From Eudoraea chungangensis (GTDB lineage: Bacteria; Bacteroidota; Bacteroidia; Flavobacteriales; Flavobacteriaceae): 64,000 nucleotides of DNA. The DNA lies in NCBI RefSeq assembly GCF_029360665.1, contig NZ_JARDUB010000002.1:434001-498000 (forward strand). Reading direction: 5' to 3'. The position numbers were made by a program, and so were the translations under genes. The notes under the pieces were generated by a model. That model did no database searches. It saw only the letters and a program-made list of their open reading frames with translations, and had not been told where the DNA came from. Shown in pieces: positions 1-64,000 of this stretch; within the stretch, counting starts at the first letter, position 1; each line of letters begins with the position of its first letter.

Positions 1-205
1 TGTTAATGATGAAATGATTTATTAATTGAGTTTTTCCAGGCCTGCCAGAAGTTTTGGCCAAACTTTTCCTTGAGGTAAGCATATTGATCAGGGATGACTT
101 GCCTACATTAGACCTGCCAATAAAAGCATATTCCGGAAAAGGAGCGGAAGGACATTTATCCACACTCGAATTACTCATTAAAAAGTCTGCCGACTTGATT
201 TTCAT
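1..205 (-). CDS. engB: EngB/YihA/YsxC ribosome-biogenesis GTPase (partial, 3' end off window)
   Basis: Only the first 68 codons lie in the window. The gene reads leftward from an ATG at 205-203 and leaves at the left edge. Two signatures are visible. The P-loop GRSNVGKSS covers residues 30-38. The switch-I stretch around residues 52-65 contains TSGRPGKTQ, which is characteristic of the EngB family. EngB GTPases assist assembly of the large ribosomal subunit in the cytoplasm. The start lies 7 bases after the stop of the hydrolase gene, so the two are probably co-transcribed. The identification is by motif, and the missing C-terminal part holds the remaining G motifs. Confidence 0.9.
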
Positions 206-212
206 AGCTCTA

Positions 213-977
213 TTAGAACTTTCTTTTCTGCAGCCAAGCATCAAGAATTTGATTAAACTCTTCTGGATGTTCCATCATTGGAGCGTGTCCACACTTTTCT
301 ATCCAAAACAACTCAGAATCGGGTAGTAACTCATGAAATTCTCTAGCCACATTAGGAGGGGTCACCGAATCATTTTCACCCCATATAATACAGGTTGGAG
401 TTTTCATTTTAGGTAAATCTTTAGACATATTATGTCTTATGGCACTTTTTGCAATTGCCAAAGTCTTTACAAGTTTCATCCTGTCGTTTACCGTTTCAAA
501 GACTTCATCCACAATTTCTTTGGTTGCTACTTTGGGATCATAAAAAACATCTTGTGCTTTCTTTTTAATAAATTCATAATCCCCTCGTTTCGGATATCCA
601 TCTCCCATGGCGCTTTCATAAAGACCAGAACTTCCGGTGATTACTAATGCTTTTACCATTTGCGGATATAGTTTTGTATGCAGAAGACCAATATGCCCGC
701 CTAAGGAATTTCCTAATAGAATTACATCCTTTAATTCTTTGAACTCTATAAACTTTTCAAGAAATTTGGCGAAATTTTTTACGTTGGTTTTAAGCATGGG
801 CATGTCGTAGATGGGCAATTCGGGCACCAATACTCTATAGCCCTTTTTGGGAAAGTAGTCTGTGACACCATGAAAATTGCTTAAGCCACCCATGAGGCCG
901 TGTAGTATTATCATGGGAGTACCTTCTCCTACTTCTATAAACCTGAATTTTCCTTCTTTTTTAATCTCGGGTTTCAT
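213..977 (-). CDS. alpha/beta hydrolase
   Basis: A 254-residue single-domain alpha/beta hydrolase. The oxyanion region HGLMGG is near residues 26-31 and the nucleophile elbow GNSLGG places the catalytic serine at residue 91. The probable acid is Asp203 in WGENDSVTP, and the histidine is His231 in [10 protein letters not shown]. There is no signal peptide, so it is likely cytoplasmic. An upstream TTG at 983 is in frame, but the ATG at 977 is preferred. The substrate cannot be read from the sequence; esterase and C-C hydrolase activities both fit. It is the first gene of a leftward unit with engB and diverges from mraZ. Confidence 0.85.
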
Positions 978-1003
978 GTACAAATGCTTGTGGCATTAGT
1001 GCG

Positions 1004-1011
1004 CAAATATA
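1004..1011 (-). promoter_or_regulatory. putative -7 box for the hydrolase-engB unit
   Basis: Read on the minus strand this is TATATTTG, a full match to the Bacteroidota -7 consensus TAnnTTTG. A TTG lies 18 bases upstream, which fits the -33 element. Transcription would start roughly 20 bases before the ATG at 977. Confidence 0.55.
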
Positions 1012-1171
1012 GGCAATTCGATAGAATACCAATACTTTTGTATAAAAGTGCTAGAGATAAACAGCACTTACTTTTACTCAGTACAAATAAGACAAATGAT
1101 TTATTTCTTATCTCACGGATGACAAACTTCCCAATCCTTCTAAGTTAAATTAAAGACTTTTTATCAACAAA

Positions 1172-1201
1172 GTGGTAAATTGTGGTAAATTGTGGTAATA
1201 A
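1172..1201 (+). promoter_or_regulatory. MraZ operator: three direct repeats, 10-bp period
   Basis: The unit GTGGTAAATT occurs at 1172-1181 and 1182-1191, followed by a third, diverged copy, GTGGTAATAA, at 1192-1201. Known MraZ operators are short direct repeats with a 10-bp period immediately upstream of mraZ, with a TGGG core in Escherichia coli and an AAAGTG core in mollicutes. The period, number, position and GTGG core here match that pattern. The boxes lie just upstream of the putative -7 box and cover the -33 region, which suits autorepression. The assignment is an inference from pattern and position. Confidence 0.75.
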
Positions 1202-1207
1202 ATTCTA

Positions 1208-1215
1208 TATATTTG
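1208..1215 (+). promoter_or_regulatory. putative -7 box for the mraZ-ftsZ cluster
   Basis: TATATTTG is a full match to TAnnTTTG and lies 31 bases before the mraZ start. The MraZ repeats occupy the -33 region upstream of it. Confidence 0.6.
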
Positions 1216-1246
1216 AGTTGTATTACACAAAGCCAACCATTTAGAA

Positions 1247-1711
1247 GTGATAAGTTTCATAGGAACATACGATTGTAAGGCAGATGTTAAGGGTCGGGTG
1301 ATGATACCTGTAACCCTAAAAAACCAATTGGCCCCTGTACTTACCAAAGGCTTTGTTATTAAACGATCTGTTTTTCAACCTTGTTTGGAATTATACCCCA
1401 TGGATGAATGGAGTCTGCTAATGCAGAAAATGAATAAGAAGAACAGGTTTAAGAAAAAGAACAACGATTTTATTAGAAGATTTTCAGCCGGAGTTAAGCC
1501 AGTGGAAATTGATGCAACTGGGAGGTTATTAATACCGAAAAACTTAGTTTCTGTAGCAGGTATTAAGAAGGAGGTGGTTCTGAGTTCTGCTATTAATATT
1601 ATTGAAATTTGGGATAAGGATAGTTATGAAAAGGTGCTTGATGATACGGCGGAGAATTTTGCCGAATTAGCCGAAGAGGTAATGGGAGATGATGGAGACG
1701 AATTATCATAA
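1247..1711 (+). CDS. mraZ: transcriptional regulator MraZ
   Basis: A 154-residue protein with two tandem SpoVT/AbrB-like half domains. The first contains GTYDCKADVKGRVMIP (residues 6-21) and the second contains DATGRLLIPKNL (about residues 86-97); both carry the family's G-R-hydrophobic-IP signature. MraZ forms ring-shaped oligomers, binds repeats in its own promoter and regulates the division and cell-wall cluster. The start is a GTG. It is chosen because the conserved N-terminus begins directly after it and no ATG is available. The three direct repeats at 1172-1201 are its likely binding site. It is the first gene of the cluster and overlaps rsmH by 23 bases. Confidence 0.96.
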   Translation: MISFIGTYDCKADVKGRVMIPVTLKNQLAPVLTKGFVIKRSVFQPCLELYPMDEWSLLMQKMNKKNRFKKKNNDFIRRFSAGVKPVEIDATGRLLIPKNLVSVAGIKKEVVLSSAINIIEIWDKDSYEKVLDDTAENFAELAEEVMGDDGDELS

Positions 1712-2594
1712 TCCAGTTTTATTAAAGGAGTCTATCGATGGACTTAATATTGTTGAAGGTGGGGTTTATGTAGATGCCACCTTTGGAGGTGGAGGACATT
1801 CTAAGGCAATTCTAGAACGACTTGGAAGTAGTGGAAAGTTGTTTGCCTTTGACCAAGATGAAGAGGCTCTGGACAATGTTATCGAGGATGATAGATTTAC
1901 CTTGATTAATGAAAACTTTAGGTTTTTAAAGCAGTTTTTAAAGTTCTATGGCATTCGAGAAGTTGATGGGATTTTGGCAGACTTTGGGGTTTCTTCGCAT
2001 CAGTTCGACACGGCAGATAGGGGGTTTTCTACTCGTTTTGAAGCGGTATTAGACATGCGGATGAGTAAAAGGAATTCTAAAAGTGCGTATGACATTATAA
2101 ATGCGTATTCCTACGATGATCTTCGCAAAGTGCTTTTTAATTATGGAGAGCTACGGAACGCAGATGCTATTGCTGCTGTATTGATCGAAAATAGGGATAT
2201 GGGTGCTATTAAAACGAGTTCTAGATTAAAGGAGGTTCTAAAGAAATTTTTACCGCCTTTCAAAGAGAATAAAATTTTGGCTCAAATATATCAGGCTATT
2301 AGAATAGAAGTAAATGAAGAATTACTGGTTTTGGAAGAGTTTTTAAACCAGACCATAGAGGTGGTTAAACAAGGAGGTCGCCTTAGTCTTATCAGCTACC
2401 ATTCGTTAGAAGATAGACTTGTGAAAAGATTTATACAGGCTGGTAATTTTAGTGGTGAGATAGAAAAGGATTTTTATGGAAATACCAATTTACCATTTAA
2501 AAAAATAGGCAAGCTTATTGTGCCAACGGAAAGGGAAGTAAAAACTAACAATAGAGCACGTAGTGCCAAATTAAGAATAGCCGAAAGGAATTAG
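1689..2594 (+). CDS. rsmH: 16S rRNA (cytosine(1402)-N(4))-methyltransferase
   Basis: A 301-residue SAM-dependent enzyme that methylates N4 of C1402 in the decoding centre of 16S rRNA. Visible family motifs are DATFGGGGHS (SAM-binding loop, about residues 30-39), ADFGVSSHQFD (about 97-107) and SYHSLEDRLVKRF near residue 240. The C-terminus has NNRARSAKLR, typical of RsmH. Two ATG codons in a row (1689 and 1692) could start translation, and both overlap the end of mraZ, which implies translational coupling. Length and position, second in the cluster, are standard. Confidence 0.97.
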   Translation: MMETNYHNPVLLKESIDGLNIVEGGVYVDATFGGGGHSKAILERLGSSGKLFAFDQDEEALDNVIEDDRFTLINENFRFLKQFLKFYGIREVDGILADFGVSSHQFDTADRGFSTRFEAVLDMRMSKRNSKSAYDIINAYSYDDLRKVLFNYGELRNADAIAAVLIENRDMGAIKTSSRLKEVLKKFLPPFKENKILAQIYQAIRIEVNEELLVLEEFLNQTIEVVKQGGRLSLISYHSLEDRLVKRFIQAGNFSGEIEKDFYGNTNLPFKKIGKLIVPTEREVKTNNRARSAKLRIAERN

Positions 2595-2620
2595 AAGATA
2601 AGGAATAATAGCTAGTAAAA

Positions 2621-2944
2621 ATGATGCGGAAAAATTTAGTTGACCTGTTAAGAGGAAAATTTTTGGTTAGCGGGGACGCTCCAAAGAACTGGATGTTTAT
2701 CATCTTTATTTCCATCCTTGCTACAGTTATGATCGCTAGTTCTCATAGTGCAGATCGAAAAGTTCATCAGTTGGCAGCTTTAAATGAAGAAATTAAAGAA
2801 TTAAAAAATGAATTCGTAGATATGCGGTCTGATGTCCAAAGGCTAAAACTTGAGTCAACCATCGGGGCCACGGTAGAAGCAAAAGGACTCTACCCTTCAG
2901 AAGTACCCCCACGAAAAATCAAAGTAAAAAGTGCTAAGAAGTAA
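2621..2944 (+). CDS. ftsL: FtsL-like division protein
   Basis: A 107-residue bitopic membrane protein. It has a short basic cytoplasmic N-terminus, one transmembrane helix at about residues 24-40, and a periplasmic coiled-coil stretch at about 45-80 rich in Leu, Glu and Lys. This is the FtsL layout. FtsL joins FtsB and FtsQ and helps activate the FtsW/FtsI synthase. Primary sequence is poorly conserved in this family, so the call rests on topology, length and position between rsmH and ftsI. Tandem ATGs at 2621 and 2624 are both possible starts. Its stop abuts the ftsI start. Confidence 0.85.
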   Translation: MMRKNLVDLLRGKFLVSGDAPKNWMFIIFISILATVMIASSHSADRKVHQLAALNEEIKELKNEFVDMRSDVQRLKLESTIGATVEAKGLYPSEVPPRKIKVKSAKK

Positions 2945-4951
2945 ATGGCAATAACCGAAAAAAAAATACTGACAAGACTCTATATCATTTCTGGATGTCT
3001 CTTTCTGTTTGCGATTGCGGTAGCAGTAAAGTTAGTTATGATCCAGATGGTGCAGGGTGATAGGTACAAGGAAATGGCCATGCAACGAACTGAAAAACTA
3101 TTTACGATAGCACCCAATAGAGGTAACTTATATTCCGACGATGGGAGTTTGTTAGCGACTTCCGTATCTAAATACACCATTCGTTTTGATGCTGTTACCG
3201 TTAAAGCTAAAGATTTTGAAGAGAATATTGGACCACTTAGCAAGGCTCTTGCAGGCTTACTGGGTAAATCGGCCGCCCATTATGAGGATGTTCTGCGTAA
3301 AGCCCGTGTTAACAAAAATAGATATGCCTTAATATCACGTAATCTCGATTATTCAGAGTATACAGCAATTAAAGAGTTCCCCCTTTTTAGAAAAGGTCCT
3401 AATCGAGGAGGTATTATTGTAGAACAAAAAACAGTAAGGGAACATCCTTTAGGTAAAATTGCAGAACGTTCCATTGGTTATGAACGCTTTGATGAGAATG
3501 GCTATGCTACTAGAGTAGGCCTGGAAGGGGCTTTTGGCATTTATCTCAGAGGAGTAGAGGGAAAAAGATTAAAGCAAAAAATAGCCAAAGGTCAGTGGAA
3601 ACCTCTAGGATTAGACAATATTATTGAACCTCAGGATGGCTATGACGTAGCCTCAACCATAGATATAAATATACAAGATATTGCCCATCATGGATTGCTA
3701 ACGCAACTCGAAAAATATAAGGCAGATCACGGTTGTGTAATTGTAATGGAGACTCAAACAGGGGAGATTAAGGCAATCTCCAATCTGGGAAGAACACAAG
3801 AAGGAAAGTACTATGAGAGACTCAACTATGCTATAGGAGAGTCGCATGAACCTGGATCTACCTTTAAATTGATGTCATTGGTGGCTGCATTGGAGGATAA
3901 GAAGATTGATACCAGTACTATAGTAGATACCGAGAAAGGCAGATGGCGCATCTATGACAGATGGGTTAGAGATTCCAAGCGAGGAGGATACGGGAAAATA
4001 TCTATGGCAAAAGCTTTTGAGGTGTCTTCCAATACTGCATTTGCAAAAATGATTCACAATTCTTACAAGGAAAAACCAAGTGTATATGTAGACAGATTAA
4101 TGTCTATGGGCTTGCATCAAGAATTAGGAATGCCCATCAAAGGAGAAGGTGTCCCCGTTATTCGGTATCCCGGGGATAAAGGATGGTCGGGAATTTCTTT
4201 GGCTTGGATGTCTCATGGTTACGAGGTTTCCCTAACACCTTTACAAACACTTGCATTTTACAATGCTATCGCTAATGACGGGGAATTAGTAAAACCACGC
4301 CTAATTAAAGAGGTCAGGGAATGGAATAAGACAATTTATAAGTTTGATAAGGAAGTTCTCAATGAATCTATTTGCTCCAAAGAAACTGCTGTGCAAGTGC
4401 AAGATCTTCTTAAAAATGTAGTTGAGAAGAAACATGGCACGGGACATGGTCTGTACTCCTCTAGTTTTTCTATGGCAGGTAAAACTGGCACAGCACAAAA
4501 GAACTATGTAAGTAAAGATCCAGATAAACTAAAATACATTTCCACCTTCGCAGGATATTTTCCAGCAGATAACCCCAAATATTCTTGTATTGTAGTCATC
4601 CATGAGCCAGACAAAAGCGTTGGCTATTATGGCGCAGATGTTTCGGGCCCAGTTTTTAAGTCTATAGCTCGGAAGATATATGCCAACAATCCACTAATCG
4701 ATGAAATTGAAAGTTTGGAGCCCTTAAATGCGGCTCTAGATCAAAATTTTGAAGCCTATTATACGCAATCACAAAAGAAGCAAGAAAGGGTGCCAAATGT
4801 AAAGGGAATGAGTGGAATGGATGCGATATCCATTCTTGAAAACCTTGGATTACAGGTCATAGTAAAGGGAAATGGGAAGGTGAAAAAGCAATCCGTTGCT
4901 AAAGGAGCTCCAATAAAAAAAGGCACTAAAATAATACTGGAACTTTCATGA
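2945..4951 (+). CDS. ftsI: penicillin-binding protein, septal transpeptidase FtsI (PBP3) with PASTA domain
   Basis: A 668-residue class B PBP. It has one N-terminal transmembrane helix (about residues 13-35), a dimerisation domain, and a transpeptidase domain with active-site Ser305 in the STFK motif. SSN is at 361-363 and KTGT at 513-516. A C-terminal PASTA domain spans about residues 617-668 and begins VPNVKGM. FtsI cross-links septal peptidoglycan together with FtsW. The PASTA domain is absent from the Escherichia coli protein but common in Bacteroidota and Firmicutes homologues. It starts directly after ftsL and overlaps murE by four bases (ATGA). Confidence 0.95.
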   Translation: MAITEKKILTRLYIISGCLFLFAIAVAVKLVMIQMVQGDRYKEMAMQRTEKLFTIAPNRGNLYSDDGSLLATSVSKYTIRFDAVTVKAKDFEENIGPLSKALAGLLGKSAAHYEDVLRKARVNKNRYALISRNLDYSEYTAIKEFPLFRKGPNRGGIIVEQKTVREHPLGKIAERSIGYERFDENGYATRVGLEGAFGIYLRGVEGKRLKQKIAKGQWKPLGLDNIIEPQDGYDVASTIDINIQDIAHHGLLTQLEKYKADHGCVIVMETQTGEIKAISNLGRTQEGKYYERLNYAIGESHEPGSTFKLMSLVAALEDKKIDTSTIVDTEKGRWRIYDRWVRDSKRGGYGKISMAKAFEVSSNTAFAKMIHNSYKEKPSVYVDRLMSMGLHQELGMPIKGEGVPVIRYPGDKGWSGISLAWMSHGYEVSLTPLQTLAFYNAIANDGELVKPRLIKEVREWNKTIYKFDKEVLNESICSKETAVQVQDLLKNVVEKKHGTGHGLYSSSFSMAGKTGTAQKNYVSKDPDKLKYISTFAGYFPADNPKYSCIVVIHEPDKSVGYYGADVSGPVFKSIARKIYANNPLIDEIESLEPLNAALDQNFEAYYTQSQKKQERVPNVKGMSGMDAISILENLGLQVIVKGNGKVKKQSVAKGAPIKKGTKIILELS

Positions 4952-6411
4952 AACCATTAAAGGATATTCTTTTTGGGGTAAGTTTAAGAGCGGTGAGCGG
5001 GTCTACAGCGACGAATATCAATGCCATTAAATTTGATTCTAGAGAGGTAAAGGAAAAGGATGTATTTGTTGCAGTCAGAGGAACTATAACCGATGGCCAT
5101 AAATATATTGAGAAGGCTATATCAAAAGGTGCCGGTGCTGTTGTATGTGAGGAAATGCCCAAAGAATTAGTGGACAATATATGCTATGTAGTTGTGCCGG
5201 ATACGAATCAGGCTTTGGCAATCATGGCTTCTAATTATTATGAAGTTCCTTCTAAAAATCTTAAACTCATAGGAGTTACTGGGACCAACGGTAAAACAAC
5301 GGTAAGTAGTTTGTTATATCAACTATTTAAAAAGGCAGGATATAAAGTAGGCCTCCTATCCACTATAAAAATAATGATTGATGAGATAGAGCACCCAACA
5401 ACGCATACCACACCAGACGCCATAACGATAAATAAAAACCTCTCACAAATGAATGAGGCGGGGGTAGAGTTTTGTTTTATGGAAGTTAGTTCTCATGGCA
5501 TTCATCAGAAAAGAACTGAAGGCCTTTATTTTGAAGGTGCCATTTTTACCAACCTATCTCATGATCACCTAGATTATCATAAGACTTTTGCAGAGTATAG
5601 AGATACCAAGAAAATTCTTTTTGACAAGCTTAACAAGAGGGCTTTCGCGCTGGCCAATATTGATGATAAGAATGGATTAGTAATGCTGCAAAATACCAAT
5701 GCGAGAAAATTCACGTATGCACTAAGGTCCTATGCTGATTACAGGGCACAAATCTTGGAAAATCAATTTAATGGACAATTGTTGAAGATAGACGAAAATG
5801 AGCTTTGGACCAGGTTGATAGGTGACTTCAATGCCTATAATATTCTAGCAATCTACGCTACCGCTGATCTTTTGGGACTTGAAAAATTTGAAACACTAAG
5901 AATATTAAGCGAATTAGAAAATGTTGATGGAAGATTTCAATATTTTATATCGTCAAAAAAAATAACGGCTATTGTTGATTATGCCCATACGCCGGATGCA
6001 CTAAAAAATGTACTTGATACTATCAATGCATTGAGGACTGGAAATGAAAACGTCATCACCGTAGTGGGGTGTGGTGGTGATCGTGACAGGTCTAAGCGTC
6101 CGGTTATGGGTCATATCGCTTCTGAATATAGTTCCAGAGCTATATTCACTTCTGATAATCCTAGATCGGAAAATCCCACCTCCATCATACAAGAAATGGA
6201 AGCAGGAGTAGAGGGCCATAATGTAAAAAAGACACTATCTATTGAAAATCGAAAACAGGCTATTAAAACTGCCTGTCAGTTAGCAGATCCTAACGACATA
6301 ATTCTCGTGGCAGGTAAGGGACATGAAACCTATCAAGAAACCAATGGTATTAGAGATGACTTTGATGATTTTAAAATAGTAAAGGAATTATTAATCGATT
6401 TGAGTAAGTAA
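4948..6411 (+). CDS. murE: UDP-N-acetylmuramoyl-L-alanyl-D-glutamate--2,6-diaminopimelate ligase
   Basis: A 487-residue Mur ligase that adds the third residue of the peptidoglycan stem peptide in the cytoplasm, using ATP. The P-loop GTNGKTT is at residues 112-118. The motif DNPR at 403-406, followed by SENP, is the signature of enzymes specific for meso-diaminopimelate rather than lysine, so this organism should have DAP-type peptidoglycan. The gene overlaps the end of ftsI by four bases and is followed after 20 bases by mraY. Length is typical. Confidence 0.96.
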   Translation: MKPLKDILFGVSLRAVSGSTATNINAIKFDSREVKEKDVFVAVRGTITDGHKYIEKAISKGAGAVVCEEMPKELVDNICYVVVPDTNQALAIMASNYYEVPSKNLKLIGVTGTNGKTTVSSLLYQLFKKAGYKVGLLSTIKIMIDEIEHPTTHTTPDAITINKNLSQMNEAGVEFCFMEVSSHGIHQKRTEGLYFEGAIFTNLSHDHLDYHKTFAEYRDTKKILFDKLNKRAFALANIDDKNGLVMLQNTNARKFTYALRSYADYRAQILENQFNGQLLKIDENELWTRLIGDFNAYNILAIYATADLLGLEKFETLRILSELENVDGRFQYFISSKKITAIVDYAHTPDALKNVLDTINALRTGNENVITVVGCGGDRDRSKRPVMGHIASEYSSRAIFTSDNPRSENPTSIIQEMEAGVEGHNVKKTLSIENRKQAIKTACQLADPNDIILVAGKGHETYQETNGIRDDFDDFKIVKELLIDLSK

Positions 6412-6431
6412 GATAAAAACAGACCTAAGGC

Positions 6432-7652
6432 ATGTTATATTATTTGTTTGAATTTTTGGAAAATGAATACCAATTCCCAGGAGCTACCCTTTTTCGGTTT
6501 CTCTCTTTTAGGGCCGCGATGGCAGTTTTGTTATCCTTAATTCTAGCCACAGTCTATGGAAAGCAAATAATTCTTTTTCTAAGGAAAAAGCAGATTGGAG
6601 AAACTATTCGAGACCTAGGCTTAGAAGGGCAGAAACAAAAATCTGGTACTCCTACCATGGGTGGTCTTATTATTATAATGTCTACGCTAATTCCTGTTTT
6701 ACTCTTTGCAAGGCTAGATAATATCTATGTGATCTTACTAATAGTAACTACCATTTGGATGGGCATTATTGGTTTTGTTGATGATTATATCAAGATTTTT
6801 AAAAAGAATAAACAAGGCCTTAAAGGAAGATTTAAGGTAATGGGTCAGGTGGTTTTGGGATTAATGGTGGGTGCAACTTTGTTTTTCCATCCGGAAGTTA
6901 CAATGAAAGAAAAGAGTAGTACTACTATAACGAGGCAGTATGAAGTGCTAGAGGTAGAAGGGCTGGTTGTAAAATCTACGAAAACTAACATTCCTTTCTT
7001 AAAAAATAATGAATTAGACTATGCCAATATAATTTCTTGGATGGGAGAAGGGGCTGCAGAATACGCCTGGCTCATATTTATACCCGTTGTTATTTTTATT
7101 GTAACGGCGGTTTCCAATGGAGCCAATCTAACGGACGGAATAGACGGATTGGCAGCAGGTACGTCGGCAATAATTGTCCTCACATTAGGAATCTTTGCAT
7201 GGGTTTCTGGTAACATCATTTTCTCAGACTATTTGGATATTTTTTTCATCCCAAACGCAGGTGAGTTAGTTGTTTTTATTGCTGCTTTTGTTGGAGCCTT
7301 GGTTGGATTTTTATGGTACAACGCATTTCCGGCACAGGTTTTTATGGGAGATACGGGTAGCCTTACAATTGGTGGAGTTATTGCCGTCATTGCGATTATT
7401 GTGAGAAAAGAATTATTGATTCCTCTCCTGTGTGGAATCTTTTTTGCCGAAACTATTTCGGTAATGCTGCAGGTGAGCTATTTCAAATATACCAAGAAGA
7501 CTTTGGGTGAGGGTAAAAGAATTTTTTTGATGGCGCCTTTGCATCATCACTACCAGAAGAAAGGATATCACGAGAGTAAAATTGTAACGCGTTTTTGGAT
7601 TATTGGAATTTTGTTAGCGATAATAACTATTGTGACACTGAAAGTTCGATAA
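6432..7652 (+). CDS. mraY: phospho-N-acetylmuramoyl-pentapeptide-transferase
   Basis: A polytopic membrane protein of 406 residues that makes lipid I from UDP-MurNAc-pentapeptide and undecaprenyl phosphate. Recognisable motifs are PTMGGL, the Mg-binding [29 protein letters not shown] and the [11 protein letters not shown] loop near the C-terminus. It is some 40 residues longer than the Escherichia coli enzyme. The extra length is a soluble insert at about residues 155-195, and Bacteroidota MraY proteins commonly have one there. Its stop abuts the murD start. Confidence 0.96.
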
Positions 7653-8987
7653 ATGGAATACCTAGTGGTACTTGGAGGAGGAGAAAGTGGAGTTGGTGCT
7701 GCCTTGCTGGGAAAACAAAAAGGATACAAAGTCTTTGTTTCCGACAGAGGTATAATTAAGAAGAAATATAGAGACGTTCTTGAACATTTTGAAATAGACT
7801 GGGAAGAAGAAAAGCATACTGAAGCAGAAATTCTAAAGGCCAATTTAGTGGTAAAAAGCCCGGGAATACCAGATAACGCAAGTCTAATACAAGAGATTTT
7901 AGGCTTGAATATACCCGTTATATCTGAAATAGAATTTGCATCGCGCTATACCGATGCTGTTTTAATTGGTATAACTGGGAGTAACGGAAAAACAACCACT
8001 ACAATGCTTACCTATCACCTTTTAAAAGAAGCTGGGTTAGATGTAGGAATGGCTGGTAATATAGGCGATAGTTTTGCCAAGATGCTTACGGAGAAACAGC
8101 ATAAGTATTACGTATTAGAAATTAGTAGTTTTCAATTAGACGGTATTAGGGAGTTTCGACCACATATCGCTGTTATCACCAATATAACGCCTGATCATTT
8201 AGACAGATACGACTATTCTTTCGAAAAATACACTGCTTCTAAATTTAGAATAGCCAAAAACCAAAAGTCTTCGGATTATTTACTCTATGACCAAGAAGAC
8301 AGTACTATAAATGAGGGCTTTAAAATACATCCCGTTTACTCAAAAAAAATACCCTATGCATCCGAAGGGCCAATGGAAAATGCTTCTTGGATGGATGAAG
8401 AAAAGATATATATAAAGACACATAATAAATTAATTAAAATGAGAACAGATTCTTTGGCATTGGAAGGAAAACACAACATCAAGAACACTATGGCCGCAGC
8501 CACAGTGGCAAAGCTTGTGGGCATTAGAAAAGAAAGCATAAGGAATAGTATTCAGACTTTCCAAGGGGCGGAACATCGTTTGGAAAAAGTCCTAAAAATA
8601 CATCATGTTCAATATATAAACGATTCTAAAGCGACAAACGTCAACGCAACTTACTACGCATTGGATAGTATGAACACACCTGTGGTCTGGATAGTTGGAG
8701 GAGTGGATAAAGGAAATGATTACAAGGCGTTAATGCCATTAGTGAGAGAGAAAGTGAAAGCAATTATATGTCTTGGTATGGATAATGAAAAGTTGAAACA
8801 AGCCTTCCAAAACGCTGTTGACTTATTTGTAGAAACCTATGCCATGTCGGAAGCAGTAAAAGTGGCGTATAAAATAGCAGATCGAGGAGATACTGTATTG
8901 CTGTCTCCAGCCTGTGCGAGCTTTGACCTATTTGAAAATTACGAGGACAGAGGGAATCAATTTAAAGAAGCGATCAAGAATTTATAA
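7653..8987 (+). CDS. murD: UDP-N-acetylmuramoyl-L-alanine--D-glutamate ligase
   Basis: A 444-residue Mur ligase that adds D-glutamate to UDP-MurNAc-L-Ala. The N-terminal Rossmann-like segment begins VVLGGGESGVG. The P-loop GSNGKTTT is at residues 109-116, ITPDHLDRY carries a conserved His, and NDSKATN near residue 330 is the MurD C-terminal signature. The ATG follows the mraY stop with no gap, and the last base of the stop is the first base of the ftsW start. This spacing indicates a single operon with coupled translation. Confidence 0.96.
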   Translation: MEYLVVLGGGESGVGAALLGKQKGYKVFVSDRGIIKKKYRDVLEHFEIDWEEEKHTEAEILKANLVVKSPGIPDNASLIQEILGLNIPVISEIEFASRYTDAVLIGITGSNGKTTTTMLTYHLLKEAGLDVGMAGNIGDSFAKMLTEKQHKYYVLEISSFQLDGIREFRPHIAVITNITPDHLDRYDYSFEKYTASKFRIAKNQKSSDYLLYDQEDSTINEGFKIHPVYSKKIPYASEGPMENASWMDEEKIYIKTHNKLIKMRTDSLALEGKHNIKNTMAAATVAKLVGIRKESIRNSIQTFQGAEHRLEKVLKIHHVQYINDSKATNVNATYYALDSMNTPVVWIVGGVDKGNDYKALMPLVREKVKAIICLGMDNEKLKQAFQNAVDLFVETYAMSEAVKVAYKIADRGDTVLLSPACASFDLFENYEDRGNQFKEAIKNL

Positions 8988-10192
8988 TGCAAATACTGGG
9001 ATTTTTTAAAAATATCAAAGGAGACAAGGCCATCTGGGGTATAGTGGCTATTCTGGCGTTATTTTCGTTTTTACCGGTATACAGCGCTAGCAGCAACCTG
9101 GTATACGTAGTTGGTAATGGCACAACAATGGGTCATTTACTTAAACATGGCATGCTGCTAATCCTAGGTTTCGGGATTATTTATGGGATCCATAGAATAC
9201 CAACTCATTTTTTTAAAGGGCTTTCCATAATTGCGCTTCCTATTGTATTGGTTTTGCTGGTCTATACCCTTGCCCAGGGTACTACAATAGACGGAGCTAA
9301 CGCCAGTAGATGGATTAGACTACCATTGGTTGGGATTACTTTTCAGACTTCCAATCTTGCAGCGGTTGTATTACTGGTCTATATTGCTCGGTATCTTACT
9401 AAAATAAAGGATAAAACGATAAGCTTTAAGGAAAGCATAGTGCCGTTATGGTTACCTGTTTTTGCAGTAGTAGTCTTAATATTACCCGCTAATTTTTCTA
9501 CGGCGGCCATACTTTTCTTTATGGTTCTTATTCTATGTTTTTTGGGAGGATATCCAATAAAATATCTGATGGGGATTGTCGGTGCAGGGGTTCTAATACT
9601 GGCCGTTTTTGTGCTTTTTGCCAAGGCTTATCCAGATATGTTTCCAAATCGAGTAGATACATGGATGCACAGACTAGAAAGTTTTTGGGACCCGGCGGAT
9701 ACCGAAGCCGATTATCAGATTGAAAAAGCTAAAATCGCTATAGCCAGCGGAGGGGTTGTAGGTAATGGAGCTGGGAAAAGTGTCATGAAGAATTTCTTAC
9801 CCCAAAGTTCATCCGATTTTATATACGCCATAATAATAGAGGAATACGGTCTTTTGGGTGGTTTTCTCTTAATGTTCTTTTACCTGTTGCTGTTATTTAG
9901 AATAGTTGTAGTGGCCAATGCAAATGAGACCATATTCGGAAAATTATTGGTGGTAGGTGTTGGGCTGCCTATTGTTTTTCAGGCATTTATTAATATGGCG
10001 GTTGCCGTAGAATTATTTCCTGTTACCGGGCAAACTTTACCTCTTATTAGTAGTGGAGGGACATCTATTTGGATGACCTGCCTCGCCATAGGCATTGTTT
10101 TGAGCGCCAGCAGAAAATTTGAAAAGACGGAAGAAGATAAGCTGAGTACAAATGAAATGAATCCCCTAGAAGTATTAAGTGGCCAATTATAA
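8987..10192 (+). CDS. ftsW: SEDS peptidoglycan polymerase FtsW
   Basis: A 401-residue integral membrane protein with about ten hydrophobic segments. It belongs to the SEDS family, which polymerises lipid II at the septum in partnership with FtsI. Visible family features are [11 protein letters not shown] in the middle, a long periplasmic loop with [18 protein letters not shown], and the C-terminal PLISSGGTS motif that ends almost all FtsW/RodA proteins. Its location beside murG and downstream of ftsI favours FtsW over RodA. It overlaps murG by 14 bases. Confidence 0.94.
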
Positions 10193-11264
10193 GTTCATAT
10201 TATCTGGAGGAGGAACTGGGGGGCATATATATCCGGCAATAGCGATTGCCGACGAACTTAAAAGAAGATTTCCGGATGCGGACTTTTTATTTGTTGGGGC
10301 TAAGGATAAAATGGAAATGGAAAAGGTACCTCAGGCTGGGTATGAAATAAAAGGATTATGGATAAGTGGATTGCAAAGATCATTGACCCTTAAAAATGCT
10401 TTGTTTCCAATAAAATTGATTAGCAGTTTGATAGATGCGAGTAAAATTGTGAGAAAATTTAAACCAAATGTAGTAATTGGAACAGGGGGCTTTGCCAGTG
10501 GTCCGGTTTTAAAAATAGCATCGGCTACTAGCATTCCTTGTGTGGTTCAGGAACAGAATTCCTACGCCGGAATAACCAATAAACTTCTGGCAAAGAAGGC
10601 TGCCTGTATCTGCGTGGCTTACGATCATATGGAGCGTTTTTTTCCCAGAGAAAAGTTGGTTAAGACAGGAAACCCTGTTAGACGGGATTTAACTGAAAAG
10701 CTTCCTCCTAAGGAAGAGGCCTTACAAGAATTTGGTCTGGCTCAGGACAAAATTACCCTGCTTGTTCTTGGAGGTAGTTTGGGAGCACAAAGTATTAATG
10801 AACTTATAAGGCAAAAAATAGGGTTTTTAGAAGAAAGAAATGTGCAACTTATCTGGCAATGTGGAAGCAGGTATTTTGATACTTACCAAGAGTACCAAAG
10901 TTCCAATGTTAAAATTCGATCTTATTTGAATAACATGAATTATAGCTTTTCCGCCGCAGACATTGTCATTTCAAGAGCCGGAGCTAGTTCTGTATCCGAA
11001 TTATGTCTTGTTGGAAAACCGGTAATTTTTATTCCTTCTCCAAATGTGGCAGAAGATCATCAAACTAAAAATGCTATGAGCCTTGTAGGGGAGGAAGCGG
11101 CCGTTATGATAGCAGAAAAAGATTTAGAATCTGCTTTTGATAAAAGTTTTGATCAATTATTAAGGGATAAGAGTTTACGGGAGCGCCTTGGGAAAAATAT
11201 TAAGAACATGGCCTTACCCAACGCCACAAAAGACATAGTAAATCAGATAATTAAACTATTATAA
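10179..11264 (+). CDS. murG: UDP-GlcNAc:lipid I N-acetylglucosaminyltransferase
   Basis: A 361-residue GT-B glycosyltransferase that turns lipid I into lipid II on the inner face of the membrane. The glycine-rich loop GGGTGGH is at residues 10-16, GTGGFASGP is near residue 100, [10 protein letters not shown] near 198, and [11 protein letters not shown] lies in the UDP-GlcNAc-binding C-terminal domain. The start is GTG inside the end of ftsW, and the conserved N-terminus begins right after it. Length is normal for the family. Confidence 0.95.
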
Positions 11265-11276
11265 AGAAAGAATAAA

Positions 11277-12629
11277 ATGAAATTAAACGACATACAACGA
11301 GTATACTTCATAGGTATTGGAGGTATTGGTATGTCTGCTTTGGCAAGATATTTTAAAGTTCTGGAAAAGGAAGTAGCTGGTTATGACAAGACAAAAACTC
11401 CGCTAACAGAAGAAATTTCTGCGCTCGGTGTTACGATTACTTATGAAGATAGTTTAGATGATTTTCCGGAAAGTTTTAGAGCCAAAGAAAATACACTAAT
11501 TGTATATACTCCTGCTGTATCTATGGAGCATAAGCAACTGAAATATTTTAAGGAGAATGGATATCTAGTATTAAAACGTTCTGCTGTTTTGGGTTTAATC
11601 ACAAGAGATACATATTGTTTTGCAGTGGCCGGAACACATGGGAAAACAACTACGTCGAGTATTTTGGCACATTTGTTAAAAGAAACTAATACGCCATTTA
11701 CTGCCTTTTTGGGTGGGATTTCCGAAGATTTTAATAGCAACTTTTGGTTTGGAGGCAATACGTATTCTGTTGTGGAGGCAGATGAATACGATAGGTCGTT
11801 TCTTCAACTAGTTCCGGATGTTGCATGTATAACCTCTATGGACGCGGACCATTTAGATATTTACGGGACTCCTTCCGAACTTAAAAAGGCATTTGTTGAA
11901 TTTGTGGGTAAAATTAAGCCCAAAGGTTCCTTAGTTGTAAGAAATGGTCTTCCGTTAAAAGGGTTGACTTATGGAATTGAGGATAATTCGGACTATTGTA
12001 TCCGAAATTTGAAAATAGTTGATGGCGTTTATGTCTTTGATGTGGAAACTCCAAATTTGACCCTTAAGAAGGTGAGGTTTAACAAGCCTGGAAAACATAA
12101 TCTTTTAAATGGTTTAGCGGCGTTTTCTATGGCATTACAAATTGGTTCTTCACCTGAAGAACTTGCAAATGCACTTGCTACTTTTAAGGGTGTAAGAAGA
12201 AGATTTTCCTACCAAATAAAAACAGAAGATTTTGTGTTTATTGATGACTACGCACATCATCCTAAGGAAATAGAGGCTGTTTATGAGGCTATTTCGGAAA
12301 TGCATCCAAACAAAAAGAATCTGGTGATTTTTCAACCACATCTTTTTACAAGAACCAAAGATTTTGGAGATGAATTTGCCCGGAGCCTGACACGATTTAA
12401 CAGTATTCTACTACTCGATATTTATCCTGCAAGGGAGAAACCAATAGAAGGAATAACAGCAAAATGGTTGATGGACAAAATTCCTAATCCTTCTAAAAAA
12501 ATTATTGCAAAAAAAGAAATATTAAACGAAATAAAAAGTCAGAATCCTGAAGTTTTAATCACCTTAGGAGCAGGAGATATTGGACTGGAAATAAAGGAGT
12601 TATCTAAAAATTTGGCCCATGAAAAGTAA
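11277..12629 (+). CDS. murC: UDP-N-acetylmuramate--L-alanine ligase
   Basis: A 450-residue Mur ligase that starts the stem peptide by adding L-alanine to UDP-MurNAc. The N-terminal UDP-binding loop GIGGIGMSALA is at about residues 13-23. The P-loop GTHGKTTT is at 119-126, with the histidine typical of MurC, and DDYAHHPKEI near residue 322 is the MurC C-terminal signature. It follows murG after 12 bases and overlaps ftsQ by 11 bases. Confidence 0.96.
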   Translation: MKLNDIQRVYFIGIGGIGMSALARYFKVLEKEVAGYDKTKTPLTEEISALGVTITYEDSLDDFPESFRAKENTLIVYTPAVSMEHKQLKYFKENGYLVLKRSAVLGLITRDTYCFAVAGTHGKTTTSSILAHLLKETNTPFTAFLGGISEDFNSNFWFGGNTYSVVEADEYDRSFLQLVPDVACITSMDADHLDIYGTPSELKKAFVEFVGKIKPKGSLVVRNGLPLKGLTYGIEDNSDYCIRNLKIVDGVYVFDVETPNLTLKKVRFNKPGKHNLLNGLAAFSMALQIGSSPEELANALATFKGVRRRFSYQIKTEDFVFIDDYAHHPKEIEAVYEAISEMHPNKKNLVIFQPHLFTRTKDFGDEFARSLTRFNSILLLDIYPAREKPIEGITAKWLMDKIPNPSKKIIAKKEILNEIKSQNPEVLITLGAGDIGLEIKELSKNLAHEK

Positions 12630-13338
12630 TTGGAACAGTATTAAATTATTTGCACTAATTGTTTCTATATCAGCGCTTTATGCATTTTCTGATCATAGAA
12701 ATCAAGCAAGGAAAATAAATGGAATCTCGGTTCAGTTCGAAGGAGAAGACAATCTTTATATAACCAACTCGATGGTTAATAAATTGTTAATACAAAATTA
12801 TGGAGTCCTCAAAAACCTGCCCAAAGAAAAATTAGTTTTGAATACTATAGAAAAGGTCATAGAGGCCAATGATATGGTAAAAAGTGCCCAAGTTTATCTT
12901 ACTGTTGACGGTGAACTTATATCTAAAATTAGTCAAAGGCAACCTATAGGTCGGATTGAAGGTGACCAAAAGTTTTATTTGGATGAACAAGGAAAGAAAA
13001 TGCCCTTGTCCAATAATTACTCAGCTAGGGTTCCCATTATTACGGGCAAAATTACCGGTAAAAGTCTAGAAGACGCATATGTGATTTTAGATTATATCAA
13101 TGAGGATGAGTTTTTGAGAAAAAACGTCATTGGAATACATATTGAAGAAGAGGGAAGTTATCAATTAAAATTCCGGATGGAGAATTTTGTGGTAAATCTG
13201 GGTAACATTTCTGATTTGAAACAGAAGTTCAACAATTTTAAAGCTTTCTATACTAAGGCGGCAAAAGACAAGACCTTAGAAAATTATGACATTGTAAGTC
13301 TGGAGTTTAATAATCAAGTAGTGTGCACCAAAATTTAA
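12619..13338 (+). CDS. ftsQ: cell division protein FtsQ
   Basis: A 239-residue bitopic protein. It has a short N-terminus, a transmembrane helix at about residues 8-22, and a periplasmic region starting with a POTRA-like segment (about residues 33-100) followed by the FtsQ domain. FtsQ links the early and late division proteins and binds FtsL/FtsB. Sequence conservation is low in this family. The call relies on topology, length and the murC-ftsQ-ftsA order. The gene starts inside murC and ends 5 bases before the chosen ftsA start. Confidence 0.9.
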   Translation: MKSNWNSIKLFALIVSISALYAFSDHRNQARKINGISVQFEGEDNLYITNSMVNKLLIQNYGVLKNLPKEKLVLNTIEKVIEANDMVKSAQVYLTVDGELISKISQRQPIGRIEGDQKFYLDEQGKKMPLSNNYSARVPIITGKITGKSLEDAYVILDYINEDEFLRKNVIGIHIEEEGSYQLKFRMENFVVNLGNISDLKQKFNNFKAFYTKAAKDKTLENYDIVSLEFNNQVVCTKI

Positions 13339-13343
13339 GAAAT

Positions 13344-14657
13344 ATGGAACAAGGTAATTATTCAGTTGGATTAGACATAGGAACCACCAAAATTGTGGCC
13401 ATCATAGGAAGGGAAAATGAATATGGTAAAATTGAGGTCTTAGGTATAGGCCGGTCTAAAAGCCTTGGGGTGCATAGGGGGGTTGTAAACAATATAACCC
13501 AGACCATTAAATCTATTCAGCAGGCAGTAGAGCAGGCCGAAGTAAATGCTGGTTTTAAAATAGGATCGGTTGTTGTAGGAATTGCCGGACAGCATATAAG
13601 AAGCCTGCAGCATAGTGATTATATAACTAGAGCCAATTCGGAAGAGGTAATTAACGAGGACGATTTGGATAAACTGTGTAATCAGGTATATAAACTGGTT
13701 ATGCTTCCCGGAGAGGAAATTATACACGTACTCCCTCAGGAATACAAAGTAGATGGACAGGCAGAGATAAAACAACCCATAGGAATGTATGGGGGTAGGC
13801 TCGAAGCAAATTTTCATGTAGTAGTAGGACAGGTCTCTTCTATTAAGAATATAGGAAGGTGTATCAAAAGCGCAGGTCTAGATCTTGGAAATATAACCCT
13901 AGAACCATTGGCCTCTTCTGATGCTGTCTTAAGTCAGGAGGAAAAGGAAGCGGGAGTAGCGCTCATTGATATTGGAGGTGGAACAACAGACCTTGCCATT
14001 TTTAAGGATGGAATAATAAGACATACCGCTGTTATACCTTTTGGAGGAAATGTAATTACAGAAGATATCAAAGAGGGCTGCTCCATTATTGAGAAACAAG
14101 CAGAACTTTTAAAAATGAAGTTTGGTTCGGCATGGCCTGGGGAGAATAAGGACAATGAAATTGTTTCGATACCTGGCTTGCGAGGAAGAGAACCAAAGGA
14201 GATTACTTTAAAAAATCTTTCCAAGATAATTCATGCCAGAGTAGTTGAAATAGTAGAACAGGTTTATGTGGAGATTAAGAACTATGGTCATGAAGAACAA
14301 AAGAAAAAACTAATTGCCGGAATAGTCTTGACTGGTGGAGGAAGTCAATTAAAACACCTAAAACAGCTGGTGGAGTATATTACCGGAATGGATACAAGAA
14401 TTGGTTATCCAAATGAACACTTAGCGGGTGATTCCGATCAAGAAATTGCAAGTCCTTTGTATGCGACGGCCGTTGGCCTACTGATGAATGCAATAGAAAA
14501 TGGCACTAAATCCGTATCGAAAGAGAAGGTAGAAGAAGAATTGGTTCTCGAAGAAGTAGCAGAGAATCTTCAAGAAAATAAAACCCTCAAAGAAAGAAAG
14601 TCGGTTTTTGACGTATGGTCGGAAAAATTAAAAGACTTTTTAGACAACGCAGAATAA
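13344..14657 (+). CDS. ftsA: cell division protein FtsA
   Basis: An actin-like ATPase of 437 residues that tethers FtsZ to the membrane. The phosphate-1 motif GLDIGTTK (residues 9-16) is at the N-terminus, the phosphate-2 motif ALIDIGGGTTDLA near residue 207, and the adenosine motif GIVLTGGGSQL near residue 328. A longer frame with a GTG at 13323 exists inside ftsQ, but the ATG at 13344 is preferred because it sits just before the conserved core. The last 60 residues are charged and end in an amphipathic stretch, consistent with membrane targeting. Confidence 0.95.
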   Translation: MEQGNYSVGLDIGTTKIVAIIGRENEYGKIEVLGIGRSKSLGVHRGVVNNITQTIKSIQQAVEQAEVNAGFKIGSVVVGIAGQHIRSLQHSDYITRANSEEVINEDDLDKLCNQVYKLVMLPGEEIIHVLPQEYKVDGQAEIKQPIGMYGGRLEANFHVVVGQVSSIKNIGRCIKSAGLDLGNITLEPLASSDAVLSQEEKEAGVALIDIGGGTTDLAIFKDGIIRHTAVIPFGGNVITEDIKEGCSIIEKQAELLKMKFGSAWPGENKDNEIVSIPGLRGREPKEITLKNLSKIIHARVVEIVEQVYVEIKNYGHEEQKKKLIAGIVLTGGGSQLKHLKQLVEYITGMDTRIGYPNEHLAGDSDQEIASPLYATAVGLLMNAIENGTKSVSKEKVEEELVLEEVAENLQENKTLKERKSVFDVWSEKLKDFLDNAE

Positions 14658-14702
14658 AATTTACCTAATAATAAGCTCGTAATAATCAGAAATACAAAAA
14701 TC

Positions 14703-16616
14703 ATGAACAAGAACACTGAATTTGAAAGTATCGCCTTTGATTTACCCAAAAACCAAAGTAATGTGATAAAAGTTATTGGAGTAGGGGGTGGTGGTAGTAA
14801 CGCCATTAATCATATGTTCCAAGCCGGAATAAATGGAGTCGACTTTGTTATTTGTAATACTGATGCCCAAGCGCTCCAAAATAGTTCGGTGCCAAATAAA
14901 ATTCAGTTGGGAGTTTCATTGACAGAAGGATTAGGCGCAGGGGCAAATCCAGAGGTCGGAGAACAGGCTGCACTAGAGAGTATGGAGGAGATAAAAAGGA
15001 TGTTGGATACTACAACCAAGATGATCTTTATTACCGCTGGTATGGGAGGTGGCACAGGAACTGGAGCTGCACCTGTTATTGCCAAACAAGCAAAAGAAAT
15101 GGATGTGCTTACCGTTGGGATTGTAACAATGCCTTTCCAATTTGAAGGTAAGATGAGGTGCCAACAAGCTCAAAAAGGAATTGAAAAACTAAGAGCAAAC
15201 GTAGATTCCTTAATTGTTATCAATAATAATAAGCTAAGAGAAGTCTATGGTAATTTAGGTTTTAAAGCTGGTTTTTCTAAGGCCGATGAAGTTCTTGCTA
15301 CGGCTGCAAGAGGAATTGCGGAAGTTATTACACATCATTATACACAAAATATTGATTTAAGGGATGCCAAGACAGTTTTGTCTAGCAGTGGTACGGCTAT
15401 TATGGGGTCTTCAACGGCCTCTGGTTCGGCAAGAGCACAAGAGGCAATTATGAAAGCTTTAGATTCTCCACTTTTAAATGATAATAAGATAACCGGTGCC
15501 AAGAATGTTCTTTTGTTAATTGTATCGGGGGCTCAGGAGATAACCATTGATGAAATCGGTGAAATAAATGATCATATTCAAATAGAGGCGGGCCATGGAG
15601 CAAATATTATTATGGGTGTTGGCGAGGATGAAAACCTTGGAGATGCTATAGCTGTAACAGTGATTGCAACAGGATTCAATATAGATCAACAGGATGAAAT
15701 TGTAAACACAGAAACGAAAAAAATAATTCATACCCTAGAGGATGAGCAAAAAGCTGAGCAAAATCTTACAGAAGAGGTGAATTTGGTTGATGCGGCCATG
15801 GAGGTGGAAACAGCTGAGCCAATAATAAAGCACACCCTTGACATGGAAGAAACAATAGACTTAATTCCTACAACAAATTATATTCGGAATTTTAATGTTT
15901 TTTATGAAGAAGTGATTGCCGAAGGAGTGGAGGAAGAAGACTTTATAATTGTAGATGCCAGAAAGGATGTGAGAGATATAGATGTAGTAGATCCAGAAAT
16001 AGTCTCCTCCGATACCAAAAAGGAACAAACTTCATTGCTTTTTGATCTTCCATTATCAGAAAAGTCGGAAGAAGAATCTGAAAACGTAATTACATTTACC
16101 TTAGACGAAGCAGTAAATGAAATTGAGGTTGAAGAGCATATTGAGGTAATTCCTGTTTTGGAATATAAAAAGGAAGGTGAGACCAGATATAGCCTGGATG
16201 ACTATATGGATTTAGAAAACAAGTTAACGGGCGCTAAGTCCAAGGCGGAAGAGTTTGAGCCAAAATTGATGGAGGATGAACTTGTTTTTGAAAAGAAAAC
16301 AATTAACGAGCCGAAGGATACTACGGCAATTCCGTCAGAATCAACTAGTGACCCGGTAAATTCTCCAATTGAAGAAATACTAAAGTCGAGAGCAGACGAG
16401 AGGAGAAGAAAGCTCAAAGATTTTAATTATAAGTTCCAGAATAATGTTAGCAATATAGATGAGATAGAAAAAGAACCGGCTTATAAAAGGCAAGGGGTTG
16501 ATTTAAATGAAGGACCAAAGCAAGGTAAGGTCTCTAGAACTTCACTGGGCGAAGATAGTAATGATGAAATTCAATTGCGTTCCAACAATTCCTTTTTACA
16601 CGATAACGTAGACTAG
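14703..16616 (+). CDS. ftsZ: cell division protein FtsZ
   Basis: A tubulin-like GTPase that forms the division ring. The nucleotide motif GGGGSNA is at residues 28-34 and the tubulin signature GGGTGTG at 115-121. The globular part ends near residue 330. The protein is long at 637 residues because of a linker of nearly 300 acidic, low-complexity residues. It ends with a short conserved-looking tail, [12 protein letters not shown]. Long linkers are known in Bacteroidota FtsZ. It is the last gene of the cluster and is followed by a terminator. Confidence 0.97.
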
Positions 16617-16638
16617 CGGAATAATAACACATAAAATG

Positions 16639-16676
16639 AAGCCCGAGGATGTTGTACATTTTCGGGTTTATTTTTT
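16639..16676 (+). terminator. intrinsic terminator after ftsZ
   Basis: An 8-bp stem (16639-16646 with 16662-16669, one G-T pair) is followed by a T-rich run to 16676. It lies 22 bases past the ftsZ stop and would end the mraZ-ftsZ transcript. Confidence 0.8.
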
Positions 16677-16701
16677 ATCTTCAAAAAAAATCTAAAACAA
16701 A

Positions 16702-17154
16702 ATGAGCTTACAAAAACAAGTAATGGAAGAGATGAAATTGGCCATGAAAGCGAAGGACACTGTGGCTTTAGAATCTTTAAGAGCCATTAAGTCGTCTCTC
16801 CTACTTTTACAAACTGATAAAGGGGCCGCCGAAGGAGGGATTTCAGAAGAAGAGGAGATAAAACTGATACAAAAATTAGTAAAGCAGCGAAAAGATAGTG
16901 CCACCATTTATAAGGATCAAGGCAGAGAAGACCTAGCTGCTCCAGAGCTCGCCCAGGCGGCAGTAATTGAAAAGTTTCTGCCTGCTCAATTAGGGGAAGA
17001 AGAAATAGAAAAGGTTGTAATTGCGACAATAGCCGCTACCTCGGCAACAAGCATGAAAGATATGGGAAGAGTTATGGGAATAGTCTCTAAAGAGTTGGCT
17101 GGGCAGGCTGATGGTAAGACTATTTCATCCATTGTTCGGAAACATCTTACTTAA
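16702..17154 (+). CDS. GatB/YqeY domain-containing protein
   Basis: A 150-residue protein made entirely of a YqeY domain, the helical domain related to the tail of the GatB amidotransferase subunit. Recognisable parts are SLRAIKSSLLLLQTDK, the helix around EEEEIKLIQKLVKQRKDS, and the C-terminal DMGRVMGIVSKEL. The tail domain binds tRNA in amidotransferases, but the role of the stand-alone protein is not established. It sits between the ftsZ terminator and tRNA-Arg and appears to be a single-gene unit. Confidence 0.9.
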   Translation: MSLQKQVMEEMKLAMKAKDTVALESLRAIKSSLLLLQTDKGAAEGGISEEEEIKLIQKLVKQRKDSATIYKDQGREDLAAPELAQAAVIEKFLPAQLGEEEIEKVVIATIAATSATSMKDMGRVMGIVSKELAGQADGKTISSIVRKHLT

Positions 17155-17197
17155 ATATCTTATAGAAACAACTTCTTTTTATGTAAATTGCGCTCTT

Positions 17198-17205
17198 TAT
17201 TTTTG
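17198..17205 (+). promoter_or_regulatory. putative -7 box for the tRNA gene
   Basis: TATTTTTG matches TAnnTTTG and lies 40 bases before the tRNA. No convincing -33 element is visible. Confidence 0.45.
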
Positions 17206-17245
17206 AGACCTATATAAAGAATTTAGGTTTAATGTTCTAAAATAT

Positions 17246-17319
17246 GGCCCCGTGGCGCAACTGAATAGCGCATCAGATTTCGGCTCTGAGGGTTGGGGGT
17301 TTGAATCCCTCCGGGGTCA
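17246..17319 (+). tRNA. tRNA-Arg (anticodon UCG)
   Basis: A full cloverleaf of 74 bases. The acceptor stem is 7 bp, the D stem GCGC/GCGC, the anticodon stem TCAGA/TCTGA and the T stem 5 bp. The anticodon loop TTTCGGC places TCG at positions 34-36 with G37. CCA is not encoded: the discriminator A is followed by CAC. The D loop has G18-A19 instead of G18-G19 and the T loop has T56 instead of C56. The usual G19-C56 tertiary pair is therefore replaced by A19-U56. The gene stands alone between YqeY and a terminator. Confidence 0.95.
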
Positions 17320-17349
17320 CACAGGAACCACAATGGAAGGTGGAATAGG

Positions 17350-17380
17350 AGCGAGTTTCAATGAAGAGACTCGCTTTTTT
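17350..17380 (+). terminator. intrinsic terminator after tRNA-Arg
   Basis: A stem AGCGAGT/ACTCGCT (17350-17356 with 17369-17375) is followed by a run of six T. It is 30 bases past the tRNA. Confidence 0.8.
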
Positions 17381-17539
17381 GTGACCACTACTTAACTAAT
17401 ATAGCCTTTGTTCTAGCCTTCTTAGAGACGGTTTTTGCTTGCTTAATTTACTTTTTGGTTGAGATTAATTTTTGTTCTTTAAAGCTTTTATCTTCTTTTG
17501 TTATTTGATAGATTTACGTTCTAACTTTAATATAGAAGT

Positions 17540-19093
17540 ATGCAATTTTATTCTACAATCTTTATGGGGATACTTCTCTTGGTAGGAGCAACCCTTAATG
17601 GTCAAACTACCTCTGAGGCTCTGGCGAGGATAAACACCCAAGGCTTTCAGAAATCTGAGGTAATGGCGGTTGTATCGCAATTATCTGATGTTTATGGGCC
17701 TAGGTTAACCGGAACGGATCAGTACTATACAGCTGCCGAATGGGCAAAAAAAACCATGGAGAATTGGGGGATAGATAAGGTGTATTTTGAAAATTATTGT
17801 GAAGACTGTATGGGGTGGGAGGTTAAGTCATTTAACATAGAGGTAACAGAACCTTCCTATATGAAGATACAGGCCTATCCCTATGCTTGGACAGAGGCAT
17901 CAAAAGGGGTGCAGCTTGGCAATTTAGTTTGGATCAAAAGCTATGCTGATTTAGAAAAGGTAAAAGAACAATGGGGTGGAAAATTAGAAGGGGCCATTGT
18001 TCTGTTTGGCGCCGCACCAAAACAGAACTTGTTATTTGATCCACTTTCTACAAGAATAACGGAAGAACAAATGGAGAAGGCAGAGAAATCTATTATTCCT
18101 GCCCCTAGCAATCCTTTGGGCCCCTCGGCGGGAAGTTTAGACATTATCCCGAATGTGGACGCTATCTTCGACAATATGACTAGGAAAGAAAATGATTTTT
18201 TTCAATTCTTAAAGGAAGAAGGGGCATTGAGTATTTTGGGTACTACTCCTTTCTTTCCTGGAATTATTCATCCGAGCGGAACTTACAACTATAGTGAAAC
18301 AGACATAAAGTCGTTACCATATTTTGCTATCTCACCCGAAAATTTTGGAAAGTTAAAGCGTCTGATAGAAAGAAAGATTACTCCAAAAATAAAGTTTCAC
18401 TTAGATTCTGAGCTCTATTTGAAGCCAGAAAATAATGTAAATATTTTCGCCGAAATAACAGGCTCTGATCCAAAACTAAAAGAAGAAGTAGTAATGATTG
18501 GTGCTCATTTTGATTCCTGGCATGCCGCATCTGGGGCTACGGATAATGGAGCAGGTACGGCGGTGATGATGGAGGTTATGCGTATTATTAAGGCCTCGGG
18601 ATTGCGGCCAAAACGCACAATTAGAATAGGTCTTTGGGGAGGAGAAGAACAAGGTTATTTAGGATCTTTGGCATATGCCGAAAAACATTTTGGCAAGGTC
18701 AATGAAACTGTGAGAAAAAAGGAGACGGAAAAAGTATCGGCGTATATAAACATGGATAATGGTGCAGGCCAAATGCGAGGATTATATTTACAGGGGAATG
18801 AGGCTGTTAAACCCATTTTTGAAAATATGCTACTGCCCTATAAGCATTTAGACGTAAATAATTTTACGATACAAAACACCAATTTTACGGATCATGACGT
18901 GTTCGATTATTACAAGATACCAGGGTTTCAGATTATTCAGGATAAACTCAACTATATGACCGTTACCCATCATACTAATTTGGATGATCTGGAATATGTG
19001 CCAGAAAGGGATATGAAGATTAATGCTACGGTAATTGCGGCATTAGTTTATCAGATTGCGGAGCTTGATTCTCGATTGCCCAGAAAAGACTAA
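17540..19093 (+). CDS. secreted M28-family zinc metallopeptidase
   Basis: A 517-residue exported protein with a signal peptide ending near residue 21 (GATLNGQT). A protease-associated-type insert probably lies at about residues 130-260. The M28 catalytic domain follows. Likely ligands and catalytic residues are His323 in AHFDSW, the bridging Asp335 in ATDNG, Glu369/Glu370 in GGEEQG, Asp406 in NMDNG and His477/His478 in THHTN. M28 enzymes are usually aminopeptidases or carboxypeptidases of the periplasm or surface. No T9SS C-terminal sorting domain is visible. It is monocistronic and converges with the next gene. Confidence 0.92.
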   Translation: MQFYSTIFMGILLLVGATLNGQTTSEALARINTQGFQKSEVMAVVSQLSDVYGPRLTGTDQYYTAAEWAKKTMENWGIDKVYFENYCEDCMGWEVKSFNIEVTEPSYMKIQAYPYAWTEASKGVQLGNLVWIKSYADLEKVKEQWGGKLEGAIVLFGAAPKQNLLFDPLSTRITEEQMEKAEKSIIPAPSNPLGPSAGSLDIIPNVDAIFDNMTRKENDFFQFLKEEGALSILGTTPFFPGIIHPSGTYNYSETDIKSLPYFAISPENFGKLKRLIERKITPKIKFHLDSELYLKPENNVNIFAEITGSDPKLKEEVVMIGAHFDSWHAASGATDNGAGTAVMMEVMRIIKASGLRPKRTIRIGLWGGEEQGYLGSLAYAEKHFGKVNETVRKKETEKVSAYINMDNGAGQMRGLYLQGNEAVKPIFENMLLPYKHLDVNNFTIQNTNFTDHDVFDYYKIPGFQIIQDKLNYMTVTHHTNLDDLEYVPERDMKINATVIAALVYQIAELDSRLPRKD

Positions 19094-19134
19094 GCCAGAG
19101 GCCTAAGCTGCTCATTTAATACGTTGAAAATGGG

Positions 19135-20115
19135 CTATTGCTCAATTTTACCTATGAATTCGCGGATGGCCAGAACCATGGCAGGGCTATTATCATTCAA
19201 TGTTGAATGACCGGCAGCTTCTATTACAACAAATTCTGAATTAGGAACTAACTTACTAAACTGTACAACTGACTCAGGACGCGCTTCATCAAATTCTCCA
19301 GTAGTAAATAATACCGGAACCAATATATCTTTTAGTGTTTCGTGTATATCGTAATTCTTTAAAGTGCCCGTGGCTGTGAATTCACTTGGCCCCCACATAT
19401 AATTATAGATAAAGGAATTCCCGCTAGATGTAATTGTGTCGTAAGGATGTTTTTTATAGACTGTTCGTCTCCCGTGTTTGCTCAAGAATATTCTATTGGC
19501 ATGGGCATAATCATCAGTGTCAAATTTATTATCCATTTCTGCAACCTTAATGATTGTTTGGATAGAATCGGGTAATGCGGCGACAAGAGTATCCGCATCG
19601 GCAGTCCAGATTGGAGTACTAAAAAAGGGACTATTAAATACAATTGCCTTTATTCCATCGGGATAGGCATTGTAGTATTCCAAAGATAAGGCAGTACCCC
19701 ATGAGCCGCCTAATAAATAGAATTGATTAAGTTTTAATTCGGTCTTTATTGCGCGCACTTGTTCTACGAAATTCTTTACTTTTAAGAGAGAAGTGTCTTT
19801 ATGATGATCCGAACGCCCACTCCCTAATTGGTCGAACATTATCACCGGTCGTTCTTTAGCAATTTCGGATAAATGATAATAGTATTGACTTGTGCTACCT
19901 GGACCACCATGCAAGCAAAGTAATGGGGTCTTATTTCCTTTTCCCATAATTCCATACCAGATTTTACCACCTTCTACATCTATGTAGCCCTGACTTTCTT
20001 CTAAATAGGGATTGGATTCTTTTAATGGGCTAGAACATCCCAAAATCAATACAACTGCAATGATACTAAGGCCAATTATTTTGATAAATTCAGTTTTGAT
20101 CGTCCTCCTAATCAT
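19135..20115 (-). CDS. S33-like alpha/beta hydrolase lipoprotein (proline iminopeptidase-related)
   Basis: A 326-residue protein with a lipoprotein signal and lipobox ILGC (Cys27), so it is anchored in the envelope. The fold is alpha/beta hydrolase. HGGPGST is the proline-iminopeptidase oxyanion signature and GGSWGTALSLEY holds the nucleophilic serine. An Asp in TTGEFDEARP and a His in AAGHSTLND near the C-terminus complete the triad. The S33 family includes proline iminopeptidases and related hydrolases, and the true substrate here is unknown. It lies downstream of the DUF1254 gene on the same strand with a 148-base gap. Confidence 0.85.
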   Translation of the reverse strand: MIRRTIKTEFIKIIGLSIIAVVLILGCSSPLKESNPYLEESQGYIDVEGGKIWYGIMGKGNKTPLLCLHGGPGSTSQYYYHLSEIAKERPVIMFDQLGSGRSDHHKDTSLLKVKNFVEQVRAIKTELKLNQFYLLGGSWGTALSLEYYNAYPDGIKAIVFNSPFFSTPIWTADADTLVAALPDSIQTIIKVAEMDNKFDTDDYAHANRIFLSKHGRRTVYKKHPYDTITSSGNSFIYNYMWGPSEFTATGTLKNYDIHETLKDILVPVLFTTGEFDEARPESVVQFSKLVPNSEFVVIEAAGHSTLNDNSPAMVLAIREFIGKIEQ

Positions 20116-20263
20116 TCATCTATTGTTTAAAAAAGTTTGTATTCTCTGTCATAAAATACCTTCCAATTTATGGAGCAGTTAACTTCTCTCTGGATAATTT
20201 GAAAACTATTCTTGGATTTTTTGGGCAAGAAATGGCAGCCCTACCTCCACCTTAAAAAAGAGA

Positions 20264-21295
20264 CTATTCTACCTTTGTAATTTGTTTGGTTGGATCATAA
20301 CCATCTGCTCCTTCACTGACCATTTTGCTAGGACCATAATGTCGTAATAAAACATTGAATTTACCTGTAGTATTACCTTCAGCAATAGGAATATTATTGG
20401 GTTCTCCCGGACATCCAAACCGCAGGGTATACGTGCCATCTGGATTTTTTACAGGATTCATTTCGCTAGATACGTTAGCAACATCGTTAAACATGCGCCC
20501 ATCCCCATTATACACGGTTGCAGACCAAAAGTATTTCGATTCCGGGTCAATGAATGTCATTTCATAACAGCCATCTGCCTCAAAATAAGGACTTGTTTGA
20601 TATATATTATCCTCTACCATGGCACCTCCCCAACCCCCTGCGGCACCAACGTAATTCATATATGGGGTCTGCCCACTTTCTTTATTGCCAAAAGCCTTAG
20701 ACTGGTCATAACCATCACTAAAATCTAAATTACCTGCTTCGTCTATTTCTTTAAACGATTTCATGTCCCACTCCTTAACTTTAAATGGCTTGGCACTTCC
20801 AGCTTCAATTACCAAATTTTCTCTAATATCACCCTCCAATGCCCGAACGATCACAAACGCATGACCTGTTTTGGCTGTTATTTTATGTCGTCCCGATCCA
20901 TATATCATTGGCTGGGTCTCGTGATTTTCATCCACTATCTGTGTGGTAACATATCTATTGGTTTCTGGAATTGTAACAAATACGCTGTCGCTAGACATGT
21001 CAATTACAGAGACAGAATAAGGCGTATCCCTGTTCATACGAACAACAAACTGTTCTTCTGGAATACTACTGGGTACTGGCATTGAAAAGAACTTATTTAT
21101 ACCACCTGTTTTTTTAAGGACGGCTGCTAATCGCATATTAGTATAAGCTTGCGGAAAATTTTCCTGAGTAACAATGGTTCCACTGTTTTCTATCTCATTT
21201 GGATTAGTCGGTATTTGGTCTGTTTTGTCCTTTTTTTTCGATTGACAAGAAATAATGGTACTTGTTATTAGGAGTGCGATTAAGAGTTTTTTCAT
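20264..21295 (-). CDS. DUF1254/DUF1214 domain lipoprotein
   Basis: A 343-residue lipoprotein with a signal ending in lipobox IISC (Cys17). The first half resembles DUF1254, including the segment with RMNRDTPYSVSVIDM, and the second half resembles DUF1214, with GRMFNDVANVSSEMNP and a C-terminal RHYGPSKM. The function of this domain pair is not established, although such proteins are widespread in soil and marine bacteria. It appears to belong to a leftward accessory run with the S33-like lipoprotein and the flavodoxin-like protein. The assignment is by motif memory only. Confidence 0.75.
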   Translation of the reverse strand: MKKLLIALLITSTIISCQSKKKDKTDQIPTNPNEIENSGTIVTQENFPQAYTNMRLAAVLKKTGGINKFFSMPVPSSIPEEQFVVRMNRDTPYSVSVIDMSSDSVFVTIPETNRYVTTQIVDENHETQPMIYGSGRHKITAKTGHAFVIVRALEGDIRENLVIEAGSAKPFKVKEWDMKSFKEIDEAGNLDFSDGYDQSKAFGNKESGQTPYMNYVGAAGGWGGAMVEDNIYQTSPYFEADGCYEMTFIDPESKYFWSATVYNGDGRMFNDVANVSSEMNPVKNPDGTYTLRFGCPGEPNNIPIAEGNTTGKFNVLLRHYGPSKMVSEGADGYDPTKQITKVE

Positions 21296-21479
21296 ATGAT
21301 TATTTTAATAAAGTATTCGTAAGCTTAATACTATTTCATTTTACTTTAACAAGATAGTATATAATGTTGAAATTGTATTCTATAAACCATATTTAACTTA
21401 GTAAAGTCTTTTCCAATTGGTTAATAATCATCTGCTACCTTATTCCCTTGGCATGAGAATCATGGTTTTATAAAATCTA

Positions 21480-22238
21480 CTATCGTTTATGCTCTGGGCT
21501 ATCAAATCCAGCCTTACATCCTGCGGCCCATTCATCTGGCTGATTGCCATGAGCGGGAATACCTCCCTGATCTTTTAGCATTCTTGCTAAATGAAGACAA
21601 TTCCAAACAAGAAAGGTAGTATTTCTATTGGTAAAGTCGTTCTCCGGCCCCCCTGAGCCTTCATCTCTATAAGACGGACCAGGTCCAGCCTCTCCCATCC
21701 AACCAGCATCGGCCTGCGGGGGAACAGTATAACCAATATGCGAAAGAGAAAACAAAATATTCATGGCGCAGTGTTTTACGCCATCCTCATTTCCTGTAAT
21801 CAAGGTTGCTCCTACCTTTCCATAGTCTCTGTATTGCCCTTTTTCATTAAACTGATGCGTATATCCGTACATACGTTCCAAAACCCTATTACAAACAGAG
21901 GATTTTTCTCCTAGCCAAACAGATGTACACAGAATTAAGATGTCACATGCATCTACCTCTTTTTGTAGTATGGGCCAATCGTCCCTATCCCATTCAGGGG
22001 TTTGGGACATGTCCATGCCCAAACCAGCAGGGAGTACATAATCTACTGGCCTTATTACTTTGGTGGTTGCTCCTGCAGCCTCAAAAACGCTCTGTGCTAT
22101 TTTTATCAAACCTTCCGTATGCGAAAGTACGGGTGTCCTATTCAGAGTACAATTGAGAAATAATACATTTAGATCCTCATAAGAAGCAGGAGGGTTTGTG
22201 CAGTGTTTTTCGGTAATTCTTTTAAGTTGTTCGGACAT
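21480..22238 (-). CDS. flavodoxin-family protein (NAD(P)H-dependent oxidoreductase-like)
   Basis: A 252-residue cytoplasmic protein with the beta-alpha-beta flavodoxin layout. It starts with the strand VLFLNCTLN and an SHTEGLIKIAQSVF helix, followed by CDILILCTSVWLGEKSS as the second FMN-contacting loop and GATLITGNEDG as the third. This pattern is typical of FMN-dependent NAD(P)H:quinone or iron-sulfur flavoprotein-like reductases. The C-terminal part is glycine- and proline-rich. The physiological substrate is unknown. It lies on the same strand as the DUF1254 gene with a 184-base gap, and I found no clear promoter. Confidence 0.8.
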   Translation of the reverse strand: MSEQLKRITEKHCTNPPASYEDLNVLFLNCTLNRTPVLSHTEGLIKIAQSVFEAAGATTKVIRPVDYVLPAGLGMDMSQTPEWDRDDWPILQKEVDACDILILCTSVWLGEKSSVCNRVLERMYGYTHQFNEKGQYRDYGKVGATLITGNEDGVKHCAMNILFSLSHIGYTVPPQADAGWMGEAGPGPSYRDEGSGGPENDFTNRNTTFLVWNCLHLARMLKDQGGIPAHGNQPDEWAAGCKAGFDSPEHKR

Positions 22239-22447
22239 TTGTTTTACATTAGATTGGAAAATAAGTTATTTATAAATCTCTATATGGTATCAGTCGGGCC
22301 TTTCCCATTTACTTTCAAAACTTCACAAGACTAAGGCTGCTAGGGTCGAGAAAAGGCTGTTAATAAAAACCCTCCTACCAATAGAAATTCTAATTTTTCT
22401 CCTATGATAGTATCTTAGTTTTAATAAAATAAATAAGTAGTCCTAGG

Positions 22448-25066
22448 CTATGCTTGTTTTTCTTTTTCTCTAAGTTCTTTAACTAATTCCAAAGCATCGG
22501 GTACCACATCACTACATAAAACAATCAAAGATCCTTTTTCGGCATTCGATACTGCATGTGTAATGGCGTCCCTCTCAGAAGGAATAATGGTAGTTTTCTT
22601 ATCGGGATGGTTCTTTTTAATTCCTACATCTAACATATTAATCAAATCTGTTTCCGATTTACCACGTAAGTTTTTGTCCTGTCTTATTATTATCTCATCG
22701 AACATCTCGGCTGCAATACTACCCATTTCATTGTTGTCTTCTTCTCTGCGATCTCCAATTCCGGCAATAATGCCAACTTTTACAGTCGCTTCAAGATTAT
22801 CTGTGAATTTTTGTAGCGCTCGCATTCCGGCTGGATTGTGTGCGTAATCTAAGAGAATATTAAAGTTATTGAATTTAAACAGGTTTAAACGCCCGGGAGT
22901 ACTTGAGGCAGAAGGGATAAAAGTTTCTAAAGCAGCCTTGGTGTCTTCGATACTAATACCCTGTATATTGGCTGCAATTACTGCTGGAAGTATGTTTTGG
23001 ATCATAAATCTAGCTTTTCCTCCATAGGTGAGAGGAATATTTTCCGCCTTCATTAGGCGCATTTTCCATACCCCTCTGCACAGTGTTACGAAGCCGTTCT
23101 CATAGACAGCAGTAATGCCTCCTATTCTCTGTAAGGCTTTAATTCTTGGATTGTTCTCATCCATTGAAAAAAGAGCCAGATTACAATCTATATTTCTTCG
23201 CATATCGTATACGAGGTCATCATCAGCATTTAAGATGGCATAACCATCTGGAAGAACTGTCTCTGGCACTACTGCCTTTACTTTGGCAAGTTGTTCAATC
23301 GTATGTATTCCTTTTAATCCTAGGTGATCTGCAGAGACATTCGTAACAATAGCAATATCACACTTTTTAAATCCAAGGCCAGCTCTTAATAGGCCTCCTC
23401 TGGCACATTCTAAAACCGCAAAATTTACTGTGGGATCTTTTAAAACAAATTCAGCGCTAGCCGGCCCTGTACAATCCCCTTTCATGAGCATGCGATTTTG
23501 TATATATACTCCGTCACTAGTGGTATATCCAACTCGCTTTCCATTCATTTTAGCAATATGTGCTATGAGTCTGCTGGTTGTAGTTTTTCCATTAGTTCCT
23601 GTAATAGCTACTATAGGTATTCTTCCGGTATCTCCTTTTTGAGGGAATAGCTTATCCACGACTGGGGCGGCTACATTTCTAGGTAGGCCAGAAGTAGGGG
23701 CCAGGTGCATTCTAAAGCCGGGGCCTGCATTAACTTCTAAAACGGCTCCACCGGTATCGGACAGTGGTTGACTAATATCGGTTGTCATTATATCGATACC
23801 ACATATGTCTAAGTCGATTATTTTCGAAATTCGTTCTGCCATAGACACATTGGCTGGGTGAACGATATCCGTAACATCTTCTGCTGTACCCCCAGTACTC
23901 AGGTTCGCTGTGTCTTTTAAGACTAGGATTTCACCATCCTTCAGCACCGATTGAAGCGTATATCCAGCATCTGCTATAATAGTTTTTGTTAAGTCATTAA
24001 TGGTAATCGCAGTAAGGACTTTCTCATGTCCATAGCCTCTTCTAGGATCTGAGTTAACCTCTTCGACCAATTCTTCAATAGTAGACTTGCCATCTCCAAT
24101 AACATGTGCCGGTGTTCTTTTAGCGGCCGCAACAAAGACGTTGTTTATTACCAGCAAACGATGATCTTCGCCGGTAATATATTTTTCTACGATAACCCTT
24201 CTAGATACTTCCTTAGCAGCCTTAAACCCTTCTAATGCTCCTTCATAGGTGTTAATATCCACTGTTATTCCCCTACCATGATTTCCGTCTATTGGTTTAA
24301 TTACCAAAGGGAAACCAACATATCTGCAGGCCTCTTTTAAACTACTTTCTCTACTGATAATATCCCCCCTAGGAACCTCCACCTCTGCTTGCTCGAGCAA
24401 AAATTTTGTATCTTCTTTATCACATGCCAATTCTACACCAATACTGCTTGTTTCACTAGTTACAGTGGCTTGTATCCTTTTTTGATTAGCCCCGTAACCC
24501 AATTGAACCAGGGAATATTTATTTAGTCGAATCCATGGGATTCCGCGGCTTTGGGCCTCCTCAACAATTGAGCCAGTGCTTGGACCCAGGCGTTCCGACT
24601 CTCTCAGTTCTCTCATTTTTTGGATGTCTTCTTCTAAAGCATATTCATCTCCAGAAATCAGAGCTTCACATATGCTAACTGCTGCTCTGGCGGCATACCT
24701 TCCAACAGACTCTTCGATATAAGAAAAGACTACACTGTAAACACCTTCTTCTCCGTAACCTCTTGTTCTTCCAAATCCGGTATCCATGCCGGCCAAGGTT
24801 TGGATTTCCAGAGCAATGTGTTCAATTACATGTCCCATCCAAGTGCCTTCATCTACGCGCATAAAAAAGCCTCCTTCACAACCCTCGCTGCATCGATGTG
24901 AATACATACTTGGAAACATTTCTTTTATTCGTTTAGAAAAGCCTTTTACCTTGTTGGTAGGCTTTTCTTCCATGTCCTCTAAATCAAGGACCATCACAAT
25001 TAATTTATGTCTTCGAATAGACCAATAATTTGGGCCTCTCATTGCATTTATTTCTCGGATCCTCAT
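22448..25066 (-). CDS. cphA: cyanophycin synthetase
   Basis: An 872-residue three-part enzyme that builds multi-L-arginyl-poly-L-aspartate from ATP, Asp and Arg. The N-terminal domain opens IREINAMRGPNYWS, a hallmark of CphA1. An ATP-grasp domain covers about residues 215-470, with GNHGRGI and EVNAGPGFRMH. A Mur-ligase-like domain follows, with P-loop GTNGKTT at 490-496 and DYAHNPAG near residue 745. An upstream in-frame ATG would add 36 residues, but family members start at the chosen ATG. Length is normal, so this is a complete CphA1-type enzyme. It diverges from cphB. Confidence 0.95.
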   Translation of the reverse strand: MRIREINAMRGPNYWSIRRHKLIVMVLDLEDMEEKPTNKVKGFSKRIKEMFPSMYSHRCSEGCEGGFFMRVDEGTWMGHVIEHIALEIQTLAGMDTGFGRTRGYGEEGVYSVVFSYIEESVGRYAARAAVSICEALISGDEYALEEDIQKMRELRESERLGPSTGSIVEEAQSRGIPWIRLNKYSLVQLGYGANQKRIQATVTSETSSIGVELACDKEDTKFLLEQAEVEVPRGDIISRESSLKEACRYVGFPLVIKPIDGNHGRGITVDINTYEGALEGFKAAKEVSRRVIVEKYITGEDHRLLVINNVFVAAAKRTPAHVIGDGKSTIEELVEEVNSDPRRGYGHEKVLTAITINDLTKTIIADAGYTLQSVLKDGEILVLKDTANLSTGGTAEDVTDIVHPANVSMAERISKIIDLDICGIDIMTTDISQPLSDTGGAVLEVNAGPGFRMHLAPTSGLPRNVAAPVVDKLFPQKGDTGRIPIVAITGTNGKTTTSRLIAHIAKMNGKRVGYTTSDGVYIQNRMLMKGDCTGPASAEFVLKDPTVNFAVLECARGGLLRAGLGFKKCDIAIVTNVSADHLGLKGIHTIEQLAKVKAVVPETVLPDGYAILNADDDLVYDMRRNIDCNLALFSMDENNPRIKALQRIGGITAVYENGFVTLCRGVWKMRLMKAENIPLTYGGKARFMIQNILPAVIAANIQGISIEDTKAALETFIPSASSTPGRLNLFKFNNFNILLDYAHNPAGMRALQKFTDNLEATVKVGIIAGIGDRREEDNNEMGSIAAEMFDEIIIRQDKNLRGKSETDLINMLDVGIKKNHPDKKTTIIPSERDAITHAVSNAEKGSLIVLCSDVVPDALELVKELREKEKQA

Positions 25067-25205
25067 AAGTTTGGTTTTTAATAGTTTTAGTTCTCGAAAA
25101 GAAAATTGTACGCTAAATGCCTGTGTATACGAGTATAGTTTATTCAGGCTGGTATATTGCCATACTAATTTCATAAATATATGACATTTTTTAGTACAAT
25201 AGCTT

Positions 25206-25213
25206 TATTTTTG
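25206..25213 (+). promoter_or_regulatory. putative -7 box for cphB
   Basis: TATTTTTG is a full match to TAnnTTTG, 18 bases before the chosen cphB ATG. It lies inside the longer open frame, which argues that the downstream ATG at 25232 is the real start. Confidence 0.5.
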
Positions 25214-25231
25214 CCTCTAGAAAATAGTAGT

Positions 25232-26095
25232 ATGGTAGCAAACGGAACACTGATTCCTATTGGTGGTAATGAGGACAAGGGTATAGAAAATGACGAACAG
25301 TTTACACTAGAATTTATTGAAGAAGGAATTCTGTCTAGAGTAGTAAAAGAGAGTGGAGGTACAGATGCTAATATTGTGGTTATACCAACGGCTTCAAGTA
25401 TACCAAGAGAGGTAAGTAATAATTATATTGATGCATTTAGAAAATTGGGTTGTTCCAATGTGCATATATTGGATATAAGAAGTAGGGAAGAGGCTAAACG
25501 TGAGGATAATTTAGACCTTATAAAAAATGCTAAATGTGTAATGTTTTCAGGAGGAGATCAGTCGAAAATCACGGAAAGAATTGGCAATACTCCCATACAC
25601 GAAACCTTGTTAAGGCGATATCAAGAGGATTATCTCGTTATTGCCGGCACCAGTGCAGGGGCTATGTGTATGTCTCGTGAAATGATATGTGGGGGCAGTA
25701 GTACAGAGTCTTTCATAAAAGGAGCGGTTAAGATGCATCTAGGAATGGATTTCATTCCAAAATTGATAATCGACTCTCATTTTATAAGGCGAGGCAGATT
25801 TGGCAGACTGGCGGAAGCTGTGGCCAGATATCCCAAATTAATAGGTGTAGGCTTGGCCGAAGATACCGGACTAGTAATTAAGGAAGGAACTACTTTTGAA
25901 GTAATAGGCTCTGGTATGGTTATTGTTTTTGATCCTCGTAAATTAAAACACAACAATCAAAGTGTTTTAAATGAGGGGACTCCCATGTCTTTGGTGAACA
26001 TGAAAACACATGTTTTAGCCAATGGTGATCGCTTTAATCTAAGAAAGGGAAGGGCTAAGGTATTACCTCTGGATGCTCCTTTTTTAACCTCTTAA
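25232..26095 (+). CDS. cphB: cyanophycinase
   Basis: A 287-residue serine exopeptidase of the S51 family that degrades cyanophycin to beta-Asp-Arg dipeptides. The N-terminal strand GTLIPIGGNEDKG is conserved in the family. The nucleophile is Ser141 in GTSAGAM, SGGDQ lies near residue 110, and His183 is in DSHF. There is no signal peptide, which fits an intracellular enzyme. An upstream ATG at 25181 is in frame but precedes a promoter-like box, so the ATG at 25232 is chosen. It is divergent from cphA, and its stop overlaps the stop of the isoaspartyl peptidase. Confidence 0.93.
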   Translation: MVANGTLIPIGGNEDKGIENDEQFTLEFIEEGILSRVVKESGGTDANIVVIPTASSIPREVSNNYIDAFRKLGCSNVHILDIRSREEAKREDNLDLIKNAKCVMFSGGDQSKITERIGNTPIHETLLRRYQEDYLVIAGTSAGAMCMSREMICGGSSTESFIKGAVKMHLGMDFIPKLIIDSHFIRRGRFGRLAEAVARYPKLIGVGLAEDTGLVIKEGTTFEVIGSGMVIVFDPRKLKHNNQSVLNEGTPMSLVNMKTHVLANGDRFNLRKGRAKVLPLDAPFLTS

Positions 26096-27024
26096 TTTTT
26101 GTAAATACTAATTTCTTCTTTTTGCTCAAAAGATTTGGAGGCCCTATACATACCCTCGGTATTAAAGGGCATAGCAATATTGGCATTTTTATCAACTGCA
26201 ATAAGGCCACCGTCTCCACCAACCGATAAGAGTCTTTCATGAATTACCAATTCTGTGGCCGCTTCAAGACTTAAACCTTTGTATTCCATTAAGCAGGATA
26301 CATCATATGCAACAACGGCTCTGATAAAAAACTCTCCACTGCCCGTACAAGAAATTGCACAAGTCTTATTATTTGCATAATTGCCTATTCCTATTAAGGA
26401 GCTATCACCAATTCTGCCATAACGTTTGTTGGTCATTCCTCCGGTGGAGGTAGCTGCGGCTAAATTTCCTTCAAAATCACATGCCACTGCACCCACGGTT
26501 CCAAATTTGGAGTCTTTTTTAAGGGAATGATCTAATTGAAAATTATCTGTACCCTTTAACTCCTGCCACTGGTTATATCGCAGAGAATCATAAAAATATT
26601 CGTCCCCTTCAAATTTATAATTTAGCTCTTTTGCAAACTGCATGGCTCCTTCACCAGCTAAAAAGACGTGTTCACTTTTTTGCATCACGTCTCTGGCCAG
26701 ACTTATCGGATTCCGAATACCACCGATTAAAGATATTGCCCCTGCACTTTTATCCCTTCCATCCATTATAGAGGCATCCATTTCATGCTTCCCAGAGGCG
26801 GTAAAAACACTTCCTTTACCCGCATTAAATAAAGGAGAATTCTCTAAATTTTTTACACTTTCTTCTACTGCATCAATAGAAGATCCGCCATTTTCAAGGA
26901 TCTTATAGCCCTTGTCTAAGGCAAAACGTAAGTCTTTTTTATATCTAGTTTCTAATTGGGGCGTCATCATTCCCTCTACTAGGGTTCCTGCGCCACCATG
27001 TATGGCTAAAGCAATTTTATGCAT
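26092..27024 (-). CDS. isoaspartyl peptidase/L-asparaginase (Ntn hydrolase)
   Basis: A 310-residue precursor of the plant-type asparaginase family, which cleaves itself before the nucleophilic Thr176 in FGTVGAV to give alpha and beta subunits. HGGAG at the N-terminus and TGGMTNKRYGRIGDS after the nucleophile are family signatures. These enzymes hydrolyse beta-aspartyl dipeptides. Next to cphA and cphB the obvious substrate is beta-Asp-Arg, the cyanophycinase product, which would complete recovery of Asp and Arg. No signal peptide is present. It overlaps the YpdA-like gene by 8 bases, so the two are co-transcribed. Confidence 0.92.
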   Translation of the reverse strand: MHKIALAIHGGAGTLVEGMMTPQLETRYKKDLRFALDKGYKILENGGSSIDAVEESVKNLENSPLFNAGKGSVFTASGKHEMDASIMDGRDKSAGAISLIGGIRNPISLARDVMQKSEHVFLAGEGAMQFAKELNYKFEGDEYFYDSLRYNQWQELKGTDNFQLDHSLKKDSKFGTVGAVACDFEGNLAAATSTGGMTNKRYGRIGDSSLIGIGNYANNKTCAISCTGSGEFFIRAVVAYDVSCLMEYKGLSLEAATELVIHERLLSVGGDGGLIAVDKNANIAMPFNTEGMYRASKSFEQKEEISIYKN

Positions 27025-28021
27025 TATCTGAAAGGGCTTTTTTGTTATTGCTTTTTTTGGTGGTGGAAATGATAGAGTCGACTATTATTTTTGCATGAAT
27101 TCTTGAATTTTCAATGAACCATTTATGTGTTTCCATTCCACCACAGATTACTCCAGCCAAGTACAAACCACTTATATTGGTTTCCATGGTATCAGGATTG
27201 TACGTGGGAAGTTTGTTAGCATCTTCGGATAAAGTAACTCCACTATTTTTTAGAAATTCAAAATTGGGCATATAACCGGTAAGGGCCAGAACAAAATCGT
27301 TCTCAAGGGTTATCTGTCCCTTGGGTGTTTGGATGATAATTTCTCCTGGATCAATTCGAACAACTTCACTGTGGTAATAAGCCTTAATACTACCTTCTTC
27401 AATTCTATTTAGAATGTCGGGTCTTACCCAATACTTGACTCTTTTACCTACTTCGCCCCCTCTTATTATTAAGGATACCTCGGCCCCTTTACGCCAGCAT
27501 TCAAGTGCCGCATCTATAGAAGAATTACTGGCTCCGATAACTGCTAATTTTTGTCCTGCATAATAATGAGGGTCCTTATAATAGTGGGAAACCTTAGCCA
27601 AACCTTCTCCGGGTACCTTAAGTAAATTAGGAAGATCATAGAAGCCGGTTGCAAGGACCACATTGTTGGCTCTATAAGAGTTTTTAGATGTTGTAATAAA
27701 AAAAAGCCCTTCTTCCTTCTTTACTTCTTCTACTTCTTCAAATAAATTTATTCGAAGATTATTAGAGGTAACAATTCTCCTATAGTATTCTAAGGCTTCA
27801 TTCCTCTTTGGTTTAGCTTCATTGCTAATAAATGGAATATTGTCTATTTCTAGCCTTTCAGAAGAAGAGAAGAATTGCATGTTTACCGGATAGTTAAAAA
27901 GAGAATTAACAATGGGTCCTTTTTCTATAATAATATAAGAAAGTCCCTTTTTCTGAGCCTCCAGGCCACAAGCTATTCCAATAGGCCCGCCTCCAACAAT
28001 CAATAAATCTATCCTATCCAT
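27017..28021 (-). CDS. YpdA-like FAD/NAD(P)-dependent oxidoreductase
   Basis: A 334-residue flavoprotein with two dinucleotide folds. GGGPIG at residues 10-15 binds FAD and GASNSS at 163-168 binds NAD(P)H; an ATGF segment is near residues 124-127. The layout matches YpdA/Bdr proteins, described as bacillithiol-disulfide reductases in Firmicutes. No CxxC redox motif is visible. At residue 14, where Firmicutes YpdA has the functional cysteine, this protein has isoleucine. The disulfide reductase name should therefore not be transferred without a test. It leads the transcript with the isoaspartyl peptidase. Confidence 0.82.
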   Translation of the reverse strand: MDRIDLLIVGGGPIGIACGLEAQKKGLSYIIIEKGPIVNSLFNYPVNMQFFSSSERLEIDNIPFISNEAKPKRNEALEYYRRIVTSNNLRINLFEEVEEVKKEEGLFFITTSKNSYRANNVVLATGFYDLPNLLKVPGEGLAKVSHYYKDPHYYAGQKLAVIGASNSSIDAALECWRKGAEVSLIIRGGEVGKRVKYWVRPDILNRIEEGSIKAYYHSEVVRIDPGEIIIQTPKGQITLENDFVLALTGYMPNFEFLKNSGVTLSEDANKLPTYNPDTMETNISGLYLAGVICGGMETHKWFIENSRIHAKIIVDSIISTTKKSNNKKALSDNA

Positions 28022-28066
28022 TTTATTCTCACTTTAAATGCCAACACCATATTTCTTTTAAAACCA

Positions 28067-28074
28067 CAAAACTA
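28067..28074 (-). promoter_or_regulatory. putative -7 box for the ypdA-like/isoaspartyl peptidase unit
   Basis: On the minus strand this reads TAGTTTTG, a match to TAnnTTTG, 45 bases before the YpdA-like start. No clear -33 element was found. Confidence 0.4.
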
Positions 28075-28194
28075 TGTAATTTATTACTATTAATGGGGTA
28101 ATACTTCCCATGAGAGCGAGATTGGTTGAAAGAAATATAAGAGCCTAAAAAAGAGAATTAACCACATAAAATAATTTAAATACTCGGAATTCAT

Positions 28195-28208
28195 ATGATT
28201 TTTATCAT
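28195..28208. promoter_or_regulatory. CRP/FNR-type palindrome upstream of the CBS gene
   Basis: A perfect palindrome, ATGAT-TTTT-ATCAT, with core TGAT-N4-ATCA. The consensus of CRP/FNR-family regulators is TTGAT-N4-ATCAA. It is centred about 62 bases before the CBS-protein ATG. The half-site match is good, but no regulator is encoded nearby, so this is a candidate site only. Confidence 0.45.
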
Positions 28209-28263
28209 TCTTTAAATCTTATAATTAAGAGAACTTTATGCTATAATTATTAAATACAATGTC

Positions 28264-28689
28264 ATGAATGTCCAAATAGAAGTTCCGGTTTCAAAGATAA
28301 TGTCAACTAATCTTATAACTCTAGAAGTAAATGAAGGTTTGGCCCAGGCCGAATATCTCTTTAAAAAGCATAAAATAAGACATATACCAGTATTAGAGAA
28401 AGGAAAACTAGTAGGTCTTTTAAGTATGAATGATTTATTGCGAATTAGCTTTGCAGATGGCGCCTACAGAGAAGAAGAAAATATTGCATCTTCTATTTAC
28501 GAAATGTTTACTATTCAACAACTTATGATTTGGCAGCTAGAGACAGTGACCTCAGATACCCCTGTTAAAGAGGTGGCTAGGATTTTGGTAAAAAGGGAGT
28601 ATCATTCCCTTCCCGTGGTTGATAATGGTGAATTAATGGGAATGGTTACCACCACAGATGTGATAAAATATCTTTTAAGTATTACTTAG
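28264..28689 (+). CDS. CBS-pair domain protein
   Basis: A 141-residue protein consisting of two CBS domains and little else. The first is at about residues 10-65 (MSTNLITLEVNEGLAQAEY, then HIPVLEKGKLVGLLSMNDLL). The second is at about 80-140 (VTSDTPVKEVARILVKREYHSLPVV, then LMGMVTTTDVIKYL). CBS pairs bind adenine nucleotides and sense energy state. As a stand-alone protein its partner is unknown. A FNR-like palindrome upstream suggests redox or oxygen control. Its end overlaps the convergent rpe gene by 8 bases. Confidence 0.9.
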   Translation: MNVQIEVPVSKIMSTNLITLEVNEGLAQAEYLFKKHKIRHIPVLEKGKLVGLLSMNDLLRISFADGAYREEENIASSIYEMFTIQQLMIWQLETVTSDTPVKEVARILVKREYHSLPVVDNGELMGMVTTTDVIKYLLSIT

Positions 28690-29347
28690 AATTGGCTATA
28701 GTGTTAAGGTTGCTTATTACAGAATGAGGGTTTGAAGCGTTAAAGACAAAGCTACCGGCTACAAGAACATCAGCTCCAGTTTTAGCCAAATGTTTTGCGT
28801 TTTCAGCATTTACTCCCCCATCTATTTCGATCAGTGCAGTGGCCTTCTTTTTTATAATTAATTCTTTTAAAGCTCGGACCTTGTTGTAGGTGTTTTCAAT
28901 AAACTTTTGTCCGCCATAGCCCGGATTTACGCTCATTATACAGACTAAGTCTACCTCCGTTATAATATCTTCCAAGAAAGAAACAGGGGTATGCGGATTA
29001 ATTGCAACACCTGCTTTAATACCTTCATGTTTTATTCGTTGTATGGTTCTATGTAAATGTGGGCAGGTTTCATAATGAACTGTTAGAACAGCAGCGCCTA
29101 AGTCTACAAACTCCTTAATATACCTGTCTGGCTCAACTATCATTAGATGAATGTCTAATGGTTTTACGGAAGTTGAGGCAATACTCTTAATAACAGGCAT
29201 CCCAAAAGATATGTTTGGTACAAATACGCCATCCATGACATCAATATGGTGCCATCCAGCATCACTTTTGTCTACCATTTCTACGTCTCTTTGCAAATTC
29301 CCAAAATCTGCAGCTAATAGGGAGGGGGCTATTATGACTTTACTCAT
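28682..29347 (-). CDS. rpe: ribulose-phosphate 3-epimerase
   Basis: A 221-residue TIM-barrel enzyme that interconverts ribulose-5-phosphate and xylulose-5-phosphate in the pentose phosphate pathway. Visible motifs are IAPSLLAADFGNL at the N-terminus, HIDVMDGVFVPN with metal-binding His and Asp, HLMIVEPDRYI, VNPGYGGQKFI with the phosphate loop, and EIDGGVN carrying the second catalytic Asp. The size is standard. It overlaps the convergent CBS gene and seems to be transcribed alone. Confidence 0.96.
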   Translation of the reverse strand: MSKVIIAPSLLAADFGNLQRDVEMVDKSDAGWHHIDVMDGVFVPNISFGMPVIKSIASTSVKPLDIHLMIVEPDRYIKEFVDLGAAVLTVHYETCPHLHRTIQRIKHEGIKAGVAINPHTPVSFLEDIITEVDLVCIMSVNPGYGGQKFIENTYNKVRALKELIIKKKATALIEIDGGVNAENAKHLAKTGADVLVAGSFVFNASNPHSVISNLNTIANSK

Positions 29348-29370
29348 TCTTGTTGACTAAGATTATTTGG

Positions 29371-29378
29371 CAAAAGTA
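29371..29378 (-). promoter_or_regulatory. putative -7 box for rpe
   Basis: On the minus strand it reads TACTTTTG, matching TAnnTTTG, 23 bases before the rpe ATG. Confidence 0.5.
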
Positions 29379-29474
29379 CATATTCCTTCAGTTAAAAGCC
29401 TTGTTTAAAACAAAAGCTTGGTTAAATAAAACAGTCGCTCTTTTCTATACCCATTGGAAAAGTGGCTAATAATA

Positions 29475-32135
29475 TTATGGATTTATATTTGAGTTGTACA
29501 CTTCATCCGTTTCATCTCCAGCTGCGAGTAAATAGGCAAATAAATCTGCTATTTCTTGTTCATTCAGCCTATTTAGAAGTCCTGATGGCATTGGCGAAAT
29601 TGGAGATAATTCCCTTTTTATAATCGAGGACTTTGCTAATTGAACGCTATAGGTTGTATTTAACGGATTTGGCATTATCTTAATAGAATCGGAAGTTTCG
29701 GACAATATTCTTCCTGCAATTTTTTTCTTTGTATCTAAGTGAAAAAGAGTAAAGGCATATTGATCAGAAATAGCATCATTTGGACTATAAATCGCAAATA
29801 GAAGGTCGTACTTTCCAAATTTTGATCTAATCTGTGTGAGATCTGGTCCGGTTGCTCCACCCTCGCCATTCATTCTATGGCATAGAATACAAAGAGCGGC
29901 TTTATATGCTCTTTCTCCTGCTTCTATAGTACCGTTATAATTAGTCATTTTATCACCCCATACAAAACTACTTACAGTGCTGCCGCTATAATTAGCACCC
30001 GGCCCAATAGGCTGAGGTAATTCTTCAACAATTGTATTGGGAGAATAAACACCGGACAATTCTTCAAAATAAGCTTTCTCATTCTCCGGAACATTACGCA
30101 TAGCTTGCAGGCGCACGTTTTCCATATATGCTTTAAAACTCATTCCTCCTTTGGCACTTAGGACATCATAAAACCACATAAAATACTTTTCTCTTAATTC
30201 TTTAGACCAGCCTTCCTTTGCATGACTTAATAAAACGCCGTAATAAATAGCCTCACCTGGAGGCATTTTAGCAATTACCTCTCTAATTAATGGACCATAC
30301 TGTTCGCTCCTAAGTGTTGCTTCTTCGGATAACATGCCACTATCTATCTGCGTTTTTTCAATAGTATGCTTTTCCAATAAGGCAACTGAATTCAGTACGG
30401 CGTTCTTTTCATTTAAATATAAGAGCAGGGCTGCTAATTCTCTATTTATTATATCGTTTTGGGAAGGGAATCGACCTTTTAACTTGTTAAGAACACTCCG
30501 TCTTTGACTGGAATTCGGATTACCCATACGAATGAAAACTAGGGCGTAATTGCGAAGAAGGTCTACTTGTTGTGTCTCCGATAAATCATTCCAATTAATA
30601 GCATTAAGTTTATTTAGAATTAGATCTTTATTGTCTGTTTGACCTTGTCTTGCCATTGCTATACCTGCTTCAATAGTCTTTATGTCGTTAGGTTCATGGA
30701 TAAAAGCTTCTTTCCATAAATCTAATGGCATTTTTTCTAAGCTTATCCTGGAGGCGTATCGGATAAAACGGTCGGGGTGGTTTAAATTTTCCCAGGCAAG
30801 CGCTATTGCTTCCTCTTCCTTCATCTTTGAATAATTTTCTATTCTGTGCCGGAGAGCCCTTAAATCCTCCGCTTCAGAATTTACGTCTCTTTTGTCACTT
30901 AAATTTACATCCCCATCATAACTTAGGCGATACAATCGCGAATCAAGTCCTCTCCCGCCGGTAGCGAAATATAAATTTCCATCTTTTCCTACAATCATAT
31001 CCGTTAGAGGAAGAGGTGTTCCGGATAAAAATTCCTCTCTTACGCCCGTATAACTGCTTCCTGCCGGTTCTAAATTTATGTGGTATATAGTACCAAAACT
31101 CCAGTCCATTATAAAGATTCCGGAGGTGTATTTAGAAGGAAATCTGAGTTTTGCTGCAGATACAACGGCTGTGGGGGATCCCTGTTCTAGATTATGGACA
31201 GCTGGCAAGTTATCTGGATAATAGGCAGGCCATTTACCAGATCCTGTTCGCCATCCGTATTCACTTCCTGGAGTTACATGACAAAGTCTGGTTGGTCTGT
31301 ACCACGGCATCCCTATATCCCATTCCATATCTGCATCGTACGCAAATAACTCCCCATCCGAATTAAAGGCAAAATCAAATGGATTTCTATACCCTGCGGA
31401 TATAAGTTCCCAATTTTCACCTGTTTGATCGAATTTTGCTATCCAACCTCCAGGGGCTTTGATGTCATTGGCATGCCCTCTTGCATCCAAATACGGGGGA
31501 AATAGATTATCCTCTCCCCAATTTGTTGGTAATTTGCTATTCTTTTTTAAGGCTTCCGGAATTAAAACATGGTTTCCTGCAATAAAATAGATTTCACTAC
31601 CATCCGGACTTAGGACAAAACTATGGGGTCCATGTTCTCCTGCGCCCTCTAGTTTTAGTAGCATTTGTACATCATTTAGTGCTCCATCTCCCGTGCTATC
31701 TGTTATACGGTAAATGCCACTTCCTCTAATGGTTTTGTCTCCTGAAGCGTCTTCCCAATTTTTATTTACGGCTACATAAAGGCTATTAAAAGCCCACAAA
31801 AGACCGTGTGCCTCTCCAATGTTTAAATTGAGACTGTCAACTTGTTTACTATTAACTGTTCCATCTTTTTCTGGACGTTTAAAAAAATATATTTTACCTC
31901 TTTGATCACAGGCATATATAATTCCTTTATCATCTTCGGCAAGGGCAACCCAAGAACCCTGTTTTTCTTCACTTTGGTGGTATATTTCTGTTAGCGTAAA
32001 GTCTTTAGGGATATTAAATTTCACTTCATTACCATCTCCTGTCATTTCAGCTACTTTCTTTGGACTACAAGAAATAACCAAAAAAAGGGAAAGAGTGGTT
32101 AATAAGGCAAACTGGATCTTAGACGTAAAGTGCAT
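29475..32135 (-). CDS. lipoprotein with propeller-like, helical-repeat and c-type cytochrome domains
   Basis: An 886-residue protein with a lipoprotein signal and lipobox ISCS (Cys23). Residues of about 30-420 look like a sorbosone/glucose dehydrogenase-type beta-propeller, with repeated segments such as GAGEHGPHSFVLSPDG and YRNPFDFAFNSDGELFAYD. About 430-690 is helical and HEAT-like. The C-terminal region holds one haem c site, CILCH (Cys749, Cys752, His753), in a domain seen in PVC-type membrane-bound dehydrogenases. It is probably a periplasmic or outer-membrane-anchored sugar or alcohol oxidising protein passing electrons through haem c. The substrate is unknown, and no partner genes lie beside it. 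Confidence 0.8.
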   Translation of the reverse strand: MHFTSKIQFALLTTLSLFLVISCSPKKVAEMTGDGNEVKFNIPKDFTLTEIYHQSEEKQGSWVALAEDDKGIIYACDQRGKIYFFKRPEKDGTVNSKQVDSLNLNIGEAHGLLWAFNSLYVAVNKNWEDASGDKTIRGSGIYRITDSTGDGALNDVQMLLKLEGAGEHGPHSFVLSPDGSEIYFIAGNHVLIPEALKKNSKLPTNWGEDNLFPPYLDARGHANDIKAPGGWIAKFDQTGENWELISAGYRNPFDFAFNSDGELFAYDADMEWDIGMPWYRPTRLCHVTPGSEYGWRTGSGKWPAYYPDNLPAVHNLEQGSPTAVVSAAKLRFPSKYTSGIFIMDWSFGTIYHINLEPAGSSYTGVREEFLSGTPLPLTDMIVGKDGNLYFATGGRGLDSRLYRLSYDGDVNLSDKRDVNSEAEDLRALRHRIENYSKMKEEEAIALAWENLNHPDRFIRYASRISLEKMPLDLWKEAFIHEPNDIKTIEAGIAMARQGQTDNKDLILNKLNAINWNDLSETQQVDLLRNYALVFIRMGNPNSSQRRSVLNKLKGRFPSQNDIINRELAALLLYLNEKNAVLNSVALLEKHTIEKTQIDSGMLSEEATLRSEQYGPLIREVIAKMPPGEAIYYGVLLSHAKEGWSKELREKYFMWFYDVLSAKGGMSFKAYMENVRLQAMRNVPENEKAYFEELSGVYSPNTIVEELPQPIGPGANYSGSTVSSFVWGDKMTNYNGTIEAGERAYKAALCILCHRMNGEGGATGPDLTQIRSKFGKYDLLFAIYSPNDAISDQYAFTLFHLDTKKKIAGRILSETSDSIKIMPNPLNTTYSVQLAKSSIIKRELSPISPMPSGLLNRLNEQEIADLFAYLLAAGDETDEVYNSNINP

Positions 32136-32468
32136 GATTTAGAGTATTTTGTAAAGTTTAGTATCTCGGCTTTTATAAATATACAGAATAGATTTGTCAC
32201 TATACTAATTAAAAAAGAGCACTTATTTCCCATATATTGTAATATAAGGTAGTACTAATTAGGCCAAAACTATAAATGAATAATGAAAAAAGGATGTTTA
32301 GAAAGAAAATAGTGTAAATGAAAAAACTCCGGTAATCAGCCGGAGTTTATTCATCAATCAAAAAACGAACAGTCATGATAAACTGTTGTTAAGAGTCACA
32401 AATTACAATTTTTAAAATTAATTTCCAATTTGGGAAATTAAATGCTGTGTAACTTGATGCTCGACTAT
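32136..32468. other. intergenic region between the cytochrome lipoprotein and rpoD
   Basis: This 333-base gap carries no gene that I can support. It holds the upstream region of the leftward cytochrome gene and, at 32321-32348, the terminator of rpoD. A TAGATTTG at 32193-32200 points rightward with no gene to serve and is probably chance. Confidence 0.6.
32321..32348 (-). terminator. intrinsic terminator after rpoD
   Basis: A perfect 9-bp stem AAACTCCGG/CCGGAGTTT with a 7-base loop. On the minus strand it is followed by six T. It lies about 120 bases past the rpoD stop. Confidence 0.8.
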
Positions 32469-33332
32469 TTAGCCGAGATATGTCTTTAATATTTTACTTC
32501 TGGAAGTGTGTTTTAACCTTCTTATAGCCTTCTCTTTAATTTGTCGGACCCTCTCTCTGGTTAGATCAAACGTCTCCCCAATTTCCTCCAATGTCATAGA
32601 GTGTTGCCCAGCCAAGCCAAAATACAGACGGATTACATCTGCCTCTCTTGGGGTTAGAGTTTCCAACGCTCTTTCAATCTCCGTACGCAAGGATTCATGT
32701 AATAGTTCTTTGTCTGGATTTGGTGATTCTCCACTTCGTAATACGTCGTACAAATTAGAATCTTCTCCATCAATTAACGGCGCATCCATAGATACGTGTC
32801 GTCCAGAATTTTTGAGAGACTGTTTTACGTCCTCTACTGTCATATCAAGTTCCTTTGCAATTTCCTCTGCGGAAGGAATTCTTTCATGAGCCTGCTCTAA
32901 GAAGGCGAAAGTCTTGTTTATTTTATTAATGGAACCAATTTTATTTAGGGGTAGTCTTACTATACGTGATTGCTCCGCTAAGGCCTGTAATATAGATTGA
33001 CGAATCCACCATACAGCGTAAGAGATAAATTTAAATCCTCTTGTTTCATCAAATCGTTGTGCAGCTTTGATAAGCCCTAAATTACCTTCATTTATCAGAT
33101 CGGGTAGGGTTAGGCCTTGGTTTTGATATTGTTTAGCCACCGATACAACAAAACGAAGATTAGCTTTGGTAAGTTTTTCCAAGGCGATTTGATCTCCGGC
33201 TTTTATGCGTTGTGCTAATTCTACTTCTTCATCTGCAGTAATCAGATCTACTTTCCCAATTTCTTGCAAGTACTTGTCTAACGAAGCGGTTTCCCTATTG
33301 GTAACCTGTTTTGTGATCTTAAGCTGTCTCAT
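32469..33332 (-). CDS. rpoD: primary sigma factor RpoD/SigA, short Bacteroidota type
   Basis: A 287-residue sigma-70 factor. Region 1.2 begins near residue 17 ([15 protein letters not shown]). Regions 2.1-2.4 follow, with [20 protein letters not shown] and [10 protein letters not shown], then region 3, and region 4 with the helix-turn-helix [19 protein letters not shown]. Region 1.1 is absent and the spacer short, as in Bacteroidota primary sigma factors, which read the TAnnTTTG/TTTG promoters seen in this window. It is downstream of pnp on the same strand, but terminators flank it. Confidence 0.94.
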
Positions 33333-33449
33333 TTGGGTTTTTCCTTTTAATTAAGTTCAAAAATGCATAGGCTGCATATACTTATACGTAAAAATCACTC
33401 AAATGTTACAATTAGCTAATATAAAATTAACTCTGAACTATTGGATATT

Positions 33450-33476
33450 AAAAAACCCCCTATATTCAGGGGGTTT
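33450..33476 (-). terminator. intrinsic terminator after pnp
   Basis: An 8-bp stem AAACCCCC/GGGGGTTT with an 8-base loop. Read on the minus strand it ends in six T. It lies 18 bases past the pnp stop. Confidence 0.85.
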
Positions 33477-33493
33477 GTAGACGGTCTAAGAAT

Positions 33494-35707
33494 TTAATCT
33501 CTTCGAGGTTTTCGATCTCTATTTCGATCATTTCGGCCTCTATCTCGGTCTCTTTTTTCTCTTGGGGGGCGCTCTTTATAGCCTTCTGGCTTATCTAAAA
33601 GTGCCTTACGAGAAACTTTTTCCTTTCTTGTACGTGAATCGATACCGAAATATTTTACATCAAAAATATCTCCCATATTAACTACATCCGAAACATTTTC
33701 TGTTCTCTCCCATGCCAATTCAGATACATGTAATAACACTTCGTTTCCAGGAGCTTCAACATATTCAACAACAGCTCCAAAATCTAGCATTTTAATTACC
33801 TTAACCTCATAAACGCTTCCTACTACAGGTTTAAAAGTAATAGAGTCTATTTTTGCTAATACGGCATCTATCCCGTCTTGACTAGTCCCAAGAATTTCCA
33901 CTAAACCTTCTTCCGTTACAGGATCTTCATTTATGACTATTGTAGTTCCTGTTGTTTTTTGAAGTTCCTGAATAACTTTACCACCCGGTCCAATAAGTGC
34001 ACCTATATATTCACCAGGAATTGTGGCTGTAACCATTTTAGGTGCATGGGCTTTTACAGTATCATTAGGAGAGGCGATAGTATCTGTAAGCTTTTCCAGA
34101 ATATGTAGTCTGCCGGCTCTGGCTTGCATCAAGGCTTTTACTAGAATTTCATAAGAAAGACCTTTTACCTTAATATCCATTTGACAGGCTGTTATACCGT
34201 CTGATGTTCCAGTAACTTTAAAGTCCATATCTCCTAAATGATCTTCATCACCAAGAATATCTGATAGTACTGCATAATTTCCAGAATCTGCATCAGAAAT
34301 TAATCCCATTGCTATTCCAGAAACTGGTTTTTTAAGTTGAACTCCGGCATCCATAAGCGCCATGGTCCCAGAACAAACAGTAGCCATGGAAGAAGAGCCA
34401 TTACTCTCGAGTACTTCAGATACTACCCTTACTGTATAAGGGCAGTCTGCAGGAATCATACCCTTAAGTGCTCTTTGGGCGAGATTTCCGTGTCCAACCT
34501 CACGTCTAGAAGTACCTCTGATTGGTCTAGCTTCTCCGGTTGAAAAGGGTGGGAAATTATAATGTAAGTAAAAAGTTTCTTCTCCTTCATACGAAGGCAT
34601 GTCTATCTGATTTGCCTCTCTTGAGGTACCTAAAGTTACCGTAGCCAGGGCCTGAGTTTCTCCTCTTGTGAAGATAGCAGATCCATGAGTAGAGGGTAAA
34701 TAGTCTACCTCACACCATATAGGACGTATTTCATCTGTTTTACGTCCATCTAACCTTAAGCCTTCTTTTAGAGTCAAGTCGCGCACGGCGGCTTTTTCAG
34801 CCTTGTAATAATATTTCTTTACTAGATCTCCTATTTCTTGGATTTCTTCTTCATCATACGATGCTAGTATTTCATCTTTAATACTACCAAAGGCCTCGCT
34901 GCGCTCGTGTTTCGCTGATCCAGCTTTCGCAATAGCATAAACCTTGTCATAAACAGCTTCACGTACTTTGTTTTCTAAAGCTTCATCTTCTTCTTCTCCT
35001 TGGTATTCTCTAACTTCTTTTTTTCCAAAAGCCTCTGCAAGTTTAATCTGAGCCTGGCACTGAACTTTAATGGCTTCATGCGCAAATTTAATCGCTTCTA
35101 CCATTTCTTCTTCAGAAATTTCACTCATTTCCCCTTCAACCATCATCACAGAATCTTCAGAAGCTCCAATAACCATATCGATGTCGGAATCTTCTAACTG
35201 AGCTCTTGTAGGGTTAATAATAAACTTCCCATCAAGACGCCCAACTCTAACCTCAGAGATGGCACATTCAAAAGGAAAGTCAGATAATTGAATAGCTGCA
35301 GAAGCAGCTAGTCCTGCCATCGCATCTGGCATAACATTCTCATCATGAGACATTAATTGGATCATCACCTGCGTTTCTGCGTGATAATCTTTCGGGAAAA
35401 GGGGTCTAAGTACCCTGTCTACCAGTCGCATAGTAAGTACTTCCCCGTCACTAGGTCTTGCTTCTCGCTTAAAGAATCCACCTGGATATCTCCCAGAAGC
35501 TGCAAACTTTTCACGGTAGTCTACAGTTAGTGGTAAAAAGTCTACGTCACTAGATTTGTAATTGGATACGACAGTACATAACAACATGCAGTTGCCTGAC
35601 TGTACAACAACAGAGCCATGTGCCTGTTTTGCAAGTTTTCCGGTTTCAATAGAAATTTCTCTACCGTCCCCAAGGTCAATGACCTCTTTAAAAGTTTTTG
35701 GAATCAT
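33494..35707 (-). CDS. pnp: polyribonucleotide nucleotidyltransferase (PNPase)
   Basis: A 737-residue phosphorolytic 3'-5' exoribonuclease. Two RNase PH domains (about residues 10-145 and 310-545) are separated by a helical linker. A KH domain with GPGGKVIQ lies near residue 570, an S1 domain spans about 625-695 ([20 protein letters not shown]), and the tail is rich in Arg and Asp. FTRGETQ marks the second RNase PH core. PNPase acts in mRNA decay. It lies downstream of rpsO, as in many bacteria, but a terminator and a structured leader separate the two. Confidence 0.97.
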
Positions 35708-35720
35708 AAATTTTTATTAG

Positions 35721-35771
35721 ACCTGAATTTTTTTCAGGTTGTTAAACAATGGTCAGCCATAAATAATGGCT
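35721..35771 (-). promoter_or_regulatory. two hairpins in the pnp leader
   Basis: The first is a 7-bp stem ACCTGAA/TTCAGGT with a T5 loop (35721-35739), starting 13 bases upstream of the pnp ATG. The second is a 6-bp stem AGCCAT/ATGGCT (35755-35760 with 35766-35771). Neither is followed by T on the minus strand, so they are not terminators of rpsO. In enterobacteria the pnp leader hairpin mediates autoregulation. A similar role here is only a guess. Confidence 0.45.
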
Positions 35772-35846
35772 TGTGTTGTGTTGTTGTGTAGACCAATGAA
35801 AAACTATGTGTAAGCTTTTTGTTGCCCTGTACCGGGACTTTGCTTT

Positions 35847-35873
35847 AAAAAAAAGGGGAAGCATAGCTTCCCC
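35847..35873 (-). terminator. intrinsic terminator after rpsO
   Basis: A perfect 8-bp stem GGGGAAGC/GCTTCCCC with a 3-base loop is followed on the minus strand by eight T. It begins 6 bases past the rpsO stop. Confidence 0.88.
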
Positions 35874-35879
35874 AATAAA

Positions 35880-36149
35880 TTACTTTCTAATATTCAATTC
35901 TTTTATTAAGACACGATATTTTTCGATATCTTTTTTCTTTAAATAATCAAGTAAACTTCTTCTTTTACCAACTAATCTTACCAAAGATCTTTCAGTATTA
36001 TAGTCTTTTTGATTGTTTTTAAGATGTCCTGTTAAGTGGTTAATACGATGCGTAAATAGAGCAATTTGTCCTTCTGTAGACCCAGTATTGCCTTCCGAAC
36101 CGCCATGTTTCTTGAAGATTTCCTTCTTCACTTCTGTCGTTAAATACAT
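35880..36149 (-). CDS. rpsO: 30S ribosomal protein S15
   Basis: An 89-residue protein of the usual length for S15, a primary 16S rRNA-binding protein of the 30S platform. The conserved helices are visible: GSEGNTGSTEGQIALFTHRI, then INHLTGHLKNNQKDYNTER, then LVRLVGKRRSLLDYLK. It starts with an ATG about 54 bases from a putative -7 box. A strong terminator follows immediately, so most transcripts should end before pnp. Confidence 0.98.
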   Translation of the reverse strand: MYLTTEVKKEIFKKHGGSEGNTGSTEGQIALFTHRINHLTGHLKNNQKDYNTERSLVRLVGKRRSLLDYLKKKDIEKYRVLIKELNIRK

Positions 36150-36202
36150 TCCAATATTATTTTAAATGATTTTTATGTATCTGATTGATTTTCAATCGAG
36201 CG

Positions 36203-36210
36203 CAAAGATA
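36203..36210 (-). promoter_or_regulatory. putative -7 box for rpsO
   Basis: On the minus strand this is TATCTTTG, a match to TAnnTTTG, 53 bases before the rpsO start. Confidence 0.45.
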
Positions 36211-36314
36211 GCAAATAATTTGTATTGACTTCATTAGAATAGTTTTTTTTAATGCCTTATTAAACCATTGCGAAAAAGAATGGTCTTAGAGGAGTAACTT
36301 TAAATAAACAAACT

Positions 36315-37175
36315 ATGAAAAATAAAGAGAAAAGGACTTGGTTGTTACTAATGTCAATGAGTTTATTGTTGTCTTTTTTAACGGGTTGTGAAGAGACAGA
36401 AGACGATAATATAATTGAATCGGAAGAAATATCCAGTGTTCAACTACAACTGAGCGATGAAACCGAGCTGGTTTTGGAAGAGTTAGTAAATATAGGAGAC
36501 GACATTTTTGCTTCTAAAGATGTTTTTTTATTAAACAAAGCCTACAGCACTTCGGGATATATACCTGACTGCGCAACAATAACGACAATTGTAAGTGATA
36601 ATAGTAAAGAAATTAGTATTGCGTTTGGGGATGGATGCGAATTTGCAGGAGGGAATATACTTTCAGGGACTATTATTTTCAATGTTATTCTAAATCCTGA
36701 AGCATTAAATAAAAGTATAGAAATGGACCTTAGCAATTTTCGTTTTAATGAGGTAGAAGTAGAAGGCTATGCCAGTATTTTGAGAACTGCGCAAGAAAGT
36801 GGCGGTCCTCTTTCTGTTATTGATTATTCTTTTATTGGTAGTTGGCCGGATGGATTGAGCAGAAAAATGGAAGGGCAAAGAACACGACAATGGATTGCAG
36901 GATTTGGAAATGGATTTTGGGGAGACAACGTTGTAAGTATTACTGGTGAAAGTCAGTTTACCACCGCCGATGGGGAGGTCTTTAATAGAATGATTACTTC
37001 TCCCCTTCGTAGAGAATGGTCTTGTCGTTTCTTAGTAAGCGGAATAATTGAGGTAGATAAGAAAGACCTTAAATACAGTATTGATTTTGGTGACGGGACA
37101 TGCGATGCTAAAGGTGTAATCACAAAGCCAGATGGCAGTACAACAGAAATATTTCTTAGGAGATTTTTTCAATAA
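36315..37175 (+). CDS. hypothetical lipoprotein
   Basis: I do not recognise this 286-residue protein. It has a basic N-terminus, a hydrophobic segment and a lipobox LTGC (Cys25) followed by an acidic stretch (EETEDDN), so it should be an envelope lipoprotein. The rest is predicted beta-rich, and two Gly-Asp-rich segments, SIAFGDGCEFAGGNI and SIDFGDGTCDAKGVI, look like an internal repeat with the pattern I-x-FGDG-C. The paired cysteines in these segments may form disulfides. It is a single-gene unit ending in a strong bidirectional terminator. Confidence 0.75.
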   Translation: MKNKEKRTWLLLMSMSLLLSFLTGCEETEDDNIIESEEISSVQLQLSDETELVLEELVNIGDDIFASKDVFLLNKAYSTSGYIPDCATITTIVSDNSKEISIAFGDGCEFAGGNILSGTIIFNVILNPEALNKSIEMDLSNFRFNEVEVEGYASILRTAQESGGPLSVIDYSFIGSWPDGLSRKMEGQRTRQWIAGFGNGFWGDNVVSITGESQFTTADGEVFNRMITSPLRREWSCRFLVSGIIEVDKKDLKYSIDFGDGTCDAKGVITKPDGSTTEIFLRRFFQ

Positions 37176-37176
37176 T

Positions 37177-37209
37177 AAAAAAAGCCTGCTTTTACAGCAG
37201 GCTTTTTTT
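37177..37209. terminator. bidirectional intrinsic terminator between the lipoprotein gene and accD
   Basis: A GCCTGC/GCAGGC core is flanked by seven A on the left and seven T on the right, so the stem could reach 13 bp with a 7-base loop. It works in both directions between convergent genes. The accD stop codon overlaps its right edge at 37208-37210. Confidence 0.88.
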
Positions 37210-38068
37210 ACTTTCTTATTGGATTGTTTTGAATAAGGTCAATGTAAAGATTTATTTTCGTCTTTAAATCCCTGCGATGAGATATAAAATCTAGAAAACC
37301 ATTCTCTAAGACAAACTCTGATGTTTGAAATCCTTTTGGTAAATCTTTACCAGTGGCTTCTTTTACAACTCGGGGCCCTGCAAAACCAATTAGGGCACCT
37401 GGTTCAGAAATATTAATGTCTCCTAACATGGCATAGGAAGCAGTAGTACCTCCAGTGGTGGGATCAGTACTTAATGAAATATAAGGCAATTTTGCTTCTG
37501 CTAACTGTGCCAGTTTGGCGGATGTTTTGGCTAGTTGCATCAGGGATAAAGCCGCTTCCATCATTCTTGCTCCTCCAGATTTTGAAATCATTACAAAAGG
37601 CAATCCATTTTTTATCGAGTAGTCAATGCCTCTTGCAATCTTCTCGCCTACAACACTGCCCATAGAACCTCCAATAAAACTAAAATCCATACAGCAGATT
37701 ACCAAGTCCTTACCCAGAGACTTTCCTACTGCTGTTCGCACGGCATCCTTAAGGCCTGTTTTCTTCTGAGCGGCCTTTAGCCTTTCGCTATATTTTTTTG
37801 TATCCTCAAATTTAAGAGGATCTTTAGAAGTTAATTTGGGATCTAGCTCTGTAAACTTATTGTCGTCAAAGAGTATTTCAAAATATTCCTTACTCCCAAT
37901 TCTTACGTGGTAGTCGTCTTCAGGACTTACATAAAAATTCTTAGCCAGTTCTTCTGATTCAACAATTTTACCCGTTGGCGATTTATACCAAAGACCTCGA
38001 GGAGTATCTTTTTTTTGATCGGTGGCGGTCTGTATGCCTTTTTCTTTTCTTTTAAACCAAGCTGTCAT
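37208..38068 (-). CDS. accD: acetyl-CoA carboxylase carboxyltransferase subunit beta
   Basis: A 286-residue subunit that, with AccA, transfers carboxyl from biotin to acetyl-CoA in fatty-acid synthesis. The start at [13 protein letters not shown] is chosen over an ATG nine codons upstream because the family begins there. The crotonase-fold core is clear: [46 protein letters not shown] and GFAGPRV. The N-terminal zinc-ribbon region is present in outline ([10 protein letters not shown] and YVSPEDDYH), but the four cysteines of the Escherichia coli protein are replaced. It lies 31 bases downstream of fbaA on the same strand. Confidence 0.94.
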
Positions 38069-38099
38069 AGGAATTTCTTTAGATTCTGATCCCAAAATA

Positions 38100-39167
38100 T
38101 TATAACGTATTAATATTGTTTAAATCTTCAAAAGCCTTTTTTAATCGAGATACAAATGTTTTTTCACCTTCACGCAACCACACTCTTGGATCGTAATACT
38201 TCTTGTTCGGTTGATCGGCTCCATCAGGATTGCCAATCTGACCCTTTAAATAGTCGCTTTTAGCATCAAAATAATCTCTTATACCTTCCATAAAAGCATA
38301 CTGAAGGTCGGTATCTATATTCATTTTAATTACCCCATATCCAATTCCTTCTCTAATTTCCTCTACTGTAGATCCGGATCCTCCGTGGAATACAAAGTCG
38401 ATATGATTTTCCTCAACCCCATATTTTTCCGTAATAAAATCTTGTGAATTGCGTAAAATTTTAGGAGTTAGCTTTACATTTCCTGGTTTATAAACCCCAT
38501 GGACATTACCAAATGCCGCAGCTATGGTGAATCTGGGACTCACTTTGGATAGTTCTTCATAAGCGTAGGCAACTTCTTCAGGTTGAGTATATAATTTGGA
38601 ATCATCAACATCCGTGTTATCTACACCATCTTCTTCACCTCCAGTTATGCCCAATTCTATTTCCAAGGTCATTTCCATTTTGCTCATCCTTTCGAGATAT
38701 TCCTTGCATATTGCAATATTCTCTTCAATAGGTTCTTCAGAAAGATCTATCATATGCGAGCTAAATAAGGACTTCCCAGTTTCTTTATAGTGCTTTTCAC
38801 TTGCGTCTAAAAGACCGTCAATCCAAGGAAGTAATTTTTTCGCGCAATGATCTGTATGTAAAATTACTGTAGCGCCATATGCTTCAGCTAACTGGTGGAT
38901 ATGCTTTGCTCCCGCAATGGCTCCTTCGATGGCTGAAATTTGATTTTCATTGGCCAAACCTTTACCCGCATTAAACTGTGCTCCCCCGTTCGAGAATTGA
39001 ATTATCACGGGCGAGTTTAAGGAAGCCGCTGTTTCTAACACTGCATTAATTGTATTAGAGCCAGTAACGTTTACTGCTGGCAGCGCAAAACCCTTCTGCT
39101 TGGCATAGTTGAAAATTTCTTGTACTTCGTCGCCTGTGGCAACTCCTGCTTTGATATTGTGGGACAT
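38100..39167 (-). CDS. fbaA: class II fructose-bisphosphate aldolase
   Basis: A 355-residue zinc-dependent aldolase of glycolysis and gluconeogenesis, of the long class IIA type. The motifs seen are [17 protein letters not shown] with metal-binding His, the EIGITGG-like segment [27 protein letters not shown], and [12 protein letters not shown], which binds phosphate. Length and motif order match the Escherichia coli FbaA type. A promoter-like box lies 33 bases upstream, and accD follows closely, so the two probably share a transcript. Confidence 0.96.
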
Positions 39168-39199
39168 AATTAAAGTCTTATTTTTTATATGAGATGTGG

Positions 39200-39207
39200 C
39201 AAATGTA
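39200..39207 (-). promoter_or_regulatory. putative -7 box for fbaA-accD
   Basis: On the minus strand it reads TACATTTG, a match to TAnnTTTG, 33 bases before the fbaA ATG and inside the 57-base gap after the outer-membrane protein gene. Confidence 0.45.
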
Positions 39208-39224
39208 GTAAATAAATCAAAGGA

Positions 39225-41816
39225 CTAAAAAGGATAATTAATACCAATTTGGATTACAGCATTAGAAAAGTTATATTCTCGAAACCATCTTTCACCGGGC
39301 AAATTGGCAGGGTTATGAGTTTTAAATCCCATGTCTACTCTAAATACGAAATATGTAAAATCATATCGAACCCCCATTCCTGTTCCAAGGGCAATTTCAG
39401 ACAAGGACTTAAAACCTTCAAACACGGCTGCCGGATCGGTTATGTTATCCCAAACGTTCCAAATATTTCCAGCATCAGCAAAAATAGCACCTTTAAAATC
39501 CCCTACGATAGGAAATCTATATTCTAGATTGAGGGCAATTTTGAAGTTTGCCTCGTTAAAGTCATTGATGTTATTGGTTGATCCAGGACCTAGGGAATAC
39601 GGAAACCACGCTCTATTATCATTAGATCCTCCTCCGAAATAACTTCGAACAAATGGCACACTGTTAGAATTACCATATGGAATTGCAATACCCGCAAAAC
39701 TTCTAAATGCTAGAACATTAGACCGGGAAAGGTCCCAATGTTTAATATATTCGAATTCCGTTTTAAAGTATTGGGAAAAGGGAACGCCAAAAACCGTTCT
39801 ATCCCCATTATCGTTTTTATCAAATTCTATAATGTTAGAAATTCCAGAGAGTAATGCCCCTGCACTTTCAACTTTAAATCTGAATGAATAGAAGTTTTCA
39901 TCCAAAATATTTAGTCGATTGTTTTTTGTAAAGGTATAATTACTGGCAAAAATTAAATTGTTTTCTGTAAGTCTAATTCTTCTTTCCTCTATACTGGCTA
40001 CGTCGTCCTGATCATCAGGCTCTGAAGGTACCTGGTCTGTTAAAATCGCATCTGTAAAACCGGTTGTTCCGTCTGGAATTGTTAATGCAGGTCCGTTTGG
40101 TCCTTCTGGCATTTCATAAAAATCCCCAAGGTCCGGATTGTCGGCATAAAGGGGATCCGAGGCAATATCATTTAATTGCTCATAACTACTTTGATATACA
40201 TTGTAGTAGCGGTCTGGATTTAGATTATTAACAAATTGAATATTGAGTAATTCTACAGAGTTTTTACTGGAAATTTTAGAATTCCAGTTGTAGCCTAATA
40301 TGGTATTAAATGTCTGCTTGTCTAATCCAATATTTTTTTGAAAACTTGTTCCTACAGAAACTCTGGTCTGTGGGAGCATATAATAAGGGATTACTTTTTT
40401 CCAATTTACAAGGGGAAACCAGATTCTTGGAAAGGTTATATTGATATCTGCACCTACTTCTGTAAAAAAATCTTCTGTAGAGCTATCATCGCTCAAAAGA
40501 CCAAAGGTACCCCCTGCAGAAAGACTGAGTGTTTCTGCTCCGCCAAAAATATTCCTAGAAATAAGAGACGAACTGAAGCCAACACCAATAGACTGGATAT
40601 TAGAATGTGTAACATCAAAATCGAAAGCCCATGAGAATTTAGGCCTTGTAGCCAAATAGATATCTGTATTTAGTTTTGTTCTTGTGCTGTCTTCAGAAAA
40701 AAGAATATTCGGATACTTAAAAGTATTAAGATTGGTTATTTGCCTATAGGTCCGAGTTTTATCGATTTCTCTATATAGACTATCCTTTTGGAGAAAAACG
40801 GCATCGGTCAGTGCTTTTGGTTTGTACCGGAGCTTGTCTTTATAAAAGATGGTATAGTTGTCGTATTCTATAGAGTTAAGGGTAGATTTGTCGTCGTCAA
40901 AAGCATAATCTGCATATATATTGATTTTACCCATTTTAAATACCTTGTACTCTGTAGTGGTAATAAGACTATCTCCCCGTCTTCTCAAGTCCCCAATATT
41001 TAATTCAACTTCCATTTTTTGATCATCATTGGTAGTAGTGGTATCTCTCAGGATGTCATAGGAAATGGAACTTTCCTGAAAATTGTAAACTCCAGAATCT
41101 CTAAATAAATCTGCCAAACGTTCCCTTTCTTTATTAAAGTCAACAAGATCAAATTGTTTCTTTTCTTTTATATATGATTCGGCTTCATGAATTACATATA
41201 GAGAGTCGATAGCTGCTGAACTTATATCTTTGAGAAGAGTATCTACCATAAAGGGTTTGCCCAGACTAATTCTATAATTTATTTCGGCCCTTTGTTTTTT
41301 ATTGGTGCTATCTATGTCGTAAGTAGTTGAGTTATTAAAATAACCCTTACTTCCATAATAAACACTTAATCGCTCCAAAGACTTAACTGCTCTTGTAGTA
41401 TCAATCAGAGAAGGCTCCTCACCAATTTTCTTTAACCAATCACTATAGCCCTTAACCAAAAAAGATTCTCCTAGTCTATTTACTTGCTTTTGCGATAAGA
41501 TCTTGGCTAAATTTTCCTCTCTATTGGGTTTTTTATGTAACCATATTTGATAGGTAGAATCCGGGTTTTCTTTTGCCAGATTATATAAGTTAAGACGAAG
41601 TGGGTAACCCAACAAGGTGCTATTAGGCTCCTGGAGAAGCAGACTTTCTATATCGACAGAATTTACCTTTTCTTCATTGACAAAAATATTATTTTTGGAA
41701 AGAAGAAGTTGATCCTCATCTACCCGCTTTAAGGTATTACAGGAAGTAAATACAGTAACAAGCAAGAATAAGCCTATTTTAGCATAACTATTAACACAAT
41801 ACCAAGGGGTCTTCAT
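39225..41816 (-). CDS. BamA/TamA-family outer-membrane protein, lipid-modified
   Basis: An 863-residue protein. The start at MKTPWYC is chosen because it gives a proper lipoprotein signal (lipobox TSC, Cys26) and avoids overlap with the divergent gene. The N-terminal 400 residues look like POTRA-type repeats. The C-terminal half is a predicted 16-strand barrel of the Omp85 family, ending in AVIQIGINYPF with the usual C-terminal aromatic. Lipid-anchored TamA-like proteins (TamL) are known in Bacteroidota, where they are usually paired with tamB. No tamB is present here, so this may be a separate paralogue. The likely role is outer-membrane protein insertion. Confidence 0.85.
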   Translation of the reverse strand: MKTPWYCVNSYAKIGLFLLVTVFTSCNTLKRVDEDQLLLSKNNIFVNEEKVNSVDIESLLLQEPNSTLLGYPLRLNLYNLAKENPDSTYQIWLHKKPNREENLAKILSQKQVNRLGESFLVKGYSDWLKKIGEEPSLIDTTRAVKSLERLSVYYGSKGYFNNSTTYDIDSTNKKQRAEINYRISLGKPFMVDTLLKDISSAAIDSLYVIHEAESYIKEKKQFDLVDFNKERERLADLFRDSGVYNFQESSISYDILRDTTTTNDDQKMEVELNIGDLRRRGDSLITTTEYKVFKMGKINIYADYAFDDDKSTLNSIEYDNYTIFYKDKLRYKPKALTDAVFLQKDSLYREIDKTRTYRQITNLNTFKYPNILFSEDSTRTKLNTDIYLATRPKFSWAFDFDVTHSNIQSIGVGFSSSLISRNIFGGAETLSLSAGGTFGLLSDDSSTEDFFTEVGADINITFPRIWFPLVNWKKVIPYYMLPQTRVSVGTSFQKNIGLDKQTFNTILGYNWNSKISSKNSVELLNIQFVNNLNPDRYYNVYQSSYEQLNDIASDPLYADNPDLGDFYEMPEGPNGPALTIPDGTTGFTDAILTDQVPSEPDDQDDVASIEERRIRLTENNLIFASNYTFTKNNRLNILDENFYSFRFKVESAGALLSGISNIIEFDKNDNGDRTVFGVPFSQYFKTEFEYIKHWDLSRSNVLAFRSFAGIAIPYGNSNSVPFVRSYFGGGSNDNRAWFPYSLGPGSTNNINDFNEANFKIALNLEYRFPIVGDFKGAIFADAGNIWNVWDNITDPAAVFEGFKSLSEIALGTGMGVRYDFTYFVFRVDMGFKTHNPANLPGERWFREYNFSNAVIQIGINYPF

Positions 41817-41840
41817 AAGAGCCAAAAATACATTATTTGA

Positions 41841-42572
41841 ATGGTTGTAAAAAGTCAAATAAAATTTATAAAAAGCCTACAACAAAAAAAAAGTAGAATT
41901 GAAAATGGCCTATTTGTAGTGGAGGGTAGGAAGATGGTTTTTGAACTTTTAAATTCCGTCTTGGTTCCTCAGGCTATTTATTGTACTAATCCAGCTCTTG
42001 TTTTAGACAAAGATCTGCCTGTGTTCAATGTTAATTCGAGAGAAATAGGCATGATGAGTTCTTTAAAAACACCATCCGAAATTTTAGCTGTTTTCGAAAT
42101 TCCAAAACCACAAGCCGTGGATTTTTCCGATTGGGTGGTGGTCCTGGACAAACTGCAAGACCCAGGAAACTTAGGAACCATAATACGACTATGCGATTGG
42201 TTTAATATTCCCAGTATAGTTTGTTCCAACGATACCGTAGATTGCTTTAACCCCAAAGTATTGCAAGCAACCATGGGTTCCATTGCCAGAGTAAATATTT
42301 CTTACCGGAACTTACCCGGGATTGGATCTAACGGAAATTCTGAAGTATTTGGTACATTTACGGACGGGAAGTCTGTTTATGACACAAGCCTGCCTAAAAA
42401 AGGAATCTTAATTCTCGGAAATGAAGGTCATGGAATTTCTCAAGAACTTCGCAGTGAAATAGATCATGAAATTTCTATTCCCCAATTTGGAAATGCCACA
42501 GCGGAAAGTCTTAATGTAGCCTCGGCCACCGCAATTTTTTTAAATGAAATAAGAAGACAGCCTAAATCCTAA
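41841..42572 (+). CDS. TrmH/SpoU-family RNA methyltransferase
   Basis: A 243-residue SPOUT methyltransferase, probably a ribose 2'-O-methyltransferase acting on rRNA or tRNA. The N-terminal substrate-binding part contains KSRIENGLFVVEGRK. The knotted SAM-binding domain shows the three family motifs: LDKLQDPGNLGTIIR, LILGNEGHGIS and ESLNVASATAIFLNEI. It is most like the RlmB/TsnR group, but the exact target base cannot be assigned. It diverges from the Omp85 gene with a 24-base gap and converges on porT with a 13-base gap. Confidence 0.92.
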   Translation: MVVKSQIKFIKSLQQKKSRIENGLFVVEGRKMVFELLNSVLVPQAIYCTNPALVLDKDLPVFNVNSREIGMMSSLKTPSEILAVFEIPKPQAVDFSDWVVVLDKLQDPGNLGTIIRLCDWFNIPSIVCSNDTVDCFNPKVLQATMGSIARVNISYRNLPGIGSNGNSEVFGTFTDGKSVYDTSLPKKGILILGNEGHGISQELRSEIDHEISIPQFGNATAESLNVASATAIFLNEIRRQPKS

Positions 42573-42585
42573 TTACATTTTTTAA

Positions 42586-43284
42586 CTATTCAAAAGTAAA
42601 ATTCACAAAAACACCCCTTGTTCTTAGGCCATCAATATTTCCAGTCCACGGGCTATTAGGATCATTATCTGGAACTAGCTCATCTGTAATAGCAAATATA
42701 CCGCGCACGGAGGGGGAGAATTTAAAATATTCTGTATAGAAGTCAATACCGAAACCAATCTCCCAGTTATAAACAGTTTGTTTCATTCTAAAAGTACCAC
42801 TGCTATTGTCGTCCAGACTTTTTTCGTTGCTTCCCAGGTTTAAGGAGGCAGAAGCTCCACCAATGATAAATGGTTTCCAGTTACCTAGCCTTTTGGCGCT
42901 CGCCTTAAGGAGTAGTGGAAAATTAATATAGGTTGATTTTACTTCTCTAATTGCGTCGTTGGATTCCGCAAATCCCGTATATCCTAGAGTTCTTGTTGTA
43001 TAAAACAAGCCAGGCTCAAAACGCAGATCAAAAAACTCATTTATGCGCATTTCTCCAATAAGACCAACATTAAAACCAACGGATTTCTCCACCAGAATAT
43101 CGTCTAAATCGTTTTTATAATCAAATTTGAAATCGAACTGATTAAATCCCAAATAATACCCCCAGTTTAAAAATGCCTTGTCTTCATTTTCGAGATTAAT
43201 TATCGGTTTCTCGTTAAACTGAGCCTGTAAAGTTTGGGTTTTTACCAGGGTAAAACCAATCAAAAAAACTAAGAAATATTTCAT
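42586..43284 (-). CDS. porT: type IX secretion protein PorT
   Basis: A 232-residue outer-membrane beta-barrel protein with a cleavable signal peptide ending near LQAQ (residue 22). The body has alternating hydrophobic strands and the motifs LNWGYYLGFNQFDFKF and FEPGLFYTTRTLGYTGF, typical of PorT. PorT is needed for T9SS secretion and gliding in flavobacteria. It lies 4 bases downstream of ubiE, an arrangement I recall as common in Flavobacteriaceae. PorT-family barrels of unrelated function exist, but the ubiE linkage supports true PorT. Confidence 0.87.
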   Translation of the reverse strand: MKYFLVFLIGFTLVKTQTLQAQFNEKPIINLENEDKAFLNWGYYLGFNQFDFKFDYKNDLDDILVEKSVGFNVGLIGEMRINEFFDLRFEPGLFYTTRTLGYTGFAESNDAIREVKSTYINFPLLLKASAKRLGNWKPFIIGGASASLNLGSNEKSLDDNSSGTFRMKQTVYNWEIGFGIDFYTEYFKFSPSVRGIFAITDELVPDNDPNSPWTGNIDGLRTRGVFVNFTFE

Positions 43285-43288
43285 TTTT

Positions 43289-44017
43289 CTACTTTGTAGC
43301 TATGTAAATGGAAGCCACCCCAAAAGTCTGAGGTTGGTTCTCCATAGCTATAAACCCTATTTTGCCTAAAATATTGTTGAAGTCTTTACCATAAGGGAAA
43401 GCCGCGGCGGATTCTGAGAGATAAGTGTAGGCAGAACGGTCATTGGAAAATAAGCGTCCTATAGTGGGAAGTAGATATTTTGAATATATAGAATAGCCTT
43501 GTTTAAAAGGAAACTTCGTTGGTACAGAGGTTTCTAAAATGGCTAAATTTCCGTTGGGTTTCAGAACCCTATAGATCTCAGACAGTCCTATTTCAAGGTT
43601 TTCAAAGTTACGTACCCCAAAGGCTACCGTAATGGCGTCAAAATAATTGTCTGAAAAAGGTAGGTCCTCGCTATCTCCGATTACCATCTTTATCTGTGAA
43701 GCTAATTCTTTATCAGCGATTTTTTTCTTTCCTATTTCCAGCATCCCGCTAGAAATATCTAAGCCAATTATTTCTTTAGCGCCGGTATCCACTAATTGAA
43801 TGGCTAAATCGCCGGTTCCAGTTGCAATATCAAGAATTCTATTCGGCTTTTTGGCCTTTAAAAGGTTAACCAGACGTTTTCTCCATTTAATGTCTATTCC
43901 AAAAGAAATTACCCTATTTAATCCGTCGTAATTAGAAGAAATGTTGTCGAACATTTTGGTGACCTGTTCCTTTTTGCCAAGATCAGAGGATTTATATGGT
44001 TTTACTTTTTTAGACAT
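43289..44017 (-). CDS. ubiE: demethylmenaquinone methyltransferase
   Basis: A 242-residue class I SAM methyltransferase that makes menaquinone from demethylmenaquinone, the last step of menaquinone synthesis. The UbiE/MenG signatures are visible: [30 protein letters not shown] as motif I, and [25 protein letters not shown] as the second signature region. It supplies the quinone that accepts electrons from the Nqr complex encoded further right. It is first in a unit with porT and has a -7-like box just upstream. Confidence 0.95.
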
Positions 44018-44033
44018 CGTCTATTTTTTAGGA

Positions 44034-44041
44034 CAAAGATA
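44034..44041 (-). promoter_or_regulatory. putative -7 box for ubiE-porT
   Basis: On the minus strand it reads TATCTTTG, a match to TAnnTTTG, 17 bases before the ubiE ATG. Confidence 0.5.
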
Positions 44042-44141
44042 GTACAATGCTGCTACAGAATTTTAAAGAAGTCAGGATAATAGCGTAATAACCAACTTAA
44101 ATTTAGGGAGGTATGCCTAGACCTTTCAAAATAAAATTGTG

Positions 44142-44149
44142 TAATTTTG
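44142..44149 (+). promoter_or_regulatory. putative -7 box for trkA-trkH
   Basis: TAATTTTG matches TAnnTTTG, 104 bases before the trkA ATG, which would give a leader of about 100 bases. Confidence 0.4.
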
Positions 44150-44253
44150 TCCATGCAAACTTTGCAATAAAACAATTATGAGCATTGATGGCTTATCAGT
44201 AAGATGCAATTCTCCTTTACGTCATACTTACGCTTATTATTTAAATACTACAG

Positions 44254-45603
44254 ATGAGAATAATCATTGCGGGGGCTGGTGAAGTTGGATTTCACTTAGC
44301 AAAATTGTTGTCTTATGAATCACAGAATATTATTCTTATTGATTCAAAAAAAGAGAGCTTAACCTATGCCGATAATCATTTAGATATTAAGGTTTTAAAA
44401 GGTGATGCAACATCTATTTCCGTATTAAAAGAAGCGAAAGTTGAAGAATCTGACTTGGTTATTGGGGTTACTTCCTCGGAGACTACAAATATTACACTTT
44501 GTCTCTTAGCTAAGCAATTGGGCTGTAAACAAACCATTGCCCGAATTTCTAATACGGAATTTATTGTAAATAAAGATTTGATTCAGTTCGATGAATTAGG
44601 AATAGATGAGTTAATCTCGCCTGAAGAATTAGCAGCTAGTGAAATACAACTCTTACTAAATCAATCTGCCTTTTTTGATACCTACGAGTTCGAAGATGGA
44701 GCACTTATTATGGTGGGTGTAACCTTACCCAAGGGCGCTCCCTTTATCGGAAAAACCGTAAAAGGGGCCGCAAAAATATATCCGGAATTACATTTTATGC
44801 CTATTGCCATGCAAAGGGTCGGAACACAATTTACGCTTATTCCGCGAGGGGATACGGTGTTCAAGGATAAAGATCAGGTGTACTTTGTAACGGACCGAAA
44901 GGGTGTAGATGAACTATACAAGCTCACAGGAAAGAAGAAAGAAGAAATAAAGAATGTAATGATATTGGGAGGTAGTAAGGTTGGATATAATGCCGCACGA
45001 GATTTATGTGGTAAAAAGTTCAATGTAAAACTTCTAGAAAAGAACAAAGAAAAGGCTTTTGATTTGGCAGATAGGTTACCTAATGCATTGGTAATTAATG
45101 GGGATGGAAGGAATGTGGAATTATTGGAAGAAGAAAGCTTGGAATCTATGGATGCCTTTATAGCCGTTACGGGTAATTCGGAAACCAATATTATGTCTTG
45201 TCTAATGGCGAGGTCCAAGAATATCAAAAAGACCATTGCTCTTGTAGAGAATATGGACTATTTTCAACTATCTCAGTCTATTGGAGTAGATACGTTGATT
45301 AATAAAAAATTATTAGCGGCGAATAATATTTTTAGATATATACGAAGAGGTGAAGTTGTTGCACTAACAAGACTTAATAATTTGAATGCAGAAATATTAG
45401 AATTTGAGGTAAAAGAGTCTTCTAAGGTAAATGGTCAATTAATAAAAGAAATAGCCTTTCCTAGAGCTGCTATTATCGGAGGAATTGTAAGGAACGATAT
45501 GGGTAATATAGCACTGGGAGATTTCAAGATTCTTGAAGGTGACAGAGTGGTGGTGTGTTGCTTACCAGATTCTATTAGTAAAATTGAGCGACTCTTTATA
45601 TAG
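44254..45603 (+). CDS. trkA: Trk potassium transporter, NAD-binding subunit TrkA
   Basis: A 449-residue peripheral membrane protein with two RCK modules. Each has a Rossmann N-domain (GAGEVGFHLA at residues 6-15 and GGSKVGYNAA at about 239-248) and a TrkA_C domain. TrkA binds nucleotides and gates the TrkH channel subunit, encoded next. No signal or transmembrane segment is present. The gap to trkH is about 65 bases on the same strand, with no terminator, so they form one operon for K+ uptake. Confidence 0.95.
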   Translation: MRIIIAGAGEVGFHLAKLLSYESQNIILIDSKKESLTYADNHLDIKVLKGDATSISVLKEAKVEESDLVIGVTSSETTNITLCLLAKQLGCKQTIARISNTEFIVNKDLIQFDELGIDELISPEELAASEIQLLLNQSAFFDTYEFEDGALIMVGVTLPKGAPFIGKTVKGAAKIYPELHFMPIAMQRVGTQFTLIPRGDTVFKDKDQVYFVTDRKGVDELYKLTGKKKEEIKNVMILGGSKVGYNAARDLCGKKFNVKLLEKNKEKAFDLADRLPNALVINGDGRNVELLEEESLESMDAFIAVTGNSETNIMSCLMARSKNIKKTIALVENMDYFQLSQSIGVDTLINKKLLAANNIFRYIRRGEVVALTRLNNLNAEILEFEVKESSKVNGQLIKEIAFPRAAIIGGIVRNDMGNIALGDFKILEGDRVVVCCLPDSISKIERLFI

Positions 45604-45668
45604 GTATACTTTATTGGAAAATAATATGCAAAAATCTACGTATTTATGTACCATTTATACGATTGAAA

Positions 45669-47159
45669 ATGGGGTTTAACTACAGGATCATTATCCATTT
45701 GATGGGGTTACTATTATTATTCAATGGTAGCTTTATGTTAATGGCCGCTCTGGTAAGTGGAATTTATGCCGATGGTGTTACCCTGGAACTTACCCTTTCC
45801 GCCATTCTAACCCAATTATTGGGAATACTCTGCATGTTTTACACAAGAGGGCATAAAAAAGAGGTAAAAAGGAAAGAGGGTTATATTATTGTGACATTAG
45901 GATGGATAGTAATGTCAGCTTCGGGTGTCTTACCCTACTTGCTAAGTGGGGCCATACCCGACTTTACAAATGCTTTTTTTGAAACTATTTCAGGATATAC
46001 AACCACAGGTGCTTCTATTCTAGATGATATAGAAGTATTGCCTAAAGGAATTTTGTTTTGGAGGAGTCTTACGCATTGGATTGGAGGTATGGGTATTATT
46101 GTTTTGGCGATTGCTATTTTACCTCTTTTAGGAATTGGGGGAATGCAATTGTTCTCTGCAGAGGCGCCCGGACCTAACGCAGATAAACTTCATCCAAGGA
46201 TTACGGATACTGCGAAAAGGCTTTGGTTAATTTATGTGGGTTATACTGCAGCCGAGACCCTTTTCTTAAGCTTGGCAGGAATGAGCTTTTTTGATGCCAT
46301 AAACCACTCTATGGCCACCCTGTCTACAGGTGGGTTTTCTACGAAAAATGCAAGCCTTGCGCACTGGAACAATCAACCACTTATTCAATATATCGTTATC
46401 TTTTTCATGTTTTTGGCGGGTTCTAACTTTGTATTGAGTTACTTCGCCTTTAAGGGAAAAGTCCAAAGAATATTACAGGACGAGGAATTTAAATTCTATG
46501 CAGGATTTATACTTCTATTTGTTGCTATGACAGCTGTTGTAATCTATTATAATGCTAATGTGGAGATTTCAGAGTTTCATCCTATGCCTTTCGGGGCTGC
46601 AGAAAGCTCCTTTAGACATGGACTATTTCAGGTAATTGCAGTAATTACAACTACGGGTTTTGTTACTGCGGATTTTACCGCATGGACTTCCTTCTTAACG
46701 GTATTCTTTTTTGGGTTAATGTTTATTGGTGGATCTGCCGGGTCTACGGCAGGGGGCATAAAAGTTATGCGACACATATTAATAATCAAAAATGGACTAT
46801 TAGAGTTTAAAAGAACTCTTCATCCCAGTGCGATTATTCCGGTTCGATTTAATGGTAAAACGGTAAGTGAACATATAGTCTATAATGTTATTGCCTTTTT
46901 TGTTCTCTATATGCTATTGTTTATCATAGGGGCCTTGGTCTTAAGCGCCATGGGGCTTGATTTTATAACAGCAGTTGGAGGAGCAGCATCTTCCTTAGGA
47001 AATGTGGGTCCAGCCTTTGGCGATCTTAACCCAGTAAGTAATTTTAATGGTCTGCCTGACCTTGGTAAATGGTGGTGTGGCTTCCTTATGCTCGCTGGAA
47101 GACTAGAGCTTTTTACCGTGCTAATACTGTTTAATCCTTACTTTTGGAAAAGGATTTGA
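45669..47159 (+). CDS. trkH: Trk potassium transporter, membrane subunit TrkH
   Basis: A 496-residue polytopic membrane protein of the SKT superfamily. The selectivity-filter loops are readable: SGYTTTGASI (near residue 109), MATLSTGGFSTKN (about 217), VITTTGFVTADF (about 324) and AASSLGNVGPAFGDL (about 439), each with the conserved glycine. A TTG at 45663 is also in frame, but the ATG at 45669 is preferred. It is the pore-forming partner of TrkA. Its end converges on the aminotransferase gene with only 9 bases between, and I see no terminator there. Confidence 0.95.
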   Translation: MGFNYRIIIHLMGLLLLFNGSFMLMAALVSGIYADGVTLELTLSAILTQLLGILCMFYTRGHKKEVKRKEGYIIVTLGWIVMSASGVLPYLLSGAIPDFTNAFFETISGYTTTGASILDDIEVLPKGILFWRSLTHWIGGMGIIVLAIAILPLLGIGGMQLFSAEAPGPNADKLHPRITDTAKRLWLIYVGYTAAETLFLSLAGMSFFDAINHSMATLSTGGFSTKNASLAHWNNQPLIQYIVIFFMFLAGSNFVLSYFAFKGKVQRILQDEEFKFYAGFILLFVAMTAVVIYYNANVEISEFHPMPFGAAESSFRHGLFQVIAVITTTGFVTADFTAWTSFLTVFFFGLMFIGGSAGSTAGGIKVMRHILIIKNGLLEFKRTLHPSAIIPVRFNGKTVSEHIVYNVIAFFVLYMLLFIIGALVLSAMGLDFITAVGGAASSLGNVGPAFGDLNPVSNFNGLPDLGKWWCGFLMLAGRLELFTVLILFNPYFWKRI

Positions 47160-47168
47160 AAACAGTTT

Positions 47169-48362
47169 TTAGTCCTCAGATAAAGCAGCCTTTATTCTAG
47201 TTACCGCTTCTAATAGTTCTTTTTCCGAGGCAGCGTAAGAAATCCGAATACAATTAGGATTCCCAAAGGCTTCTCCAGTTACTGTTGCAACATGTGCTTT
47301 TTCTAAGAGAAAGAGGGCGAAATCAGAGGCATTATTTATGGTAGTATCCTTAATAGTTTTGCCGAAAAAAGAGGAAATATCAGGAAAAACATAAAATGCA
47401 CCTTCCGGAATATTCAGTTTAAATCCATCAATGGATCCTAGTAAATCTAGCAAGATATCACGTCGTTTGTGAAACTCGTCTATCATATACTGTATCTTGC
47501 TCACTGGTGCCTTTAATGCTTCAATAGTTGCCCTTTGGCCAATGGCGTTTGCGCCACTAGTTATTTGCCCTTGAAATTTAGTGCAAGCTTTTGCAAGCCA
47601 TTCCGGAGCACCTATGTAGCCTATTCTCCAGCCAGTCATAGCAAAGGCCTTAGAGACACCATTAACGGTAACCGTGCGATCATACATTCCATCAATTCCT
47701 GCAATGCTCGCATGTTTTTCCCTAAAATTGATATGCTCATAAATTTCATCCGAAACCACTAAAATTCCAGGATTCTTTTTAAGGACAGCTGCAATTTCTT
47801 CTAGTTCTTTTTGACTGTAAACAGAACCACTGGGATTACATGGAGAGCTAAACCACAACATTTTGGTTTTAGGGGTAATGGCATTTTCTAACTGATCTGG
47901 GGTAATTTTAAAATCCGTATCAATTGTAGTAGGGACTTCTACGGGTACACCTTCGGCCAATTTAACAATGTCGCTGTAACTTACCCAGTACGGAGCAGGT
48001 AAAATTACTTCATCTCCTTTATTTAAAATCACCATTGCCACATTAGCCAGGGACTGTTTAGCTCCGGTAGACACAACTATCTGACTGAGATTGTAATTTA
48101 AATTGTTATCTCTTCTAAATTTGTCGGAAATGGCTTGTTTTAGATCTGCGTAGCCATCTACGGGAGAATAACTGCTATAATTGTCGTCAACCGCTTGTTT
48201 TGCAGCTTCTTTAATAAAATCTGGAATATTAAAATCTGGCTCGCCAAGGCTAAGTCCAATTATATCTTTTCCTTCGTTTCTTAGCTCTCTTGCCTTGGCA
48301 GCCATTGCCAAAGTAGCCGAAGTAGACATGTTTTTAATTCTATCGGATAAAAAATCGCTCAT
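47169..48362 (-). CDS. pyridoxal-phosphate aminotransferase (aspartate aminotransferase type)
   Basis: A 397-residue class I aminotransferase. The PLP lysine sits in NGVSKAFAMTGWRIGY. Other signatures are LGEPDFNIPDFI near the N-terminus, VSTGAKQSLANV, SPCNPSGSVYS and SDEIYEHINF. The subgroup with SKAFAMTGWRIGY and an N-terminal SLGEPDF is usually aspartate aminotransferase (AspC/AatA). Prephenate or tyrosine aminotransferase activity cannot be excluded. It lies 13 bases downstream of the desaturase gene on the same strand. Confidence 0.92.
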   Translation of the reverse strand: MSDFLSDRIKNMSTSATLAMAAKARELRNEGKDIIGLSLGEPDFNIPDFIKEAAKQAVDDNYSSYSPVDGYADLKQAISDKFRRDNNLNYNLSQIVVSTGAKQSLANVAMVILNKGDEVILPAPYWVSYSDIVKLAEGVPVEVPTTIDTDFKITPDQLENAITPKTKMLWFSSPCNPSGSVYSQKELEEIAAVLKKNPGILVVSDEIYEHINFREKHASIAGIDGMYDRTVTVNGVSKAFAMTGWRIGYIGAPEWLAKACTKFQGQITSGANAIGQRATIEALKAPVSKIQYMIDEFHKRRDILLDLLGSIDGFKLNIPEGAFYVFPDISSFFGKTIKDTTINNASDFALFLLEKAHVATVTGEAFGNPNCIRISYAASEKELLEAVTRIKAALSED

Positions 48363-48375
48363 TGTAGCAGTAAAT

Positions 48376-49479
48376 TTATTGGTATTGAAGGCTAGGTTTC
48401 TTCCCCAGTTCTTTTAAATGTTGAAAATGCGAAATTATGGCTTTTCTAGTTGTTTTGTATTCGTTATACGGCAAATTAAACTCCTTCGCGGTTTGTTTAA
48501 CAATTTGAGCAATTTTTGTATAATGAATATGACTAATGTTTGGAAATATGTGGTGTTCTACTTGGTGGTTAAGTCCCCCAGTAAACCAATTTACCAATCT
48601 ATTTTTTGTTCCGAAATTTACGGTAGTAGCCAGCTGATGAATTGCCCAAGTATTTTTCATGGTTCCATCTTCATTAGGAAGAGGCGTTTCTGCCTCATCC
48701 ACTACATGCGCTAATTGAAACACTACACTCAGGATAACCCCTGCAACATAATGCATTATAAAAAAGCCAATCAGAATTTTCCACCAGGCGATGTCTAGAA
48801 ATACCATAGGAATAATAATCCAAATGGTGATATAGGTAAGTTTGGTTGCAACAAGAACACTCCAATTAAGAAAGGGATTCGGAAATTTACCATAAGATAA
48901 TTTTCTTTTGGTATATCGGTACATCTGCTGAAAGTCAGTAGTTATGGCCCAATTAAAAGTTAACAGGCCATAGAGGAAAATAGAGTAGTAGTGCTGAAAC
49001 TTATGGAACCTATGCCACTTTGCGTGCTTAGAAAACCTAAGGATTCTTCCTGCTTCAAGATCTTCATCATGATGGTGAATATTGGTATAGGTATGGTGAA
49101 GGACATTGTGCTGAACTTGCCAATTATAAACATTGCCTGCTAAGATATAAATGCTACTTCCCATTAATTTATTCACCCATTTTTTGGTTGAATAAGAACC
49201 ATGGTTTCCATCATGCATTACATTCATGCCAACACCTGCCATGCCAACACCCATGGTAATAGTGAGCAATAGGTTAGCCCAATTTGGCAGGTTGAGGGTT
49301 AATATTAAGAAATATGGAGCCAAAAAAAGAGCAAACATCACCCCTGATTTCAGATAAAGCTTCCAATTGCCGGTTTTCTTTATTTTATTCTCTCTGAAAT
49401 AATCATTGACCCTTTTGTTTAGTGTTTTAAAAAACTGTGCCGAATCTTTACGGGAGAATTTAATTGTGGGTGCATCCAT
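48376..49479 (-). CDS. membrane fatty acid desaturase
   Basis: A 367-residue di-iron desaturase. It has four or more membrane segments (about 48-62, 66-85, 155-175, 205-245). The three histidine boxes are His89-xxx-His93 (HDGNH), His124-xxx-His128-His129 (HNVLHH) and His305-xxx-His309-His310 (HQVEHH). The HQVEHH form groups it with front-end-like acyl-lipid desaturases. It introduces double bonds into membrane lipid acyl chains and would use an external electron donor, since no cytochrome b5 domain is present. The upstream region contains a -7-like box facing left at 49585-49592. Confidence 0.93.
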   Translation of the reverse strand: MDAPTIKFSRKDSAQFFKTLNKRVNDYFRENKIKKTGNWKLYLKSGVMFALFLAPYFLILTLNLPNWANLLLTITMGVGMAGVGMNVMHDGNHGSYSTKKWVNKLMGSSIYILAGNVYNWQVQHNVLHHTYTNIHHHDEDLEAGRILRFSKHAKWHRFHKFQHYYSIFLYGLLTFNWAITTDFQQMYRYTKRKLSYGKFPNPFLNWSVLVATKLTYITIWIIIPMVFLDIAWWKILIGFFIMHYVAGVILSVVFQLAHVVDEAETPLPNEDGTMKNTWAIHQLATTVNFGTKNRLVNWFTGGLNHQVEHHIFPNISHIHYTKIAQIVKQTAKEFNLPYNEYKTTRKAIISHFQHLKELGKKPSLQYQ

Positions 49480-49568
49480 ATAAATATATTCTTTTAACTA
49501 ATAACGAAAAATATTATGAAATAATACGTTATAACAATGCATACAAAAGAAAATATGGTCTAATGTCT

Positions 49569-49576
49569 TACATTTG
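49569..49576 (+). promoter_or_regulatory. putative -7 box for rsmG
   Basis: TACATTTG matches TAnnTTTG, 20 bases before the rsmG ATG. A second match on the minus strand at 49585-49592 (TATCTTTG) faces it and points toward the desaturase gene. Confidence 0.5.
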
Positions 49577-49595
49577 ATGAAATGCAAAGATACGT

Positions 49596-50234
49596 ATGCA
49601 AGCCGAAATAATATTTAAATATTTTCCAAATTTAACAGATATTCAAAAAGATCAATTCATAAAGCTTGAGGATTTGTATAAAGATTGGAATTCAAAAATC
49701 AACGTTGTTTCAAGAAAGGATATCGACGAATTGTATTTAAGACATGTACTACACTCCTTGGGAATAGCTAAAGTATATTCCTTTGCTGAAGGAACTACGG
49801 TTTTGGATGTAGGCACTGGAGGCGGGTTTCCTGGGATACCTTTGGCAATTTTATTTCCAGGCTGTAGCTTTACTTTGATCGATGCCATTGGAAAAAAGAT
49901 AAGAGTGGTAGAAGAAGTTGTTACGGGTCTTGGACTTACAAATGTTGTTTGTATTCATGGGAGGGTAGAAGATTTAGGGCAGCAATACGATTTTGTAGTG
50001 AGTAGAGCTGTAGCCGCAATGCCCACTTTTGTAAGGTGGATTCAGGGTAGAATTAAGAAAAAATCGTCCTATGCTAGGAAAAATGGTATTCTATATTTAA
50101 AGGGAGGCGATTTGTCGGAGGAGTTAAAACAGTATAAAAATGCAGAAATAATACCTTTATCGGACTATTTTAAGGAAGACTTTTTTAACACTAAAAAATT
50201 AGTTTATTTGCCTGTAAAATACAAAGGTAAATAA
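49596..50234 (+). CDS. rsmG: 16S rRNA (guanine(527)-N(7))-methyltransferase
   Basis: A 212-residue SAM methyltransferase (GidB). The core signature VLDVGTGGGFPGIPLAI is at about residues 69-85. Also typical are RHVLHSLGIAKVY before it and VVSRAVAAMPTFVRW after it. It modifies G527 of 16S rRNA, and loss of this enzyme is known to give low-level streptomycin resistance in other bacteria. Its stop lies 4 bases from the stop of the convergent solute-binding protein gene. Confidence 0.95.
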   Translation: MQAEIIFKYFPNLTDIQKDQFIKLEDLYKDWNSKINVVSRKDIDELYLRHVLHSLGIAKVYSFAEGTTVLDVGTGGGFPGIPLAILFPGCSFTLIDAIGKKIRVVEEVVTGLGLTNVVCIHGRVEDLGQQYDFVVSRAVAAMPTFVRWIQGRIKKKSSYARKNGILYLKGGDLSEELKQYKNAEIIPLSDYFKEDFFNTKKLVYLPVKYKGK

Positions 50235-50238
50235 GGGA

Positions 50239-51213
50239 TTAGAACTTGAGTTTTAAGCCACTGTCGCTAGTACTGTTCAATTTTGCGGCATCCATAATAT
50301 CTTTCTTATATTTCTCAGGTACACCCTGCCATGAATTATACATTTCACCATCAATCAAATAATGTTCTGAATCACTTGCAACAGAATTAGTTGTCATAAT
50401 TCTATAATAATGAACAGGTGCCTCTTTTCCTGAATTGTCGCCATTAGATACAAGCTCCAGTGTGCCATCTCCATCCACATCGTATTGAATCCAATTTAAT
50501 TCTAATATTTCATGGTAACTCCCATCTTTAATCATTGCTTTAATATTCTGATTAAAATCATCAATAATTTGCTCTGCATTGGGTGTGCTCTTTCTTACTG
50601 CAACATGTAAGGGTTTCGTAATAAGAGCAGTATTGCCAATTTCAAGAAATTCTGTTATGTCATTTAGTTGATATGTTAATAGATAGGAGATTAAAAGTTC
50701 ATCTACCAGCATGTAGTCTGTTTTAAAACTGAGTAGTTTCTCTAAATTCTCCTGGTCACTTTTTCCTGGCATAATGACGATGTCTAGTGACGTATACACC
50801 GAGGCCCCATAAGCATAGCCCCCAATTATCGCAATTCTTTTATTTTTTAGTTCTTCAAAGGAGGTTGCACTTACATCACTTCCTTTTCTGCCTACTAAAA
50901 CAAGTCGGTTTTCTAGATATGGTTCAGAGTATAGTAAGTACTCTTCTCTGTCTTTTGTCTTCCATAAGGCAGCACTCCCGTCGTATTTTTTTGAATTGAT
51001 TCCGTCTAAGACTTCTTCGAAACTCCCGATGGATGTAATTACATCGACATTCCCTCTTTTAAAGGCTTCTTGTACCAATTCTAGGGCAAAGGCCTTTTCA
51101 GAAACAACATTAGTGAAGGGTGGCCAAATATCAGAAGCCAGTTTTAAATTGGTAGTCTGGGAATTTAACTGTGAACAGATGACAGTAAGTAAAAAGAGTA
51201 TAAAACAACGCAT
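50239..51213 (-). CDS. periplasmic solute-binding protein, family 3, with C-terminal extension
   Basis: A 324-residue exported protein with a signal peptide ending near residue 19. Residues of about 23-240 are a bacterial extracellular solute-binding family 3 domain, with the start LKLASDIWPPFT, FEEVLDGINSKKYDG and IAIIGGYAYGAS. A C-terminal extension of about 80 residues begins with a calcium-loop-like DVDGDGTLE (Asp245, Asp247, Asp249, Glu253). No ABC permease or ATPase lies nearby. It might instead act as a sensor or a soluble ligand scavenger. The ligand cannot be predicted. Confidence 0.8.
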   Translation of the reverse strand: MRCFILFLLTVICSQLNSQTTNLKLASDIWPPFTNVVSEKAFALELVQEAFKRGNVDVITSIGSFEEVLDGINSKKYDGSAALWKTKDREEYLLYSEPYLENRLVLVGRKGSDVSATSFEELKNKRIAIIGGYAYGASVYTSLDIVIMPGKSDQENLEKLLSFKTDYMLVDELLISYLLTYQLNDITEFLEIGNTALITKPLHVAVRKSTPNAEQIIDDFNQNIKAMIKDGSYHEILELNWIQYDVDGDGTLELVSNGDNSGKEAPVHYYRIMTTNSVASDSEHYLIDGEMYNSWQGVPEKYKKDIMDAAKLNSTSDSGLKLKF

Positions 51214-51286
51214 TCTCGAGTCAGTAAAATGGATACAAAAGATATAACATTATTTTGGGTTTATAGTAAAACAACTCTTATTTGCT

Positions 51287-51321
51287 AAAAAAACCCCCAA
51301 GCTATAGAGGGCATGGGGGTT
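51287..51321 (-). terminator. intrinsic terminator after pruA
   Basis: Stem AACCCCC/GGGGGTT (51292-51298 with 51315-51321), followed on the minus strand by seven T. It lies 23 bases past the pruA stop. Confidence 0.82.
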
Positions 51322-51344
51322 AGAATAGTATAATGCATTATTTC

Positions 51345-52973
51345 TTATCCAAGAAAAGGATATCGATAATCTTCAGGTGTAACAAAGGTTTCTTTGATAA
51401 GCCTTGGAGAAACCCATCGCAATAAATTCTGAGCAGAACCTGCCTTGTCATTTGTTCCCGAGGCCCTTGCACCCCCAAAAGGTTGTTGTCCAACAACAGC
51501 ACCCGTGGGTTTGTCGTTTATATAGAAATTTCCAGCACAATTTCTGAGGGCGATAGTGGCTTCTTCTATCGCGTAACGATCGGCAGACAAAACCGCTCCG
51601 GTTAATGCGTATTCAGAGGTAGAGTCTACTAATTGGAGTGTTTCAGCCCAATCCGAATCTTTATAAACATAAACTGTCACCACTGGCCCGAATAATTCGG
51701 TTTCCATTGTCTTGTAGTGCGCATTAGTGGTTAAGATGACAGTTGGTTCAATAAAGAACCCTTTCGATTTATCGTACCCACCCCCAGCGAATATAGATGC
51801 ATCTACGTCATTTTTCGCCTGATCGATAAAAGAGGCTAATTTATCGAAAGACGCCTCATGAATGACTGCTGTTATAAAATTACCCATATCCTCAGGTGAT
51901 CCTGGTTGGTTGAAGGATTGCAAATCTTCTTTTACAAACTCCAGAATCTGATCAGCTTTAGACGCCGGTAAATATACTCTGGAAGCGGCGCTACATTTCT
52001 GACCTTGGAATTCAAAGGCTCCTCTGGTAATGGCAGTCGCTACCTGTTTTGAATTGGCAGAAGGATGGGCAATTATGAAGTCTTTACCCCCTGTTTCCCC
52101 AACAATTTTTGGATAGGTTTTGTACTTATCTATGTTATTTCCTATTTGTTTCCATAAAGACTTAAAAACGTGGGTGCTACCAGTAAAATGTATACCCGCA
52201 AAATCTGGACTTTCTAATACTTTAGAAGTAATCATCACTGGATCTCCATAAACTACATTTATAACCCCATCAGGTACTCCAGCTTCTTTAAAAACATCCA
52301 CTATAATTTTGGTAGAGAATATTTGGCTATCGCTTGGCTTCCAGACTACAACATTGCCCATTAAAGCTGCGCTTGCAGGCAAATTACCAGCTATTGCCGT
52401 AAAGTTGAAAGGTGTTATTGCGTACACAAAACCTTCTAAAGGTCTGTATTCAACCCTATTCCAAATACCTTCAGCCGAATCTGGTTGTTCGGCGTAAATT
52501 TGAGCCATGTAGGACACATTAAACCTAAGAAAGTCTATCAATTCACAGGCGGCATCAATTTCTGCCTGATGAATGGTCTTAGATTGAGCGAGCATAGTTG
52601 CCGCATTGATTTTGGCTCTGTATGGTCCGGCAATTAATTCTGCAGCTTTCAGAAATATGGCTGCTCTTTGCTCCCAAGCCATAGTCTCCCACTTTTCTTT
52701 TGCTTCCAAAGCATTCTTGATTGCAGCCGTAACCTCTTTTTCGGAGGCTAAATGGTAATGACCAACAATATGTTGATGATCATGCGGAGGAGCCATAGTG
52801 CTGGTATTCCCAGTTTTAACTTCTCTATTTCCTATGTATAATGGGACTTCCAGAGAGCCATTGTAGAATTCTTTGTATTGCTCTAGAACCTCATCTCGCT
52901 CTGGGGAACCAGGAGCATAACTTTTTATTGGTTCGTTAATAGCCATCGGTACTTCAAAAAAACCTTTGTTCAT
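51345..52973 (-). CDS. pruA: L-glutamate gamma-semialdehyde dehydrogenase (delta-1-pyrroline-5-carboxylate dehydrogenase)
   Basis: A 542-residue aldehyde dehydrogenase that oxidises glutamate semialdehyde to glutamate with NAD+, the second step of proline breakdown. The catalytic cysteine is in FQGQKCSAASRVY, the general base is in ETGGKDF, and FTGST marks the cofactor site. The N-terminus KGFFEVPMAINEP is typical of the mono-functional eukaryote-like type. An upstream ATG adds three residues, but the chosen ATG matches the family start. No proline dehydrogenase gene is adjacent. A terminator follows. Confidence 0.95.
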   Translation of the reverse strand: MNKGFFEVPMAINEPIKSYAPGSPERDEVLEQYKEFYNGSLEVPLYIGNREVKTGNTSTMAPPHDHQHIVGHYHLASEKEVTAAIKNALEAKEKWETMAWEQRAAIFLKAAELIAGPYRAKINAATMLAQSKTIHQAEIDAACELIDFLRFNVSYMAQIYAEQPDSAEGIWNRVEYRPLEGFVYAITPFNFTAIAGNLPASAALMGNVVVWKPSDSQIFSTKIIVDVFKEAGVPDGVINVVYGDPVMITSKVLESPDFAGIHFTGSTHVFKSLWKQIGNNIDKYKTYPKIVGETGGKDFIIAHPSANSKQVATAITRGAFEFQGQKCSAASRVYLPASKADQILEFVKEDLQSFNQPGSPEDMGNFITAVIHEASFDKLASFIDQAKNDVDASIFAGGGYDKSKGFFIEPTVILTTNAHYKTMETELFGPVVTVYVYKDSDWAETLQLVDSTSEYALTGAVLSADRYAIEEATIALRNCAGNFYINDKPTGAVVGQQPFGGARASGTNDKAGSAQNLLRWVSPRLIKETFVTPEDYRYPFLG

Positions 52974-53001
52974 AATGCACAAATTATGTTAAAAATATGT
53001 G

Positions 53002-53009
53002 CAAAGGTA
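53002..53009 (-). promoter_or_regulatory. putative -7 box for pruA
   Basis: On the minus strand it reads TACCTTTG, a match to TAnnTTTG, 29 bases before the pruA ATG. Confidence 0.5.
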
Positions 53010-53054
53010 CTAAAACGACCTGCTATAATTTGCTAAAAAAAACACAAAGAAAGT

Positions 53055-53441
53055 CTAGTTTAATGCAAACGGAGCACTAAACTTAAAAGAAGGAATATAA
53101 ACTCTAAATTTTTCTGTAGTACTAAAGTTTACCATGTTGTAATGTCCCTTCATGGCTCCAATGGGGGAGGCAAGTAGACATCCTGAGCTGTAGGTGTGTG
53201 ATTCCCCAGGTTTTATTACTGGCTTTTTTCCGATAACACCCTCACCGTCTAAAACTTCAAAATCATTTAAGGCATCATAAATTTGCCAATGTCTGGAAGT
53301 TAACTGTACAGAATCTTTACTCTGGTTTTCTATGGATATAGTATAGCCAAAAGCAAAATGCATTTTGTAGTTTTTAAAGAAAGTGCCTTCAAAACTGGTG
53401 TTTACTGAAATCTTTATGCCTTTGGTAACTTGTGTAATCAT
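53055..53441 (-). CDS. apaG: ApaG-domain protein
   Basis: A 128-residue protein that is entirely an ApaG domain, an immunoglobulin-like beta fold. Visible motifs are VTKGIKISVNTSF at the start, FGYTISIENQSKDSVQLTSRHW and DGEGVIGKKPVIKPGE in the middle, and PIGAMKGHYNMV near the end. ApaG mutants of enterobacteria show cobalt and magnesium phenotypes, but the biochemical role is unclear. An ATG five codons upstream (53456) is also possible. The leader contains a GC-rich hairpin at 53477-53498. Confidence 0.92.
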   Translation of the reverse strand: MITQVTKGIKISVNTSFEGTFFKNYKMHFAFGYTISIENQSKDSVQLTSRHWQIYDALNDFEVLDGEGVIGKKPVIKPGESHTYSSGCLLASPIGAMKGHYNMVNFSTTEKFRVYIPSFKFSAPFALN

Positions 53442-53456
53442 TTTTTTGGTACTCAT

Positions 53457-53827
53457 AACGCGGGTTTTTCCACAATGGCGCGGACGAACCGTCGTGCCAG
53501 CTAAAATAATTAAAAAGGCTTCAATAAGTATCTATTTAACAATACTTTTAAACTCTTGCCTCAATTTTGGTTTTGTTCAGATACTATCTAGTATTAATCG
53601 GGACATTTCTAGAAGTACTAATTACAATTTGCGGGCAAGATATTGCAAAGCAATTGATTTATAAAACTTTATGCTTCAATTTCGTTGTTGCGATATATTT
53701 TTCTGATGTAAATAGAAAGTTTTAGATGAACTAACCCAAAAGTGATCTGATATGTTAGGGCATAAAAGGAGAAATCTGTAATCAGGCCTACGCAAACCTA
53801 GAAATAGAGTTTGCTCAAAAAAGGTTT
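53457..53827. other. intergenic region with a GC-rich hairpin
   Basis: This 371-base stretch lies between apaG and the T9SS plug gene, both leftward. I find no gene with a recognisable product or good context. The notable element is a GC-rich imperfect hairpin at 53477-53498 (stem arms GGCGCGGACG and CGTCGTGCC, one G-T pair and one bulge, loop AAC) in otherwise AT-rich DNA. On the minus strand it sits in the apaG leader, 21 to 36 bases before the two possible starts. The remainder shows no terminator or tRNA. Confidence 0.5.
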
Positions 53828-55081
53828 TTAGTTTGTAATATTTTCCGAATTAGTAGAGCCTATTCCTATTATGCTATCATATAAATCTCCAAAATTTCTG
53901 TAGTATACCAGTATCAGATATTGATTTTCAGTGAAATGAAAATTACCTCCAACTGCATTTAATTCAACCAAGCCGTCGGGATCTTTTAAAACATACTTAT
54001 AGTTGTAAAATCCTTGTTTTAATTTAATGATAGCTTCTAAGTTCCCATTTCCCTCGTTATATACCATTTTATTCTGCTCCTCTAATGCATAATTGTTGAA
54101 TTTTCCATAAACATAGACTTCACTTAAACCTATGTCCTCGGTATACGGTAGACTGAAGTGAATCATGGTATATTCTGCTTCCCTGTCCTGATCTTCCCCT
54201 TGCAATGTTCGGATAACAAAATCGCCATTTATATCTGGGAAATAAGTGTATTCTCTATCATATCTATAGACGTCTCTAAATAAGTAATGATGGTATAGTT
54301 CTTTGTATTCAATTCTGGAGACCGCGGAAGTAGGGGCTCTTAAATCACTGGTATCGAAGTTCAAGAATTCATTACCTCCGAAAAAACTGGTCTCTGCATC
54401 ATATTTATAGCCAAGTGAAGCTCCAACAGTAAATTGGGGTGGAACATTGGTAATGGCATTGGACCATTGATAATTTTGTAATATGGCAACTTTTACTTCT
54501 TGCTTCGGATTAATGAGTTGGAAATTAGAGCCATTTATAGTAAACTGTACGGATTGTTTTTTATTGATATAGGTAAAATCTCTTGCATTTTTTGTTGTCG
54601 CTCCTACAGTTACTAAATCCTTGAAAACGACAAATCTTCTTGAAAACTGCATTTCATTTCTATCATTATAAATTTCTAAAACATAGTTTCCGCTGACTCT
54701 TAGGCTTAAAGCTTTATTTGGGATTCTTAATTTGTAGGTTGAATAGGCGGCAAGAGTATTATAGCTATTTTCATAGTTAATTATTCTTTGATTGTCCGTT
54801 CCTCTTAAATATTGAGATTTTAATAATTGCGATGGCGTCCAGTCATAATCGCAATGGACAATTTTATAATAGTAGTCTTGTTCGCTTGCGGTTAAGTCAT
54901 CAAATTGCAGAAAAATCTGATCCCCAAGCTTTATTACAGGAAATTGATCGTCTGTAGGCCCTTTAAAAATTATGGTTTTAATATGGTCCGGCGGATTAAC
55001 TTCCTCCTGGACCTGAGCAGAGATTTGGAGGCACGCAAGTAGTAGAAAAAAATGTTTAAGGAAAAAACGCATTCTTTGCAT
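53828..55081 (-). CDS. type IX secretion system plug protein (DUF5103 family)
   Basis: A 417-residue exported protein with a signal peptide ending near LQISAQ (residue 23). The body has two beta-sandwich-like domains, including IIFKGPTDDQFPVIKLGDQI near the start of the mature protein and a second domain containing DLVTVGATTKNARDFTYINKKQSV. This matches DUF5103, later identified as the plug that closes the SprA translocon of T9SS from the periplasmic side. It is a single-gene unit, and an internal ATG three codons in is also possible. The gene is upstream of apaG but far from it. Confidence 0.85.
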   Translation of the reverse strand: MQRMRFFLKHFFLLLACLQISAQVQEEVNPPDHIKTIIFKGPTDDQFPVIKLGDQIFLQFDDLTASEQDYYYKIVHCDYDWTPSQLLKSQYLRGTDNQRIINYENSYNTLAAYSTYKLRIPNKALSLRVSGNYVLEIYNDRNEMQFSRRFVVFKDLVTVGATTKNARDFTYINKKQSVQFTINGSNFQLINPKQEVKVAILQNYQWSNAITNVPPQFTVGASLGYKYDAETSFFGGNEFLNFDTSDLRAPTSAVSRIEYKELYHHYLFRDVYRYDREYTYFPDINGDFVIRTLQGEDQDREAEYTMIHFSLPYTEDIGLSEVYVYGKFNNYALEEQNKMVYNEGNGNLEAIIKLKQGFYNYKYVLKDPDGLVELNAVGGNFHFTENQYLILVYYRNFGDLYDSIIGIGSTNSENITN

Positions 55082-55182
55082 ATTTTTCCGGTAAAGGTAA
55101 ACAAAATGAAGAGGGAGGAAATTCCTATCGTTATAAAGCCTAAAATTATGGTTAATAATTATGAAAACAGTGTCATAAGTGC

Positions 55183-55190
55183 TATTTTTG
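55183..55190 (+). promoter_or_regulatory. putative -7 box for the nqr operon
   Basis: TATTTTTG is a match to TAnnTTTG, 34 bases before the nqrA ATG. Confidence 0.5.
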
Positions 55191-55224
55191 CTCGAAATTT
55201 TGATAAACTAAAGGTTTATAATTT

Positions 55225-56574
55225 ATGTCTAAAGACATCCGCATTAATAAAGGCTTAAACATCAATCTTGTTGGTGCAGCAGAGCAAACTACCTCCAAAG
55301 CAATTTTAAGTAACGTCTACGCCATCAATTTAGAGGATTTTCATGGAATAACCCCTAAAATGCTAGTAAAACAGGGTGCTGAGGTTAAGGCCGGAGAACC
55401 ACTTTTTTACAGTAAGGACAATTCTGAAATGTTATTTGTTTCTCCGGTTAGCGGCGAACTGGTTGAGATTCTGCGTGGAGCCAGAAGGAAAATTTTAACA
55501 TTAAAGATTTTAGCAGATAAGACACAAGAAGTGCTTGAGACGTCCCCTGTATCTGCAGATGCTGATGCAGTTGAAATACGACAAGCCATATTAAAATCGG
55601 GATGTTGGCCGTTTATTAAACAAAGACCTTACGACTGTATTGCAGATCCAAATGCCACACCGAAGGCCATTTTTATTTCTGCATATGTTACTGCTCCTTT
55701 GGCTGCTGAAATATCTTATTCCCTGGTTGGGAAAGAAAAAGAAATTCAGAGTGCGTTGACAGCCCTTTCTAAACTTACTCCGGGTAAGGTTCATGTGTCC
55801 GTTGGGAAGGGTGTACCCTCTATGTTTGATAAAATGAAAGATATAGAGATGCATAAGGTCTCCGGACCACATCCAGCAGGTTTAGTAGGAACACAAATAA
55901 ATAAGATTGATCCCATAAATAAAGGAGAAACTGTTTGGACAGTAACTCCCCAAGACTTGGTAATCATTGGAGAGTTTCTGCTTACGGGTATATTCAATGC
56001 AGACCGGACCTTGGCGCTGGTAGGTTCTTCCGTAAAAAAACCAAAATACTACGTCGCCAAAATAGGTTCAGAAATTGCAACCTTCTTATATGCCAGTGGT
56101 GTAAAAGAAGAGAAGATAAGAGTTATAAATGGGGATGTGTTAACCGGTAAACGGTCTAAACCAGACGGACATTTGGGGTTCTACAATAATACGGTCAGTA
56201 TTATTCCAGAAGGAGATGATTACGAATTTTTTGGATGGAATAAACCTGTTTTTGATAAAATCTCTATTACTAGAGCGTTGACATTTTCATGGTTACAGCC
56301 TAATAAGAAATATGATCTTACTACTAATACAAATGGAGAGCACAGGGCGTTTGTGGTTACTGGAATGTACGAGAAGGTCTTTCCACTCGATATATATCCA
56401 ATGCAACTTCTAAAAGCTTGTATGGTAAAAGACTTGGATGAAATGGAGCAACTTGGGTTATACGAAGTGATTCCCGAAGATTTTTCCCTTACAGAGTTTG
56501 TGTGTATATCCAAACAGCCACACCAGCAAATAATTCGTGAAGGATTAGATTTATTACAAAAAGAAATAGGATAA
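55225..56574 (+). CDS. nqrA: Na+-translocating NADH:quinone reductase subunit A
   Basis: A 449-residue soluble subunit of the Na+-NQR complex. The N-terminus IRINKGLNINLVGAAEQ and the biotinyl-lipoyl-like segment GITPKMLVKQGAEVKAGEPLF are family hallmarks, as are SGPHPAGLVGTQI in the middle and the cysteine-containing C-terminal FVCISKQPHQQIIREGLD. NqrA docks on the membrane part of the complex near the quinone site. It leads the six-gene operon and is followed after 1 base by nqrB. Confidence 0.97.
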   Translation: MSKDIRINKGLNINLVGAAEQTTSKAILSNVYAINLEDFHGITPKMLVKQGAEVKAGEPLFYSKDNSEMLFVSPVSGELVEILRGARRKILTLKILADKTQEVLETSPVSADADAVEIRQAILKSGCWPFIKQRPYDCIADPNATPKAIFISAYVTAPLAAEISYSLVGKEKEIQSALTALSKLTPGKVHVSVGKGVPSMFDKMKDIEMHKVSGPHPAGLVGTQINKIDPINKGETVWTVTPQDLVIIGEFLLTGIFNADRTLALVGSSVKKPKYYVAKIGSEIATFLYASGVKEEKIRVINGDVLTGKRSKPDGHLGFYNNTVSIIPEGDDYEFFGWNKPVFDKISITRALTFSWLQPNKKYDLTTNTNGEHRAFVVTGMYEKVFPLDIYPMQLLKACMVKDLDEMEQLGLYEVIPEDFSLTEFVCISKQPHQQIIREGLDLLQKEIG

Positions 56575-56575
56575 T

Positions 56576-57850
56576 ATGAGCGATAAAAAATTAACTTTGA
56601 AGAAGAGATTACATATTCTTAAGCATCGTTTCCGAGGGAAAAAAATGGCTCCTGCTTTTAATGCAATCCATACCTTTTTATTCGCACCTGATGAAACTAC
56701 ACATTCTGGCTCTCACATAAGAGTAGCAGATGATTTGAAACGTACGATGAATACGGTGATCATGGCACTGATACCAGTCCTTGTTTTCTCTTTTTTCAAT
56801 ACAGGCTACCAGCATTATTCAGCAATTAATGGCTTTCCAGATAATTTTTCTTTAGTAAACGATTTTCTAAACTGGGATAACTTTTGGCTGGGTTTTATAA
56901 AGGTGATGCCCCTGGTAATAGTTTCCTACGGAGTGGGTTTATTAATTGAATTTATTTTTGCTGTTATTAAAGGGCATGAAGTAGAAGAAGGTTATTTGGT
57001 TACAGGAATGTTGGTTCCCTTAATTGTTCCAATAGACACTCCCCTCTGGATGTTAGCCGTGGCTGTGGTTTTTGGTGTGGTTATTGGCAAAGAAGTTTTT
57101 GGAGGTACTGGAATGAACATTTTAAACCCTGCCTTAACTATAAGGGCGTTTTTGTTTTTTGCCTATCCTACTTGGATGAGTGGGGATAAAGTTTGGGTGC
57201 AGGGAGCAGTAGAAAGGGCAGGCACACCAGATGCAATATCCGGTGAGACAGTATTAGGATATTTAGCTCAAAACAAAGGAGATGAAATGGCTTACACTGT
57301 TTCAGATATGTTCTTTGGTTTTATTCCCGGATCCGTTGGTGAAACCTCTGTACTTTTAATTTTATTGGGGGGCTTATTTTTAGTCTTTACTAAAATTGCA
57401 AGTTGGAGAATAATGGTTTCGGCGGTAATTGGTGCCTTGGTGATGGGCTTGATTTTCAATGGTGTTGTAGAAGCTGGTTGGATTGGTCAAAGTAGCGGAT
57501 TTTATGGCTTAATGAGTTTTGAATTTTGGAAACATCTATTAGTAGGGGGTCTTGCATTTGGTATAGTTTACATGGCTACAGATCCAGTGACTGGATCACA
57601 GACCAATAGAGGTAAATGGATTTATGGATTTTTTATAGGATTTATTTCGGTAATGATTAGAGTGTTTAATCCGGCATATCCCGAAGGTGTATTTCTGGCA
57701 ATACTTCTGATGAATGTTTTTGCGCCAACAATTGATCATTATGTGGTTCGTGGAAATATTAGAAGAAGATTGAATCGTTTAAAAAATGCAACAGTCCTCC
57801 CAACAAATTCTGGGGAAGAAGCAAAAGAACTTAAGGTTGAAACTATTTAG
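56576..57850 (+). CDS. nqrB: Na+-translocating NADH:quinone reductase subunit B
   Basis: A 424-residue polytopic membrane subunit with about ten helices that carries covalent FMN and forms part of the sodium path. GVVIGKEVFGGTGMNILNPAL and YMATDPVTGSQTNRGKWIYG are strong family motifs. The flavin-attachment threonine should be Thr225, in the sequence DAISGET. Here the alanine before-last of the usual Dxx(S/T)GAT motif is Glu224. The gene is between nqrA and nqrC with gaps of 1 and 2 bases. Confidence 0.96.
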   Translation: MSDKKLTLKKRLHILKHRFRGKKMAPAFNAIHTFLFAPDETTHSGSHIRVADDLKRTMNTVIMALIPVLVFSFFNTGYQHYSAINGFPDNFSLVNDFLNWDNFWLGFIKVMPLVIVSYGVGLLIEFIFAVIKGHEVEEGYLVTGMLVPLIVPIDTPLWMLAVAVVFGVVIGKEVFGGTGMNILNPALTIRAFLFFAYPTWMSGDKVWVQGAVERAGTPDAISGETVLGYLAQNKGDEMAYTVSDMFFGFIPGSVGETSVLLILLGGLFLVFTKIASWRIMVSAVIGALVMGLIFNGVVEAGWIGQSSGFYGLMSFEFWKHLLVGGLAFGIVYMATDPVTGSQTNRGKWIYGFFIGFISVMIRVFNPAYPEGVFLAILLMNVFAPTIDHYVVRGNIRRRLNRLKNATVLPTNSGEEAKELKVETI

Positions 57851-57852
57851 AT

Positions 57853-58602
57853 ATGGCAGTAAATAAGGATAATAACGGCTATACTGTAATTTTTGCAGCA
57901 GTAATGGTAGTGGTAGTAGGATCTATACTAGCCTATCTGGCTTCTAGTCTAAGTGACAAAATAAAAGAGAATGAGCGTTTTGAAAAGCAGCAAAATATTC
58001 TCTATGCAATGGGGGTAAACGAAAACAGTGATTCAGGTAGTGTTGATTTTATACCTGCCAATGAGGTGGAAGGTGTTTTCTCTGAATATATTACGGAGCA
58101 GTTGGTTATAAGTGGGGATCAAATTACACAGAACGACGAGGCCTACCTTATAGATCTTAAAAAGCAAATCGCTGCTATAAAAAAAGGGGAAACAGCAGAG
58201 CTTCCTGTTTTTATTGGAGAGAAGGAAGGTAAAAAGTATTACATCCTTCCAATGTATGGAAAGGGACTATGGGATGCCATTTGGGGCTTTATGGCTTTGG
58301 ATGATGAACTTACAATTCAAGGCGTATACTTTGATCATAAAGGAGAAACTCCGGGACTAGGGGCGAATATAAAGCAGCGCTATTTCATGGACGATTTTAT
58401 AGGAGAATCCGTATTAAGCAGTGATAGGATTGTTGGGGTATCTGTGGCAAAAGGGAATAACGACCCAGCCAACAAAATCAAGGACGATAATGAAGTAGAC
58501 GCTTTAGCAGGAGCCACGATTACAGGAAATGGCGTTTCGGCAATGATTAGTGAGAGTATAAATTTATATAGAGATTACTTAGAATCGATAAGAGCAAAAT
58601 AA
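57853..58602 (+). CDS. nqrC: Na+-translocating NADH:quinone reductase subunit C
   Basis: A 249-residue subunit with one N-terminal transmembrane helix (about residues 10-30) and a periplasmic FMN-binding domain. The flavinylation motif DALAGAT ends in Thr222, the residue expected to bind FMN through a phosphoester bond made by ApbE. Other family parts are GKGLWDAIWGFMALD and HKGETPGLGANI. It relays electrons within the complex. The gene lies 1 base before nqrD. Confidence 0.96.
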   Translation: MAVNKDNNGYTVIFAAVMVVVVGSILAYLASSLSDKIKENERFEKQQNILYAMGVNENSDSGSVDFIPANEVEGVFSEYITEQLVISGDQITQNDEAYLIDLKKQIAAIKKGETAELPVFIGEKEGKKYYILPMYGKGLWDAIWGFMALDDELTIQGVYFDHKGETPGLGANIKQRYFMDDFIGESVLSSDRIVGVSVAKGNNDPANKIKDDNEVDALAGATITGNGVSAMISESINLYRDYLESIRAK

Positions 58603-58603
58603 T

Positions 58604-59251
58604 ATGGCACTACTTACAAAGAAAGATACCAGTCTTATATTAGATCCCTTGGCGGATAATAATCCTATTACCATACAGGTACTAGGTATTTGTTCTGCAC
58701 TTGCAATTACCGCTGAGCTAAAAGCATCTGTGGTAATGGCGATTTCTGTGCTTTTTGTGTTAGGAGTCGGAAACGTTGTAATTTCTCTTATGAGGAATAT
58801 TATTCCCTCCAAGATTAGGATAATAGTACAGCTTATAGTTGTTGCTACCTTGGTTATTATAGTTGATCAGGTTTTGAAGGCTTTTGCATACGAGCTTAGT
58901 AAAACACTTTCAGTTTTTGTTGGATTAATAATTACCAATTGTATTATCATGGGAAGGTTTGAAGCTTTTGCTTTGGGTAACGGACCTTGGCGTTCTTTTC
59001 TGGATGGTATTGGAAATGCCTTGGGTTATGGCGTTATCCTGATAATTGTTGGTTTTTTTAGAGAGTTGTTTGGTTCTGGAACTTTGTTTGGATACAAGGT
59101 TTTGGGAGATCCGGTTACAAAGACCGGACTTTATGCAACTGGTTACGAAAACAATGGGTTTATGATTATACCACCTGCAGCCTTAATTGTTGTCGGTATA
59201 ATAATATGGGTACAGCGATCCAAAAATAAGGCGCTAATAGAAGAAAATTAA
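58604..59251 (+). CDS. nqrD: Na+-translocating NADH:quinone reductase subunit D
   Basis: A 215-residue integral membrane subunit with six predicted helices, homologous to NqrE and to RnfA/RnfE. The conserved cysteine-containing segments are LGICSALAIT (about residues 29-38) and ITNCIIMGRFEAFAL (about 111-125), which hold the cysteines of the intramembrane iron centre shared with NqrE. The C-terminus contains the NGFMIIPPAALIVVGIIIW helix. It is placed directly after nqrC and is 20 bases from nqrE. Confidence 0.96.
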   Translation: MALLTKKDTSLILDPLADNNPITIQVLGICSALAITAELKASVVMAISVLFVLGVGNVVISLMRNIIPSKIRIIVQLIVVATLVIIVDQVLKAFAYELSKTLSVFVGLIITNCIIMGRFEAFALGNGPWRSFLDGIGNALGYGVILIIVGFFRELFGSGTLFGYKVLGDPVTKTGLYATGYENNGFMIIPPAALIVVGIIIWVQRSKNKALIEEN

Positions 59252-59271
59252 TCTCCAATTCTCGTAGAATC

Positions 59272-60021
59272 ATGTTAGAACATATAGAATTATTTTTCAA
59301 ATCGATTTTTATAGACAATATGGTATTTGCCGTATTTCTGGGCATGTGCTCTTACCTTGCGGTGTCTAAAAAGGTTGCTACAGCAGTAGGATTAGGAGCA
59401 GCTGTAATTTTTGTTTTGGCCGTTACCGTGCCACTTAACTGGTTATTAGACCAATACTTATTGCAAGATGGTGCTTTAGTATGGTTAGGGCCGGAATATG
59501 CAGATTATAATCTTAGTTTTCTATCCTTTATTCTATTTATCGCAACCATTGCTACCATGGTTCAGTTGGTTGAAATAGTGGTAGAAAAATTCTCCCCTTC
59601 CTTATATAATTCTCTGGGTATATTTTTACCGCTTATTGCCGTGAATTGTGCAATTTTAGGAGGATCACTGTTTATGCAGTCTAGAGAAATAGAAACCTTA
59701 GGTTTAGCCCTAAATTATGGAATTAGCTCGGGTATTGGGTGGTTTTTGGCAATTCTTGCCATTGCCGCAATTCGAGAAAAAATCAGATATTCAAATGTGC
59801 CAGCTCCTCTGAGAGGTTTGGGGATTACATTTATTATCACTGGACTTATGGGAATAGGTTTTCAGAGTTTTGGTGGAATGTTAACCGGAGGAGGGGAAGA
59901 AGCCGTAGAAGAAGAAGTTACTTCTACAGCTACTAAGTTAAATGAGGCAGACAAAAGCGCTGGAGACAAACCAGAAGAGAAAGAGGTGTCATATAATAAT
60001 TTATTAAAAGAAAAAGAATGA
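59272..60021 (+). CDS. nqrE: Na+-translocating NADH:quinone reductase subunit E, with C-terminal extension
   Basis: A 249-residue integral membrane subunit with six helices; the cysteine segments are [12 protein letters not shown] (about residues 23-34) and [13 protein letters not shown] (about 123-135). The common length of NqrE is close to 200 residues. Here a hydrophilic tail of about 40 residues rich in Glu, Lys and Thr follows the last helix, starting near [11 protein letters not shown]. Its role is unknown. The stop overlaps the nqrF start by four bases (ATGA). Confidence 0.95.
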
Positions 60022-61325
60022 TTTTAGCTACCAGTACTCTTGGAACAATTACTATTACGGTGATTGCTTTTATGTTGTTATTACTACTATTAGTTGCTTT
60101 GTTGCTTTTCACCAAAGAAAAACTTTCTCCTTCAGGGCCTGTTACGATCACGATAAATGGAGAGAAAAAAATAGAAGTTGCCTCGGGTAGTTCTTTGCTT
60201 TCTACCTTAGGGAATCAAAAGGTTTTCCTTCCCTCGGCATGTGGTGGAGGTGGAACTTGTATCCAATGCGAATGCCATGTATTGGCAGGAGGAGGTGAAG
60301 CCTTGCCAACAGAAACCCCGCACTTCTCCAAAAGAGAATTAAATGAAGGGGCTCGTCTTGCATGCCAGGTTAAGGTTAAACAAGATATGGACATAACCAT
60401 TCCTGAAGAAGTATTTGGGATTAAGAAATGGGAAGGTACGGTGGTACGAAATTATAATGTGGCTTCCTTTATTAAAGAGTTTGTTGTAGAAATTCCTGAA
60501 GATATGGGTTACAAAGCCGGAGGATATATACAGATAGAAATTCCTCCTTGCGAGATTAAATATGCCGATATAGATATCACTGCGCACCCTGAAGAACATG
60601 AAACACCTGATAAGTTTCAAAACGAATGGGATAAGTTTAATTTATGGCCACTGGTTATGAAGAATAATGAGGTGGTTGAACGTGCTTATTCCATGGCTTC
60701 TTACCCTGCGGAAGGACGAGAAATAATGTTAAATGTTCGAATAGCAACCCCCCCGTGGGATCGTTCAAAGAATGGTTGGATGAATGTAAATCCGGGAATA
60801 GCCTCTTCATATATTTTTGCACAAAAACCAGGAGACAAGGTTACTATTTCAGGACCTTACGGAGAGTTTTTTATAAATGAATCTGATTCCGAAATGCTAT
60901 ATGTTGGTGGAGGTGCTGGAATGGCTCCAATGCGCTCACATTTATATCACTTATTCAAGACTTTAAAGACAAATAGGAAGGTTACCTATTGGTATGGAGG
61001 AAGGTCTAAACGAGAATTGTTCTACATAGATCACTTTGAAAGGTTGGAAAAGGAATTCCCAAATTTTAAATTCTATATGGCCCTTTCGGAACCATTAGAA
61101 GAGGATAACTGGAAGGTGAAAGAAAATCTTGATGCTCCTGGAGATGGATTTGTTGGGTTTATCCACAACTGTGTAATTGATAATTATTTAAGTACGCATG
61201 AATCTCCGGAAGATATTGAACTTTATTTTTGTGGCCCTCCATTAATGAACAAGGCAGTACAGAAAATGGGAGAAGATTTTGGTATCCCAGACGAACATAT
61301 ACGTTTTGACGATTTCGGTGGATAA
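60018..61325 (+). CDS. nqrF: Na+-translocating NADH:quinone reductase subunit F
   Basis: A 435-residue subunit that takes electrons from NADH. It has one N-terminal transmembrane helix (about residues 7-30). A 2Fe-2S ferredoxin domain follows with ligands Cys75, Cys81, Cys84 and Cys116. The FAD domain has [11 protein letters not shown] and the NAD domain has [14 protein letters not shown] and [11 protein letters not shown]. The C-terminus FDDFGG is typical. It closes the nqr operon; a terminator follows within 30 bases. Confidence 0.97.
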
Positions 61326-61353
61326 TACCATTTCATCATTATAAATACACTAA

Positions 61354-61383
61354 AAAGCCGATATCCAACATATCGGTTTTTTT
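61354..61383 (+). terminator. intrinsic terminator after nqrF
   Basis: A long stem, AAAGCCGATAT with ATATCGGTTTT (61354-61364 with 61370-61380, one G-T pair), a 5-base loop and a T run to 61383. The next gene starts 13 bases later, so it must be expressed by readthrough or from its own start. Confidence 0.82.
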
Positions 61384-61395
61384 GATATTAGTTTT

Positions 61396-61752
61396 ATGAA
61401 GGCTCTGACAGAACAAGAATTGCACAATTTAGCGATGAATATTGTTGGTAAACAATTAGAGGCAGAGGGTTTTGAGTTTATGGGTGTTAATAGTAAACCT
61501 AAGAAAAATCCACAATTTGTCTGCTTAAAGGATAAGACCTTACACTTTATTGTAGTAAGAAATATTGGGTTCCCAAAAAACCCTAAGGAATATGATTTAG
61601 AATTGATGCTAAAAGTTAAGAAACAGGCAACGAAGTTTGAAGCCAGAACATATTATGCAGGAGTTGGATTGTCTAACGCAGAAGATCAGAATTTACCTGT
61701 TTTTTTAAACCAGTCATATATTGTGGATTATGAGGGACTTATTGAAATATAG
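61396..61752 (+). CDS. conserved small protein between nqrF and apbE
   Basis: A 118-residue cytoplasmic protein without a signal or membrane segment. I recall similar proteins in Flavobacteriaceae being labelled Nqr subunit F, but it has no ferredoxin cysteines, FAD or NAD motif, so that name is wrong. The pattern of an N-terminal helix (ELHNLAMNIVGKQLEAEGFEF), then NPQFVCLKDKTLHFIVVR, then YYAGVGLSN resembles a PD-(D/E)xK nuclease-like fold with degraded catalytic residues. This is inference. It overlaps apbE by 23 bases, which suggests a link to Nqr maturation. Confidence 0.7.
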   Translation: MKALTEQELHNLAMNIVGKQLEAEGFEFMGVNSKPKKNPQFVCLKDKTLHFIVVRNIGFPKNPKEYDLELMLKVKKQATKFEARTYYAGVGLSNAEDQNLPVFLNQSYIVDYEGLIEI

Positions 61753-62761
61753 TACTAAAGCTTTGACTACATTGGCCTTTGCCCTTATGGTCGTCGCCTG
61801 CCAAACTACACCAACCAGCTATATTAAGAATGTTGCCAGTGGAGGTGCTCTAGGTACTTCTTATAGTATTACTTTTCTCAGTAGCAATGAATTAAATATG
61901 GACACTGAGATTGATTCTGTATTTGTGGTCATCAATAACTCCATGTCAACTTATTTAGCTAGTTCGGATATTTCCCGAATAAATAGGGGAGATTCTACAG
62001 TAGAGGTGGATGACCTATTTCGTGATGTTTTTGTTTTAGCTGAAAAAGTATACAAAGAAACAAACGGATATTTTGATCCCACTGTTGGAAGCTTGGTAAA
62101 TGCATGGGGATTTGGTCCGGGAGTTGCTATACATATGGACAGTACTCAGGTAGACAGTCTTCTGCAGATAACTGGTTTTAATAAGGTAGAACTTTTAGAC
62201 AATGGCAGAATAGTAAAAAAGGATCCAAGAATTTATTTAGATTTTAATGCCATTGCAAAAGGCTATGCCATAGACCAAATAGCGAAGCTGATGGAGGTTT
62301 CGCATATAGAGAATTATTTGATTGAAGTTGGGGGAGAAATTGTGGCGAAGGGAACTAATAAAATTAAACAAAAACCTTGGGTTGTTGGTATTGATGATCC
62401 ACAAATAGAACAGGGCAGAAGGCTTAAAATAACTCTGCAACTGAAAGATAAAGCTATGGCCTCTTCTGGAAATTATCGGAAGTATAGAATAGATTCTCTT
62501 ACAGGAGAAAAGTATGTACATACTATAGATCCGAAAACTGGTTATACAAAGAATGGAAAAATTTTAGCTACAAGTGTTATTTCTAATACTTGTGCTGAGG
62601 CAGATGCTTATGCAACAGCATTTATGGCTATGAGTTTGGAGCAGTCAAAAGAAATCATAAAAAATAATAGAGATTTAGAAGTCTATATTATCTATTTAAC
62701 CAATGAAAATACTGTTGCAGAATATATGACAGGGGGTTTTAAAAAGCTTATTCTGCCATAG
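61730..62761 (+). CDS. apbE: FAD:protein FMN transferase ApbE, lipoprotein
   Basis: A 343-residue lipoprotein (lipobox VVAC, Cys24) of the ApbE family, which transfers FMN from FAD to threonines of NqrB and NqrC in the periplasm. Visible family parts are GTSYSITF, the SRINRGDSTVEVD segment, TVGSLVNAWGFG, DFNAIAKGYAID, YLIEVGGEIVAKG and the C-terminal TGYTKNGKILATSVI. The ATG at 61730 gives a good signal; an in-frame TTG lies just upstream. It follows the nqr operon, consistent with its role in maturing that complex. Its stop abuts the next gene's stop. Confidence 0.93.
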   Translation: MRDLLKYSTKALTTLAFALMVVACQTTPTSYIKNVASGGALGTSYSITFLSSNELNMDTEIDSVFVVINNSMSTYLASSDISRINRGDSTVEVDDLFRDVFVLAEKVYKETNGYFDPTVGSLVNAWGFGPGVAIHMDSTQVDSLLQITGFNKVELLDNGRIVKKDPRIYLDFNAIAKGYAIDQIAKLMEVSHIENYLIEVGGEIVAKGTNKIKQKPWVVGIDDPQIEQGRRLKITLQLKDKAMASSGNYRKYRIDSLTGEKYVHTIDPKTGYTKNGKILATSVISNTCAEADAYATAFMAMSLEQSKEIIKNNRDLEVYIIYLTNENTVAEYMTGGFKKLILP

Positions 62762-63529
62762 CTATTTTAAAATTAAAGGAATAATTTCTCCTTTCGCTAG
62801 TCTATAATTATCTACTTCTTCTGGACTTAAGAAATTGGTATAGTCTACCTCATTTACCGTAAAACCTACATTCCTTAAGCGATCAAAATAATCTCTACCG
62901 TATACTCTTACGTGATCGTATTGCCCAAATATTTTAGCCCGTTCTTTTCTATCCGTTATAGAATTATCTTCGTAGGTGGTTTCTCTTTTTAGGTCTTGCG
63001 GGATTTGAACTATTCCCCATCCACTTGGTTTCATTACTCTATATAATTCTGACATCGCCTTTTTGTCATCTGGGATATGTTCCAAGACATGATTACAGAG
63101 GATAATATCGAAAGAGTTATCTTCAAAAGGCAGGGCACATATATCGGCCTTAACCTCGGCCAAAGGTGAATTAAGATCTGTAGTGGTGTAGGTTTTAAAA
63201 GGTAATTTTTTAAATCTTTTATAGAAAGCTTGCTCTGGCGCAAAATGAAGTACCTCATAATCCTTCGTAAAAAAATCAGTCTCCCTTTTTAAATATAACC
63301 AGAGAAGCCTATGACGCTCTAAAGATAGGGTAGAAGGGGAAAGCACGTTTTCTCTGGGAGATTCGTAACCATAGGGTAAAAATTTCCGGAAATGTTTTCC
63401 ATCTATTGGATCTGTATACTTGTTACCTTTGAGGAATAGTTCGAAAAAAGGCCTTGCCAAATAACTCAATTTTATTAAAACTGGTCTTGGGATAGTATTA
63501 AGGGCTGATTTCAGAATATTGTTCAACAA
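62762..63529 (-). CDS. class I SAM-dependent methyltransferase
   Basis: A 255-residue methyltransferase. The N-terminal 80 residues form a hydrophobic-basic segment of unknown role. The Rossmann core has VLHFAPEQ as motif I, TTTDLNSPLAEVKADICALPFEDNSF-type spacing to motif II, and LCNHVLEHIPDDKKAMSELYRVMKPSG as the post-I region. The pattern resembles Methyltransf_11 enzymes acting on small molecules or lipids. The open frame has no ATG near its start, so translation likely begins at TTG (63529 or 63526). It lies 5 bases downstream of map. The substrate is unknown. Confidence 0.85.
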   Translation of the reverse strand: MLNNILKSALNTIPRPVLIKLSYLARPFFELFLKGNKYTDPIDGKHFRKFLPYGYESPRENVLSPSTLSLERHRLLWLYLKRETDFFTKDYEVLHFAPEQAFYKRFKKLPFKTYTTTDLNSPLAEVKADICALPFEDNSFDIILCNHVLEHIPDDKKAMSELYRVMKPSGWGIVQIPQDLKRETTYEDNSITDRKERAKIFGQYDHVRVYGRDYFDRLRNVGFTVNEVDYTNFLSPEEVDNYRLAKGEIIPLILK

Positions 63530-63534
63530 TGGTT

Positions 63535-64000
63535 CTATGTGGATGTCTTTGTTTGTTTAAAGGGTAATTCTTCGTCAGAAGTTATGCCTAAAGCCTCGTA
63601 GATATAATCAAAGGTTGATAAAAGTTGGGGTTTGCCATCAATAAGTGCAACATCGTGTTCAAAATGTGCACTGGGCATCTTATCGGCAGTTAGAATAGTC
63701 CAGCCATCTCTCAGTTGTTTTATTCTTTTAGTCCCCATATTAATCATAGGTTCAATGGCAACAACCATTCCATTTACAAATTTTTTACCCCTTCCTCTTT
63801 TTCCATAATTAGGCATTTCAGGACCTTCATGTAATTTCTTGCCAAGTCCGTGACCAACTAATTCCCTAACAACTCCATAGCCATGCCCTTCACAATAGTT
63901 TTGAATAGCAAAGCCAACATCACCTACTCGATTCCCTACCTTAAACTCGGCAATTCCTTTGTAAAGAGAAGTTTTGGTTACTTCCAGAAGTTGTTTAACC
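63535..64000 (-). CDS. map: type I methionine aminopeptidase (partial, 5' end off window)
   Basis: About 155 codons of the C-terminal part of MetAP lie in the window; the beginning is beyond the right edge. Family motifs are readable: YCEGHGYGVVRELVGHGLG, with the metal-binding His, then LHEGPEMPNYG, VVAIEPMINMG with a metal-binding Glu, and AHFEHDVALID with the last metal-binding Glu. MetAP removes the initiator methionine from nascent proteins. It leads the methyltransferase gene on the same transcript. Confidence 0.95.
   Translation of the reverse strand, partial: VKQLLEVTKTSLYKGIAEFKVGNRVGDVGFAIQNYCEGHGYGVVRELVGHGLGKKLHEGPEMPNYGKRGRGKKFVNGMVVAIEPMINMGTKRIKQLRDGWTILTADKMPSAHFEHDVALIDGKPQLLSTFDYIYEALGITSDEELPFKQTKTST

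Follow-up and report, generated by a model that had tools for sequence, protein, structure and literature searches.

A matched A19-U56 pair in place of G19-C56 in the elbow of a tRNA-Arg(UCG) gene of Eudoraea chungangensis, and its recurrence among related arginine tRNA genes

Background

The tertiary pair 19-56 of the tRNA elbow is given as a conserved G19-C56 pair in PMC4810234 and PMC7912444, and the consulted sections of these two sources mention no natural compensated variant. Its flat outer face is a stacking surface for the ribosome, RNase P, T-box RNAs and other partners, to several of which, including the ribosome and RNase P, the elbow presents it (PMC4810234, in part). In the consulted parts of the reviews G19-C56 is the rule, and the exceptions that they name lack the motif altogether. 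Among these departures are tRNA-Pyl and type II mitochondrial tRNAs, which give up the standard elbow according to the sections of PMC7609411 consulted. The closest laboratory counterpart is a pre-tRNA-Gly carrying the double change G19A/C56U (PMC5039416, in part), which was assayed with protein-only RNase P and not with the bacterial RNA-based RNase P.

Here we describe a tRNA-Arg(UCG) gene in a 64,000-nucleotide stretch of the E. chungangensis genome (hereafter, the window), which carries the same compensated pair as that laboratory-made molecule. Unlike tRNA-Pyl and the type II mitochondrial tRNAs, it keeps the elbow with another matched pair. With the canonical elbow it shares G18, U55, G57, A58, the R15-Y48 pair, the loop sizes and the Watson-Crick geometry of 19-56 and differs from it in having A19-U56, while some of its relatives have U19-A56. 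A likeness is offered by the Levitt pair 15-48, a tertiary pair that is likewise exchanged, being A-U in 56 and G-C in 2 of 58 aligned arginine tRNA genes. Variation at 15-48 is textbook matter, whereas variation at 19-56, to our knowledge, is not. Escherichia coli tRNA-Ala has G19-C56. A C19-G56 elbow pair is named in the A-site tRNA by PMC10944890, a label that, set against that tRNA, looks reversed. We found no description of natural compensated elbow pairs (A19-U56 or U19-A56) in the open-access listings and passages searched, subscription papers being mostly outside the scope of the search.

Results and discussion

An intact tRNA-Arg(UCG) gene with A19-U56

A sequence-only reading of the window had described the gene as a tRNA-Arg(UCG) in which a Watson-Crick-compensated A19-U56 replaces G19-C56, and had proposed scoring it with a covariance model. 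ARAGORN calls a tRNA-Arg(tcg) at 17246-17320, and the Rfam tRNA model (RF00005), for which the gathering score is 29, rates 17246-17319 at 58.2 bits, with the stems paired and the cloverleaf complete. The end at 17319 in that reading is correct for position 73. The D loop, AACTGAATA, is read as A14 A15 C16 T17 G18 A19 A20 T20a A21, and the T loop, TTTGAAT, as T54 T55 T56 G57 A58 A59 T60. Since the D loop holds a single G, no renumbering can restore G18-G19, and the closing pair G53-C61 of the T loop fixes the position of U56. A gap-free alignment of 74 columns, comprising the window gene and 57 other Arg genes, confirms the register, so that a shift in loop numbering, which the sequence-only reading had named as a possible undoing of its claim, does not apply. 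Thus, the description is confirmed by the ARAGORN call, the Rfam score, the sequence and the alignment.

Table 1. Positions in the window of the tRNA-Arg(UCG) gene, its elbow and identity bases, and the hairpin downstream
Feature	Position in window	Strand	Basis
tRNA-Arg(UCG) gene, positions 1-73, without encoded CCA	17246..17319	+	ARAGORN; Rfam RF00005; genome tRNA set
A19, D-loop half of the elbow pair	17264	+	sequence; register by alignment
A20, main bacterial arginine identity nucleotide, retained	17265	+	sequence; role from PMC9976931 (in part)
Anticodon UCG	17280..17282	+	ARAGORN; sequence
U56, T-loop half of the elbow pair	17302	+	sequence; register by alignment; pair counted
Hairpin and T run; probably the intrinsic terminator of a unit comprising this gene alone	17347..17378	+	fold -17.4 kcal/mol, z -5.29

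The arginine identity of the gene is borne out by the anticodon, C35 and A20. The gene lacks G19-C56 (Table 1) and has all other canonical marks intact, namely U8, A14, A15-U48, G18, A20, U54, U55, G57, A58, A73 and full stems. The pair at 19-56 appears capable of Watson-Crick pairing, with G18, U55, R57 and A58 retained beside it. The presence of G18, U54, U55 and A58 sets the gene apart from elbow-less or reduced tRNAs, and it shows none of the broken stems, lost invariant bases or lack of conservation that mark tRNA pseudogenes. It is identical in eight of the nine congeneric genomes searched, the ninth (G008, 82% complete) giving no match.

A consensus terminator scan listed nothing, the hairpin of Table 1 included, possibly because its stem runs into the T run. 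A promoter scan returned a single site, which lies downstream of the tRNA gene and scores below the shuffled mean. Elsewhere in the window, an S15-Flavobacteria ribosomal protein leader is found on the minus strand (36147-36210, 71.8 bits).

The source genome (3.7 Mb, 17 contigs, 99.97% complete) yields 36 tRNA matches at E-values up to 0.001. Elbows other than G-C are present in two of the 36, the Arg(UCG) gene and the single Arg(ACG) gene (C3:388961), both with A19-U56, while Arg(UCU) and Arg(CCU) have G19-C56. Neither a second UCG gene nor any CCG gene is found among the 36 tRNAs; the second UCG copy with G19-C56 that the sequence-only reading had held out as contrary evidence is thus absent from this set. 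By standard wobble rules tRNA-Arg(UCG) reads CGG and CGA. With no other gene for UCG and none for CCG among those found, the CGG codons, which make up 31 of 716 Arg codons in 47 ORFs of the window that span 200 codons or more (some possibly spurious), would depend on the window tRNA.

Positions 19 and 56 covary as strongly as stem pairs

A comparison of Arg(ACG) and Arg(UCG) genes, of the kind that the sequence-only reading had suggested for Bacteroidota, bears out covariation at 19-56 at the strength of stem pairs. In 58 distinct Arg(ACG) and Arg(UCG) genes, fetched with no condition on 19 or 56 and in part by similarity to the window gene, only two of the 2701 column pairs, 5-68 and 29-41, exceed 19-56 in mutual information (1.32 bits for 19-56), and 49-65 comes after it. 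The pair 19-56 is matched in all 58 genes (35 A-U, 16 G-C and 7 U-A), a set that does not include the mismatched gene of G501 described below. The cloverleaf structure as a whole stands far above shuffled and slid controls in the same genes, and G18, A20, U54, U55, G57 and A58 are invariant. Given this covariation and the identity of the gene in eight of nine congeners, the elbow change is not a chance occurrence.

The changed pair is common in the class and switches repeatedly

In a draw of 198 genomes across the phylum, an Arg tRNA with A19 and U56 occurs in 35, all of them among the 49 genomes of the window's class, which we take to be Bacteroidia, and in none of the 149 genomes of other classes. 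A pattern with 19 and 56 open, applied to 70 of those 149, matched 69, and every tRNA row is G19-C56, one row (G077:C23) having been judged not to be a tRNA. With 19 and 56 left open, a survey of the window's class lists 530 rows of Arg(ACG) and Arg(UCG) genes from 519 distinct places in 319 genomes, 16 further rows being dropped as non-tRNA; genomes with no match (for example, 17 of 296 in one survey set) may carry Arg tRNAs outside the pattern. In the window's class, 19-56 is matched in 529 of the 530 rows among the matches listed. The sole mismatch among them is A19-C56 in G501, the other sampled member of its genus (G517) having A-U. Counted as genome-by-type entries among the matches listed, the ACG genes comprise 213 A-U, 94 G-C, 7 U-A and 1 A-C, and the UCG genes 78 G-C, 71 A-U and 28 U-A. 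At least 11 families contain both G-C and non-G-C Arg(ACG) genes. In family f20, taken here to be Crocinitomicaceae, the G-C form is absent from the 69 genomes (of 70) with a match, which show only A-U, U-A and the mismatch of G501. Tandem Arg(ACG) genes, two or three copies within a few hundred bases and all A19-U56, are seen among the matches listed in G262, G295, G321, G347, G408 and G487. The sequence-only reading had called the change unusual; this holds with respect to the textbook pair and is not supported as a statement about this gene in particular, the change being widespread and recurrent in the class and also present in the Arg(ACG) gene of its own genome.

Arg genes with U19-A56 are present in at least 118 stretches of titled genome contigs, and the titles of those listed name Flavobacteriia, Crocinitomicaceae, Cryomorphaceae, Bacteroidales and other Bacteroidota, two loci being titled just 'bacterium'. 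Three listed loci from metagenome bins are titled in other phyla (L150, L199 and L205; Candidatus Kuenenia, Planktophila and Actinomyces). Genes of family f20 have the very same tRNA sequences, and on that ground the bins are probably mislabelled.

On a gene tree of arginyl-tRNA synthetase (ArgRS) from 65 genomes, which were picked to include mixed-state families so that the density of switches is inflated, G-C versus other elbows needs 17 changes by parsimony, 10 of them forced by starred branches. The tree is of one gene, built by a quick method under a site-homogeneous model, and some families do not form clades on it. The elbow label is weakly clustered, shuffled labels needing 20.4 changes on average and 36 of 500 shuffles being as low as 17. 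Among the matches listed and with kinship ignored, the UCG gene departs from G-C in 94 of the 151 genomes in which the ACG gene does so too, as against 3 of the 19 in which the ACG gene is G-C; in those three the ACG gene is of another type with A37, and in one more genome both ACG elbow types occur. For correlated switching of ACG and UCG genes the tree offers only three independent pairs, too few for any power. Repeated switches that nearly always keep the match suggest that what the cell needs at 19-56 is a matched pair, rather than G-C in particular.

Two apparent routes of change

The first route is paired substitution, which appears to be visible in the UCG genes of G091, G577 and G607. 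These retain the old D stem and the old T stem and differ at 19 and 56 alone (46 bases seen). The second is a mosaic like that left by gene conversion from the Arg(ACG) paralogue, and the window gene is an example of such a mosaic. Its D arm is identical to that of the Arg(ACG) gene in its own genome. Outside the D arm it matches the older Arg(UCG) type, in the anticodon arm, the variable loop and the T stem, with U56 as the one departure. The mosaic pattern is visible in the 58-gene alignment (L030, L027 and L053), and in the UCG genes of G010 and G020 the match to an ACG type extends to the T stem. In three genomes of the window's family (G010, G572 and G608), an A19-U56 Arg(UCG) gene stands beside an Arg(ACG) gene of a different type, which has G19-C56 with A37; copying from the resident ACG gene therefore does not cover all cases. 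The different-type gene in these three genomes looks like a replacement of the resident ACG gene.

A probable requirement for a pair of free identity

We consider it likely, with a probability of roughly 0.7, that the window gene encodes a functional tRNA, that a Watson-Crick elbow is required while G-C identity is not, and that the change arose either through substitution of both halves or through mosaic copying of the ACG paralogue. The tRNA-Arg(UCG) would be expressed and charged and would decode CGG and CGA. An A-U pair has the same outline as G-C, with one hydrogen bond fewer, and A19-U56 would accordingly hold the elbow and keep the planar outer face on which its partners stack. Selection in Arg(ACG) and Arg(UCG) genes of the class would act on Watson-Crick pairing at 19-56 and leave identity free among G-C, A-U and U-A. 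Both halves would change within a short evolutionary time, through two substitutions or through copying of an arm from Arg(ACG) into Arg(UCG).

The sequence-only reading had suggested that the change may affect how RNase P, the ribosome or other binders recognise the elbow. On the reading preferred here these partners would have to tolerate A19-U56, and repeated switching with pairing kept, as read from the genes, argues for such tolerance. The near-total retention of pairing together with free identity in the bacterial Arg genes suggests that what these partners need is geometry. The G19A/C56U pre-tRNA-Gly is cleaved by PRORP3 with k of 1.78 against 1.67 per min and KM of 7.7 against 4.8 nM for wild type (PMC5039416, in part). 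In the same source, C56U alone performs as well as the double change (k 1.81, KM 6.4 nM), and thus the PRORP3 assay, in the part consulted, indicates tolerance and not a need for pairing; C56U in chloroplast pre-tRNA-Phe gives 22% cleavage.

An account based on pairing alone predicts variation in all tRNAs, yet it is Arg(CGN) genes and a few Gly(UCC) genes that vary in the class, so some feature particular to these tRNAs is missing from it. Patterns that required changes at both 19 and 56 and accepted all anticodons (80 genomes of the class with a 9-base D loop, 99 with an 8-base D loop) return, besides Arg(ACG/UCG), no tRNA other than Gly(UCC) with A19-U56, in two copies each in G282 (family f64), G262 and G295 (both family f81), the remaining rows being read as chance matches. 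The consulted parts of PMC9976931 and PMC7912444 state that G19-C56 has a bearing on leucine identity in E. coli and C56 on U54 thiolation in Thermus, respectively; such roles may account for the lack of variation in other isoacceptors.

Viral tRNAs and the rival readings

Changed elbows also occur on viral contigs from IMG/VR, which we take to be phages. A scan for Arg tRNAs found A19-U56 in at least 120 stretches and U19-A56 in 11. From 131 viral loci selected in this way (L274-L393 and L460-L470), 1936 tRNAs were called and 335 set aside as poorly placed. Among 1456 well-placed tRNAs other than Arg(NCG), 1371 are G-C and 71 otherwise matched (56 A-U, 13 C-G and 2 U-A), the rest being 4 G-U wobbles, 9 mismatches and 1 that could not be placed. 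Phe(GAA) is the commonest of the non-G-C isoacceptors, with 23 of the 56 A-U pairs in Phe. Odd elbows from automatic placement, such as T-C in Met(CAT), vanish once the poorly placed tRNAs are excluded. With the viral C-G added to G-C, A-U and U-A of bacteria, all four Watson-Crick forms occur in nature. A control set of 36 viral loci, picked through a Phe tRNA pattern that left 19 and 56 unconstrained (312 tRNAs called, 43 set aside), has just 6 of 269 lacking C56 (3 A-U, 1 U-A and 2 G-U), and 3 more have C56 with no GG in the D loop. The elbow change is uncommon in viruses at large, and pairing is less strict there than in bacterial Arg genes; the mismatches and wobbles of viral tRNAs are a counterpoint to the reading preferred here. 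An annotated phage collection gave weak matches only to the window tRNA, in 22 records (17 Streptomyces phages, 3 Klebsiella phages and 2 unannotated metagenomic records).

It is unlikely, but conceivable, that 19-56 is a recurrently switching recognition patch in Arg(CGN) and some viral tRNAs, selected by an elbow-reading factor such as a nuclease, toxin or host factor, with geometry held by paired change. In the version that invokes conflict, which we consider rather unlikely, a nuclease, toxin or other elbow-reading factor targets G19-C56 of Arg(CGN) tRNAs, and hosts and phages escape it with the pair kept matched. We know of no elbow-reading factor of this kind. The repeated switching of the bacterial genes and the A-U, U-A and C-G elbows in several isoacceptors of viral contigs are in keeping with such a conflict, as is the proposal that phage tRNAs evade nucleases through changes in the anticodon loop (PMC10264068). 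However, the main text of that paper, in the part consulted, makes no mention of the D loop, T loop or elbow, and the rarity of the change in the viral sample unselected on 19-56 shows that it is not general in viruses.

Relaxed constraint or decay, in which a little-used tRNA has a drifting elbow, is quite improbable. AGA and AGG do dominate the Arg codons (480 of 716 in the same 47 window ORFs), yet CGN codons still account for 236 of the 716. Decay also predicts mismatches, against a single mismatched row of 530 among the matches listed, and the invariance of six elbow-region bases in the 58 genes speaks against it as well.

Still less probable is co-adaptation with ArgRS, which reads A20 beside the elbow. 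The concentration of the variation in arginine tRNAs would fit, and D-loop A20 is the main bacterial arginine determinant (PMC9976931, in part). Against this, G19-C56 is retained in Arg(UCU) and Arg(CCU) of the source genome, which has one argS match. Among the aligned ArgRS proteins (66 genomes sought, 65 matched), no column in which one residue reaches 40% separates G-C genomes from the others, the largest frequency distance being 0.47, and in mixed families the most frequent differences fall on columns that are variable anyway. We thus find no ArgRS residue that tracks the elbow switch, either within mixed families or over all 65 proteins. An artefact (a pseudogene, sequencing error or wrong numbering), for which nothing but the rarity of the change speaks, is rejected as scarcely credible, the gene being conserved across the genus and the change found far beyond it under a numbering that cannot be shifted.

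Conclusions

The natural pair-swapped tRNAs described here are ready-made molecules for testing whether partners of the elbow need G-C or any planar matched pair. Searches and models that demand G19-C56 would misjudge real tRNAs in this class of Bacteroidota and in some viruses.
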